A DNA stretch of 64,000 nucleotides from Coriolopsis trogii (taxonomy: Eukaryota; Basidiomycota; Agaricomycetes; Polyporales; Polyporaceae): NCBI GenBank assembly GCA_020543525.1, contig JAHYIO010000033.1:2604001-2668000 (forward strand), written 5' to 3'. Position numbers and translations under genes: made by a program. The first letter of the stretch is position 1, and every line of letters begins with the position of its first letter. The notes beneath the pieces are model-generated. The model was given only the letters and a program-made list of their open reading frames with translations, was not told the DNA's origin and ran no database searches. Below, piece by piece: positions 1 through 64,000 of the stretch.

Positions 1-266
1 GTAGACATATAAGCAAGCCAAGGAACGCCCCGACCTCACGGTCGTCTCATATGACCCAGGATGGGTCAAGACCGGTACGGATTCCAAAGTGATAGCTCAT
101 CATGTATTGCAGAAGCTGACGCGCCCACCTTCCAGACCTCGGTGGTGACGAGGCGCCGCTGGAGATCGAGACGGGCACAGCAGGCACGCTCAATGTCCTT
201 CGCTCGCTGAAGCATGAGGATTCTGGCGCCTTCTTCTCATATGATGGCTCGCGTTTGCCCTGGTAG
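1..266 (+). CDS. Short-chain dehydrogenase/reductase, 3' end only
   Basis: C-terminal end of a classical NAD(P)-binding SDR, cut by the window edge. An acceptor AG at 3-4 opens an exon that reads TYKQAKERPDLTVVSYDPGW and continues into VKT. An intron (75-135) follows, and the last exon reads LGGDEAPLEIETGTAGT and ends SYDGSRLPW before TAG at 264-266. The DPGWVKTDLGG segment is the stretch after the active-site Tyr/Lys in fungal SDRs of the C-factor/short-chain oxidoreductase type, where the loop contacts cofactor and substrate. The catalytic YxxxK and the glycine-rich cofactor loop would lie upstream of the window. The visible exons are open and correctly spliced, so the gene looks intact. 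The substrate cannot be inferred. Confidence 0.8.
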
Positions 267-581
267 ACAATGAAGTTTGCCTATGAATCTCGTGCTAGAG
301 ACGAAGACTCTTTGCTGATGTGATGTACGGCATGTACAATAATCTATAGATAATCTCGCCTTGTGCTACGATCACTACTGTCGCGGCGTGCATTGGCCCG
401 TCAAAAGCCCGAACAGGACAGGGGATGGTATCTCTTGGGCCCCTTTCACGGAAAACTCGTCGACCATTCATGACTTCGTGAGAGGTGCGGCTACAAGCCA
501 AATCATGGTTCCTATTGCGCGTGACTGTAATCATGCTAGACATCACTGTTCTGTACTTGGCCTGGATTCATCTCCACAGTC
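267..581. other. Intergenic spacer
   Basis: Convergent 3' ends of the SDR gene and the small secreted protein gene. I see no coding exon or RNA gene here. Confidence 0.5.
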
Positions 582-1114
582 CTACTTGCCGTCGTTGCGG
601 CACTGGGATGTATAAGACCATGAACGCTCGCCATGATTCTGGGAGATATCACTTACGCAAACGGAGATCACATCATTCCCACAAACGCCAGAGGCTGGGT
701 CCGTGCGGCACGCGTAGCTGTGTCGCACCAGACTCCGAGTCAGTCCTCGCCACCGCGACGTTACAGAATCTGGAGATGCACTGGCACGTACATCAGTCCT
801 GTGAAGGTATTGGTGTAACGGTTGAAGATGATCGGCGGCGGGCTGCAGCCGAAGATGCGCGAGTCGCAAGGGTTCTCGTTGGTGAGGAGACCGTCAACAG
901 GGTTGCAGGAGTCGTCGTATACGGTCCCTGGGCGCAAGATCCGTCGTCAGCCTTCTTAACGACAGGATACAGTGTGTTCCCGGAGGGGCGACTCACATTT
1001 GTTGATGCCGTCGCCCAGGTTCTGCACATTACCAATGCCGTAGTTGTATCCTGGGCAGATAGCAGCAGCGAACACGGCGTAGAAGGGAATGAGGAGGAGG
1101 GGTTTGGCAAACAT
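582..1114 (-). CDS. Small secreted cysteine-rich protein
   Basis: Four exons (997-1114, 792-927, 657-717, 582-602) give 111 residues. It starts MFAKPLLLIPFYAVFAAA, a clean signal peptide, and the mature part begins ICPGYNYGIGNV. Eight cysteines follow, in the contexts CPGY, DSCN, NPCD, FGCSPPP, YACRT, GVCG and a terminal VCCRNDG. All three introns have GT...AG ends and the summed exon length is a whole number of codons, so the gene looks intact although it lies in a decayed neighbourhood. Small proteins of this build are abundant in Agaricomycete secretomes and some are effector-like. The eight Cys could form four disulphides. Function is unknown, and I recognise only a general resemblance to hypothetical secreted proteins of wood-decay fungi. 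Confidence 0.75.
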
Positions 1115-2272
1115 CGTGCTTTGCTGTGAACAGTGTTCTGGTTGTGGCTGTATGTGTAGTCGTCCAGCCCGACCAGGAGGCTTTTGTAGGGTTTCGAACG
1201 AACGGTGGGGAATTTGGCTAGTGAACGAGCGATAGAGCGGACGCTTGCGTCCACGGATGCATACTCGAAGGCCTACACTTTACTGCGACGAAGTCCAGGC
1301 GGCTACGACATTGTGCGCGTATGCCAGGCTGGCATAAACACCGCTTTCAGACCTTTATTGTACTTGCCAGTGATGGCGCAGATTATGTGTACTATTCTCT
1401 CCGCTCGAGCGCGAGATCGCAGACCGTGCTGTGACCACTGAGTACTGAGTGTTAGATGTGGGTGCCATCTCGAAACAATGGGACGCTGTACTGTCAATGA
1501 TTGATGTTCTAGTGCTAAGAGCTTACCAAAAATAACGCGACATTCGCGCTTGGTACGTGCCAGCAGGTCTACTGACACCTGCGCAGACACCACGGAGACC
1601 GCAAGGCTCGTCAAGACACGCTCTAGGTGCATCATAGGGCCCAGGATCCGATCGGATACTTGATAGACATGGCAAGTAACCGTTCGGCGCCTGGTAGAGC
1701 TGTAACACATTGGTTCGGCCGTCTGTGACCGCCGAAGTGGCAGAAGGATCTCAAGGCGTTCGGTGTAATTAGCAGTTGCAAAGAGTTGCTAAGTATAGTC
1801 TCGATACTTGTCCATGGCTCCACGTTCGACAACGCCCCGAATACAAGGTTAACGCCCTATAGAGCTCGTCGTTAGTAGTAGGGGCACCCTCTGCCGCTTC
1901 ACTGGACTCGGAGAGTGAGAAGGTATACGTGGAGGCTCATACCTTAACACAGGTACACCTGGGATATATGGTCTCAGTTCCGACGAGGAGTCCAGTTGTG
2001 CCGTAAGGGGGACATGTCTGCGCGATACTGCGATTTGGGGTTGAGGCAGTCGGATTATGGATAAAAGTAGTGCCTGGGTCCGAACAGTGCATCGCAGGTA
2101 AATGAGTTGGTTCCAGGATCCATCATACTCGGCCAATACGAGTCAGAGAACATGCAAGAAATCCAGAGTTGGCGTCCGACACAAGTTGAAAGAGTCCAAC
2201 CTGGGGACCAAGGGTATGACTTGTAAAGGATTCGCTACTGATCTGTTAAACGTTGGTAGTCAAGGCCATTAT
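1115..2272. other. Gene-poor spacer
   Basis: Upstream side of the small secreted protein gene and the approach to the tRNA. Several frames are open for 60-135 codons, but none shows a recognisable domain, a plausible intron pattern or consistent codon use. I see no gene. Confidence 0.4.
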
Positions 2273-2346
2273 GGGTCGGTGGCGTAGTTGGTTATCGCAT
2301 CTGTCTAACACACAGAAGGTCCTCAGTTCGAACCTGGGCCGACTCA
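2273..2346 (+). tRNA. tRNA-Val (anticodon AAC)
   Basis: A full cloverleaf can be drawn. The acceptor stem 2273-2279 pairs with 2339-2345 with one G-T wobble. The D stem GCG/CGC is 2282-2284 with 2296-2298. The anticodon stem TCTGT/ACAGA (2300-2304 with 2312-2316) carries loop CTAACAC, so the anticodon at 2307-2309 is AAC (Val, GTT codon). The T stem CTCAG/CTGGG holds TTCGAAC at 2327-2333. The discriminator base is A at 2346. There is no intron. A TTTT run at 2353-2356 fits an RNA polymerase III terminator, and the internal A and B boxes are the D and T arms. Confidence 0.93.
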
Positions 2347-2352
2347 GTTTCG

Positions 2353-2356
2353 TTTT
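2353..2356 (+). terminator. Pol III terminator of tRNA-Val
   Basis: TTTT tract seven bases after the tRNA 3' end, the usual Pol III stop signal. Confidence 0.6.
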
Positions 2357-2632
2357 CTATTCCTTTTGTTGCTATGGACCATCAATGGAATATTGGTACA
2401 GGCGTGCGTTCTGGCTGTGAAGCCTTGACTAATTGCAACTACAGCTTTGCTGTTCACTACGAGTCATCCCTCGACATTGATAGTCAGCCCAAGCGAGCCG
2501 TGAGTGTTAGTTCAGGCTCATATATAACCTGCGCCAACTAAGAGGATCCTGGCGGAAATTTTCGCGCCAGTTGAAATTCAACACAACTTGTCATAAAGCC
2601 GTCAATTAATAGCAGCACAGACTCTAGATGAG

Positions 2633-4190
2633 CTATCCATCGCCGCCTTGGCCCTCCATGTCAGGCTCGATGTGTAGAGCAGAGCCGAAATTTCCGACTA
2701 TCCGGGCAATGCTCGAGATATCGGAGATCTCAGAAATGTGCAGTGGATGGTCTGAAGGCAGCCTGACTGTACGCTGACTTGCCTCCTGTAAGTTGAGCAA
2801 GAAGCGAGATACAAGGATGGCGGTGATCCTAGCAAAAATTGATCTTAATGAGTATATATAATCCGAGCCGAGATGAATAGGACAACATACGGTCCAGTGA
2901 AAGAGGTTATGTTGCTGCCATCATCTGCAGGGCCGGAGAAGATCTGCATTCTGATGATCAGGTTCCCGACGTTGCTTGTGTGTTTCGAGCACATGTCGAC
3001 TGACCGTTTGTAGTGAGAGCAGCAGATGAGCGGTATTCAAAGTCAGTAGGATGCTGCACAAATGCTGCTGAGTGAGTCATAGTAATTGCTGCACGGGAGT
3101 TGATGACGCACATGAAGTATATGCTCCCTGACCACGCCGTGAGTGAATAGTATTCGATATAGATCTTTTGAAAAAATGCTTACCATCACGCAGTATGACA
3201 CCGGCGAAGGAGAAAGTTGAGATCTGGATGCTCATTGTATGCATGCGGAGTGCGAGCCAGGTTGTCGTGACAAGAATTAAGTCAGCAGCAATCAGGCATG
3301 ATCGACTCAGAATCACAACTTCCAGGGCGTAGGATCAGCCCGTGCGTATTATTACTAGTAAAGTCATCAAACTCACGTCTAATACATAAGTACATTAGCG
3401 CACGAACAAACGGGAGCCAGCAGGCATAGCAGACTCACTTGATGGTCAGCGATTCCGGGACTGCGTCTGTGTATGCACAACCAACGACGGAATCAATGTA
3501 ACCTTGCGCTCCGAAGCCGAGGGAGACCTGAAAAGCGTAGTCACGGGTACTGTATTGACGATATCCCGAAAATCGTACTTACAAGATTGGCTCCACACGG
3601 AATGAGCGATAGAACCAGGATGGAGATGGCCAACAGATACCGCTTACTGATGCCATATATACGCAAAGTAGAGAATACTGCGGACAATCAACGAATGGGG
3701 GTGCGCGGTGGATTGTGGTACCTACGTGCCCAGGGGAGATATTGTGCGGCTTCGCAAACAAAAATGGTGACTTGCGTGACGGAGCAGCTGTGTTCCGTTA
3801 TAGTGCGGGACTCTTCAGCCTTTGAAATCTCACTAGTATGAGAGCATTGGCTATGCCAGCACGTACCTCTGAAATACTGAGGTTAGTTCGTTACTACATA
3901 CTGCTGGGGACACTGGATGATGCGCACCTCATCCGAGAAAATATCGAAAAAGACGAGAAGCTGAAGTACTGCCAAAAGTCCGTTCATGTACCTATTTGTC
4001 ATGAACAAAACAGCTGCACTTGAAGGACGGCGATTCCAGAAACATCTGACTTCACGGTCAAATGTGATACAATGCTCGTATAAAGCAAGAACTATGCAAG
4101 CTCCTATGAGAGACATGATCAAATACGTATAAAGGAGCTGCACGCACCTGCTGTCGCGACGATGCAGAAATTTTCCACCGCTCTGTTCAT
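2633..4190 (-). CDS. DUF6533-type multi-span membrane protein
   Basis: Fungal membrane protein with an N-terminal DUF6533 region, assembled from about seven or eight exons on the minus strand. The first exon (start about 4190) reads NFCIVATAG. The second gives LALYEHCITFDREVRCFWNR, the family hallmark (Y-[DE]-H-x-[IV]-T-[FL]-D-x-E-V-x-x-F-W). Later exons read LRIYGISKRYLLAISILVLS and then IPCGANL, a Gly/Val-rich segment, ILSRSCLIAADLILVTTTWL, SFAGVILRD and ITAILVSRFLLNLQEASQ, ending in a hydrophilic tail (HISEISDISSIARIVGNF) before TAG at 2633-2635. These are the blocks of the family in the right order, about seven hydrophobic spans. The exons between 2880 and 3180 and around 3780-3880 join less cleanly, so one or two frames may be damaged. 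Function is unknown; these proteins form a large lineage-specific family in Agaricomycetes. Confidence 0.65.
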
Positions 4191-5949
4191 GATGGGATGG
4201 ACATGAACATTATGTCGTCCGCTGAGAAGCTAACATCGAAGTGGACTCACACAGCGTTTACTGCTGAGGCCCATTCTAATGCATCTGCCGAGCTTTCTTG
4301 GGTTGCCATCCGCAATGGCTATACAGACCGTACGTACGAGGGGAGGTACTATGGGTGGGGGGTTGTCTGCAAGGATGCTATCGCTCTGGCTATACCTGTT
4401 CACATTGTAAGCTTATCATACCGGTAAGAACAACTGCCCTGGCAAGCACCGGACAGACGACACTGGACGTCAGACTGAGAAAGCCGATTGTAGATGGATC
4501 CCATGTCATAGTTACTGCTGTTATCGCGCTAGGCAGGCTGTCAAACATGTACAGCTAGATGGGGTGTTTTGATCAATGGCACTGCATCGTTGAACAATCG
4601 AGGGTGTGGCTTACGGAGGTTTCGAAGTCATCAGCCGATAGAGAAATTGCTGGCCCAGGGGTACCGTTAAATTTAACATGGTTTTGCGGCTCCCGAAGGT
4701 GCGTTTTGGAGAGCTACTGGCAGATTTGGAGGTTTCGGAGTCGGGAGCAGGCTCTTCAAGTGTCCGCCGAGTCCAACTCGGTGCGTGATCCGCGGCGATG
4801 TCAATCATGAGACCCAATAAGTTCAGGCAAGATGATATTGGGTTATATGAGTACAACATGCAGGAAAGGCGTGATCGAGGTGTACATAGAACGCTTGAGA
4901 TATCGTGGCGGATTGGAGAGAGGTTGTTCAAAGCGCCCAAGATCAACTCTTGTCCGAGTCGGCGCTCCGAAACCAGGACTTGCTCTCCCTCTTCACGGCA
5001 GCTCTGCTATAGTCGACTATTCCGACTCTAACTGTACATCTTCTGAAAAATCCCTGGATCTGGCTTCTGCGCCGATTGTGTTCTCATCTCCGAGACATCT
5101 CTGCCAACATCATGTATACTCAGGGTCCGCATCATGGCGAGTCTCAACCTGAAGCTCTGGATGAGCCAGGCTATGAAGTTACAACACGGCGACCTCACGT
5201 GTAGCCCTCGCTCTCACTGCCTGAAGGTCTTCAAGCTCAAGTGCGTTGAAAGAATGTCTGACATACATTCGGCAGTCGAACTTCCCATGTTCTCATGCCA
5301 GCGCACGGCGGCGTGCAGCGTCGCGCACAGCTTTGTGCTTGGCAATGCTATACTAGAATACCTCTACATAGCCTCAGCTGGTGAACGGGTGAGCCAACTC
5401 ACATTCCTCGACGTCCCAGGCATAGGAACACGGTCGCAGTGCAACGTTCTCCGTACCCCGCTTTCATCTCCTCAACTGTCCTCCCGTCTCTGTTGTGAAT
5501 GCGGTCATCTCCATTGCGCGCGCCGCTGAACGATCGTCTCGACGCAGACACCGGGCGGTACACCAGCGATTGTGAACCAACTGCGTTCTCCACTCAGGAC
5601 AGCAGTACATATCAGCTGCGGCAGTGTCGGCATCTATCAGTCCCCATCCTGGTACTTAGACCCTACCGCTCTTCCCGCTCTTTGCGGGGACAGATCTTAC
5701 TGAGCGGACGGAGGGGAGTGGATGCCAGCTGGCGAACGTGCGGCGCATGTCAGACTGACCGGGACGAGCGATACACACCCAAGACGCGTCACACTTGGCT
5801 AACCCGTGGAACAACGACGGAGCTCTGTGTTTGAAGGCTGTCATGATGTGCATGTACGTATACTGTTACGCGGCGTTGTGTCTGGATAGACGACGCTCGG
5901 CTTGAGGTATTCCTCTCGGGCAGCCGCGCGTACCGGATGGCTGGACGTA
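4191..5949. other. Decayed, gene-poor stretch
   Basis: Many short open frames on both strands and no continuous gene. The piece around 5150-5300 has a faint look of secreted-protease propeptide sequence but is interrupted by stops in every frame and cannot be assembled. Treated as non-coding or relic DNA. Confidence 0.4.
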
Positions 5950-6209
5950 CACGAAGGCGCACTCAGGAACGCTACTACAAGGCATGATTGCCAGACTCCC
6001 AAGTACTACTGCGATGGGGTCCTGGAGTCTTGCGTCCCAACCAAGGGCATGAGTTCGTCGTGCGCGGCTGACCAGGATTGCACATCGGTGAGTGAACTAC
6101 GTCGCATGCGGTTCTGAGTGCTGCTGGTACTTTCTTCATCCAGTGAAACTGCGACACGAAGGGCGTATGTGCTGAACCGTTTCGACGTTCGGGACACCAG
6201 CATGCATGA
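5950..6209 (+). pseudogene. Cys-rich protein relic with a stop at the splice junction
   Basis: Two exon-like pieces flank a good intron (GTGAGT at 6090, AG at 6142-6143). The first reads HDCQTPKYYCDGVLESCVP and then SSSCAADQDCTS. The second reads NCDTKGVCAEPF. The spacing of the cysteines (DQDCxSxNCDxxGVC) is that of small disulphide-rich secreted domains. The first codon after the acceptor is TGA (6144-6146), so the spliced message stops exactly between the halves; the expected residue there would be an ordinary one such as Gly. No convincing start codon or signal peptide lies upstream. Either this is a nonsense-mutated relic, or the real protein ends at DCTS. I favour a relic because the 5' end is also missing. 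Confidence 0.45.
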
Positions 6210-7868
6210 AGGCGTAGCAGCTCGTGCTGACCGGAATGCACATCTCCGCGGGCACTTTGACCACAGGGGACGTTTCCACTCTGACGGGTACTAGGCGAAC
6301 AGCGATGGTCACGATTGTTATAGTGCTGGCACATCCAAAGTGGCGGAAACTGAAGCCTACCGCGAGATCAGGACTTACTACGACGAGCAGATTGGGTGAG
6401 TGTATGCATCGCGCGTTCCCGAGTTGTGCAGTTAGTGCAGATCTTCTCTACGTGTAGCTTACGAAAGTCAGTCGCAACTTCACTGTGGCAGACAAGGTGG
6501 CCTATGTCTTGGATAAAGGCATGTACGACTTGTGGTCTGACTTGTACAGTATACGTGCACATATTCGACAGACTCATGGGACCAATCAGTCAGGTGTTGC
6601 AGCGGTATGTACTATAATGACCTCGTACGTCGGGGTACGAGAACAGTACTATAAGTACCTCTGCATCGGGACAAGAGACTCGGAGCTCTGCCCGTCGCAC
6701 TATGCACTGCAGGGTCCGTTGTTTGAGTTTGGGTACGCTGGTGATGTACGCGTCCAGTTCATTTGCGTCGTAGTTAGTCGGCGCAGCAAGCCTATAGCTC
6801 GATAAGTCGACGACCACAGAGGGGAATGGGCCTCAGGAGGAGACGGAGTTCAGGAGGTGGTGACCAAAGGCGCTCACCATAACCTTCCCCGGCGTTAAAC
6901 GGGGGGTGGCCCAACACCTGTAGCTAGTTCCAGACGACGCTTCGGAGGCTATGATCTCAATGTCATCGACATTCAACGACGTGTTGATGGCGGCAGTCGG
7001 CGTCTTTGTAGCCTGGATACGTGTCAAGATGATTCCGCGGTGGACTACTTGAAGGTGATATAGGCTTGGGGACAGGAAGGTCGAGACCGACGGAATGGTG
7101 AATTGGAGGGCAATTGGAGGGCATGCGCTTCCGTACTAACTGTATGCTCCGTCCTCTTGAAATTTCATGGGATGTCGTATCGGAAGCGTTGGCTGCTAGT
7201 GACAGCCTCACAATAAGAGACGGCCGAAGAGATCCTTCAAACCGTTACAAGTTTCCTGACACATACAGAGCAGATACACACCTCCAGTCTCTCCCACATA
7301 CATATCGACCATGGTCTCCCACATCCGCGCAGACATTGATAGTCAATGACGGTAGAGTCAAGAGCCTAGTTTGGCCGGGCTTGGTCATCGTTCTTCCTGC
7401 ATGTCACTCTATCACATCGAACCAGCGCATGAGAGTGAAAAGTTGGGACTCGGGAGCAGACTCAGCGAGTCGCCTGTCCACGGATGATGTAGAAGCTGCA
7501 AGGAGAGGGGCTCATAGGGCGCCCCCGCTTCGGACACGGAATCGCTTGGCCTATCGCCTGTTCCCGCGCATCCCGAACGAAGCCGATCTCTTGAATGCCA
7601 ACAGCCGTGAACACGATTGGGCGTGAGCACTACTGTGTGGCACCGCGGTTCCACCATCGACATGTGATTCATGAAAGGAGCGCAGGGAGAGATCGAGTTC
7701 CAGACGTTCAAGTCTGCGTACTGCGCGAGAATCGGCCGTTTGTATTGACAAGGTATGAAGCATGATAATAAGTGACGAGCCAAGTGCTGCAGCTGCATAA
7801 CGAGATATCCAAGATCAGAACCACCTCAGACAGACCCCAGAACAAAGGGCAGACTCACCGCCCGAACT
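6210..7868. other. Gene-poor spacer
   Basis: The longest open frame (7114-7626, + strand) has no recognisable domain, and its composition resembles the surrounding non-coding DNA. I cannot support a gene. Confidence 0.4.
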
Positions 7869-9665
7869 CTAGCACAACATTCTCGCTATCCGCAGCCTCA
7901 CGACCTCTTCAACGGTCTCCCTCCACTCCTCCGACGCCAACGGCGGACATCTCCACTCCACCCCCGGAAACAGTCCATCCAGGAATCTCGCAAGCCGCGC
8001 CGGGTCCGGTATGCACGACTTCCAACCGTCGTCGGCCAAGCCCAGAGAGCGCAGGCCATGAGGGTCCAGCGCCCGTGTCCGTGCATGCGTGCGCTCAGAC
8101 TCAGTCATCGCGGCGTCAGGCCAACCAGGCCAACCGCTCTCGAGCTTCGGCTTCGCGTTTGCACCAGGCGCGCCATGGGACGCGTCGACTCCCGGAAGTA
8201 CAAGGTCCCTGAGCCCTCTGCAACGTCTCGCAACCGCGGTGATGTCCTCCAATGATGGTAGAGCCGCACCCGACGGGTAGCTCAGGTGGACCCTCGTCGC
8301 TCCCGGCCACGCATCTGCCATCTTCTCCAAATCATGTTCGGATGCGGGGAGCGCCTCCACCTCGGGGGCGATTGAGAGGCTGATGTCCTCCATGGCGTAC
8401 ATGTCAAGGAGGGGCTCAATTGTCTGAATGAGCGGTCGCGTGTGAATGTTCGTCACGCCCCGCCCTCCTCCGCGCAAAGAAAGCTCGAGCTTGTGGAGAG
8501 CGGGGGTGAAGCGCGTGCGCATGACGTCGCAGAGCGCGTGCAACTCCGTGTCGACTGATGAACTCGTGCATTCGCAGTTCTGGAGCACGAGAGAGGTTAA
8601 CTGGCGGGAAGTGATCGTGGAGAGAAATACTGTGACTGTGGAGAGGGCTGCGAACATGGCATCCAGGGTGAGTGTCTGCAGTGCCGGGAACGCATGGGAG
8701 AGGATGTCTGGAGGTAGCGCGGCGGGAAGGCGGAACTTCAGATGACGGAGGGCGGGCATAGGCGCCAATGCAGGTATTAAGGGCCCTGTGGCTGGTTTAG
8801 CATAGATGCGTCCGCCGAGGTCGACTGTATTAAGACGAGATAAACGTCCGATCGGCTCCAACCACGGGTCGCTGATGTTCCCTGCGGTACTGACTCGAAG
8901 ATATTGGAGAAGAGGAGCTTTGGTGACGATGTTTTCCAACAGATCCCGGACAAACGCTTCGTAGATATCGCTCGAGGCAGCGTCTGACGACCACTCCGGG
9001 GATTTTCGGAAGATGATATGAAGACTCTGGAGACTGGAGGGAATGATCTGGAGTATCTCTGTGCTCGAAGGGACGAGTTGTATCCAGCGAAGGTGTTTCA
9101 AGTGTGGGAGCAGAGGGATCTGCTTAGTTTCTCCTGCAAAGGCGTGAGCCAGGAAAGCCTGCTCGGGTGGAGACAGAGGCCCGCCATAGCCGTGCACCGT
9201 GAGTATGTGTCGAGCGTATTCAGATGCCCGTGTGTCCGGCTTCAAACGATGCGTAAGCTTCGAGCGCTGAGTGAGCCGAGCACGTTAGCGATGGCTCTTA
9301 TGGCAGATGCAAACAACACCGACCGAGGGACATTCCAAAGCGCGCATCGCAGCTACGAGAAGAGAAATGCTATCGATATCTCTCCATAGGACGGAGATGG
9401 CGGGCGTGAAAAAGGCTTTGCATACACGCGCGCATCGTGCAAGCGTAGCTCGCGATACAGTCTTTTCTCCACACTTATACGAAGACCTAGCGTCATCAGT
9501 AGAGGGATCGAAGTGGCACCATGTCTCTTCCAACAGGGCAAGGTGGGCGAATATGCTGCAAAGGATGTCAAAGCACGAGAGAGCCCAGTGAGAGCGGGTG
9601 GAGGCAAGGTATGAGGGCGTTTTGGACGACATCGGTTCCTGAGGGAATGCGGGGAAGGGGCTCAT
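7869..9665 (-). CDS. F-box protein with leucine-rich-repeat-like body
   Basis: Two exons (9324-9665 and 7869-9266) joined by a 57-nt intron give 579 residues. The N-terminal third holds an F-box-like segment: WALSCFDILCSIFAHLAL, then SRATLARCARVCKAFFTPAI and SVLWRDIDSI, which matches the hydrophobic/Arg-Cys-x-x-Val-x-x-x-[FW] pattern of the Skp1-binding helices. The rest is a run of leucine-rich segments (for example LPHLKHLRWIQLVPS, SRLNTVDLGGRI and PALRHLKFRLPA) in the loose LRR-like arrangement usual for Agaricomycete F-box proteins. The likely role is a substrate receptor of an SCF ubiquitin ligase, with unknown target. The start is the first ATG, but a second Met 11 codons on is equally possible. 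Such genes are highly expanded in mushrooms. Confidence 0.82.
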
Positions 9666-10649
9666 TTATGTGGGTGTGCGGAGGAAATACGAGTTTTCCC
9701 GCACCTGGTAATAGGAGCGAAAGATGGGAACACAGTAGCAAGGGTCGAGCTGTTCATGCACTACTTATATACAGTGGCGTTCCACCTTCCGCCTCGAATG
9801 ATACATGATCGAGCAGGCACCGAGGCGCGGGGTCTTGTCCGGATAGGCCTCGTTCCCCCGGGGCGATGACGTCCAACTATCTCGCTCGGTTGCATGCTTG
9901 GAGCATTGTCAACAATAGCGCTTACAATCTTGAACGTAACAGCTCGTACAGCGCGAAAGTGCTGAAACACGTCGAGCTATTCTTGACTGAGCGAATGGGG
10001 GTATGCATCGAAGCATTGCCATCATCTGCCAGAGTAAGGAGCGAGAATTGCTTGGTCTAGCAGTCCGAACGGCACGAGATAATGGTTCTTACGAGCAGCT
10101 GACAGGGTCCGGCGATGGAGGAGCGAGAACGAGTTAACGCGAGCGGAACTCGGAGATCGTGACCTCTGCCCTCGTCAGGTTGCTCTTGAAGCTAGACGCC
10201 AGTGCAATGAGCCAAGAAGGTTCGACGTCGAAAGGTTGTTTGTGCGTGCCCGTGCAGTTGCAAATTGGAACCCGCCAAGCTACTTAGAATGTAGGCACCC
10301 GGCCGCATTGCGTTAGCGTTGAAGCAGGTCCGATGTGGGCGCGCCGCACAATCGAGCTGCAGGGCGCGTGGCGTGGACAATGTGTGGGAGACGTACGGCA
10401 GAGAGCAGCCAATCAAGTATTCTTGGGTCTGCAGCATCGCGAGCGGGAGTATATGCATTTAGAGGCGATGGAGCGCAGTCGACGTGGAGGAAGGAGATAA
10501 GTTCGAGCTCGTCGTCGTTCGTTCTCTCGGTCTCACGGCCGGGCCTTCCGGGCCGCATTTGGCAAGGCACTGTATCACACAACAGGCTTCAGCTGAACTT
10601 CAAGTTGGATCCATTGTACTGCACGTTGTCACGTCCCGCTCCGTTTCCA
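9666..10649. other. Spacer between divergent F-box and Rpp40 genes
   Basis: Holds the 5' regions of both genes. I see no further coding exon. The open frames seen from 10192 to 10582 are not supported by domains or splice sites. Confidence 0.45.
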
Positions 10650-12123
10650 ATGGAGAGCAGACGAACCATTATCGCAAGCGGCACTGACGCTCCCAAGCTG
10701 CGTCACATCGCCCCATCGCGTCCATTCACGCAGCAGGAAGGTGACCTTGTAATCGTCTGCATATGCGCTAGAAGCTCATCCCAAACTGTCTGTTCTCACA
10801 GCTTGACGTAGTATTTCCGTCAAACTCTGCTCTAAAAGATGCTCTTGGTGAGCTCAGCGGCGTATCCTACGCGTGCACTTCGACATTGTCCGACTTCTTG
10901 CAATTTGCAAAGCCCCACATCAACCAAGTCGCTCCCGAAAGGTAGGCCCTGCCATGGCTTGAGCTCTTGTCGGGAAAATGCTAATGCTTGCGCTATCAAT
11001 GAAGCAAAGTTGTCGCCCTTGGAGTAGCGCAGTCAACGGACACGGATGTTTGGTCACTTGACACTAGAGGCATCCTCACCCTCGCTGTAAGCAAGCAGAC
11101 CTACCAGTCTCTCGGCATCGTAGGCGAGCGACTACCATGGAAGGAGCATCACGACACGCACGGTGAGGGACGGTTGTTCTTTGTCCACATCAGGCGTTCC
11201 TGAACTTTCGCCCTGGTCCAGTGATCCATATATGCGTTCGAGGCGCCGCTCCCCAATACGGCGATATGAAGAACTGGGCGACATATGGATCAAAAGAAGC
11301 CAAAGCATTGCGCTTGTGGGACGAGCGCAGGGGACCCTGGAAAATTTTGTACTATGTCCAAGATGCAGGTGAGGCTCGCGTTCTGGACAGACTACACGAT
11401 CGGAACACCGTTAACACTTCTTCTTCTAGACGTTAAGCATCCTACAACTAGCACCGTTGAGCAATTCGAGAGGTCGATCTCCAACAGGACCGACGTACAC
11501 ATACCAGACCTTAGCCCCGATGCCTGTCTGATCGGAAGTACGAAAGAAGAGGACGTCGAGGACTGGGAAGAGAATGTCTCATCGCTATTTGAGTGGGTCG
11601 GCATGGCTGCGTTGGGCTCCCAGAGGTGAGACAGCATCACAGGATACGCTTCTTGTACTCATCGACACGAATTCCAAGGCTGTCTGCGAACGATCGGAGT
11701 GACCCATACATCTCCGTATACACTCATCCTGAGCCGTCTCGCATCGGCGAGCTGACCGTGATGCGCTGGAGGGGGTTCATCCCCTCGGCGTTCGTCCAGG
11801 CGGTATTGGATGTCATTATGTATGTCTCTCAGCTGCATCTCCCAATTCTGCGGACGAAGACTGATGGGCACAGCAGGTCTCCAAACCTTACCTTGCCAAG
11901 CTTCGTGTCGGTGACAGGCCATTCGGTGTTGACGTCGCCCGTGACCTACTTGCCGACAGACGACACCAAGGCTGCGCCACTTCGTGCACCGAGGGCGGAG
12001 GCGGAGGATACATGGTCCCTTGTATACGCCAGGAATGACAGTTCGTTGGATAGAAACTCAACTCAAGAAAGCTGGTGGCTGCTTGCGGAGAGTATCGGAA
12101 GGTGGGACAAACGGTGGGGGTGA
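10650..12123 (+). CDS. Ribonuclease P/MRP subunit Rpp40
   Basis: Seven exons (introns 10741-10811, 10942-11004, 11163-11221, 11369-11429, 11626-11678, 11820-11876) give 369 residues. Diagnostic stretches are TLSDFLQFAKPHINQVAPE, the Rpp40 core DTRGILTLAVSKQTYQSLG followed by VGERLPWKEH, DERRGPWKILYY, TVMRWRGFIPS and the C-terminal APRAEAEDTWSLV...ESIGRWDKRWG. This is a protein subunit of nuclear RNase P and possibly RNase MRP, which trim 5' leaders of pre-tRNA and process pre-rRNA. The first intron could also be spliced with a GTAATC donor, changing a few residues. The start ATG gives MESRRTIIASG, fitting the short hydrophilic N-terminus of fungal homologues. It is moderately sure because the family is poorly conserved. 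Confidence 0.8.
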
Positions 12124-12264
12124 CGCGGACGTCCCCAGCGTTGACATGTTACACATCTGCGTATATTGGCGTTTCCCCAAGTACCATCATTTATCCGAAT
12201 ACAGAAACTGCGGGAAGCCACTTGGCAGACGCGAACCAAGTCTGAGACCCAGTGAGAATCGACA

Positions 12265-12545
12265 AAGTTTGTAGATGTTTCCAGCCGTTTGTAGCCGCGG
12301 TACGGCTGGGAAACGCTAGGAAACGAGGCAAAGCGCTGCGCACGTCTACAAACATGAGTTTGAACGTGCGTCTAAATTCCCCTCCCGTTTGTGTCCGTTC
12401 GTGGCCGTTTGTGTCGTTTCGGGTCGGTTTGTGTCGGTAGCTCCTGTCAAACACGTCAGAACACGTCACGCGCGGCTGCAAACCGATGGGAAATGCTCCA
12501 AAATGATGGAATAGGCTGGGAACCGCTACAAACAGCTACAGGACC
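12265..12545. repeat. Degenerate word repeat, both orientations
   Basis: Words such as CCGTTTGTAGCCG, GGCTGGGAAACGCTA, GGCTGCAAACCGATGGGAAA and AACCGCTACAAACAGCTAC recur with changes on both strands. The same vocabulary returns near 13760-13830. This looks like a decayed dispersed or foldback repeat. Confidence 0.5.
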
Positions 12546-13319
12546 GGGTATGCTAGTACAGGCGCCCTCCCTCCCTCCCTCTCGCCCGCCTCGTCCCACC
12601 TGCACGCCCGGATCCCAGACTCAGCACGTGCACAAAGTGGGACCCGTGCTGGGGGCGCGACCCTGTAACATGACATACAAGCATATGCGTGAGCTTCATA
12701 TGAGTAGTAAGTAGATCAATGACGTACTGCGGATTTCACTTCGCCCAGTCATCAGAACACCCCCCCCCTCAGCATTGCGGTGTTTCTATATTCACGTTAG
12801 CACGAGATTGCTGCATAGAATATACAAAACTTATGCGGCGATCACGAGTGTTTCCCCCCGCAGTATACCATGCATCTAAATGCTGACTGCCGCCGGCGTG
12901 GAGAGAACAGCACAGGCAGGCGACCTGTACCTGTCGATAAGTGTGTCAATGAAGTACAAGTAGTTCAAATATGGCGACCGCACCTTTTGGTAGCTCTGGC
13001 GATGTCGTTCAATGCCTGCCATCCAGACCAACCTCGGAGAACAATGTGGTCAGATCCTTCGGACCACCTGTGGATCTGCGAATCGGAGCCCAGGAAGGCC
13101 ACTCGTAGAGGTCCTGCATACAAGACGATGAGAGGTGATGCGAGTAGGAGTACGTCTGAGAGCAGTAAGAAGCATGTTGTCGCGAATCTCCTTGCGGCGA
13201 GGGACATTCTCGAATACCTCGGATCTCGGAAAGGCGTACGCACGAAGAATGGAGCGCATATATGCGCTTCTTTGGCGTAGTACTCAGTTCTAGCAGCTAG
13301 CGGGAGGAGTGCACTTGTT

Positions 13320-13482
13320 AGCAAGCGTGAGGCAGATGAAAGCGAGAGGACGAGAGACCAATAGAGCGAGAGAGTAGTCTAAGTGCGAGACTGCGAGAGA
13401 CTGCGAGAGGCTGCGAGAGCAAGAGGGCCAGAAAGCAAGAGAGCAAGAGAGCAAGAGAGCAAAAAAGCAAGAGAGGGGGAAA
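13320..13482. repeat. Purine-rich GAGA/GCAAGAGA low-complexity tract
   Basis: Repeats of GCGAGAGA and then AGCAAGAG units on the + strand, almost free of T. Simple-sequence DNA. Confidence 0.7.
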
Positions 13483-13644
13483 GAAGTCCCTGTCGCAGCC
13501 TCGCATGGGGTTGCGACGAGTCTGACGTCACGCGATGGTGCTACCACATGACTTGTGGACGATGCGAACGGGAGCACGGCGGCACAAGCGCCTGGACGAA
13601 TGGGCAAGGGATGTACGGACAGACAGTGCGGCAAGGTGCAGGAA

Positions 13645-13666
13645 CTGTACACTGTACAGTGTACAG
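13645..13666. repeat. Perfect 22-bp palindrome
   Basis: The left half CTGTACACTGT is followed at once by its exact reverse complement. A diverged copy of the half site follows (GCGTACAG). Confidence 0.8.
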
Positions 13667-13754
13667 CGTACAGATGCGGACGGTGTCAGTGTCGTCGACA
13701 GCACCTGTTCGCACCAGATTGACAGGGCCCGTTGTCGTGGCTATGCTTATCAAG

Positions 13755-13830
13755 CGCGCGTCGCCGCTGCAAACCGACCGTCTATGCTGCAAAACGCTAC
13801 AAACGGCTGCAAACATTGTCGGTTTTCACT
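13755..13830. repeat. Second copy of the GCTGCAAAC word repeat
   Basis: GCTGCAAACCGACC, GCTGCAAAACGCTACAAA and CGGCTGCAAACATTG appear in succession. They share words with 12265-12545. Confidence 0.5.
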
Positions 13831-14131
13831 GGGTCTGAGAGGGCAAGCCGCAAGACTTGACTGAAGTTGAACCGTGACTTCAATGAAGTTCATTGAACGC
13901 GTCGTGAACAGCGAATCACGTGGGTCGCGTCAGCATGCGGACATCGACTCCCGATTGGCCGACGACGATCGACCGTCTGCCCATGTCGTCCGACCCTCTA
14001 CAAAAGATGGCATTCCTCGCCACCTCCTCAGCCAGGTCTGCGGCCAGTTCATGTTGCTCCGGACGTTCACTGTCCATCAAGTCGCAAAGGGAAAGAGGTT
14101 CCAGATCTCCTATACATATATCAGGCGGAAG

Positions 14132-15323
14132 ATGAGCACAGAGCTACCACCGTCGTCCATCCCGCTGTTCCCGACGGTCGCGTCATATCGAGAATGGCGG
14201 AGGAGGGCTTACGACGAGAAGAAGTCGGTCGGGTTCGTCCCGACCATGGGAGCGTTGCACGAGGGACATCTTTCGCTCGGTACGTCACCGCACATCTCAT
14301 CTTCGTCTCCTCTTACCGACAGGAACACGACGAATCGCACCCACATCGCAGTTCGACGGTCGCTGGCCGAGAACGACCTCACTGTCCTCTCGATATTTGT
14401 GAACCCAGCCCAGTTTGCTCCCCATGAAGATCTCGCAACGTACCCCCGCACACTTCCCCGCGACCTGGAGCTGCTCTCCGAAGTGTCGGTCGCGGGACGC
14501 TCCGCCGCGGCCGTCTTCGTCCCTACCGTGAACGAGATGTACCCGAGTGGGATTACACAGAGCGTGGACGAGCAAAAGGGCACGTTCGTGGAAGTCAAGG
14601 GGTATGGACACCAAATGGAAGGCAGGACGCGTCCCACCTTCTTCCGTGGGGTGGCCACGGTGGTCACGAAGCTTTTCAACGTCATCGAGGTACGTGAGGC
14701 GATGACGATAATGAATACGAGAATGATCTGACACGGGCTCGTAGCCGACGCGAGCATACTTTGGGCAGAAGGACATCCAGCAGGCTCTTCTACTTCGCCG
14801 CCTGACGCGCGACCTTCTCCTCTCCCACCCGGAACCACAGAACCTGCGCATCGTTCCCACCGCACGGTGAGTCGACCTTCTCCCGTCTGACCACTACGGC
14901 GATGCTGACCCTAAACGCGCATATAGGGACCATAGTACCTCTCTCGCCCTCTCTTCGCGCAACGCGTACCTCTCCCCTCACGAGCGGGATGACATCGCCC
15001 CAGTGCTGTACGAGGCCCTCCAAGCTGCCCGGTTGGCATGGGAGGCGAACGCACCAAAGTCCGAGTGCATCTCGCGCGCGCAGGCGGTCATACAGGCGAG
15101 GATCGGTCAAGTCGGGGACACGGCCGACGTGCGACTGGACTACATCGAGATGAATGACCCGGAGACGTTCGATGTCGTACAGGACGAAACGTCGCAGGCG
15201 GAGTGGGAGCGCTATTCTGTAGGACGGCCCGTCATCGTGAGCGGAGCGCTGTGGGTCGGGAGGACAAGGCTTATTGACAACCTGGTGCTGGGTGCCCGAG
15301 AGGCACTGGGCATAGAAGACTGA
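14132..15323 (+). CDS. PAN6: Pantothenate synthetase
   Basis: Four exons (introns 14280-14351, 14690-14744, 14867-14926) give 334 residues. The enzyme (pantoate-beta-alanine ligase) condenses pantoate and beta-alanine with ATP, the last step before pantothenate, the precursor of coenzyme A. The family motifs are present: FVPTMGALHEGHLSLVRRS (the HIGH-like ATP site), IFVNPAQFAPHEDLATYPRT, GRTRPTFFRGVATVVTKLFN, AYFGQKDIQQALLLRR and SLALSSRNAYLSPHER. The length exceeds the bacterial enzyme (about 280) by insertions in the C-terminal domain, as in other fungi. The start at MSTELPPSSIPLF is chosen because homology begins soon after; upstream in-frame codons are not conserved-looking. The gene appears intact. 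Confidence 0.95.
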
Positions 15324-15666
15324 GCGTGTTCGGTTTTGCGCTTTTGGGTATACTTTGGGTCACCGTTCTCCAGTGCTCTCTATGTTATACTCTATCCTAT
15401 AGTGGTTTCGTTCGTAGAGTATAAGTACATGTCATCAGTGATCTGCCTGTAGGCCCAGCATGCGTTTCGGTACGCCAGGTTTTTTTCCGGCCCGGGAAGT
15501 CCGGTGCATCTACACGTCATAAGGGCAATTGCAAGCATGTGGTCTTCGAATTCACGCTTGTTCCAAACTATTGCTCTTGTCTTTACCGCTCTTGCCTACT
15601 ACGTGCCGACTTTACACACTATACTATACACAGCCTAACCCCTTCGTGATAATCCCAGAATCACTC
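15324..15666. other. Intergenic spacer
   Basis: 3' region of the pantothenate synthetase gene and 5' region of the dolichyl-diphosphatase gene. No other feature seen. Confidence 0.5.
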
Positions 15667-16664
15667 ATGTCGACGGCGGAACCGGTAGCCGTATCTCGGG
15701 CAGCACTCGATCTTACCTACGTCTTATGTGAGCTTTCTTTGGCCCCGATCAGTTCGCGAGTTACCTATCGACTTCGTTAACAGTGGCCTGAACAGACGAT
15801 GAATCGGATAGCTTGTCGCAAGTTCTGGCTTTGCTGACACTAACTCCCATCCTCCTCAACGTGCGTAGACCGCGCGTTGCCAACATGCTTCACTGAACGA
15901 TTTCGCATGCAACCCACCAGCCAGCATATGCCGCACTGACGGTATGGACGCGCGAACTCGTCTTCTTGGAGATGTGGGCAGGGCAGATGATGTGCGAAGC
16001 GTTCAACTACGTGTTGAAGCACATCATCAAGCAGGAGCGGCCAAGCAGTGAGTTCTCTCACCTCCACACTCTTCCGTCGTGCCCCAGCTCGCAAGCGGGC
16101 TCACGACGCATGTGAATGCAGCGGATCTGGGGGACGGATACGGTTTTCCCTCTTCGCATAGCCAGTGGATGGGATACTTTGCGAGCTTCCTCTTCCTCCA
16201 TTTCTCCTTCCGCCACCGATTCGTGTCCACCGGGTTTGCACCCCTCGATCGGGCACGCGACGTACTGCTGTTCACCTTCATACTGTCCTGGTCGGCTGGC
16301 GTCGCATTCTCTCGGTACGCCGCTAGCGTCTTGTGCGATGTACTACTTAGTCTAATATTCTATCTTATCGTCACTGTCCAGGTATTACCTCTCCTACCAC
16401 AGCATCCCGCAGGTGCTTTGGGGATTCGGCATCGGCGTTCTCTTCGGGTCGACGTACTACTTCCTCGTCGAGTTCCTACCCACACGCCGGCCCACTTCAG
16501 TCCTCGGAAGATTACGAACGGCGCTGCTCACGAACCCTGTCTCTGTCTGGTTCCGGTTGCGCGACGGCTGGGCTGTTTGGTCCGACGCCGGAACTGAGGC
16601 TCAGTACGTGAGGTGGAGAGAGGAATGGGACGGTAAACAAGCAGTATCGAAGAAGTTGAACTGA
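15667..16664 (+). CDS. CAX4: Dolichyl-diphosphatase (PAP2 family)
   Basis: Five exons (introns 15728-15795, 15861-15920, 16048-16121, 16315-16381) give 242 residues. The enzyme sits in the ER membrane and removes a phosphate from dolichyl diphosphate released after N-glycosylation, recycling the lipid carrier. The three PAP2 phosphatase motifs are complete: KHIIKQERPS (K-x6-RP), GFPSSHSQWMGYF (PSxH) and SRYYLSYHSIPQVLWG (SR-x5-H). Hydrophobic spans include FASFLFLHFSF, VLLFTFILSWSAGVAF and LWGFGIGVLFGSTYYFLV. The length matches the yeast and human enzymes (about 240). The start is the first ATG before the conserved SRAALDLTYVLY. Intact. Confidence 0.92.
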
Positions 16665-17585
16665 GAAGGGCGTAAGGAGGAAGCCATGCATCGAGCTTAC
16701 ACTCAGGCCACACGAGGCCTAAAGTACAGTTACTACTATCATCCCGCAAGGAACCTTCCTAGTCTGCCATGTTGTTTGAACCCGATCCGATGTCTTACGT
16801 TACGGTGTGTCTTGCGCTTTTGCAGTCGTCGAAAACCAGGTGCAGTCTGAGTCCACATTTCGACTTGCCTATCTGCTGCCGGTCCAGCTTGACAATGGCT
16901 GGAATCCGATCGGCGTGCGTGCCTGTTGAGGAAATTTGAGGGTCACGATTTGTTGACGAGACTCGCCGGCTTCCCCGCGGGGGTGATAGGATTGTGCGGG
17001 AGTGTGCGGGGGGTGCGGGGTCTTGAATGGTTTTGCCATGATCGCTATCCATCATCCGCCACTATCTCGCCTCCACTCTTCTTGTCTAAGACATCGACAC
17101 TCACTCAGTCCTCAAGTACTCAGAGCTCAGCACTCTTGCCTGCGCATTGTCACGTACCGGCCGTAAGGGTGTCGCCGCCAGACGTCAACTCACCGTCGAG
17201 GGTATCGGACATAGGCGCGAGCGGGAAGTCCCTGCTGTGAGTTTCTTGTTCCTGGCGCTGGAAGGGGCACGAAGATCATTGCTATCATTCTTGAACGAAC
17301 CCCATGACTCGCGTTTACTAACCTACTGGCCGGGCTTGCCGGCTGTTCCCCTTTTGCGCGTGCGATAGGGATCGCGTCTCTGGAGCTCTACAGTATGTTC
17401 TGTCAACCCTACCTTACGCGCTGCATATATAAACCAGGAGCCCGGGACCGCAGGGTTTCGCGAGACATTCCCAGCACCCACGACCTGCTCTCCCACCCGT
17501 CTGTGTTTCCGTCTTGGCCCTCGATCTCGCTGCTTCTCCCATTCATCCTTGGTACCAAGAGCGAATCTAAAAGGCTCCATCCAGC
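16665..17585. other. Spacer with the permease promoter
   Basis: No exon supported. The 3' half is the promoter and leader of the MFS gene, with a TATA box at 17426-17433 and pyrimidine-rich leader sequence after it. Confidence 0.5.
17426..17433 (+). promoter_or_regulatory. TATA box of the MFS permease gene
   Basis: TATATAAA, 153 bp upstream of the start codon and followed by a leader without ATG in a good context. Confidence 0.6.
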
Positions 17586-19844
17586 ATGTCCGACCCAGAG
17601 AAGTCGCAGCAGGTGGAAGTGGGCAAGGCCCCGTCGACGTACTCGGACGAGAAGGGGCGTGCGTCCCAGACCGAGCGTGTGTCCCCGACCGCGGGGGACG
17701 CGCTGGAGCCGGAGGTGTATAACGCACACGTTGACGTCAGCGGGGTCGACGAGCGCAAGTTGATGCGGAAGCTCGACCTTTATCTCGTCCCGTGGCTGTC
17801 GTTCTTGTACCTGCTCAGCTTCCTCGACCGTACGAGCATAGGAAACGCGAAGGTGCGTGGTACGTATCGCACGCTGGGCGGAATCTGATGCACCGTTCGC
17901 ATCCCAGCTGTACCACCTCGAGACAGATTTACACATCAACGACAAGCAATATGGGATCGCGTTGACGATTTTCTTCTTCTCGTACGCGATTTTCGAGGTG
18001 AGTACGACGCGCGATCCTCATATCTCGCTCCGTTCCCAATCTCGTCTTAGGTGCCTTCCAACGTCTTCCTCAAACGTCTTCGCCCTTCAATATGGCTCTC
18101 ACTCCTCATGCTGCTGTGGGGCGTCATGATGGTATGTTGGCCAAACTCTCTCCGTGCGCTGGGTATGCACGCCAATGCTCATCGCGACGCTAGACCGTGC
18201 AAGGCTTGGTACACAACTACAGCGGACTGCTCGGTGAGTCTGCGTCCTTGTCGGCATTTGTCAGACTCGACAGACAACACCCCGTGATACGTAACCGCGC
18301 CCGACTGACTTGATGGCACATACATAGGCATGCGGTGGCTTCTCGGCATGTTTGAGGCCGGTCTGTTCCCGGGCGTGAACTACTATCTCTCCTGGTGAGT
18401 GGTCGCTCCGCGAAGCACTCCGCGGCCTTCTGTCGGAATGGAGAGCTAATTTTGGTGTGAATGTGCAGCTGGTACAAGCGTTCAGAGTTCGGCATTCGTG
18501 CCGCGATCTTCTTCTCTGCGGCTACGGTATCTGGAGCGTTCGGGGGTTTGCTTGCGGTAGGTCGTCTCTCACCTTCTCTTCCGTTATGGAGAACGGCGCT
18601 GACGAAGTTGCTACCCTTGGGTGCACTCGTGTCATTGTTGTGGGTGGATTTTCCCATTCGCGTTGACAGGCCGCCATCTCGAACATGGAGGGCGTCGGGG
18701 GCAAGCCCGCCTGGGCGTGGATCTTCATTCTCGAGGGACTGGTCACCGTGATCGCGGGTATCCTGTCGTTCTGGATCATTCAGGACTTCCCGGACACCGC
18801 CAAATTCCTCTCCGAGGAGGAGCGCACGTTCGTCATCCGTCGGTTGCAGTCGGACGATCAGTACAGTGCTGCGGGCGAGGACCTCAAGTGGCACTATATC
18901 TGGCGCAGTCTTCTCGACTGGAAGACTTGGGTTGGGAGTGAGTGATGCGCGTGAATGGCGATGGACCGCCACATGACTGACTTGATACTAGTGCTGCTGT
19001 ACATGGGAGCTGACGGTCCGCTCTACGCGTTCTCGCTTTTTTTGCCAAGTATCATCAACGAGCTCGGTGAGTCGATCGTGGTAGTGAATCATCATATACT
19101 GAAGAGGTTCTTCTACAGGATACACCGCAACGCCTGCGAACTTGCTGAGTGTGCCAGTCTATGTTGTCGCTTGCATTGCCACTTGCGTGGTTGGGTTCGT
19201 CGCGGATCGGTACGGGAACCGAGGATACCTCACTATGTACGTGCCCGCCCTTCGCTCTGTCTCCATATCTGTCTAACTAGCGTCTCTATAGGGCATCGCT
19301 ATGCGTCGGCCTAGCAGGCTACATCATCCTCATCGCATCTCGTAACGCTGCGTTGTCATATGTTGCGGTGTACCTCGCGGCGTGCGGTATCTACCCGAAC
19401 ATCCCGAACATCATCGCGTGGGTGTCAAACAACGTCGAGGGATCTTACAAGCGTAGCGTCTCCCTCGCGATGGTCATTAGCTTTGGCAACCTCAACGGCG
19501 CGGTGTCGTCGAACGTGGTACGTCCTTCCTCCCTTCGATCCGACGAGCCCAACAAGGCTGACGCTACCCCATGTTTCCAGTACCGTGGACAAGACAAGCC
19601 CTGGTACACGCTCGGACACGGTATTGTGCTCATGTACATCGCCATCGGACTTGTCATGGCCGTCATCTACCACCTCCTCCTTCGCCGCGAGAACGCGAGG
19701 CGCGACCGTGGCGAACGCGACGAGATCATCAAGGGCGTCAACGATGACCAGAAGGAGCTGGCGCGGAACGGAGTATACTCGAGCGTCGCGGAGGCGAAGC
19801 AGGACAAGGGAGACGAGTGGAGTGGGTACCGCTACACGCTATAG
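17586..19844 (+). CDS. MFS permease, allantoate/nicotinate (ACS) family
   Basis: About eleven exons with short introns. After a hydrophilic N-terminus the protein reads RKLDLYLVPWLSFLYLLSFL then DRTSIGNAK, the classic first span of the Dal5/Tna1 anion:cation symporter family. Other hallmarks are LYHLETDLHINDKQYGIALT, MRWLLGMFEAGLFPGVNYYL, WYKRSEFGIRAAIFFSAAT, IFILEGLVTVIAGILSFWII and GIYPNIPNIIAWVSNN. Twelve spans can be counted. Family members carry small organic anions such as allantoate, nicotinate, biotin precursors or vitamins at the plasma membrane. The substrate here cannot be told from the sequence. The C-terminus is a charged cytosolic tail ending GYRYTL. The start ATG gives MSDPEKSQQVEVGK. 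It appears intact and has its own TATA box. Confidence 0.92.
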
Positions 19845-20179
19845 ACCTGCGAGACTCTCGAAGGGTGCCGTTGCGTGCACTCAGCGGAGCTTGTGGTACG
19901 AACTGCTACGATCACATTGCGATGTGCACTTTGTGTCTGTACATGTATCTTACCTTGAATCATCTTGTATATATAGCGCTGCTTTTTGCTGTCTATTTGG
20001 ACGTCGACGAGCATCGTGCTGTGACACTCTTGGCGAACTTCACCTCCATAAACCGCCAGCTACTTGACCTCCCCTCCAATCGCGCCGTGGGAACTTGGAA
20101 CGCATTATGACGTAAGCAACTGTGTAAGGCGTCCACCTATGCACAGCACTCCTTGACCTCTTTGCTCACATCCACCATC
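19845..20179. other. Intergenic spacer
   Basis: 3' region of the permease and 5' region of the CRIPT gene. Nothing else seen. Confidence 0.5.
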
Positions 20180-20658
20180 ATGGTCTGTAAGAAATGCGAG
20201 GCTGTAAGCGTCATCTTCCTCTTAACCGTCTCGTATGCTGCTACTGACATGTATCTGCAGAAAACGTCCAAGCTTGCTGCCCCGGACCCGTTCAAGTCGA
20301 CTTCGCAGGCGATCAAGGAGGGCTCCCGCAAGATCGGTGAGAACAAGCTGCTGAGCAGGCCGGGGAGCTCCAAGAACAGGTTTCAGGTGCGTATGCATAT
20401 CTCATGATGGTTACATGTTGTGCTCATACACCCGTGACCTTGTAGCCCTATCAAGGTAAATGTAAAGACTGCAAATCGACGGTCACGCAGAACAAGGCCA
20501 AGTACTGTCATGGTGCGTTCCCGTTTCTCGCTACCTTTGTGATGTATGTGTTCTGATGACGGTGTGCTCTTGTAGGATGCGCATACAAGCGAGGTGTGTG
20601 TGCGATCTGTGGCAAGCAAGTGCTCGATACCACTGGCTACGTCATGTCGTCCAAGTAG
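20180..20658 (+). CDS. CRIPT homologue (cysteine-rich PDZ-binding protein)
   Basis: Four exons (introns 20204-20260, 20387-20445, 20513-20575) give 99 residues, almost the same as the human protein (101). The start MVCKKCEAKTSKLAAPDPF, the internal KIGENKLLS, the CxxC pairs KCKDCKS and YCHGCAYKRGVCAICGK, and the tail QVLDTTGYVMSSK match the family throughout. Four CxxC pairs probably hold zinc. CRIPT was named for binding PSD-95 in animals, but it is ancient; fungal and plant homologues are linked to the minor spliceosome/pre-mRNA machinery rather than synapses, so the name should not be taken literally here. Intact. Confidence 0.95.
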
Positions 20659-21203
20659 TCGACACGCATAGGCGCACGGCGGTGGCATATCCCTTTATAT
20701 TCACACTCATCCGTGGTGGACGATGGCATGGACACTAGAGGTGTATTCTGAGGCACAATGTACGTTATGTATTCTAATATATTCCTGCTGCATTTCGTCG
20801 TTCTCTACCTCGTCCTTCTTGCGCGACTCGCCCGGTGCAGGATACACCTTCACACTGTCGTTGGTATATTCCGGCTGAACCAGCACTGCCATACAACAAC
20901 GTTCGCCTGCTATGTCGCCCACTTGATCCAAGTTGCTTCGCCTCTGCCTCCGAACAAGCTGACGGGCCATCTGGTGCTCGGCTCCGAACAAGAGGGCGCT
21001 CTCAGCATCAATGTCAGCCTCCGCACAGGGCCCATATTACAGCCAGCCTCCGGGGCGCTATCCTCATAGGAGCAAAAGGACTACTGCCCTTTCCTTCCAT
21101 CCTGCAGATCTCGAACAGCCAGCAGCAGCATACACGCAGAAACTTGGAGGCAGCGCACAAACACTCAAAGTATCTCAAGCTCGCTGAATACGAAGGCAAC
21201 ACC
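20659..21203. other. Spacer and kinase 5' region
   Basis: 3' region of CRIPT and upstream region of the kinase. A frame from 20835 runs into the kinase but has no Met-led conserved part. No other gene. Confidence 0.5.
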
Positions 21204-23355
21204 ATGTTCGAGGAGGTCGGAGAATTCGTATGCCGCTCGCTATCATTCTCTCTTCCCATACTGACCGCTGTTGCACGACGTGCTCAGACGATGCGCGAGT
21301 TCGACGTGATCCAACCCGCCAAGGATATCCCCCGCGGTTACTCCTGGATCAGCTCGCGCTCCGACGAGCTCAGCTTCGACTACGCTGACAATGCCTTCCC
21401 GCCCATCTCCCCCACAACGTCCCCTTACTCTCCTTCGTCGCCCTACTCACAATGCTTCTCGTCGCCCTACTCCTTCCTTGACGCCTCGCCCGGCCACCCG
21501 TCGTCCACCCCATACACGCCCTGCCTTTCCTCGCCCTACTCCTTCCTCGAGTCCTCCCAAACGCCCTCCTCGCCATGCGCGCCGCCCCGCACGCTCGCCC
21601 CGACCGACTTCCGCCCGATGCGCGTGCTGGGCAAGGGCGGGCACGGGACGGTGTACCTCGTGCAGGACATCGTGTCCGACCGGCTCCTCGCGATGAAGGT
21701 GATCGAGAAGAACGGGCTGAGGCTGCGCGAGTACCCCGCCGTGTTCGAGGAGCAGGCCGTCGCGCTCAGCCTGAGTCCGCGCCCGGACGCGGAGGGCCGC
21801 GGCGACCCAGGCGCGAAGAACTCGAATGCGAATGCGAATGCGAACGCGAACGTGAACGGGACCGGGACCGGCAGTCCGTGGTTCGTCCCGCTCGTGGGCA
21901 GTTTCGAGGATAGCGACAACTTTTATTTCCTCACGGTGCGTGGTCTTTCTGGATAATCTGCTGCGCTTTGGACTGTTGACCTGATACGCGCGCCGTCGGT
22001 ACCTGCAGGAGTACCACCCTCGGGGGGACCTCATGAGGCACATTCGGCAACACGGCGTGATCCCCATCCGCCAAGCGCGCATCTGGTGCGCTGAGCTGGT
22101 GAGTTCCCGCGCCCACGCCGATTCCTGGGGGTAGATTGGGCACTGACCCGCGGTGGGAAGCTCGTCGCAGTAGAGCAGTTGCACGAGCGACGCGTCGTCC
22201 ACCGCGACATCAAGCCGGACAACATCCTCATCGACGAAGACGGCCACGTCACCCTGGCCGACTTTGGGATCGCCCGTGCGTTCGGGCGAGAGGACGCGGA
22301 CCGGCCGTGGACGCGTGTCCATCCGTGGGCCGTGCGGCAGGACGACGGCTGCGACGTTGACCGCGACGGTATAGATGACGAGGACGACAGCGAGGAAGAG
22401 TGGTCTAGGTGTGAGGGACGGGAGGACGAGACGCAGACGATGGTGGGTACCCCGGGGTACACCGCGCCCGAGGTCTACTCTGGCGCGTACTCGTACGAGG
22501 TCGACATCTGGGGCGTCGGGGTCGTGCTCTATTGCATGCTGATGGGGCTCGTGAGTGGACTTTCTTCATTCTTGGGCTGTGCGCTGTGAGGAGGTGGCTA
22601 AAAGGATGGACGAGCAGCTCCCGTTCGGCCTTCAACCGGGAGAGCAGCGGCTGGAGGAGCTGATCGCGAGGACGGACAATCTACCGGCTGACTTTGGTAT
22701 CGACGGGATGCTGGACGACGACGTGCGGGATCTTTTGGCAAAGGTACGTCCTCTGCGTCGGATGCGATGCGCTCGTAGGATTGATGGCTTTGTGGTCCAT
22801 AATGAAGATGATGGAGAAAGACCCTGCGCAGAGGCCTTCGATACGCAAGTTGAAGAAACATCGGTGGTTCCGCCAGATGTGAGTGACCGGGGTGTGAGTC
22901 GGAAGTCATGGGAGCTGACCAGGAAGCGACAGAAACTGGCGTGCCATCGAGCGTCGAGGACAGAGCAAGAACGCGCCTAGCAAGGAGGGGCAGTTCTGTC
23001 ACAAGTACGACTTGGGAGACGCAGAAGAGGTGAGCCGCGTCTACGAACGCCTTCGCTACATGGCCTAACCCATCTTTAGGAGGTGTACGTGCCATACGGA
23101 AGGCCATACGGCATCTTTGAGCAGCATCCACACGAATGGTTCGAATGGGTGTCGCCGTGCCTGAGAGGCCACGACAGATCCTACGAGGAGGCGATCGAAT
23201 GGCCTCGGGAGTCGATCTACATGATGAGACGCGAGCTCTCGGGCAGCGAGGAGTCCTTTCCTATGCGGAGTCCCACGAAGAGCAAGGAGTCTCCGAGACG
23301 GCCGAGTGTCATGCAGAAGATGAGGGGGTGGCTGAGGAGGAGAGCATCGTCATAA
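21204..23355 (+). CDS. Serine/threonine protein kinase with Ser/Pro-rich N-terminus
   Basis: About seven exons. A short first exon (MFEEVGEF) leads into a Ser/Pro/Tyr-rich region of repeated SPY units ([12 protein letters not shown] and similar), then the kinase domain: glycine loop [17 protein letters not shown]-anchoring Lys in LLAMKVIEK, catalytic [14 protein letters not shown], Mg-binding [11 protein letters not shown] and the [13 protein letters not shown] end of the activation segment. All catalytic residues are present. Two oddities: an Asn/Ala run ([16 protein letters not shown]) between strands, encoded by a GAATGC hexamer repeat, and an acidic insert of about 35 residues in the activation segment between DFG and APE. 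The C-terminus ([18 protein letters not shown]) is basic. The closest general type is AGC/CAMK-like. The substrate is unknown. Confidence 0.85.
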
Positions 23356-23477
23356 GCAGATGTTGCGCAGTGCTTTAGCAATCTGATGCCGTTCAGTGTG
23401 ATAGAACACGGTAGAAGAGATATGACGCAACGAGCATGATGAGATGGACTGCGAGGGGAGTCTATGGACTCATCGAA

Positions 23478-24302
23478 CTAGCATTCGCGCCATCGGAAGA
23501 CCATCCAGATCACCCACCGCCTGCGTTCCTGCTCGTCTTCGCCTTCTGCGTGCTCGACACTCCAGGACCTCTCTTCCGTGCCTCCAACCCGTCTCTCCAT
23601 GAGTTCCTCCGCAACGAAGCCCGCGCCCAGGATGAGATTCAGGAATGATTGGATGACATACCGTCCGGTGTGAAGACCAGCGATGAGATACACGCGCGCA
23701 CGAGAGCACCGTTTGAGTGTGAGCTGGAGTGAGTGTATGAAGATGTGATGCGTCTCCGAGTTCCACAGCGTGTCAGCAGCAAGTACGACATCGAAGCCGG
23801 GGACAGGGTCGGCATGCGCATTTTGGGAGAGCAGGAGAGGGAACGGGTCTGACCCCCATCCGTACGGCACGACACGACACCGGTCATCGATTTTGTTCCG
23901 TTTCGCATTGTCTGTGAGAGTGCGGATGAGGCTCTCATCGGGATAGTCGCTACAAGTCAACAACGCGTCCGGATAGAGCTTCGAGATGAGGATGCTGGGA
24001 AGACCCGCGCCGGCTCCTAGCTCGAGTATCCTCAGAGGTCTCTTTTCTGTCTTAGCGTGCGTAAGGTGCGCGTCGAGGTGCAGGTCGTGGACGTGGTCTG
24101 CGACGTATACTGCCGAAGACCATATCGATGTGGCGTGGAGCGTCCAGTTCGCTGCCAGTGTGTCTGGAGTGACTAGAGTGATTGGTGGCTGATGGTCATC
24201 GAATGAGTAGGTGAAGATGGAGCCGGGATGAGAGTGCGCGACAGGGACATGGTCGTAGAGACTTTCGAGAGAATCGGCAAGGACGTCTTCGGGGTCGGAC
24301 AT
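23478..24302 (-). CDS. EFM7/NNT1-type protein lysine methyltransferase
   Basis: A single exon of 274 residues. Methyltransf_16 fold: the SAM loop ILELGAGAGLPSILISKLYP, the acidic strand end TCSDYPDESLI, VVPYGWGSDPFPLL and FDVVLAADTLWNSETH. The GAGAGLPS plus SDYPD plus YGWG(S)DP combination is that of Efm7 (formerly Nnt1), which methylates the N-terminus and Lys3 of translation elongation factor eEF1A; substrate assignment here is by family only. The start at MSDPEDVLADSLESLYDH is preferred; a Met 24 codons upstream would add a segment unlike the family. It is divergent from the first gene of the zinc-module array, with 242 bp between 24302 and the possible first exon at 24545, suggesting a shared promoter. 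Confidence 0.85.
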   Translation of the reverse strand: MSDPEDVLADSLESLYDHVPVAHSHPGSIFTYSFDDHQPPITLVTPDTLAANWTLHATSIWSSAVYVADHVHDLHLDAHLTHAKTEKRPLRILELGAGAGLPSILISKLYPDALLTCSDYPDESLIRTLTDNAKRNKIDDRCRVVPYGWGSDPFPLLLSQNAHADPVPGFDVVLAADTLWNSETHHIFIHSLQLTLKRCSRARVYLIAGLHTGRYVIQSFLNLILGAGFVAEELMERRVGGTEERSWSVEHAEGEDEQERRRWVIWMVFRWREC

Positions 24303-24544
24303 GGCAGAGAGCAGAACGGACAACGAGTGATTGAGTGAAGCCAGTGAAGTCTGCCAAGATCCGAGTGAGAGCAAGACAATGATTTGTGTTTGTAAGGTTT
24401 GTATGCGTCAAATGCAAGTCCCCGATTGAGGGGTTGTCAAGGGATTAGGCGAGGATAAGGCGGGCGGTTGAATTTGGGGTGGTCTGTGCGACGACGACTC
24501 GGTCTGATTCCCCTCCCGTCTGTCCCGCCCTCAGACCCATCTTC
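24303..24544. promoter_or_regulatory. Putative bidirectional promoter
   Basis: Lies between the methyltransferase start (- strand) and the candidate first exon of the array gene (+ strand). No TATA box is clear on either strand. Confidence 0.35.
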
Positions 24545-24885
24545 ATGCCCGACACGACGTCCTCCCCCGCTAGGTGCGCACACACTCTCCGTTGCTGTCG
24601 CCTGAATCGCCGGGCTCATGTGGGACACGCAGAGGGCCTGACAAGGTTACGTACGCCGGACGTTCCAAGGTGTGTTTCTCGTTGCATTGTTCCATCCATT
24701 GACCGCGTTTCGAGCGGGGCTGCGCGTACAGCGGAGGAGATCCACCGTCGACAAGACTTATAAAGACTCTGGGTGCGTTGTTTCGCGATCGCGGCGCGGT
24801 TGCCATCTCTCATGCGCGTCGATCGGTCAGAGGAGCGTCCGACGGAGAATCCACTGACGAAGAGACCCCGGCGTCGGGCAAGAAG
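24545..24885 (+). other. Candidate upstream exons of the first zinc-module gene
   Basis: ATG at 24545 begins MPDTTSSPA; a donor GTGCGC follows at 24574. An acceptor at 24731 opens a second exon (to 24885) that stays open and reads RGASDGESTDEETPASGKK before GTGAGT. The two pieces add up to exactly 61 codons and would join in frame to the ATG at 25124 through a 238-nt intron. That is long for this genome, so these exons may be real, or the gene may start at 25124. RNA evidence would decide. Confidence 0.4.
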
Positions 24886-25123
24886 GTGAGTCTTACTTCC
24901 GCTTTCGACTCCGCACGGGCAGGACACGAGGGGGAATGGGAAGGGGAATGAGGAAATGGTTGTCGAGTGAGATAGCGTGAAGCGCGGGATTACTCACGGC
25001 CCGATTCATGATGGAGCACTCGCTCAGAACTGCAGCCTCATCCCACGCTGTTTCACTCCTCCTCCCCCTTCTCTCACTCCCGTCTTTTCGCCCAAAAAAC
25101 GCGCCCCTCACACGTCGTCTCAG

Positions 25124-26625
25124 ATGGCTGCACGAACCCCCAAGAAAGTCGATGTTCAGTGAGTACACCGGTTGTTTTCAATCGCGTCAAACCCGTTCAA
25201 CTCCGATATCAGCCTTCCGGGTCCCTCCCCCAAGCGCGGTCAGACCGAAACCCCGAGTCAGACCGCATCCGCGAAAAAGCCTGCGAGCACGAAGGCTAAG
25301 AAAGGGATGCATTCGCGGTCGGGTTCAGTGGCGTCTCTCGCGCGTGAGGACACTCTAGACGCGAGCGAATTGTCGCCCATGAAGCCCCTCTCGACTGCCA
25401 ACACCAAGCCTCGTTCTCAGATTCAGTGCGCATTCTCCCCATACCATATCTATACATGTCTCAATCTGTGCCATCACTGTGCAGACGCGCAGATACAGAT
25501 GACGGTGAATCTGCAGTAGGTGAGAAGCAGGGGCGCTACGCGTCGCGTAAATCTCAGCCTGAGAGGCGCCAGTTCCTCGAGGACGATCCGAACTCAGGTG
25601 ATGTCGAGGCACACCGCGTGTACTGTAAGGCGTGCAACCAGTGGATCGAACTCAATCCGACGCGCAAGTACATTATGAAGAATTGGGTGGAACACCGTAG
25701 GCAGTGTAAGAACGCTAGCGAGCGCTCTGAGAGGTACGCACCCCGTCTATCTCGTTGCTTACAGAGTGTTTAGGGCTATTACAGTCCGACGAAGGAGAAG
25801 GAGGCGGAGGTGGAGGTGGAGGCAGCACCAGTCACCCCCGTGAAGCCTGCCCCCGCTCCCATCGGGGACATCTTCAACACGGCTTCGAAGCGCATCAAGA
25901 ACGAGGACGACCGAAAGGCAATTATCGAGAACGACCCTCTTTCAGGCGAGGTAAAGCCTGACACGGTCTACTGCAAGAATTGTCAGACTTGGGTCAAGCT
26001 ATCTAAGGATACGCGTTACTCGCTTCACCCATGGCGTCTTCATGTCCAGAAATGTTCTGGCGCTGTGTGAGTCTACTCCATACTTGCCGATGCCATTATA
26101 GCTAATGATGTGACAGTCCGGGAACTCGTGTCGCTACGGCACAGCGGAAGCTGTATCTGATCAACGACCCTCAAGTCAAGGCTTTCACGAATCTCAGCGT
26201 CGAGTGCAAGGAATGTGACAAAGATATTCAGCTGGAGAGCAAACTTGACTACGATCTGACCAAATGGGAAGAACACAAGGCCATTTGTGTTCCGTAAGCC
26301 GCCAGAGCAGATTACACCTAGTGTTGCGGTTATTCATTGCTCGTTTGACAGCTCGGCTCCTCCTGCGAAGCCCGCAGTGGCGACCGCTCTTCGATCTCCG
26401 CCCTCTCTTTCGACCACGGAGGATACGCTCGTACCTACCGATGGAGGAACACCCAAGAAAGGAACGAAGCGGTCACGCGAGGAGGACGATATACCGGATC
26501 GTGCCGTTCGTCAACGAAGCGCGACCTACGAGGCTCCTCAGGGCGATGCCCCCGGTTTCCTGGACTGGATCACGACTCCCATCAAGAACTTCCTGCGTGA
26601 CTTCCGCGCAGGTTTGTCGGGCTAG
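25124..26625 (+). CDS. Array member A: three tandem Cys2-His-Cys modules
   Basis: Six exons (introns 25159-25212, 25426-25484, 25734-25784, 26067-26116, 26294-26351) give 409 residues from this ATG. A basic, Ser/Lys-rich N-terminus (MAARTPKKVDVHLPGPSPKR) is followed by three copies of one module whose Cys-to-Cys cores lie at 25624-25707, 25972-26055 and 26205-26288. Each core starts with CxxC (CKAC, CKNC, CKEC), has Leu 6, Tyr 12 and Trp 17 residues after the second Cys, then His, and ends H-x3-C. About 20 residues ahead of each core is a charged helix ending in [DN]DP (RRQFLEDDP, KAIIENDP, KLYLINDP). The tail has a KKGTKRSREED stretch (possible nuclear signal) and ends DWITTPIKNFLRDFRAGLSG. 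I recognise no named family; a zinc-binding nuclear protein is the inference. Confidence 0.8.
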
Positions 26626-27431
26626 GTATCCCTCAACCGTGACAGCGAAAAAGTTCCTTTGGCTGCCAGCTATGCTTATGACAATCCTTGACATGTACTT
26701 CTCTTGCGCATGCTTCGTCTACGTGTATACAACTCCACTATTCGCGCTACCCCCTCTTCATCGTCCATTAGTACTCTTGCCGTTCCTTGTTTGTGTATTC
26801 GTCATTGGTCAATCCAATCTGTTAGTCTGAAGTTCAGTCTTGCTTCATAAATGACCTGTCGTCCTGTTAGACTAGGGTGTATACGATTCCTACTGTCCAA
26901 ACTCCAATACAACTCAGATACCAATGTAACTGCGGAGGCTGAAGAGCCTCCGCAAAACCTTCGTCTGGTAGGTGATCGCAGCCGACCGCGGAGGTGCAGC
27001 ACGTCTTGGGCGCGTCCACGACGCGACTTGAGCGGGACTTGCCGGGCTCATAATCCTACCCTCCCGCCGGCCACACCGCACTTGCCACTCTCACTCACAC
27101 CGTCTCTCGCTTGAAACTCGCTACGTGCACTATTTCAACGTCTGGGCTACTCTTGAACGTCACAGGATTTGGAAGGCACTACCGCAGCAGCCACTAGACT
27201 GCAGCCGCCAGCCACCCGATTCGGGCCACTCGCGAGGACAAAGAAGTGTCGAGGTGCGTTTGGAGCTCCGACCTCTTTGGGAGTGTTGCCACTACCACAC
27301 GATATAAAACTGACGAAGGGGTGTCCATAGGCACTTTGACTCGTACCATCACAAACACACACCAAACGCATTCCGTCCTCCTGTTCTTTCAGCGTTCACG
27401 CGCGCTCACTCGCCAGACTCGTAACCACCTT
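26626..27431. other. Spacer between array members A and B
   Basis: No gene supported. The second half is the 5' region of member B. Confidence 0.5.
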
Positions 27432-28560
27432 ATGGCGTCCCCTGGAGAAAGGCTGGTTTCCCTCGAGCAAGTCCCTTTGTATCGCGCTCTGCGTATATTT
27501 GTCTGACGTTTGCTCATACAGAGCTGGCATCCCCCTACCTTTCCCCGATGCACCTTCTATATCCGTGGACCGTCGTCGGTCAAAGCGGCGTGCCAACGAG
27601 CCACCTGACGTTACCCCCTCACCGAACAAGAAGAAGCGCGTATACACGGCCCCGGCGTACGTCTCTCTTTCTCTCACACCTTCCCACACGACGCGTGGAA
27701 CAATCGCCGTCCTCGTCGTTGTTTTCATCTCAGAAAGGTTTGGGGACTGACGAGACCACGTGACTTGTGCGCGCGCAGACTCGAGACTGGGGAACTGTCT
27801 GGAGAAGACAAGAAGAGGCTCGCGTGGCTCGAACGGCAGCCGCTCGCGAAGGTGCTGGACATGCTCTTCGTGCAGTGCAAGCGGTGCGGACAGCGGATCA
27901 AGCTTTCGCAGAGGTGCTTGTACGACCCTCAGCATTGGAAGAAACACCGGGAGCGGTGCGATAGGTGGTCTGATGCTGAGACGGCCCGGAGGCGGGCTCA
28001 GAACGGGATGGTGAGTGTGATTTGATTCGAGTTCGAGTCACGAATCTGCTTGTTCTCTGATGCACGCCCCCAACTGATAGGTCGCTTCTGCATCGCGATC
28101 GTCCACGCCGTCTCTCACCTCTGACGATGAGTCGGAGCTGACCGGCACGAGTGCGCTCAGCCAGATCACACCGTCGCCTCCACCCGAAGACACTCGTACT
28201 CCAGCCCTGTCCAGCCCTGGGCTACTAACGTCGCACGTTTTGTGTGTGGAGTACTTCGCGACAGGCTACCCGGACCTCGAAGTTGTCGACCTCAACGTGC
28301 CAATCTCCGCTATCCCGGAGTGGTCGCACGAGTGTCTTAGAGCGCCCGCCTTTGCAAAGGTGGGACTGGCGGAAGTGGTTCCCGAGACGTGTACGCTTAC
28401 CCCGGCGGTATGGGACGAGGACGGGGATGAGGATGAGACGCGCGAGGACGACTTCAACAATTGCCATCCTTGGGTCGAGGATCCGCCCACTTGCGACCTG
28501 ATGCGTTCTCCCTTGGCGTTCGGTGCGAAGCAGTTGCCGCTCGGTGCCCGGTTGTCCTGA
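27432..28560 (+). CDS. Array member B: one Cys2-His-Cys module
   Basis: Four exons (introns 27479-27521, 27657-27778, 28011-28080) give 297 residues. The N-terminus is basic (DRRRSKRRANEPPD, SPNKKKRVYTAPA), a likely nuclear signal. One module core at 27876-27959: CKRC, then IKL, then LYDPQHW and KKHRERC, with the same spacing as in member A; the preceding helix is KKRLAWLERQP. A Ser/Thr-rich link (SRSSTPSLTSDDESELTG) leads to a folded-looking C-terminal part (YPDLEVVDLNVPISAIPEWS) and an acidic stretch (WDEDGDEDETREDD). The first intron is only 43 nt and uses a GTATCG donor, chosen because it is the only way to keep the basic region in frame. Function unknown. Confidence 0.75.
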
Positions 28561-29627
28561 TAGACGATAGATGTCTTTCTTGAAATTCCTTTTCCAGACT
28601 TGCCTGTTTCTTGCCTTTTGTTACGATCTGCTTACGCTACCGCTCTTAACATTAGTTGTAGTGAAGTATAGCCCGTCTGGGGCATGTGCAACGTAATGTA
28701 GCTCTGTATAGTAGCGCGAAAGCGTGGACCCGATTTCGTGCGCGTACGCACTGAGGGATGGCCCTGAGGGGTAGTTGTACTCGACTCACCGAATTCAATC
28801 CTAATGAGGGAAGCTTGCATTGCAACCAGGCGAGTTATCGTAGGAAGGGAGTGTCAGAGTCCTCGCGATGAGTCGTGTACACAGTGATGGTATAGTGCGC
28901 ATGCGGTCAGCAACTGTACATGATAATGATTTAGCGTCTGAACCACTCAAGTGATGATATGAACACGTACAGGCTGCGTTCGGTAAGATCGTCGGAAGAC
29001 AAGTTTTGGCAAGGAGTGACGTGATGGGTGAAGGTAAGCCAACATCATTTCCTATGCACCGCCGATGGCGATGAGTTGCTTCTAGCTGTAATAGACACCG
29101 ATTCTTCCCATACCGCATAGTGACTTTTCCTTGTATGTCAATATATCATACAGTCGGGGCCGAAGGTGTGCGAACTCCAAACGCACATGATGACTGCAGT
29201 GCGGGACGGAATTCTACTGCAGATCTTGACATGAACGCGCTGCATGCAGGCAAAAGCAGAGCATCACACCGCCTTATGCTTCCTGTGACTATGCTGGCTG
29301 CGGAGACTAGATGATGGAAGGAACCAAGTGCAGGCGGGCGGTGTGTTGTTGAAGTTGTCAGGCGCCCTACTCCCGAGGAGCGCGTCTTCGGGAGATGCCG
29401 GATGCCCTTCTTCCTATACTACCGCGTGCGCTCCTCCTCACTACGACTGTGGCGACTGAGAATATGTGTTCTACAGCCCTCCAAATCCTGCTGGACGCTT
29501 GTGATGTTGGGATGAACTTTTTTACCGTGGCATTCGCAGCAGTGGCGGGTGAATAGAGGGTATGCCGATGCACGTACTACTTTCTCGCCACAACCACCGT
29601 CGTTCGCCCGGGCGATGAGCTACATTT

Positions 29628-29648
29628 GGCAGGTCATTTCAAGGTCCG
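29628..29648 (+). promoter_or_regulatory. Shared upstream block, member C copy
   Basis: GGCAGGTCATTTCAAGGTCC plus one further base matches the block at 31931-31951 with three differences. It ends exactly 168 bp before the start codon of C, the same as in D. Confidence 0.6.
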
Positions 29649-29711
29649 CGTACACAAGTACAACGTGTTAGTGGACACTGCGCGTATGGGAACTCTCTAT
29701 ACTCCCGGAAA

Positions 29712-29718
29712 TATATAA
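29712..29718 (+). promoter_or_regulatory. TATA box of array member C
   Basis: TATATAA about 100 bp upstream of the start codon, followed by a pyrimidine-rich leader. Confidence 0.5.
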
Positions 29719-29815
29719 GCACAGCTAACAACATGAAACCGTTCTCATCGTCCCCCCCGAATCTCAATCTACCACCTCTACACCGTTCCCAGTCTCGAAC
29801 TTGCCTAGCCTCACC

Positions 29816-30961
29816 ATGCCGCGTAAAGCAACAAGCCGGAAAGTCAGAGTAGCCAAGACTTCGCAGCGCAAATCCACTAGCAAGCGGTCCATCCTCTATG
29901 ACTTCTTCGATGAAGCTACGCTGTACGGTTCCCGTCCTCCTCCCTCCTATGGGCATTGGCTGATATATTCTTGATATGTTTCAGCGAATTGTTCAGGAGC
30001 AGGACTCGACTCACTCATCCTCTGGATCCTCGTGTCAGTCCCAAATGGTATGTAAAGCATCCCATGGTGTGATGCTCGACTACGCCTGTGCTCCTCATTT
30101 CTCACTCACACAGTTGCTTTCAGCTGGTCGATGGAAGCTTTGACTACCGTAGGGCAATATTATCGCTGGAAGTTCTATCACGACGAAGAGCACATAGCGC
30201 GCTTCGACGAGAGGGACATTGAATGTAACCTGTGCCATCTGCCGCTCGCGTTGTCCAAGAAATCGGTGTACGACCTCTTCAAGTGGATCAGACACCGTGG
30301 CATTTGCAAGGAGCGGACTCCCTGCGAGAGGCAAGAGGAGTACGAGAAGCCCGAGGCCGTCAAACGCGGGAAGAACAAGATATGGGTACGGGGGCCCGTC
30401 AACCTGAATGCATCTCCGCCTGCGCACAGCTCTCGGAAGGCGAAGGTACGTGGAGTGTCCCTCCTACGGAGCAGTGATTCTGACTCCGTAGACCAGGAGC
30501 CGCGTCTGGTGACCCCTCTATCCAACCGGGTTCTGCCTCCTCGGTTGTACAAGAATCGCCCTTACGACAACGATGAAGAGGCCTCCACTCAACCACGGCT
30601 ACCTGTTCCTAGAACGTGCAGCGCATCCCCCACCCCCGCCACTCCCGAGCTGTCAACCGACGACTCGGATGATGACGTCGAAATGCAAGACGCCAACTCT
30701 TCGCCTCCCACCCCTCCAAGTCAGCTTTCATGTTGTACTCTCCCCCTCGATGACGCTGTAATTGACGCCACAGCTGTCATAGAAGACGTTTCTCCGCACC
30801 CAGAGACGTTCGGAACACGGGAGGCCCACCGCTCATCCTCTCCGTGTCCATCTCCTTCGCCCATTCCTGACCCTTTCTCACACGGTCTGCAATATCTACA
30901 TATGCTGGCTGGGGTTTGTTGTGAGGCGCCGAAGGCTCCGAAGGCCGTCAATCCCTCCTAG
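29816..30961 (+). CDS. Array member C: one Cys2-His-Cys module
   Basis: Three exons (introns 29923-29984 and 30048-30123) give 335 residues. The N-terminus is strongly basic (MPRKATSRKVRVAKTSQRKS). The second intron falls in phase 2 within the Cys codon of PKC, just before the module, exactly as in D and E. The module begins QYYRWKFYHDEEHIARF and has its core at 30224-30307: CNLC, LAL, VYDLFKW, IRHRGIC. The remaining half is Ser/Pro-rich and acidic, including SPTPATPELSTDDSDDDVEM, which aligns with a PTPELVMDDS stretch in D. The protein ends LQYLHMLAGVCCEAPKAPKA. Function unknown; zinc binding and nuclear location are inferences. Confidence 0.8.
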
Positions 30962-32118
30962 TAGGAGGACTTCCAGTGTCATGTGGTTGTTTTACCGTCG
31001 CAGGATGGCGGTACACGAAAGACCAGCCTTCGAGCGCGTCGAGCTAAACCTAGCTCGGTGTTTGCTAGATGCACTCCTTAGATTTCTCGCCTGGGAGGAG
31101 ACGTTGTCTTGACAGACTGTTCTCGTAGCACTCTCTGAGTTTCGCTTACGCTCTTGGTCTAGTCTTGGTGCTGATGTGTATGCTCTGTTTCGGACTATTA
31201 TCCTATGTTCCCTCCGATGACATACTATAGGTCCGCCTAGGAGGATGTTTCTTGTATAGGCCTGTTGTGATCCCAGATCCTAATTTGTACCTGCTATCTC
31301 GTCTTTACTGCGTCTCTACTACGATATTGTGAATTTGTGTTCACAACTAGTAGCTCGCATAGTCTGTAGACACCTACTCCTATTGCATTTCGAACCCAAC
31401 TTGAACGACTCTTCACTGCCTCGCTGCCCCGGGCGCCCGGGCCTCAATCGATCTCAACCCGACTCGGGTCATGCGAGGGTGGGACCAGTGAACTTAGTAG
31501 CGAGTCACTCGTAACACGCTGCATACACGTTGCAGCATTGCCACGCACTGCTTTTCGAGCAACTCTTCCTGGATGCAGTAATTTCGTACTACCCTTGGGA
31601 AGACAGAGATGGGAGAAGTGCGTGAGACGGGCGCCAAAACGCGGACGCGCATATCGTCCTTGGGCGCGACATCGGGAAATGCCGGATGCCGTTCTTCTCT
31701 GCCGCGACCTTATGTGCTCAGGCTCAACTTGTCGACTGTGGCGGTCGACTGAAAGTCTACTTCTGCCCTTCATCTTCCTGCGGAGTGTTCAGAGTGGTGA
31801 AATGACGCCATTATTATCCGTCAGAACTAGAGGGAACATTGCAAGGTGAGGAGATTATACGTCCTGAGCTAGCTCAGCATGGTAGAAGGTAGCAACCAGC
31901 TCCGAATCGTCCAGACAAGGGTCCGGATATGGTAGGTCATTTTGAGGTCCGTACAGCCTAGGATAAGAAGTATTGGGTGCGTATTCTTTCCGTGACATGA
32001 TAATAGCTTTAATTGAGGTGACATGCCCGTCCTGTCTCGTCAAACTCCCCCCGCTACCCCCCGGATCCAAGCTTGCATTATCTGAGTCGCATCATCACGA
32101 GCGTCCTCTCTCTTCAAG
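30962..32118. other. Spacer upstream of array member D
   Basis: No gene. It contains a GC palindrome CCCGGGCGCCCGGG (31428-31441), a block near 31679-31708 (ATGCCGGATGCCGTTCTT) like that upstream of C, and the shared block at 31931-31951. Confidence 0.5.
31931..31951 (+). promoter_or_regulatory. Shared upstream block, member D copy
   Basis: GGTAGGTCATTTTGAGGTCC plus one base. It ends 168 bp before the start codon of D, the same distance as the copy before C. Confidence 0.6.
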
Positions 32119-33486
32119 ATGGCGCGAACCTCAGTCTCTTCTACCTCCGCCACAGAGGACGTGACAAGTGAAACGTATGTTTCTTCTGGGATTTAGTGAA
32201 AGTGTCCATGACTGAGCTCAGGCGCTGCACCCTTGCACGTCCTTTCCCGCAGGCTCTCCTTCTATTCGAAATGGAAAGAGGGCTCCCTCGAACGAGAAGT
32301 CAGACAGATGAGCAGCAGGAAGAAATTGCCTGTCCCCCGAAACCCTACAAGCGCAAAGTGGTATGCCAACCTCAGTTCTGTTATCGCATTACCTGCGGGT
32401 CGTTGACCATCTCCCGTCCACAGTTACTCCCAAAAGCCACTCAAAACCGAGAGCCAAGTCTGTCGATGGAAGTACTACAACGATGACCCGATGGTAGCCT
32501 CCTTCAGCGACAAGGAGGTGGTCTGCCAGCTGTGCGGCGGCGTGACGGAGTTGAGCTTGAAGAATCTCTACGATCTCGAACACTGGACGCGACACCGTGA
32601 AAGTTGCCTCGTGAGCCACGGCGCGTTCGGTGACAGTATACCTCGTCCATCCTCGGCTAGCAAGCCTTTTCGGCAAAGGAACTTGAAGGGAAAGGCTCGC
32701 GCTCGCCTGGCTTTGACTCCTAGATCGACGAAGACGATCACTCCAGCATGTCGCACGACGAGGTCGAGAGTGCGTACTGAGTACTTACCTCGTTCTCGTT
32801 ACATGCATTGATTCTTTGGTCGCGTCTAGAGATACCTGTCGTCCCCTACGCCTGATCCTGCCTCAGTCACAGTAGTCGAGGAGACGGCAAGCCCCAGTCC
32901 ATCCCTCCCCTCCATATCGCCCACACCAGAGCTGGTGATGGACGACTCGGTAGAGGATACCGAGTCTCACTGTCGAGACACATCTTCCTTGTTGACTACT
33001 CCTCAACCTCCCTCTCGATTTTATTGCTCTGCCGCCGCATCCGCCGATCCACGAAATGGCGTTTCCGAGTCTCTGAAAGCCAACACGCTCTCGAAGCCAG
33101 ACTCCCCGGATGTGTGCCGCCCGTCACCTCACCCTCGATCCCCCGGCCCGCCACTGAGTGAGGGGTTCTCTCTCCTCCTCTACGCCCAAGAATGCGCACT
33201 TCCTCCCCCGTTCGATATTGCGGCGGTCAAAAGAGGGTACGTCGATGGGAACGCCATCGATGCCTACCTCGACGACATCCGTCGTCATATGGCCGCGAAT
33301 CCCGCAAAGGCACGCTGCTACGCGGACAAAGAGAATGTCCCCGTCTTGCTTCATGATACGATTCCAGGACGAGATGTCTATACGTCGAGTTTGGGCTCCG
33401 ATGGGGAGACCTGTATCGTTACTACGCTCCCCACTCCTTCGCGCCGTCGAGCCAAGCCACGCACTCGAAGCGCTCGCCCGTACTGA
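32119..33486 (+). CDS. Array member D: one Cys2-His-Cys module
   Basis: Four exons (introns 32175-32252, 32361-32423, 32770-32829) give 388 residues. The start is MARTSVSSTSATEDVTSE. The second intron is in phase 2 inside the Cys codon of SAKC, as in C and E. Then come VCRWKYYNDDPMVASFSD and the module core at 32524-32607: CQLC, TEL, LYDLEHW, TRHRESC. A basic stretch (RQRNLKGKARARLALTPRS) follows. The C-terminal 200 residues are Ser/Pro-rich, with SISPTPELVMDDS (shared with C), a more ordered part (PPPFDIAAVKRGYVDGNAID then AYLDDIRRHMAANP) and DKENVP, which contains a KEN tripeptide. It ends in a basic tail (RRRAKPRTRSARPY). Function unknown. Confidence 0.8.
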
Positions 33487-34840
33487 GCGCGTTGTACGAT
33501 GAACCTCTCCCGCCGGTTGTTGTTGGTAGTTTAGATTACTCTCATGTTGTCTGTATTTGTGGACGCTGCTCTGTTTTTGTTGTATCGTTTGGTGTACTCG
33601 TATTGGTGTACGACTCTCTGTTTTTGTCGGACGCTGCAATTGTCTTGTCTATCTTCGTCGAGTCAAATAACGAATCGTACCTCCATCCGCAAACCATTCT
33701 GGAGAGTCTATACTGCTCCATACTGCTCCATATCTTTCTGGAGAGCAATCACTGTTTTGGCTCATTGCGTAAGAGGTACGATGGAACCGGAATTTGCCCA
33801 CCGAGACGCTACGCCCGCTCACATACTCGCCTTGGCTTCGATTGAGTCCACCATGCTGCATACAGCATGCGATTGCGTGCCATAAAGAGGTATTTGGGTA
33901 GCTTGAGATCAGAGCCTCCGAAGAAAGAAGAGAGCCAACGCCGCCCGCGAAGTCGCGCCACAACGGGAATGATGGACGACCGGGTGCCGTGAGCCGGAGG
34001 TTGATATCGTTGAATAGACTGAACCTGAGCTGTGTCTATCCTCGAGGCTTTGGACCAGTGAAAATCCGCTATGCTTCCTTCAGTTGCTGTGTCTTTGGGC
34101 TCAAACGTTCGCACACTATTCGATGAGAAGCCAGTTAGCGGCGTGTGCCTAAACACTCACTCGTTATCTCAGGTGACTCAAGAGGGGGCAGTGTCGGGTT
34201 TGTGACTAGGTGTGGGATACTGGCAGTCTTGCCAAAACCGTAGACTGGTGTCGTTTGTTGTCAGATTGGTACTCGACGCGATACTAGGACCCGTGTTGAC
34301 GACGTACGGTTCCTGGTCGACCATCTATCTCTTCTTTTCTGCAACAAAAAGACTACATTATGAGGACCGGATACGCGAAGAAAAGAGCAGCAGATGGGAG
34401 AACAACACCTCGGAGTCTTGAACAACAACGAACTTGTTCAACTCACGACGAGCGCTTCGGCGGTTGCGATGACGCGGGAGCCGTGAGGCGGAAGATGCCG
34501 AACGCTCTCACTTCGACCAGGCGACGCTGAGGCGGAGCCGCTTTCCTCGCCCTTGCCAAGGACCCTGAGCTTTCTGTGCAGATGGCGCATCGCCCATTAA
34601 ATACAATCACAAAAGGGAAGAAGCCTCTACCATGCTCGTGCTACGGACAATACTTGGCTGCTTCAGGCAAGCCTGTTGAAGGTCCGCCACCCGGAGTACC
34701 GCAGCATGAGCACTTCCCATGTATCCTTAAAACCCCTCGAGATGGGGGGAATGCAACTCCGTTTGACACATCACAATATCAATCACACAAAGCCTCCTCC
34801 CTCCCCCTGCACTGTCCTGTAGCTCTGCCCTGACGCCGAC
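33487..34840. other. Spacer upstream of array member E
   Basis: No gene seen. A short direct duplication ATACTGCTCC occurs at about 33711-33731. TTGAAGGTCCG at 34676-34686 recalls the core of the C and D upstream block, 155 bp before the start of E. Confidence 0.45.
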
Positions 34841-36271
34841 ATGGTCCTGACTCGCAAGCAAGCTACTATCCAGGCCGCGCTTAAACTGCTGCAGCGACGG
34901 TGAGTATATCCATTTTACTGCATTTTCTGCATGACTCAAGGATGCATGGATATACTGCTGCAGGATTACTCGCTCCTCCGGCACCTCGGGATTGAAGGCG
35001 CCGAGGATCAGCCCTCTACGAAAGGCGAAAACACAGAGTCGGAGACCCAATCCCGTTCCATCCTCTCTCCGAGCTCATCAAGATAGTGAGGTTCACCAAC
35101 AGCGGGAGCAGCGCCCTGCACGTCTGCGCCAGGTAACTCCCCCCGAACAAGACGAAAAATGGTATGTCCATCGTATCCCCTCGTCTCCGCCACAGTCCTG
35201 ACTCCACTCACTTAGCGATACCGAACACTTTGTGTTCACCACTATCGCTCAAGTACGACGTTATCAACGTTTCTGCGCCAACGAGAACGTCTGGGTGTTC
35301 AACGAAACACGCGCAGTCTGCAATCGCTGCTTGCTCAGCGTGCAGCTCTGCACCAAAGGCGATAGTTCGTACGATCCAACCAAGTGGGACGCACACTCTA
35401 GTCCCAAACGGTGTCTCAGATGGTCGCCTGGCGAGCTTGCCAAGAGGCGACGCAAGAACATCAGCGATAGCCTTAGATATCCAAACGGCATCATTGTGAG
35501 AATCTCCATCACTTCTGCGATATTGTTATGTTTTGACGTCAACTTTCTCTGCTATAGCCGCCACGCATTCGGCGGTGCCGTTTGGCTGAAGATGCCATGG
35601 ATGAAGAGATGTTGATCTATCATCCAGTCAACGATCCACACTCCGACGAATATCTCGCCCTCGACGGTCAACCGAATACCCAAACAACCCCCCCGCCACT
35701 CCCCGAGATCAACGAAGGCGCTCAGCAGTATCCAGAACAGGAAGATAACAACGTCGTAGAGGACGAGATGGCCGTCGATCATATGCTCCATGTCTCACAC
35801 GACTACGAGCACGAGGGCGACTCTCCAGGAGTAACTCCAGCCCCCGACATCAACGTGGTCGATGACGAGGCGCAAAGCCATTGTCAAGAGCAGCCCGTGG
35901 CTGATACGTCCCTCGTCGATGCTCCTGATCCCTTGGTCCTTCTCGCCACAACAGCCGCCATGACATCGCGCAGCCCAACGCCAATACCCCCAGATGCAAA
36001 GAAGGCACCAGCTGCGCCGCCCTCCCCGAGCACCAGTGCAGATGTCAACTGCGTTTATGACTTCAATCCCGGGACCCACGGCGATGTAACGGCGAGTCGC
36101 GATGGGCCCTCGGTCCGAGTCAGCGCAGAGACTGCACAGTTGTTGCCTGGAGCTGGCGCAGGCCCAACCGTAGGCCGTTTCAGGCCCTGTAGCTGGCAGC
36201 TACCAGGGGCACCTTATCGAACGGCGAGGCTCTATCCCAATTTTGCCCGCTCGACTAGGAGTCGCCGATGA
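34841..36271 (+). CDS. Array member E: divergent Cys2-His-Cys module
   Basis: Four exons (introns 34900-34963, 35162-35215, 35496-35557) give 416 residues. A basic N-terminus (MVLTRKQATIQAALKLLQRR) precedes the phase-2 intron inside the Cys codon of DEKC, conserved with C and D. The module begins QVRRYQRFCANENVWVF; the core at 35319-35414 (CNRC, VQL, SSYDPTKW, DAH, KRC) has two extra residues before Tyr and two extra between His and the last Cys, so it is four residues longer than in the other copies. The long tail is acidic and Pro-rich (EEMLIYHPVNDPHSDEYLAL, NNVVEDEMAVDHMLHVSHDY) with a basic end (ARSTRSRR). Function unknown. Confidence 0.75.
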
Positions 36272-36825
36272 TGCCAAGTTGGGCGGCTCTAGTGCATGAA
36301 ATACAGTGCGCGTATCTGTTCGAGTAGCTTAGTCTCGGTTCCCCATCGCTCTATTTGTATCCTGTCCTCGCGTTGTGTTCAATTTGTTCCGCTTGCGCTA
36401 TGTTCGTTGTTGTGAAGCTCTCGATATGTTGTCCTTACACTAAAGTACCTTGTACTAATGATTGTATTACATTTGCTGCTGTTCTCCATCCTACCCTTAG
36501 GGGTGCAGATTCGCTTGAGATGTAATATATACTGCATTGCACACACGCACTTCAGGAATCGCAGTTGGAGTTGAGGCTGTGTTATGTGCAGACTTGAAGC
36601 TGGATACGGGGGACGGCATGAAATCAAGCCTTGTGCGGGCCAACTTGCCAGTGCACACCTCCGAACTCAGTCCGATCATCATACTATGCCAATCCTTAAT
36701 CGTTCATCACATCAGTATCCCACAAATATCATCAACAAGCCTACTCTACGAAAACTTTGACATTCCCAGAACCAGTCCAAGCTGTGATACCATCGAAAGA
36801 CCTCGACGAGCAAGGCTCGAGACAT
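36272..36825. other. Convergent 3' spacer
   Basis: Between the 3' ends of array member E and the ferric reductase. No gene seen. Confidence 0.5.
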
Positions 36826-39454
36826 CTACCAGCTGCAAGAAGGCGGTCAACACTCACCCAGGAAGGAGCATGGCACATAGACAACACACCTATATGATTC
36901 CTGGTGCAAGTACACCTCCGAGCAGGCAGACTTGCCGGCCACGATGGCCATCTGGCAGCTCGACACCGCAAGCCCGACGTCGTAGTTGAACGATTCCGGA
37001 CCACAAGCTGCAAGGTTGCGCACCAGAGAGAACCGCACATCAGCAAGCTCGTCCAGCAGCGTCCGTTGTGAAGAGCATCAGAAGAAGGGAGGATACGTAC
37101 TTGCGATCGCCACAGTGCCTCCCTCGGCGCAGAAGCCTGCGATGATGGCAGAAAGGTCGGGGCGGCCCGCGTACTTCGCGACGCTCTTCTCGGTCGTCGC
37201 GCTTTTCCCGTCCTCGACGGACTCGGAATCCTTGTCCGTCTCAGAGCCGGAGACGGCAGGCACCCTGTCCGTGACGTGGTATGAGACCGCGATAGACAGT
37301 CCCTCGGGCGCGGCGTCCACGGCCTTGCGAAGCACCTGGTCGAACCACGAGAGCGCGCCTGTACAGAATCGCACCCACGCGTTAAGCACGACGCAGCAAG
37401 AGGTAAGAGTGAAGAGAGGCGCACCATCGGTCCGCACCGCCCAGACGAGGTGGATCTCCCGACACACCACCATGTCCGCGTTCCCGGCGTTCCAAGCACG
37501 CACGATATCGAGCAAGGCCGGAACGACGAAAGTCGCGCCTAGCGCACACCCGAGTGAGTCATCGACATACCAGACACATTATGGTACGTCAGATCGGGAA
37601 CGTACCTGAGCCACCAGCGAGGAGGAGCACCCTATCGTAAACCTTGAAGTCCCCTCCAAAGCCTCCATACGGCCCGTCCAAAAGCACGCGCGACGTCTTC
37701 AAGCTCCCAGCCTTCGCGACCGCGTCCAACCGCGCCGTGATCCCGCCGCGAACCCGGGCGTACACCTCGATCACGCTCCCCCGTCCATCTTTCTCGGGCA
37801 GCGTCGCGACGGTGAACGGGTGCGACGTGGCCGCATGGACGCCAAGGTCGAGGAAGCGCACAAAGTAGTGCTGGCCGAGGCGCCATCTGAGCTTCGCGGG
37901 GATCGTGAGCTTGACCATGTTCTCGGGGAGGGCTTCGAGGGTCGTGCTCAGCCTTATGCCGTTGTAGAACGTGCGGAAGAAACGGGTGAACCAGGCGACC
38001 CCGTATAATGCGGCGGTAGCCCAGATGTAGTCCCTGGGAATGGCTCAACAACTGGAATCTGGAGATGGGATGGGGAGGTACGTACCAGGAGGTTAGGCGA
38101 AAGTTCAAGTGGATGAACAATGCGGGGACGAAGATGCCACTAGCACTGCAGGATGGGGACAAGTCAGGGTGTGGTTCACGAACGGAGGATGGCAACGTGG
38201 CGAGGCATACATAAAGTGCAGTCTGCGAGAAGTTCTGTCAGTGGAAAATGGGATGATCTAACTGAAAATGTAAAGCGTACTTTTTGAAAGTTTCGTAATA
38301 CCGGTTCCTAGTGATCGCACAACTTGAGTTTCTCTCCAAAGCCCATTGACTCGGCAGACATACCTGATGGGGCCCCATGACATGAAGACAAGCCAAGTCT
38401 GTTCAATGGATGGTCAGCGTGCCCATACCCCATACGTCCGACATGTATCACCTGAGGAACCACCGCAGCGACGCCCGTCCAGTACCACGAGGTAGTCGTC
38501 CACTCCTCGACCATTTCGCCCCTCTGAATGTTCCGCACAATGAAGGGGAACATATGGATGAGGGTGACGATATCTGAAACATCTCAAGCATCAGTATGTC
38601 GTCCTTATACGGAGCGTCTTCAGGACTGACACATAATCCAGGCCGTCCAGCGATGGTAGACCTGCAGCTTCTCGTGCGAGACACCGGTGACCATCCCGAT
38701 GAAGTTGACCTTAGTTGCGAACATCCTATATGTAACGTCACGATCAGGTAACAGGACCCATCATCGCTTCAGTTTCGACACTCACAAGAGGAAGGGCAAA
38801 ATCGCGGTCGCAATCCAGCCAGATCTAGTTGCGATCGGCGGACTATGTCCCATCGCAGGGTTCGGCCACACGTACGGGCGAACGGCGAACGTCAAGACTG
38901 CGAAAGCGTCTCACATTAACTGTACATGTACAATTGGGCCAAAGACTCACCAGTGAAGAAAGTAATGAGAGCGGCCACCATCGCCACAGCACCGAGCGGG
39001 GGAGAATAGTAAGACACGACAGGTACGTAGACCTGTCTGGCACTCAAACTCCTGGAGATAGCGACGAGCTTGTTGTAAATCGTGAACTTGTTCGGAACTC
39101 GACCAATCCTCCATCGATATGTTAGATTTAGGGTTTTCCACGAGTCACGTGGAAAGCAGGGAGTACCTAGTGTTGCTCTTAAACTGAAAAACCAAGTTCC
39201 CGAGAGCAAAAACAAAGATCGCGGCGCAAAAGAAATACACAGTAGTCTGTGCATAGTCCCAATCCGCTGAATAAAACTGTTTATTGCATGAATCGTAAGT
39301 CAAGAGCTAAGATTCACCAGATAAGAGAACGTACGCTGTGCCAGCGCGACTGGATCAGAGCAATTTGCTCCGGAGTCATCGCCGTGTAGTTGTATCCCGA
39401 TGGGATCCTCGGCGAGTGCCATAGCACCGGGTGCTTGAGCCAAATCAGTGTCAT
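36826..39454 (-). CDS. Ferric reductase (FRE family, flavocytochrome)
   Basis: About a dozen exons on the minus strand. The model runs from MTLIWLKHPVLWHSP to a C-terminal HQESYSW before TAG at 36826-36828. The N-terminal part reads FYSADWDYAQTTVYFFCAAI; the membrane domain has HEKLQVYHRWTAWIM, DIVTLIHMFPFIV, WTTTSWYWTGVAAVVPQ, FMSWGPIRNRYYETFKKLHF and ALFIHLNFRLTSW, giving the paired His residues that ligate two hemes. The cytosolic part has HPFT (flavin site), GPYGGFGGDF and LLLAGGSGATFVVPALLDIV (NADPH domain), and the closing CGPESFNYDVGLAV. It reduces Fe(III) or Cu(II) at the plasma membrane ahead of uptake. Fifteen acidic residues cluster in an insert (SETDKDSESVEDGK). An ATG at 39577 is in frame but its added sequence is unlike a coding N-terminus. 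Confidence 0.9.
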
Positions 39455-41314
39455 GCCAAAGTTGAAGACGAGATTGGTGCAACTTGGTAGAAGGGGCGAG
39501 GAGCGACGCAGTCGAGCAGGACATCGGAGGTCTCTGCCCAGGAGGGACAAAGGCAACGGCGTGACCAGGTGTGACATGACTGAAAGTCACGTCACGTCAC
39601 TCCGAGTCTACTGGGGTCATTGTCGGAGGTTTTGCTTGTCAATCTCGGCCTAGGTTAGTGCTCATGGCATCATCACAGGCTTGGTAGTCAAGCGTGAAAC
39701 TCTCTGAATGACAGAACAACGACCGAGTTCGCCCCGAGTCCACCGACGACAGCAAACCTTTGAAGGCAGCGCAGCAGCAGAATATGTAGTCTCTTCATCA
39801 GGGGAGATACTATGGGCACAAAAGCACGTTCCCATTCCTACGAGCATGGCCCATAGTCCCGTAGACCTCGGACAGGGGAACATCGCCGTGGTCGCGAGAT
39901 CGTCGACCGATGATAGCCATATTCTCGCAGAGCTTCCGTTGCTCATCCTCGGATACTAGCTGCCCACGTCAAGGGTACATGGAGCGAGCGCTACTCATGG
40001 CCGTCCAGCAAGGCGACACGCGAATGCACAATATCATATGCGACAACGAGCGCGAAGCACATCTGAGTATCGCGACAGCGCTCTCGCTACGCAGTAGCGA
40101 CACTCAGCAATGCCTTTTTTCGTAGGTACGGCAGCGAGCCTTCGTGGCAAATACCAATGTTTCCGTACAAGCGTCGACATCAATATGTGCTGACACCTGA
40201 GCCAATCAGCCGCTCATGTCCTCGCGCCCGAGATTGGGACTCCAGGTGCGACGAGAGAGACATGCGAGCTCACGGGAAGTGGAGCAACAAAGAATGTACT
40301 CATAAACTTACCTGACCGATCTCTTTTGAGGACGGGGGCGAAATGTGCACTTGTGTGCGCTTGCACGCAAGGATGTCGTCTCTAGCGGGTGCTAGTCTGG
40401 CAGCGGAGGATGGGCGTCGATTCTGAGACTGTCGACAAAAATTATCACCATGTATTGGCCAGGTAGATCAGGTGTGTCTGTGAGAAGAAGCTGGCGACAT
40501 TGGATGACTTTGGGAGCTCCAGACTATGATGGGCAGAAATAGCGCGGTAGAGACGCATCGGAGCACAGCGACGGCACTGAGCGGACGCAGTAGCTGTACT
40601 CGGGTGCTGGAGACAAGCAAGACCATTCTGGATGCTGGATGAAGACAAGAGAGACGGGGCAGGGGTTGGTGGCAACGAGATGGAGGACGATAGAGGGAGG
40701 ATGGCCGTTGGATGTTACGGTTCAGGCCGACTCACCGAGACGCCCATGAGGCATTTCTGCTGGGCGCCTGGGACCACCTCGGACGGGCGACCCAATCCGT
40801 CTGTTCTGACTTGCCACCGATGCCCAATCTGTACCTCCTCCCAGTATGGGTGTCGGCAAACGTTCCAGTGACAGAAACGTTCATGCCTCAATTTCTGGCT
40901 CAATGCAATATGTCGGAACTTCCCTTATTCCATTCGGAGGCATACCGATGGAAATCATTTTCAAAACCCTCCGGAGGGAGGTTAGAGGCCAAAAAGTCCC
41001 ATCCGGATAGCCTGAGAAGGGCACTTAGATGCGAAAAATATCCATCTGGATGCCTTATTCATCTGGATGCGTTTCGGTAAGTTCCGACATCACCAAGTAT
41101 CGCCATTTGGGCGCGGTTCAAGAACAAAACGAAGTGTGTGCTCGGGTCGTTCTAGCCAAGAGAGCATAGAGGTAAGTGTGTTAATATGTCCCTAAGTAGG
41201 TGACTTGACATACCCCTAAGTCGGTGAATCGGTTATGCGAAATTTTAGCAGTACGAACCAGTTAGTGTAGCATTCCAGTTCTCGCCTCGCGACCACTGAC
41301 ACGACACCGTGACC
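39455..41314. other. Long spacer with a MITE-like element
   Basis: 5' region of the ferric reductase on the left and of the dioxygenase on the right, with a 181-bp inverted-terminal-repeat element at 40910-41090. No gene supported. Confidence 0.5.
40910..41090. mobile_element. MITE-like element with 12-bp inverted ends
   Basis: The left end ATGTCGGAACTT (40910-40921) is matched by its exact inverse AAGTTCCGACAT (41079-41090), 181 bp end to end. The interior contains repeated ATCYGGAT words. There is no open reading frame and no clear target duplication, so the transposon family is not assigned. Confidence 0.5.
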
Positions 41315-42816
41315 ATGTCCAAATCCACTCCAACTCCTGACCAGTTCCCTCACCTCGAACAGCTCCGGGCTACACTCTCTGAGCAGCTGCCGTTCTGTAG
41401 TAGATCACTCCAACTGCCATCAGAATGCTTCGCACTCTACTACGGCAGGGGCAAGAACGCGATGTGAGTTGGCACGCTATGACTCTTAGCCTCTATCAAA
41501 TTCACATATGCGGCACGATAGGCACGTTGATCTGTCTGCGTCATCCACGAACGATGCGGATGCCTTGGACGAGCTCGAGAAGGCGTGCGATGCTGCAACG
41601 TTCGGGCGGCAGCAGGAGACGGTACTCGACGAGTCCTACCGCAAAGCAGGGAAGATGGATATCGATAAATTCGTCCTCCCGCTCAACGTCGAGAAGGAGA
41701 GGCTCGTGGACATCGTCCGGGTGGGTCTGCTGACGGGCAAGAATGAGAAGCAAGATATCAAAGCGGAGCTCTACAAGCTCAATGTGTATGGTACGTCTTT
41801 CGTCCGCCGGATATTGTCCACGCCTTACCCAATGGCCCCTTCCCCCAGGCAAAGGCGCATTCTTCAAAGCCCACAAGGACACGCCGCGTGGAACTGACAT
41901 GTTCGGCTCGCTCGTACTCGTCTTCCCCACCCCTCACGAGGGCGATGAGCTTTTCCTCCGCCACGAGGGCAAGGAGTGGACGTTCGACGCCGCCCAGATC
42001 CTCTCCGGGACAGAACGCACCGTCGCCTACATCGCCTTCTTCAGTGACGTTGAGCACGAAGTCCTCCCTGTCAAGAGCGGCCACCGCGTCACGCTCACCT
42101 ACAATCTCCACTGGTCCTCCCCGCCGCCCGTCGCGTTGCCCGCCACGCTTACCGTGCTCTACCCCAAGCACGCCAACACGCCCGAGATGGAGCAGGCGCT
42201 GTCTACCTTCCTCGCCGACCCGACGATCCTGCCCCAAGGCGGCACGCTCGGCTTCAGCCTCCGCCATGCGTACCCGTTCCCCAGAAGGTGGAATTGGACG
42301 ATGCCAAACCCGCTCGACTGCCTCGCACAGTGGCTGAAAGGCAGCGACGCCGCTCTCTTCCACGCGTGCGAGGCGCTCGGGCTCGAGCCGTGCCTGCGCC
42401 TGGTCAACGAGGAGACTGGGCGCGGGGAGCTGGTGATGATGGACAGCGTGGTGGACCTCGAGTGCACCGACGACGCCTACTCGGAGGCGTGCGTGCTGTG
42501 CAGCGAATACGGCGGGGTGCTCATCAACAGCAAGCGGTTTGACGGTAGCCTCGTGCGCGAGAGAGACAGATATGACGCGAAAGTGTATGAGAGGTTCGCG
42601 AGCGTCGACGTCTATTGGGTCAAGAGAGAGAAAGCGCTCGATGTCATCGGCACAGAGTATGCGGCGTATGGGAATGAGCCGACGGTAGCGTACTTGTACA
42701 TGTACGTCTCGCTCTTCGTAGACGTTGGCCCTCGAGGAGACCGGACGAACATCGAAGCAGTAGATGGGGTGAGTAATATATACTATGGACTTGAAGAAGG
42801 GGACTCCGAGGATTAG
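41315..42816 (+). CDS. 2-oxoglutarate/Fe(II)-dependent dioxygenase-like protein
   Basis: Three exons (introns 41464-41521 and 41791-41848); the last is a long open exon. The double-stranded beta-helix core is clear: GAFFKAHKDTPRGTDMFGSL carries the His-x-Asp metal pair, FPTPHEGDELFLRHEG follows, then YIAFFSDVEHEVLPVKSGHR with the distal His (EHEV) and the Arg (HRVTLTYNL) that binds 2-oxoglutarate. This is the prolyl-4-hydroxylase-type 2OG-Fe(II) superfamily. In mushrooms such proteins of 400-500 residues are common and uncharacterised; the substrate is unknown. The 3' end is uncertain: the frame continues to TAG at 42814-42816, but a GTGAGT at about 42769 could splice to a slightly different tail. 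Confidence 0.8.
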
Positions 42817-43261
42817 CACATGTGCTTCACAAGTCGCAGTAATGGTTGATATCTATGTGTCGCAAGAATTTGGAAGTATTAGAGTATTAGGACTACAACC
42901 TTCAATCAGCATGCAATCGCACAAGCTGAGCTTGCAAGCCCAGCACCCGGCCAAGACCGACCCATGGGAGGGAGTGAGAAGGCCACTCGTCTCGCGACCC
43001 ATTTTCCCGTATTGATTGCATTAAGACCAACTGTACTCAACATATCTGTTCTTAATGCAAGGTGGAAGGCATCTCATCGCCACGCAGAAAACAACACTCA
43101 GAGCCCGGTGGGTCGAGGGAGAGTATCATCCCGGTCGTCGGGCGGAGTCTTCACGACGCCTGTCCTGAGCATTTTCGAAACGACAGGCCTCTCCGCCTCA
43201 TTGCCTCTGTTTGGTCCCGCTTCATGAGCCATAACGCACATAGGGCCTGAATGGGGAACAC
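42817..43261. other. Convergent 3' spacer
   Basis: Between the dioxygenase and sirtuin 3' ends. No feature seen. Confidence 0.5.
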
Positions 43262-44675
43262 TCACAAGACCTGCTTCACAACCTCCTTCATCACGGCACC
43301 TGCTGGAATTTGAATCGTCTCGACGCCAGAGAGCACGTCCGCGCGCGAGGGCCCGAGGTTAAGCAACATGACCGGTTTGCGGCGTTCCAGTGCGTGCTTC
43401 ACGAGTCTACGCAATGGTTGATGAGCCCAGGAGGAACATAGGGTATCGGGAACATAAAATGCACCTGAATGCGGAGAAGGTGGCAAGCGTAGTGCCAACT
43501 ACAAACAACTTTGCATGGGCGTCCACAGTGTCAAACCTAATTGGAGACAAGCATGAGTATGACACCGATGGGAACCAAACAGAAACTCACGATCGTCTCC
43601 TCACTTCGTATGCAATCGACTCTCCAAAGAAGATGACCTCCGGCTTGATCATCGTTTCGTGTCGACTCTCCTTGAGACAGCTCGGGCATTCAGGCACTAT
43701 GAACTCGTCATATTTCGTGCCTTCTGGCAGGACGACCTATGGGCGCAATATGAGCCATACTTCGGGAGATTTGTAGCATACATCTCACATCACCATCCGG
43801 ATTTGTTCGTGGCCGTGCCCCTGAGTGCTCGAGCTCCCTCAAGTATGCATTCCATCCGGGATTGGCTTCTCCAATCATGTTCTGGAATTCTTGTCGATCT
43901 ATTACGTGACCATGGGGGCATTGTACTCTCTGCGGGGCGGTAGTCGTGTGAGCTCACGCGGCCATATCATGATAGTCTGCACGTACATGCAGTGTTCCAT
44001 GCAGTTCTAGTATGCTTGACTTCATTCGCGGTTCGTCCCAAATATGTTGGATGGCTTTGTGGTGGAGGCCGTCCACATTTTGGGTGATTATGTCCGGTGT
44101 GACGCCAGAATACTGTAGTGCTGCAAGAGCGTAATGGGTGGGATTGGGTCTTGCATCTCGGACGGGAGGGTAGCCAAGGAAAGAACGCAGCCTGAACTGG
44201 GTTCAGAGGCCTTGGCTGGTTGGCAAGCAATGGCATATACTCACCAATATCGTTGTCTGTAGGGGAGGTCAGCCACTGGAGGGTGTGGTTGGTCAATAAT
44301 GACTCACCTGAAGCTCACTCCCTTCGGTGTGGGTGACATTAACTCATGGTACTGGAACGGCATCAGCAACGCTCCATGCCATAGGCACTGAGGCTAAACA
44401 TACAAATATTGGTCTTTCCGGATGCCAATAAGTACAGTAGGCGTTTCGAGGGCACAGCGTACGCACTTGTAATTTGGGTTCAGATATGTGCCCCTCTTGC
44501 CCCTGTACGCCCGGATGCCCGAGTCGACGCTGACCCCAGCACCTGTGATGACCGCGACATCTCCTCCCGACAGAAAGGCTGCAATGCGCTCGATGGCGAA
44601 GGCGGGGGAGACCTGTCGTGTGTGCGAGGCAGTCCGGAGCACGGCGTCCGGGATGGTAGGAACAGAGACACGCAT
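43262..44675 (-). CDS. Sirtuin, SIRT4-like class II
   Basis: About eight exons on the minus strand. The Rossmann NAD site reads GGDVAVITGAGVSVDSGIRA followed by YRGKRGTYLNPNYK. Then come YHELMSPTPKGVSF, LRSFLGYPPVRDARPNPTHY, ITQNVDGLHHKA (the catalytic QNVDGLH), ILELHGTL, KPEVIFFGES, VVGTTLATFSAFRLVKHALE and MLLNLGPSRADVLSGVETI, ending KEVVKQVL. All NAD-binding and catalytic residues are present. The zinc module is unusual: a CPHGH turn where a CxxC is normal, then CPSC. The class II assignment rests on GAGVSVDSGIRAYRG and the overall layout. Such enzymes deacylate mitochondrial or metabolic proteins; the location here is not evident. It is divergent from PEX7 with only 88 bp between starts. 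Confidence 0.9.
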
Positions 44676-44763
44676 GTGATACAGCGCCCGCCCTCCTGCC
44701 CCGCACTCCCTTTTCTCCTCCCCGCCGCCGCCGTCCCAGTCCTCGCCCACGACGCCCACGACG
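44676..44763. promoter_or_regulatory. 88-bp bidirectional promoter, sirtuin/PEX7
   Basis: The only DNA between the two start codons. It is GC-rich and contains no TATA box. Confidence 0.55.
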
Positions 44764-46040
44764 ATGAACAGGCCACCGCCATCCAATCTACACACGCCTG
44801 GCTTTGCCCACTACTCTCTCGCCTGGTCGCCGTTTCACAGCAACAGGCTCGCCCTCGCGTCCTCAGCCAACTATGGCCTTGTCGGGAACGGCAGGCTGCA
44901 CTTGGTCTCCCTCGGACCAGGGCCCGGCGGTCTCCCCGCGCTCGGGATAGACAAGTTGTGAGTGAGCCCTCGCCCCCGGTTGGTTCTCTCTCGAGCGATC
45001 TAGTTATGAGACGCAGGATGGCCTCTACGACGTCGCCTGGTCCGAGATCCACGAGAATCAGTTGGCGACTGCGTCCGGAGACGGCTCAATCAAGCTCTGG
45101 GACATCATGGTCAAGGTATGTCCCCAAGTCTGCATGGTCGGTCGTCCTCCAGGTTCCAAGTACCGCAAGCGCATGTAGGACCTGCCAATACGTGCCTGGC
45201 AAGAGCACACCCGCGAAGTCTTCTCCGTCGACTGGTCCAACATCAACAAGGACCAGTTCATCTCTTCTTCATGGGACGGCACAGTCAAATTGGTGCGCAT
45301 ATGCCATCCCCCATGCCTGTGCTCAACCCGCTGACCTACCACTCACAGTGGACACCTGACCGTCCGCGATCGCTCACAACCCTGCAAGCGCACCCATCCT
45401 GTGTCTACCAAGCCCTCTTCTCCCCACACCAGCCCGACATTATCGCGACATGCTCCACAGACGGAACGATGCGGATATTCGACCTCCGCTCCCCCGCATA
45501 CATGCCCTCCGCGCCAGGCAACAACAGCTTCACCGCGCCCCTCTCGGCCGCCGCGCTGACCGTGCCCGCGTCGGGCGGAGAGGTCCTCACGCTCGACTGG
45601 AACAAGTACCGGCCCTTCCTCATCGCGACAGCCGGGGTCGACAAGGCGATCAAAGTCTGGGATTGCCGCATGGTCAAGCTGGGCCCGGACGCGGCGCAGA
45701 ACCCAGCGGTGGGCGGGGTGTGCGAGACGCATCTGGCTGGACACGAGTACGCGGTGCGCAAGGTGCAGTGGAGTCCGCATCGCCCGGATGTGCTGGCGAG
45801 CGCGAGTTACGACATGACGTGCAGGGTGTAAGTGGTCGCTCACCCGTCTACGGTATGACGGAACGTGTGGCTGATGCGGACCGCAGGTGGTCGACGACGC
45901 CGGCACCAGGAGGGTCACACTTGATGTATATCCATGACCCGCACACGGAGTTCGTCGTCGGATGTGGCTGGTCTTTGTACGAAGAGGGTGTATTGGCAAG
46001 TTGTAGTTGGGACTGCAGATTAAATGTATTCAGGGTATGA
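44764..46040 (+). CDS. PEX7: Peroxin 7, PTS2 receptor (WD40)
   Basis: About six exons. The N-terminus is HTPGFAHYSLAWSPF with LALASSANYGLVGNGRLHLV, characteristic of PEX7. WD repeats follow: DGLYDVAWSEIHENQLATAS with GDGSIKLWD; EHTREVFSVDWSNINKDQFI with SSSWDGTVKLW; VYQALFSPHQPDIIATCSTD with GTMRIFD; a repeat with VLTLDWNKYRPFLIATAGVD; GHEYAVRKVQWSPHRPDVLA; and FVVGCGWSLYEEGVLASCSW, ending DCRLNVFRV. The protein binds the N-terminal PTS2 signal of matrix enzymes (such as thiolase) in the cytosol and delivers them to peroxisomes with a PEX20-type co-receptor. An insertion of about 20 residues (APGNNSFTAPLSAAALTVP) interrupts one repeat. Intact. Confidence 0.93.
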
Positions 46041-48301
46041 TCATCCCCCGTCCTCTTTCTAGATGCTTGCACTGCCCGAATGTGTAGCACCCGAAGCCTC
46101 TCTCGTCTTAGACCGATGCTCGACTGGGACTGTCAACTACGACCACGTACCCACCGCAGTCCTTCAAGTTCCCGTATCTTCTGACGCGATGCTCAAAGTA
46201 GGTAAAACCGTGAGCTTCCGACAATTCGAGGGGAACTGCCCTTGCTACTTAGGCAGTTTGACGATGGACCGCTGCCGACGGCGGTACAGTGTTCTGACTC
46301 ACACGCACTGAGCCGCGCAATACCGCATCCCGACTCTTTGATACATCCCAGCATCCCGCGCCTTGTCGCACGGCTGTCTCGCTCGGGCTTCGACATCCGT
46401 TGTTCGACCCTCGCGTCTCGTTCACTCCTATCGACGGTACCACCACGGTCTCAAGCCCCCCGTCTGAGCCATCGACCGCCGACGTAATATTGATCGTCTT
46501 TGCCGAACACAGCTCCCCGGTGCTGCTGGCCTGTCGTCTCCCCCTCCACAAGGGGAAATCGGAGCGAAGGTGCGGTCTTCGCAACGTCCGATGTTCTGAC
46601 ACAATCATGCTGCAGAGAACATCACACGGGTCCTCGACCATCGCTCCGAGCTCGTTTGAACGTTGCGAACGGTCGAGACCCACGCAAGAGATACACGCGC
46701 AGCCCCTCTCGGAGAGCGTTGGGCCTTGGCCGTGGTCAGACACGCCTCGCGCGTTCACTATATTGGCAGGATTGGTGAGGTAGATACTGTGTTCGTTGAC
46801 ATCACGTACAGTTTCTGACATTCTGACCGTCGGTACTGATATCATTCATACTGACTTACTTGACAGCAGGCATGAGCGGCCATTGACATCTTCGGGATCG
46901 CAGGCTGGCAGCATTCATGACGGATTCCATCAATGCCAACTTTACGATTATTCAACTCATGCCGCCGCCGCTAATCGGGATTGTCGGTCGGTCTGTTACC
47001 GGGCATGCTCTCTCGTCCCGCTCTACAGCCTCTACTCTGCAATTCGACAGGAAGGTCGGTCGTTTCATAGTAGTACTATAGTACGCATGCGAGGTCCGGA
47101 TCGGCATCATACCAACCCACTCCCGCTCACACCTTCCATTCTTGATACAGTGGCAGTCCCCAGAGAGACCGGAGCTCCAGTCTCCAGTCTCCAGAAGACG
47201 TCTCTCGCACTCAAGCTCAAAGACCGCAGTCGCCATTCAGATGATATGCACGCCATGCACGCACGCATCCGCATCCGCATCTTGATTCTTGACGACATGG
47301 CATGGGACGTCATCCCTCGTCTCACAGTCCATCCGAAGCAGCCACCGACGACATCCGTTCCTTCCAGCGGGCGCCGCCGGCGATGGTCAGTATCCATATG
47401 GTGGATATTCCTGACCGGCGACGGATGACCGTGCTCTCGGCTACGCAGCTGCCGTCCTCCATATAAAGCGATGGCTCGCCGGGGGGGCACATCCATCCTC
47501 CTCCCGGAACTTCTCTCCAACACATTGCAGCTGGTCCCGGCGCGTAGGGCACGTCGTCGCCTTTATCTAGAGACGGGCCGACGTCATGCAGTGCATGCAT
47601 ATGCTCGCCCGATGCATGCGCGCGCATTCATACATACCCACACACACACTCAAATAACGATATCATGTACCGGAAACTATGCATGTATTGTGTACAATGA
47701 ACGAACGCCTGCAAGTGCTACAACGATGAATGCGTGCAAAAAGGGGACTAATCAAGAACGGAAGCGTATGTAGAAAGGAATACAGAAAGACAGCCGAGCC
47801 GATGCACCTAGGACTCCACTGCGGAAGTCGGACGGGGCGCAGCCCCGCGTGCAACAAGCGTCAAGCCGTCGGGAGGGCACAAAACGCGAGCACCGATCAG
47901 CACAGTATAAAACCCTCGAAGTATGTAGCCTTCTAGCGACTCGGCACGCCGACGAACACGCGCCACTAACGTATCGTGGACTTAACAGTACTGTAGAAGC
48001 GGCATCGCGCAGTAGCCCTCGGAGAACACCAACGCACGCGTTTGTACAAGGCGGCCTCGTCCCGGTTGAGAAATCACGAGTACAAGACCGCGCATGAGCA
48101 TAAAAGTAGCAAGTAAGTGGGGCCTGCCGGGTGGGACGGGCGAGTATTCCAAGGGTCTAACGTAGCAGAGGCAAAGGCAATAAAGAGCGTGAGCGTGAGT
48201 GAGAGCGGCAATGGGCTGGTATGCGTGGAAGCAGGTATGCTGTATGCGGGATGCGATTCTATGAGGTCGTGGTCGGGAGGTTCTCTATCGTCGTCGTTCG
48301 T
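46041..48301. other. Long gene-poor spacer
   Basis: Convergent region between PEX7 and the GH16 gene. Open frames of up to 210 codons occur but have non-ATG starts, biased composition and no domains. A TATAAA at 47461-47466 precedes an ATG-led 100-codon frame (47471-47773) that I do not accept as a gene. Short CA and CATGCA tracts lie near 47585-47660. Confidence 0.45.
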
Positions 48302-49642
48302 CTATTGGTAGACACGGACGGAGGCGATCTTCCACTGCGCGACTGCACAGACGATGACATCAGCAACGGGGCAGTGAAGGAAGAAAGGGAGGAATGCGCA
48401 CCATCGAAGTTCTTCGGGTCGGCGACGGCATCCGAGCACGTCCCGGGGCAGCCGGAGCTCTCGTATGCAGGGCCCGCCCAGTCACCGCAGATGGTGATGT
48501 CGAAGATCAAGTTCTGCGCGAGGAAGTGGCTCATGATGTCGCACTGCGTGTTGGGGAAGAACGCCGTCGGGGTGCCCCACGACGACGGGTTGGGCTCCTT
48601 GTTCTGGATGTCGGACGGGATGGCGTCGCGGTCGAAGAACCACATGGAGATGCCTTCCGACTCGAGCGTGTGCGCGAAGACGCCGCCGGCCTGCATGTTG
48701 AAGAGGTGACCGAACGTGTTGTTCTCCTTCTGCTGGAACGCGCACCCGGCGTTGTTCCCGTTCGAGGACTCGCAGGAGGTACCCATGATGTTGGCCAGGG
48801 CCTGAACATCCTTCTCGATGGTCTCCTTGTTAATGGTGCAGCCAGGTCCACTGTGGAGCGTGACTTGGTTCTGCATGTTCTCGTTGATCCCCTCTGTGGA
48901 GTATATACCGTCAGGACAGTCGTTGGTGGGCCGAAGAAGGGGGTGCATACCAATGATGTCAATCTCGCCAGCGTTGGGCCAGTCTGCTCCGTTGCCGAGA
49001 GACCAGTACGCGGGCCAGACACTGCAGCCATGGGGCATGGCGTAGATGTCGGCGATGAAGAGGCCGCGCTCGAACGCCTTCTTGGTGCTGATACGGATCG
49101 ACTTGCGCTTGCCACCGGGCGCGACGTTGTCCGATTGGTCGACGGCAATAACGGCCGTGCCGTCCTTCTGGACGTAGGCGAGCTTAGCGGCGTCGTCGCC
49201 GTCGACAAACTTCACATTGCCGTGAGTGGGGTCTCCACCAGTGAAGAAGTCCCAGCCACTGTTAGGCCCGAGTCAGTATGCACTCCTGATAGCAGTCTAG
49301 CGACCCGCGCGACAGGTGCAGAAGTGGCATGGGGGCGGGAACGGATTTTTTCGCGCATATATGCGCTCTTGCGGTTGAGCCCCAGTAGCCAAAAAGCCAA
49401 TCGAACCTCTGAACCTTGCGCGCTTGCGGCGCGGATTGCATTGGGAACGGATGAAGAGAGACTCACTCGAAGAATGATTCACCAGCGTACTCCTTCACGA
49501 GCTTGTAGTTGGTATCCCGGGGCACGAAGGACACGTTGTGGGCCACGCCGTTGTGGCGACGCATGTGCGCGCCATGGTGGGGGGCGAGAGCGGAGGTGGA
49601 GGCCGCGAGGGAGAGAACGAGGGCGGCGAGGGGTGCGAACAT
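48302..49642 (-). CDS. Secreted GH16 endo-beta-1,3(4)-glucanase-like protein
   Basis: Signal peptide MFAPLAALVLSLAASTSALA, a short linker, then the GH16 fold: GWDFFTGGDPTHGNVKFVD, KSIRISTKKAFERGLFIADI, MPHGCSVWPAYWSLG, the catalytic segment and SHFLAQNLIFDITICGDWAG, ending AQWKIASVRVYQ. The catalytic motif is split by an intron (48894-48950): splicing gives GEIDIIEGINENMQNQVTLH, with both catalytic Glu and the central Asp in the usual E-x-D-x-x-E arrangement. Further introns lie near the N-terminus and near 48400. Family members cut beta-1,3 and mixed beta-1,3/1,4 glucans during wall remodelling or feeding. The Cys-rich middle (GPGCTIN, TSCESSNG, NAGCAF) fits a secreted protein. Intact. Confidence 0.92.
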
Positions 49643-51893
49643 GACGGAAGGAGAGTGGGGATGAAGGAGAGGACGGCGAGGGCGAGGGGGAGAAATAGCG
49701 AGGCAAAAAGCAGGCCAAAGCGTTTTATATTTCTGTCGCAAAGAGGAACGCGGCTAGGGACCCCGCGGCCTGGCACTGCGCACCCGCTTGGACAATCACC
49801 CACCTGCCTTCTCCGTCATAGACATCCATTCTCCAGCCTTCCCACGCCCCGCCCGACACGCCTTTTGTCCACACCCTCCCCGAGTACAATGCGAGTAGCA
49901 ACGCATACCGTTGTCCTACTTGTCGGCCTCTATAGTCGCCGTCGTCGTGGCCGACATAGTCTATATACTGGATGAAAGCGGACATGAGAGACAGACGGAA
50001 GACGCACGGTGGCCACCAGCCCCGGCCTCAGCCGATCGATCCCCGCACAGCCACCCCGTACTCGTTGCTACCGGCCGGCCGGCCCCGCCCTTTACGCAAT
50101 GCCTTGCCTCCATTCAACGCCCCCCGGAACCGCTACACTCTACCGACACTCGTTCAGCATACCGAGCGGGATGTACACTACACCAAGTGTTTCGCCGGGA
50201 TCAAGAGCCGCACAGTGAGGTTCGCAGACAGCGCCGCGACGGATGCACTCCCAGGCTCTCCGACCGCCGTGCTAGGATTGATCACACAGTACGGGTCGCT
50301 TTCTTTTCAATGATAGGTCTGCATGCGAGCCTTCCAAACAAGTCTCAAGAATTATCATTTCTTCTGCAGGCGCTGCTGAGATGTACATACCTATCACGTT
50401 GTAACAACCACGCTCGACAGTTAACGTTGCTCAATCCCATCGTTTCCGCCAGGTACTACTTTCAGGAACGATCCGCGATGCATGCCCACGCCCCTTTCCA
50501 GGCATGCACCATCTCCTCCGGCCTCCATCAAACATACAACGTGCCCCCACATGCAGGCCAAGACGCCGCGTACATACCGACGGTCTAGACCGAGGCCGGA
50601 AGCAGTCAGCCGTGGTCGACCCCAGGTCGCCCCAACTGAGTACTGTAGCGAAAGTTCGAGCTCAACAGTCAATCTCCTAGCATGATGCAGCAGGTCTATG
50701 CCGCCACTCCAACAGCCAGCAGACTGTCAACTCCGTTTCCTCTGCATGACGCATGGTGTACGTCTGGTGCAAACCACCGAGCGCAGGTTTTCGTGTACTC
50801 TCGGAGGCTTTCCAAGGCCTCCGGATCCTGTGGAGTCTCGAACTAGGGCTCCTTCTGCGTCTCCAGCCGAAGGGGTTCAATCTGTCGACTGACAGCTGAA
50901 CAAACGAAGACACAACGTCGGTCGTCGTGACGATTCTCATGCCGGAGGCCCAGCGTCTTCCGAAGCTTATGAGCGTCACCTGGAGTCCGAACCCCCTCGG
51001 CTATGGGTATCGCGGGTGGGCGTGCAAAGCGAGGCACTCCTCAGAGGTGTGTGACAGTGTCGCTTTTGGAAGCTGATAGATGCTGGAGACATTGACATAT
51101 ACAGTTCTTGTTTCCAGGCTGGGATGGTTCCATATCCTTCGTACACAGCCAGTCTTTTCACAGCCCAAAAGCTTCGAATGGAGAGGCAGTATTTATCACG
51201 ACGTGCGTTGTGCGGTGCCCCATTTTGCCCTTCCTTGACGGATGCCTGCAATGTGCATCCGTCTGGACATGGAGAAGTGGCCGCTCTCGGGCCATCCTCG
51301 CTCAGCTCTCTCTCACGAGTATAGCCTCTCAATGCCTGCCCTGGAGATTGCCTATGAGGTGAGCGCTTCATTCGTATCATGCCTGCCGAGTCCCGACCAT
51401 GGGTCATGAAGCATTGGGGTACACCGAGAGGGAAGCGTAGTGAGAGATATTGCTGTTATCATGAGCAGTGGGTCAGGAGATCGGCCTCATTCATGAGCCG
51501 CCTTGCTTTTGCACATTTTCACCCTCGCGTACCAGAATCACGATCTATCAAGGACTAATCTTCTTCGCAGTCCCATCTTGGTCCCCTCCGCACCCTTTCG
51601 TTTTCACAACACCGAGACGATGCGTGATCAGACGAGTTTATTCTTTTTCTGCACAATGTACAAGTCGTTTTATGGGATAGACGAAGAAGCTGGGATGATT
51701 TTGAGCTACGAAGTACTAGAAGCAGTAGCGAGCCGACACCGGGACGAGAACGAGACCGTTGTTTCCTGATAGGGAAGCTAAGGAACCAAAAATGAACCAT
51801 GGCGAGATGTGGAAGTCGTGCAAGGGATCAACATCACCACTTCCCGACTGAAGTGACAGCCTCACAACCGTGTCAGGTAGTGTCAGCGGACTG
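49643..51893. other. Long gene-poor spacer
   Basis: Begins with the GH16 promoter. No gene is supported in the rest; the open frames found there lack domains and splice logic. Confidence 0.45.
49722..49728 (-). promoter_or_regulatory. TATA box of the GH16 gene
   Basis: TATAAAA on the minus strand, 80 bp upstream of the start codon. Confidence 0.6.
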
Positions 51894-53445
51894 TTAATTG
51901 ACATCTAGAGGGATCTTAGCAGCATCAGTCTGGTTGCGCATGAACGTAACGAATCTGAGTGCCTTCGTGCCACCGGTACCAGGCGCATCCTTATCAAACT
52001 GGTCGACGTATTCACTGATGATCTCGACATGTTCGTTGCGAAAGTCCCTCAGCGCCGTGATAGCGTCGTTGTACGCCTTTCGGAGAGTGACGTTGCTATT
52101 CTTCTTCACTTGTTCGCGCAGCGGGTGCGAGAACGTTTCGAGGTAGACGAGGAACGCGCGATGGTGGGAGGGCATGTACAGTTGCATACGCTCCAGGAAA
52201 GACACCACCTTGCCTGTGACCTCGGAAAGGGGCGTCGGAGTCAGGGAATGAACACTCTGTAGCGAAGCCTGCGCGTTGTGGGCGGAGTTTCTATGCGTAA
52301 ATGCGTGTATCCCGAGGAAGATGTCGATCGCCTGGATGAGTGAGGTCTGCCCTGCAGACGGACCGGATAGCTCTCTTGGCTGCTCCTCCTCGGCGATGCC
52401 GTCAAAGACCCACTTGGGACCGTTGGGATCCTGGCCCATGAACCATAGCCGGATCTCGCCCCAGAAGGTTTCCGGCTCGCAGCCATTGCGCACGCCGGCA
52501 AGAAGCGTCGTCATGTCCCCCACGACACCTGCGAGGATACCGAGGTAATGCGCGATATGGCGCTCCGCGTCCTCGCCGTCGATGGGCATCCAGCCCATGA
52601 TCGCACGAATGATGGAGAGCGCCTCGATGCCGCGGAGCTCGACGCGGGCGGACGCGAGGTAGAACTCTTCTTCGTCGGGGGTGCCCGTGAAGAGGCTCAG
52701 GCAGCGGAGGTTGCGCAGCTCGGATTTCGGCAGGAAGAAGACGGGCTGCGTCGGTGGCACCTTGAACGCCCAGTTGTATAACACAACGTCCGAGTACGTC
52801 AGGATAGGCGGTATGCGGAGCTGCGAGCAAACCCTGAGCAGGGGGATGGAGATTGGACACGGGATATGAATCTCATTGGGCTTGGACGGCACTGGGATAG
52901 TGTTCACATAGATGTGCATCATCATGGTAAGGACATGATGCGCGCGGCGGAGGATCTCATCGCCCTCGAGGTTATCGGTAGAGAGAATCGGAAGCTGTAT
53001 ATGTGTGTGCATATTAGCCGTTGTTCACTGACACTGACTCAAGCGTCACACTCCAACGTACCTCACGGACCGTCTCGCGCCATTGTTCCGATCTCTTTCT
53101 GGCCTTGTCCGTCAAGCCTTTTTTCGTTGCTGGCTGAAGCCTGCTGGAAATTCCGTTTTCTAGTGTGATTTCCCACACTTCCCATGCCAGAGGAAGGCGA
53201 GTAAGCGGGGGCTTATGAGGCATGAACCCGACGCCTGCGTCAATGTCGAACTCATGAAGGACGTCGTCTCCCCCGGGAGGCGAATAAATGGAGGAACTGG
53301 TATGTGTCAGGAAGGTAGTAGGAAGGGAGGATGTGATGGGCTCCGAATCATCGAGCATGAAGACGTGGAAGTCGCGGTTGAGGTTGAGGAACTCCAAATC
53401 ATAGTCACCGAGGTCGAGAAAGTCGGAGGAGGGAATATAATCCAT
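51894..53445 (-). CDS. Indoleamine 2,3-dioxygenase
   Basis: Two exons (53062-53445 and 51894-52994; 67-nt intron) give 494 residues. IDO signatures are LSGPSAGQTSLIQAIDIFLG, RMQLYMPSHHRAFLVYLE and PGTGGTKALRFVTFM followed by RNQTDAAK, with NAQASLQSVHSL in the heme region and LRDFRNEHVEIISEYV in the long helix. IDO is a heme enzyme that opens the indole ring of tryptophan to N-formylkynurenine, feeding the kynurenine/NAD pathway. Fungi often have several copies (IDO alpha, beta, gamma) and this is one of them; which class cannot be told here. The N-terminal exon (MDYIPSSDFLDLGDYDLEF) precedes the small domain. Intact. Confidence 0.9.
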
Positions 53446-54892
53446 AGCAAACGTGGTGAGTGTCGTGGATTTATGAGCGAGAGATAATCAGTGGGAGTCG
53501 GGGTGAGTGATGTGGCCTGGGGATTGCCTGGAGAGACTTCCTGTGATTGCGACGGTCCTTAAAAGCGATATCCTCAGCCAAATTTTCGTGCTCGATTTCC
53601 GGCTGATAGAGAAGGATGTCGTCTCCCAGAATAGATGGTCCTGCTCGGGGTTGCTCTGTTTCCTTTGAGAGAGCTTCTGGCGAGGTCTGGTCAGGCCTGT
53701 ATATCTCTTCGGGAGGGGGTGCCTCGTTATTAGCAATGCAATGACCATCTTGCGGTGCTCGGAAACGAACCGTATTAATATGCTCCACTTTCATGAAGCA
53801 TAGTACGATCTGGACTCCTGAATGACAGCCGAACATCACTTATTTGAAGTGTTCACGAGTTGCAATTCACGTAGAACAAGGCAGGTGACCACGACTTCTG
53901 CCTCAGGAGAGAATCCACATAACGCAACGAGTCGATTTCTCTTGCTTCCTCCAACACGCCATCGTGGACTGAGTCGAAGGTTTGAACTCTACTCTACAAG
54001 CATCTTCGCCTCAGTATTCATTCGACCATTCAAATGCGACGACCCACCTGACAGGTGATGTATCACGTTCATAACCTGAAAACTGGGCATTGTCTGACGT
54101 TCCGTAGGCTCTTTCGCTAGCCAGAATCACTACAATGAGAGAAATTGTGGAACACTTGACTCAGCAGAGCTCTGCGATCACCTTGATTGGCCAAATATGC
54201 AAGTCCCCGCCGGACCCCCGATTCGATTGACTCCGAGAATGTTATAACGTATGTCGGCTTCCCCCGCATCTGTTAATCCGATGTCCGCCTTGTGTTCAAT
54301 TGTCATCTAACAGCATGAGGAACGTACCAGATAGAATGTCTTGTATGATCCTAGTAAGATCACTGCGAATCACCGCGATGGCGGCATATATAGCCAAAGG
54401 AAAGCGGTGGGACGGTCAACTTCCACGTATGATTCTGAAAGCGCGGGATGAGGCACGCGCTTATCACATCACGCCGGCGCTCCTTCTTGGCTACACCCGT
54501 CTTCTACAGTGGTTGTCGGACGGTGGTTGGAGGGAGGTCTTGCAAAACTTGATCGATCACTGAGTGGAGAGGTTATGGGCGCGCCCATCTAAGAGGGAGA
54601 ATGTCGGCAGCGGGCCTGTAAGTCCCCAGACATTTAGTGAGTAGTAACTACAGGAGCACAAACGCGCACGTCGCGTCCGGCGAAAACATACCCTCGCGAT
54701 TCCAGATCGCCAGTACCGTTCTTCTTCTCGTTCTCGCTCACTCTTGTTCATAAGGAGTTTCCCCCTAGTACTTATGGATGTACCCGAGTGCTCTGAACGC
54801 TCGCATATGTCTGAATGCGCAAAGTAGATTGTATATGCACGTAGACATATCCGTCATCGTCGTGGGACAGGTCAATCCTCCGAACAAGCTTT
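53446..54892. other. Gene-poor spacer
   Basis: 5' region of IDO on the left and 3' region of the LPMO gene on the right. The frames at 53471-53839 (-) and 54300-54563 (+) lack recognisable domains and are not called. Confidence 0.45.
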
Positions 54893-55921
54893 TCACCCGG
54901 ACCAGACAGCCTATCAGAAGCAACATTGTTAGCCTCGTGTCTCGCGAGGAGCATGTAGTATGTGTACTTACAGGACCGGGCTGAGTGTAGTTCTTGGGAA
55001 TGGGGTACTGCGGCGCAGAGTCTCGTCAGACAACCGCTGAAGCAAGAATAGAATGCAAAGCGCGCTCACGTTGATGTTGATGAGGATGCCGGGCTCCTGT
55101 AGGTGTTATAGTATGCATGACATATGAGTAAGATATTATGCAGTAAGGCTGATAGAGGGAGGGGGGTACACGCACGTTGCCGGTGTATACGCCAGGGATG
55201 GCGACAAGGGGGCCGGGCGAGCCACTGCCGCCATTGATAACGTTGACCTGACCGCAGGAAATCTATATATACACAGAACACATTCAGCGACGCCGCAACT
55301 TTATCCCCCAAGCAAACATAACGCCGATACTCACGTAGAACTGCGCGCCGCCAAAGCTCGAAGCGACGTGCAGGGCAATGGCCTCCATGCGGACGAGGTA
55401 CTGCCCGGAGGGGAGGTTCTTCGGGAGCGTGAACGTCACTCCAGGAACACCCTCAGCGGGGAACGAGATGGACTGGCCGCCGTTGGTGACAGCCGAGATC
55501 TCGTACACCTTGAACCAGACGGCGCCGTCGCCCGCGAAGCTCGACACGTCGCCGGGCGCCTTGGCCATGTAGACGTTGACGACCCCGGGGTGGTAGATCG
55601 TGCCGTCGGACATGATGCCGAGCTGCGAACCGGCGGAGACGGTGACCGTCTGCGCGGTGGGGCTCGTCTGCGAGTCGTAGCAGCGGAAGTCGGGGGAGGT
55701 AACGTCCGTGACTGGCGCTTGGGTGTTGAAGTTGTTCGTCTTGCGGACGTTCGTCCAGGCCGGGGTCGTCGTGCCGCCGACTACGAGGGACGGGAAGGTG
55801 TCTGTGTGGGAGGACTGTGTGAGATTGAGGTTGAAGGAGGTGGATCGAAGTCCGGTAGCGACTTACAGTGGGCCGAGGCCGCAGCGACAAGGGTTGCGAG
55901 AGCGAGGACGGACTTGAACAT
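54893..55921 (-). CDS. AA9 lytic polysaccharide monooxygenase
   Basis: Six exons on the minus strand give about 229 residues. After the signal peptide (MFKSVLALATLVAAASA) the mature protein begins HYTFPSLVVGG, so the N-terminal His of the copper brace is present. The second His lies in VRMEAIALHVASSFGGAQFY, which ends with the axial Tyr of the QFY motif; the following exon reads ISCGQVNVINGGSGSPGPL. The C-terminus is EPGILININ, YPIPKNYTQPGP, AVWSG. There is no CBM1. AA9 enzymes cleave cellulose or related glucans oxidatively with Cu and an electron donor. Six exons with short introns, a TATA box 60 bp upstream and complete copper ligands indicate an active gene. Confidence 0.93.
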
Positions 55922-57098
55922 CTTGGAAAGACTGAGGTACCCGGAGTTACTGCTGTTCACTGTTGCTTGCGATGGTGGCCTTTATACCCCGATATATTAT
56001 ACTTTCTCTGACTTCCCGATTTCATTCACTAGCATGCAACCATACGACGCCGTTGAACGGTGGAGTCGGCCAACCGCTATCATGTTCGGGCCACACTCCG
56101 TGAAACGCTTTGGAAGCCTAATTAGCCGAATGGTAGTGGGCAACGGTGTGCACCATGAGCGCTCTCCGGGACGCACGTTATGTCTTCCTGGCTCGCTGAT
56201 TGGCAGAGGAAACATAGTTGAAATACCGTCCAACATAGCCCGTGACCAGATGACTGCGAGGAAGCTCATTCGGTGAGTGGACGGTATGGTGATGAAGGAA
56301 TGTCAGAGTGCATGATATCCGACATATAACCATTTAATCCGAGTGTGCACCGAAGCTCGGTGAGGTAAGCGGAAGGACGCGGGGCCCCAAGCGTACGTCG
56401 GCCGCTGCGGGGAATTGGAAGCACTAGGATACTGCAGCGCGGATGAATCAGTCATACTGAACGTCGACTTCTGCACTTCTTAGTTGAGATTGCGAGACAT
56501 GAACCGTGAGGCCATAAATAGTACGCACTGTTGTTTCCTGGAATATGTGCCTCGGCGTGGAGTTGCGAGATACACCTGAGGTTACGACGCCTTCTAGCAT
56601 GCATGCGTTCACCGATACATAGCCGAACATTCGACTGGCACTGCTGTGGCAGCTTTATAAATATAGCATATGCTGCCTCTTACACGGGCGGAGCAGATGA
56701 TATGCACATCATGGGCTCGCTGCTTTGTTACCGCTAGCAATAAGGTAGCGATGTCAATGGGGATTCGAGTAACACGGGATGTCAAAAGGGACGCTTACCA
56801 TAGTTCACAGCATAAGTCCATGAGTGCTATGCAGACGTATGAAGGTGCCAATGGCAATATAGATCAGCGCAGAAGGAGTTGGTCATATCCCGCCAGGTGC
56901 GTGGTGGTTCAATGCAAGGCAAGGCGACCACATAGGCGCCCAGTAGAGACGCGATGACGTGCAGGAACGTGGACGCAGCGACTCCGAGTCGCGCCTGGTG
57001 TCCTCCCGCACTAGCAACCACATCTTCGACTCGACATGCTCGCTCTGGTGAACACTGACGACAACCTTGCTTGACATTGACGACCTCCGCTGCACGCC
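55922..57098. other. Spacer between divergent LPMO and ZW10-like genes
   Basis: Holds the LPMO promoter on the left. No gene is supported between. Confidence 0.5.
55981..55986 (-). promoter_or_regulatory. TATA box of the AA9 gene
   Basis: TATAAA on the minus strand, 60 bp upstream of the start codon. Confidence 0.6.
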
Positions 57099-60000
57099 AT
57101 GGCTTTCCCGCTACCTACGCATTTACCCCGGAAGAAGGATGCTCGTGACGTTTCGACACAGATCCTCACGAAGATATCCGAGACCTCGTCGAAAGCTTTG
57201 AATGCAAGTCTGGTATCTTCATGGGTTGCTGAATTGGATGAGACCATCAGAGTTACGAAGGTGCGTTGAGACCCGCCGCGCCGAGTCTAAGCTGAATGTA
57301 GCCCGAAAGACACGCATACATGACCGCATTCATAGCGACCTTCCCAACTTCGAGCGGCAGCTCGCGTCCTCTATCTCTGTTCAAGAACGACTCCGTCTAC
57401 TGTCACAGAACGTTGACACACTCAGCGAGAATATCTCGAATCCACAGGTAGGACGTACCCAGACTGTATGCGTATGTTCTCATTCACATGCTATGAAGTC
57501 AGGCTTGATCCCCAGCCTCGTTGCGGCCTTGACCACCCATTCCCTGCTTGCTCAAGAAACTGCGGATGCACGGGCGCAACATGATGCAGCGGCACATTTG
57601 CTCAAGTGTCGGGATGAATTGAGGAATTTGACGCGTCTGGTGGAAAAGGCTGAGCTTGCGGACGCTAAGAAGCAGTCTCTGGCACTAGAGCGAGCACTGG
57701 GTGAAGCACCAGAGGCTCTGTCGCAGAGTGAGGTCATGGCGGACTTGAAGGTGCGTGATGCCAACATAACCCTCTCATACCGAAATTCATAGTTTTGTGC
57801 GGTGGGATACAGCGGAGGTCCTCCGCATTGCGAAATCGCATAGAGGAACATCTTCTCAATGCCTACTCGCGTAGCATCGTCGTGTCGACCACCGAAGCCT
57901 CAATTCGACCTACTGTGCAGGCAGTGGTCTCACGCAAGCCCGTCTTAGCCCAGACGGTCGAATCACAGGACAGTGCAGGCACTATCATTGGGCTCACGGA
58001 TGTGCTCGCTTCCATGTCCCCTGAAGCGCTCTCCATGCATCTGTCGACTCTCCGCCGCGACATTATTGCCCACTGCATCGAGTACATCCTGAAGCAGCCT
58101 GTCCAAATCTACGAAGCCGAGAAGAGCGACTTGACAGGGGCTGCAGAGCACAAGCTGTCTTTCGCGCGTTCTCCGCCAGACTCGGGCAACCTCGTCTCCC
58201 GTCTAGCAAACCTCTCCACGGTCATGACTTTCCTACACACGCATCTCTTCCGCCACCTCCCTCAACCGGAGCGACACTCGTTCCCGCTCTCGTTATGCAA
58301 CCCGATCCGGACTGCCCTCTTGGGCCACCTATTGGTGCCCAACCTACCTTCGTCGCTTTCGAGGCTGCCCGACTTTCTGAGGCTCGCACAGGATGCCGTT
58401 AAACTTGAGGACGACATTGTAGTAAAGTTATTAGGAGACGATGTCGCGGACCGCAGGATTGCATCGTGGGTAGATGGTGTCGGCATGCACTACGAGCGCA
58501 AACGACGTGCAGAGATACTGGACAGGGTACGCGTCATAGTCGTGACTCCCTCTGACGACAGCGACTCCTTCCGTGTAGAAGTGCCGTTGGCCGTCGAGGA
58601 GAAGGTCACCACAATTCAAGCCGAAGAGAAACCCGCAACAAACGGTACGGTAACGGAAGTAGCGGCCGACGGTGAGGATGCCTGGGGCTTCGAAGACGAG
58701 ACACCTAGTCAGAGTGAAGACTCATCGGGTGACGGATGGGGTTTTGACGATGAAGTCGAAGAACCGACACCAGAGCCGCAAGCGGCGTCAGAACCGCTCA
58801 AACCTCATGAACCTCCGCAGGTCGTGGTCCCTGTCGAGGAAGACCCTGGGGACGCATGGGGCTGGAACGACGACACCGAGCCTGTGGAGGTAGAGGAGGA
58901 GTCGGCATGGGACGATGCATGGGATGAGAAACCATCCGTTCCTGTTCCTGAACCTGTCTCACCAAGTCCCGTTCCGAAGCCTGCGAAAGGCCTGGAGAAG
59001 AGGTTCCAAGGGAAGAGTGTCCCGAATTCCCCTGCGTTCCCGCCACCAAGTCCGGCCGTGCCCGCACATCCATTAGCATCCCCTCCTCCTGCACCTGTTA
59101 CGACCACGAATCCACCACCCCCGCCGGCGTTGAAGCCCTTACAGGTGAACGAGTCCTACGTCGTGTCCGGACGGACGAGGGAGCTCCTGCGACTTGTCGA
59201 AGACGTACTCCGAGAAGGGTCCGAGCTCGTCGCTTCTGGCATCCTCTCTGGGACACCGGGCAATCTCATCATGCAGGCCGCCCCGATGGCACTTGAGTTG
59301 TTCCGTGCTCTCGTTCCGGTCACGAACGCGGAGCTTCTCAAACAGTCTGCAAAAGAGCCTATGAAGTTCTCCAACGACTGTACATACGTCGGGCACGAGC
59401 TTGGGCGGATTGTGAAGAGCTTGAAGGGGGCGGAGGAAGGCGCCAAGGAGAGGTTAGATGATGGCGCGGAGCGGTTGAAGGTGCTCGCTGATAGCTTCTT
59501 TGAGGACGCGATCGTACGTACACCAGCTTGTGCAGTACCTCTCGCGCGCAACGCTGATACCATGTCTTCCAGGCGAGAGAAGAGAAGCTGATTGATGAGA
59601 TCCTCGACAACGCGCAAGGATTCATAGACACCACGCAACAGGAGCGGTATGACGAGTGCGAAAGCGCTGTCAATGATGTCTTGCAGCGGATTCGCCGAGT
59701 TGCGCCCCAGTGGAAAGTACGTACGCATATGTACTCTCTCCCGAGCATTTTTGCTGATTGTTCTCCTTTGGCAGGCCGTCCTCACGAAAAGCCGATACTA
59801 TGATGCTCTGGGATCGGTCGTGGAGGGGGCATTATCGCGGATCCTCGGGGACGTGTTGGCGCTCGAGGATATTACGGAAGCCGAGTCGCACCAGCTGCGC
59901 GAGCTATGTCACATCCTCAACGCCCTGGAGTACTTGTTTGTCGAAGATCCCGAGCAGCCGTCTTTCGTTGTGTCGTATGTTCCGTCTTGGCTCAAGTTCT

Positions 60001-60235
60001 CCTACCTCTCGGAACTACTGGTACGCCCTTTCTCTCCGTTAGTCTGTGTTCTCCGTGCTGACTTGTGCTGCAGGAGGCATCCATCGCCGATATTTCGTAT
60101 CTATTTGAGGAGGGTGCCTTGGTGGACTTTGAGATCGAGGAGCTGGTCAAGCTGGTCAAGGCGCTATTCGCGGACACGCCGCTGAGGACGAACACGATCC
60201 ACAGATTGCAACAGGGACATCCAGCGCGTGAATAA
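57099..60235 (+). CDS. ZW10/Dsl1-type vesicle tether subunit
   Basis: Seven exons, about 935 residues. The N-terminus is helical (ISETSSKALNASLVSSWVAE, then RIHDRIHSDLPNFERQLASS), followed by coiled coil (LLKCRDELRNLTRLVEKAE) and FLHTHLFRHLPQPER, the layout of centromere/kinetochore ZW10 and its yeast relative Dsl1. It ends EIEELVKLVKALFADTPLRT. It is likely to act in the Golgi-to-ER tethering (Dsl1/NRZ) complex at the ER. The middle holds an acidic, Pro-rich insert with repeated Trp motifs: DAWGFEDE, DGWGFDDEVEE, DAWGWNDD, SAWDDAWDE. In yeast Dsl1 a comparable acidic Trp region binds coatomer; the same role here is an inference. The first intron is placed at 57261-57309, giving VTK joined to TRIHDRI. 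Confidence 0.85.
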
Positions 60236-60565
60236 TTGATAGGGTTCCATCGACTTGGCATTCGGCGCTGTATATGACTTCTTACTACTTACGCCACTTA
60301 TCTTATATACTTATCTTAGCGTCGTCTGTGCTTTCTGCTGCTTCACTGAATTGCATCGGCTGAATGAGGGTGTATGTTGTAAGTTGCAATCGCAAAGGCT
60401 TCACGTAGACAAGCAAAGGGTGCTATGGGCGTCTGTCGATGACGCACGGACCACCTGAACAAGGGCAAGCAACGTCGCGCGCCTCCGCCGCTCTCCAGTC
60501 TTCTGCTCACAACTCCCTCCTCATTCATCGCCTCTGCGCCATTATACACTAACTTATGCGCCGTA
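60236..60565. other. Intergenic spacer
   Basis: 3' region of the ZW10-like gene and 5' region of the CID gene. Nothing else seen. Confidence 0.5.
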
Positions 60566-63500
60566 ATGGCTGGAATTGAGGTAAAATTAGAGATTATAAT
60601 TATATGCACGCGCGACTTGAGTCTCATGAGAGTCGCACAATGACAGGCATTCGAGGCAGCATTGAAGGATGTGGTGAAGGCGAAACGACTGTCCCAGTCC
60701 AAGATGGATACCTTGACGCAGACTGCGATGAAGAACATTGAGGTGAGTAGTCGGTACATCTCGTCATCGCTCTGGGCAAACGCGCTCGGCTTCTTTGTCG
60801 CGGAGCGGCTCTTGGAGGGGACTATCGACATAAGCCGTCGAGGTCTTCGCGATTGAAGAGGCATCCAAGTAGCATGGAGACGTGCGTACGAGCTCGATGA
60901 GATGAGTGCTTCCGCCTTAAGAGCTGTATGCGCTGTGGTCCCTCCTCGAGTCCCTCTTTGTCGCGCGTGACTTGCTCGGTCGTGTTTGCCTGTCATTTCG
61001 CTGACTCTCACCGCCTTCGTTTTTAGAATGATACCCAACTAGTGTCCACCTTATATCGGACACACAAAGGGCTTCAGAGTAGCGGAAAGGTCTGGAGTCT
61101 CTACGCGTTTGACGCGCTCGCGCGGGCGGCCAGGCATCAGGTCAACAAGCACAGTCTTGTCGCGGACGTGAATGCCGAGAAGGGCAATTGCGCGACATTC
61201 TTGCTCAAGATGGAGGGTATCCTTGATAGCTTGTTCCAGGATTTGGTCACTTCGGGAAGTCCTGAATTGAAGGTTAGTGACCTGGTGACCCATACTGATG
61301 TCTTGATGCGCGCAATGCGCACGTCGACTTGTCCCTCTCGCGACCACATCGACGGAACAGTGTTCACTGTAGTCTTGGTAGAGCGAGGATCGCCGGCACA
61401 AGACGCAGAGCCTCCTGCTCCAGGTCTTGCTACAATAAATGTCCAGGTCCCTATGGACCCATGTGAGGCAGTTCTATTCCTACTGACGCCTAGGTACATA
61501 ACAACGCGTCGACGGAGACACGTCCTGTCACGCCGTAATCGTACGATCACATGATGAGAGTCGTCGTCTTCTCTCTCGACTCGTGGTGGCAAAGAAGACG
61601 TATCCTGACCACAACTCTACGCCGCATTGTAGGAAAAAGCCAAGAAGATCCTGGACATCTGGACAAAGTCGAATACGTTCCCTTCCGCTGTACTGTCACG
61701 CCTGTTTGCGTTACTGAAGCAGGGAGAGAAAAAGAAAGGTGCTTATACTTTGTCCCATTGGTTCGCTAAGTACACCTTCCTGTGCAATCCATATCCTTTC
61801 GTTTTGCTGTCCCATCGGACCCTGAAAACGTGAGATACGAACTGAAATATGGTTTTGTCCGTGTCAGAACCCGACAGAGCAGACCCATCAGCGAATCGGC
61901 CGCTTAGCGAGCCTAACGTCCCTGCTCCCTTCGTCCATCCTCCGGCACAGCCCGTCGTGAATGTTGCCGACACCACAGACGTCCAAGCAACGCTCCTCGC
62001 CTTGCTAAGTCAGGCAGCCAACGCAGTGAATGGAACGCCAAATAGCCTAGGGTATGTCTCGTCCACATCCTGGCATGGAGGTCATGCTGAGCCTTCCCAG
62101 CCAAACAGCACCAAATACCGCCTCCGCCCCATCTGCTCCGGCACCGGTGCTCGACGCCAATCAGCTCGCGCTCCTACAACAGCTGGCTCAGACAGCCCAG
62201 AGGACTCCTCCGCAGTCGTTACCTGTAGCTGCACCTCCGGTGCCACCATTGACTACCTCGCATGCCGTGCCTGTAGTACCACCTGTGCACGGCCCCTCGC
62301 AGGCTCAGTCCATGCCATATCGAGATGATTATCATGGTCCTCCAAGTGCGCATGCGCCCGGTAGAGAGTCGAATGGGCAGAACCCGCAGCAGCAGCAATA
62401 CGCTGGCCGGTACAACGGTCCACCAGACCGCGGATATCGCGGCGATGACTACGATTACCAGATGCCACACGAGTATGACCGCCACGACCCTCGCCGGGGC
62501 GGCGCCTCGAACTCTAGAGGCGGATTCCGTGACCGTGGTGGCTTCGCACGTGGACATGGACGGGGCCGGTGGGAGGACCGCGGTGGGGACCGTAACCAGA
62601 ACGACCGCTATCGAGACAGCAGAAGTAGAGACGTGAATTACAACGGCGGCTCGTACGACGCTCCAAATGTCAGGCGAGGCAATCGCTCGCGCAGCCCTCC
62701 CGGGCGGTTCCAAGGCGAGGGCGTAGGTGCTGGACGGGGCGCGCGCCCGTACAGTCCCCCACGACGCCCTGCTTTCCGGGACGGGCACGAGCCACAGCAG
62801 GGCGCGCGGGACCACAGACATGGGTACGGGCCTGGGCGGGACGCCAACGTCGCGGCTGGCTTTGACGAGTTCGGGCGCGAACTTAGGACGGGCTCTCCTG
62901 GCTCTGATGCTGCGTCTGCTTCTGGACAACGACCAAGCAGGCCACGGAGCGACTCCCCACTTCCTAGGTCTACGTCCGTCATGACATCTGACCGCGGCTC
63001 GAGCGCGCCCGAGAGCGGCATGCAGGCGTATACACACGCGCAGTCGTACCAGGGTCACGAAGAAAACGCGTATACGAACGGTGGATACGCTCCTGGCCCA
63101 TCCAGCGCCGAAGCGCCTATCATCTCACCGTCAACGTCGACATCTGCGCATGGTCAGCCGGGTGTCGGACTGGAGGCGTTCGACCGTGCGTCGTTTGACC
63201 CCTCCCAGCCGGCGTCGTGGGACGTGCTCGGGAAGGCGTGGGTGGCGACGCACGGGAGCATGCCGTCGCAGGAAGAGCTGATGCAGTTCGTGTTTGGCAA
63301 CATGCCTCTCCCGGTCCAGACCTCTTCCTCGGGGTCTGACGGAGGAGCTGGTCAGGGTCAGTACGGCTATGATGGTGGAGCGCCGGGTTCACCGCAGGAG
63401 CAGCGGCAGCAATCATTCGGAGAAGGGCAAGGACGTGGGCAGTGGCGGGGCCAAGAGCGGCAGTGGGACTCAAATCGCGGGTACGGGCAGGGGCAAGGGC

Positions 63501-63964
63501 AGCAGCAACGAGGAGGATGGAGAGGACGAGGTGGAGGTGGAGATGGTGGTGGTAGGGGATATGGACGAGGGAGGGGCGGAGGAGGCGGTGATCACGGACG
63601 CGGCGGGTTCGGTCGTGGGGGATACGTCCCTAATGGCCCACGTCGTGGGCGCGGACAGAGTCACGAGCAAGGCGGATATGGGCGTGGGGAGTACGGCAAC
63701 CACCGCGGCGGGTACGGTGCGGGTGGCAGGGGGTACGATGACTATCGAGACACAGACGCTGTCACGCTCGTCGCTGGAGACGGCGATGACCACGCGTGGC
63801 AAGACCAATCCCAGGGACAGCATGCACCCCCGACACAGTGGGATCCAGCTGGCGCCATGTTGCAGGACGATATGGGACATGGGGAGGAAGGTAACGGCGG
63901 GGGCGCGGGAGGGAGGATGCAGAAGGTTGACGATAAGTGGGTGTTCGTCCGAGGCACCGTCTAA
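60566..63964 (+). CDS. CID-domain protein with RGG/RS-rich tail (Nrd1/Seb1/SCAF-like)
   Basis: About six exons, about 840 residues. The N-terminal CTD-interaction domain reads AFEAALKDVVKAKRLSQSKM, QLVSTLYRTHKGLQSSGKVW, SLYAFDALARAARHQVNKH and, after a 360-nt intron, EKAKKILDIWTKSNTFPSAV followed by LSRLFALLKQGEKKK. CID domains bind phosphorylated RNA polymerase II CTD and couple transcription to termination or 3' processing. The last exon (about 62089-63964) has a Gln/Ala/Pro segment, Arg-Gly and Arg-Ser stretches (SRGGFRDRGGFARGHGRGR, NRSRSPPGRF), a conserved-looking patch SWDVLGKAWVATHGSMPSQE, and a Gly/Arg/Gln-rich end. No RRM is visible in the exons read, unlike Nrd1 and Seb1, so the nearest relative is uncertain. 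The tail suggests RNA binding or phase-separating behaviour. Confidence 0.85.
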
Positions 63965-64000
63965 GTTTCGTCGGAGAGCGGACACTTTCTCCGACGATAC

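Follow-up and report, generated by a model that had tools for sequence, protein, structure and literature searches.

The question raised by this locus of Coriolopsis trogii is what protein family is encoded by a tandem array of five genes (A to E) that repeat one short Cys2-His-Cys module, how the module spread, and what it may do. A six-frame pattern scan of the 64-kb window (the whole stretch of DNA analysed) found seven modules, all on the + strand within 25624-35414, and alignment agreed with the preliminary description of five + strand genes carrying seven copies. The modules are listed from CxxC to the last Cys, each as detected by pattern scan and alignment:

25624-25707, + strand, module A1 (chosen for folding)
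25972-26055, + strand, module A2
26205-26288, + strand, module A3
27876-27959, + strand, module B
30224-30307, + strand, module C
32524-32607, + strand, module D
35319-35414, + strand, module E, an insertion variant

The spacing CxxC-x19-H-x3-C, described earlier as identical in six copies, is exact in 6/7 modules; the exception, E, has two additional residues before the His and two more between the His and the last Cys. Both first Cys, the Leu, Tyr and Trp after them, the His, the last Cys and the Arg of the helix ahead of CxxC are invariant in all seven. The Arg and the Leu, Tyr and Trp positions of the preliminary description thus hold throughout, and its hydrophobic residue four positions after the second Cys holds in six modules and fails in D, which has Thr. 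Among 100 first-order Markov windows of the same size, the strict spacing occurred at a mean of 0.06 per window (6 observed), and at 0.0 once the hydrophobic residue, Leu, Tyr and Trp were also required (6 observed).

Sequence-based splice models of all five genes gave open frames with GT-AG introns of 43-122 bases, in line with the splicing first proposed:

25124..26625, + strand, gene A, 409 aa, three modules, no internal stop; exons 25124-25158, 25213-25425, 25485-25733, 25785-26066, 26117-26293, 26352-26625
27432..28560, + strand, gene B, 297 aa, one module, intron phases 2, 2, 0; exons 27432-27478, 27522-27656, 27779-28010, 28081-28560
29816..30961, + strand, gene C, 335 aa, one module, intron phases 2, 2; exons (revised model) 29816-29922, 29985-30047, 30124-30961
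32119..33486, + strand, gene D, 388 aa, one module, intron phases 2, 2, 0; exons 32119-32174, 32253-32360, 32424-32769, 32830-33486
34841..36271, + strand, gene E, 416 aa, one module, intron phases 2, 2, 0; exons 34841-34899, 34964-35161, 35216-35495, 35558-36271

In these models a phase-2 intron precedes every module exon. Gene A has five introns of 50-59 bases, all of phase 2, and in B to E the intron ahead of the module sits 33, 34, 34 and 35 residues before the first Cys. The sites of the first two introns of gene C are ambiguous, with an earlier model using different sites also open, and because the intron pattern of the other genes guided the choice of the revised sites, that of C is not independent evidence. 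Gene A had been started at 24545, probably about 580 bases too far upstream; the splice model runs from the ATG at 25124 with no need for those bases, and this ATG is most likely the start.

The rest of the genome (38.8 Mb, 39 contigs) was searched with eight modules, F4 and A2 among them, and the best candidates were scored. One further family gene, F, lies on the array's own contig, on the minus strand at C30:746.5-747.9 kb (L043, G000:C30:742000-751000), bringing the family in this genome to at least six genes among the best candidates scored per search. The splice model of F, whose 3' end is uncertain, contains three full modules and one remnant, which has lost CxxC and kept W-x2-H-x3-C, and its introns are all of phase 2. 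Module F1 is split by an intron and shares the two-residue insertion of E before the His. The local expansion seen earlier is real as a tandem array, but the family is not confined to it. The protein encoded by F also has a charged helical tail. Three other candidates were discarded because the matched frame lacked the CxxC...H pattern: L011 (E 0.12, one stop), L029 (E 0.045, four stops) and L030 (E 0.059).

Two module searches of protein databases returned relatives, 5 proteins out of 34 candidates and 6 out of 272; the candidates were about 0.55-1.75 times the length of the 63- or 100-residue query, so that full-length annotated fungal proteins (300-420 residues) could not appear. P0001 and P0008 correspond to A1 (79% and 71% identity, respectively), P0006 and P0007, which are close to each other, to A2 plus A3, and P0002, P0003, P0005 and P0009 to A3. 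An 18-row module profile was used for HHalign, shuffles and tree, leaving aside F1 (intron-split), F3 (no CxxC), P0004 (near P0005) and the second P0007 module. The subfamily profiles matched one another in 6/6 pairings (HHalign probability 94.5-98.9%), and the modules form one family. The tree (18 modules, 60 columns, ultrafast bootstrap) placed all the database relatives it included with gene A modules. A1, A2 and A3 each grouped with database proteins and not with each other, which implies that the three-finger gene predates the split of those species, and F2 and F4 grouped with A2 (support 70). Modules B to E formed one group (80), placed next to that of A3 (86), on terminal branches of 0.7-1.9 that are long in a tree holding no close relatives of B to E to shorten them; C and D are 39% identical. 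Because a phase-2 intron leads into the exon of each finger, such exons could duplicate in frame, and exon duplication would have generated the multi-finger proteins A (three fingers) and F (three and a broken one). The single-finger neighbours B to E would then have arisen when a gene that had an A3-type finger was duplicated, and would have diverged strongly.

The AlphaFold2 model of the module, obtained for A1 with a 15-row alignment, had a pLDDT of 83.5 and consisted of a helix (5-14), three strands (18-21, 25-28 and 33-36) and a second helix (46-54) carrying W48 and H51, with C55 just past its end. The model has the order of a beta-beta-alpha finger, in which a hairpin with CxxC is followed by a helix with the last two ligands. 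Structure prediction had been proposed as a check for a zinc site, and the predicted fold does bring CxxC and H-x3-C together, which makes them a plausible candidate site; zinc held there would fasten the short hairpin to the last helix.

Structure comparison of this model bears on what the finger might bind. Among the matches listed by VIA-align, 20 of 24 rows were spliceosome entries, whose chains we take to be C2H2 fingers of SF3A2-type proteins, one was TUT4 with pre-let-7 RNA, and the top row covered 55 of the 63 residues with the N-terminal helix included. These matches are the case for the main rival explanation, that the modules are matrin/U1-type fingers with the same beta-beta-alpha core, directed at double-stranded RNA or ribonucleoprotein. 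In their predicted fold the modules share with classical and matrin-type fingers, including the spliceosomal and TUT4 chains, the CxxC beta hairpin and the helix with the last two ligands, and with the top rows also the leading helix. They differ in having Cys as the last ligand, a longer loop with the Tyr, a Trp three residues before the His and no sequence match; no matrin/U1-type Pfam row was obtained for the modules, the array proteins, F or the database relatives. We regard an RNA-directed role of this kind as rather unlikely.

At the sequence level, no Pfam family exceeded its cut-off in the seven modules, the five proteins, protein F or six database relatives. The CxxC...H-x3-[HC] layout of BED fingers, which are similar in size and to which the modules had been likened, allows the modules to be read as domesticated transposase fingers left by a mobile element, and two BED structures, 2djr (rank 22) and 2ct5 (rank 31), were among the weak Foldseek rows. 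However, no BED (PF02892) row appeared for any of the seven modules up to E 10, and none in the genome passed the cut-off, so that the earlier likeness stands for the layout only; Pfam found no transposase domain in A to E either, and we consider such an origin highly improbable. Another family, Znf_XAF1_N (PF23580), resembled the residues round CxxC in 2/7 modules (E 4.2e-4, below cut-off), but among the rows shown it matched only 11-14 residues, without the H-x3-C part.

The longest of the weak Pfam matches was to Rua1_C (PF14616), found in Rua1 of Ustilago maydis. Rua1 is described as a zinc finger transcription factor regulating cellobiose lipid synthesis (PMC7673458). Protein A reached 21 bits (E 4.2e-4, profile positions 81-121 of 122) against a curated cut-off of 27 bits, and P0007 reached 20.1 bits (E 8e-4), also below cut-off; of the seven modules A1 alone matched (E 0.034). 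As the match stays under every curated cut-off, it is not a confident one, and the preliminary view that the module is not assignable to a described family survived the profile test. Against 105 Rua1_C sequences the module profile aligned to the second finger (HHalign P 6.7e-4, probability 27%), the four ligands falling in register across a gap of four residues. By subfamily the probability was 35% for A2-like, 15% for A1-like, 4% for A3-like and 1% for B-E modules, and the first half of Rua1_C gave 0.2%, the modules matching the second half alone.

The second Rua1_C finger resembles the modules in its CxxC, its hydrophobic residues at +4 and +6 and its W-x2-H-x3-C, and in the predicted models the two agree in the order strand-CxxC-strand-helix. 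The Rua1_C model, from a folding alignment of 47/104 proteins, placed a strand at 90-95, Cys 96 and 99, a strand at 102-104 and a helix at 118-127 with Trp 120, His 123 and Cys 127. The Leu/Tyr/Trp pattern, said earlier to resemble no nameable finger, has no family above cut-off and yet finds a partial parallel here. The distance from the second Cys to the His differs, being 19 residues in the modules and 23 in 63/66 of the Rua1_C sequences matching the pattern (66/105 do, many of the remainder being possibly fragments). Rua1_C moreover carries a pair of zinc motifs, and the modules lack its first finger, which shows CPIC and H-x4-H in the fetched set.

Common descent of the module with Rua1_C is possible on these sequence comparisons. 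The stronger proposal, that the modules truly belong to the Rua1_C group as remote members, each being a second finger whose loop is four residues shorter and which has been separated from the first finger, draws on the matches of protein A and P0007, the ligand register and the agreement between models, and also on column shuffles, in which the HHalign score was reached by 0/150 free shuffles and 1/150 with the four ligand columns fixed. With the Trp also fixed 7/150 reached it, and these controls indicate that the likeness is mostly one of the ligand-plus-Trp frame. The low HHalign probability, the shortfall in bits and the missing first finger weigh against membership, as does the lack of any Rua1_C row in the Pfam scan for B-E, F, P0001, P0003, P0006, P0008 and P0009, even though P0006 is near P0007. 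Znf_XAF1_N gave an equal E-value over the CxxC knuckle, which shows that such values are not decisive here. We therefore treat membership as a tentative possibility, one that the present comparisons leave doubtful. The genome has a Rua1-type gene of its own at C5:1158.7-1161.1 kb (L044), with a complete Rua1_C domain (49 bits, above the cut-off); the nearest named relatives of its product are from Agaricomycetes, Trametes sanguinea first (80% identity).

The module was not found in the literature searched on basidiomycete and Agaricomycetes zinc fingers and on Rua1/PF14616, which covered few subscription journals. The array and F represent a real, conserved and probably undescribed finger family with a neat history of duplication, whose domain would be new but otherwise of an ordinary kind and of interest to fungal genome annotators. 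If the family indeed has no Pfam entry, a profile would name 'hypothetical' basidiomycete proteins and give them a testable role, and the array would offer a worked case of a domain spread by symmetrical exons and then by tandem gene duplication.

As to function, the basic N-termini reported for the array proteins are present, for example as RRRSKRRA and KKKR in protein B, and the proteins have Ser/Pro-rich acidic tails. From the predicted finger fold, these two features and the loose likeness to Rua1, our best guess is that the family comprises nuclear DNA-binding regulators. The last helix and the basic N-terminal segment would most likely touch DNA, and the acidic tails would act on transcription. 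Acidic surface residues, an uneven helix charge and the single finger per protein in B to E could instead suit fingers that bind proteins, as in dimerisation or as adaptors, in fast-evolving proteins with no nucleic-acid contact. Beta-beta-alpha fingers of this sort generally tend toward nucleic-acid contact, and this, together with the basic N-termini, makes a purely protein-binding role improbable to us. The reading we prefer, with moderate confidence, is that of a basidiomycete nuclear protein family whose building unit is a single CCHC beta-beta-alpha zinc finger preceded by a helix, spread by exon and then gene duplication. What the sequence analysis shows is a single family, the architecture of its genes and a predicted fold, whereas zinc binding, a nuclear location, DNA contact and a regulatory role are inferred.

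Genes C and D have two blocks in common upstream of their start codons:

29388..29413, + strand, 26-base block upstream of C, common to D, 428 bases before the ATG
31672..31697, + strand, 26-base block upstream of D, common to C, 447 bases before the ATG
29632..29648, + strand, 17-base block upstream of C, 184 bases before the ATG
31935-31951, + strand, 17-base block upstream of D, 184 bases before the ATG

The copies of the 26-base block are 92% identical, and its pattern occurs nowhere else in the window. With patterns written from the copies themselves, at least two matches were obtained in 0/100 shuffles for the 26-base block and in 6/100 for the 17-base block. Both blocks could be left over from duplication or serve as control sites common to the two genes. 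The 26-base block holds a direct repeat, ATGCC-GG-ATGCC, that could be a binding site. A more specific scenario, which we put forward as a speculative one, is that an undescribed domain of helix and beta-beta-alpha CCHC finger spread as an in-frame phase-2 exon, and that a conserved three-finger gene A spun off a cluster of fast-diverging single-finger regulators that kept promoter blocks in common (C and D) as their proteins drifted. If true, this would parallel in a fungus the expansion of zinc-finger clusters known from animals. Eukaryotic lineages commonly expand zinc-finger families of their own, and the array does not represent a new principle.

Elsewhere in the window, the array is adjoined by a gene for a lysine methyltransferase of the Methyltransf_16 family (23481-24407, - strand, E 2.9e-12). 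Further features are tRNA-Val (AAC) at 2272-2347 (+ strand) and genes for a pantoate-beta-alanine ligase (13871-14728, + strand), a 2OG-Fe(II) oxygenase (41734-42813, + strand), an indoleamine 2,3-dioxygenase (51897-53024, - strand) and a product with a weak ZW10_C match, below cut-off (57759-59588, + strand).
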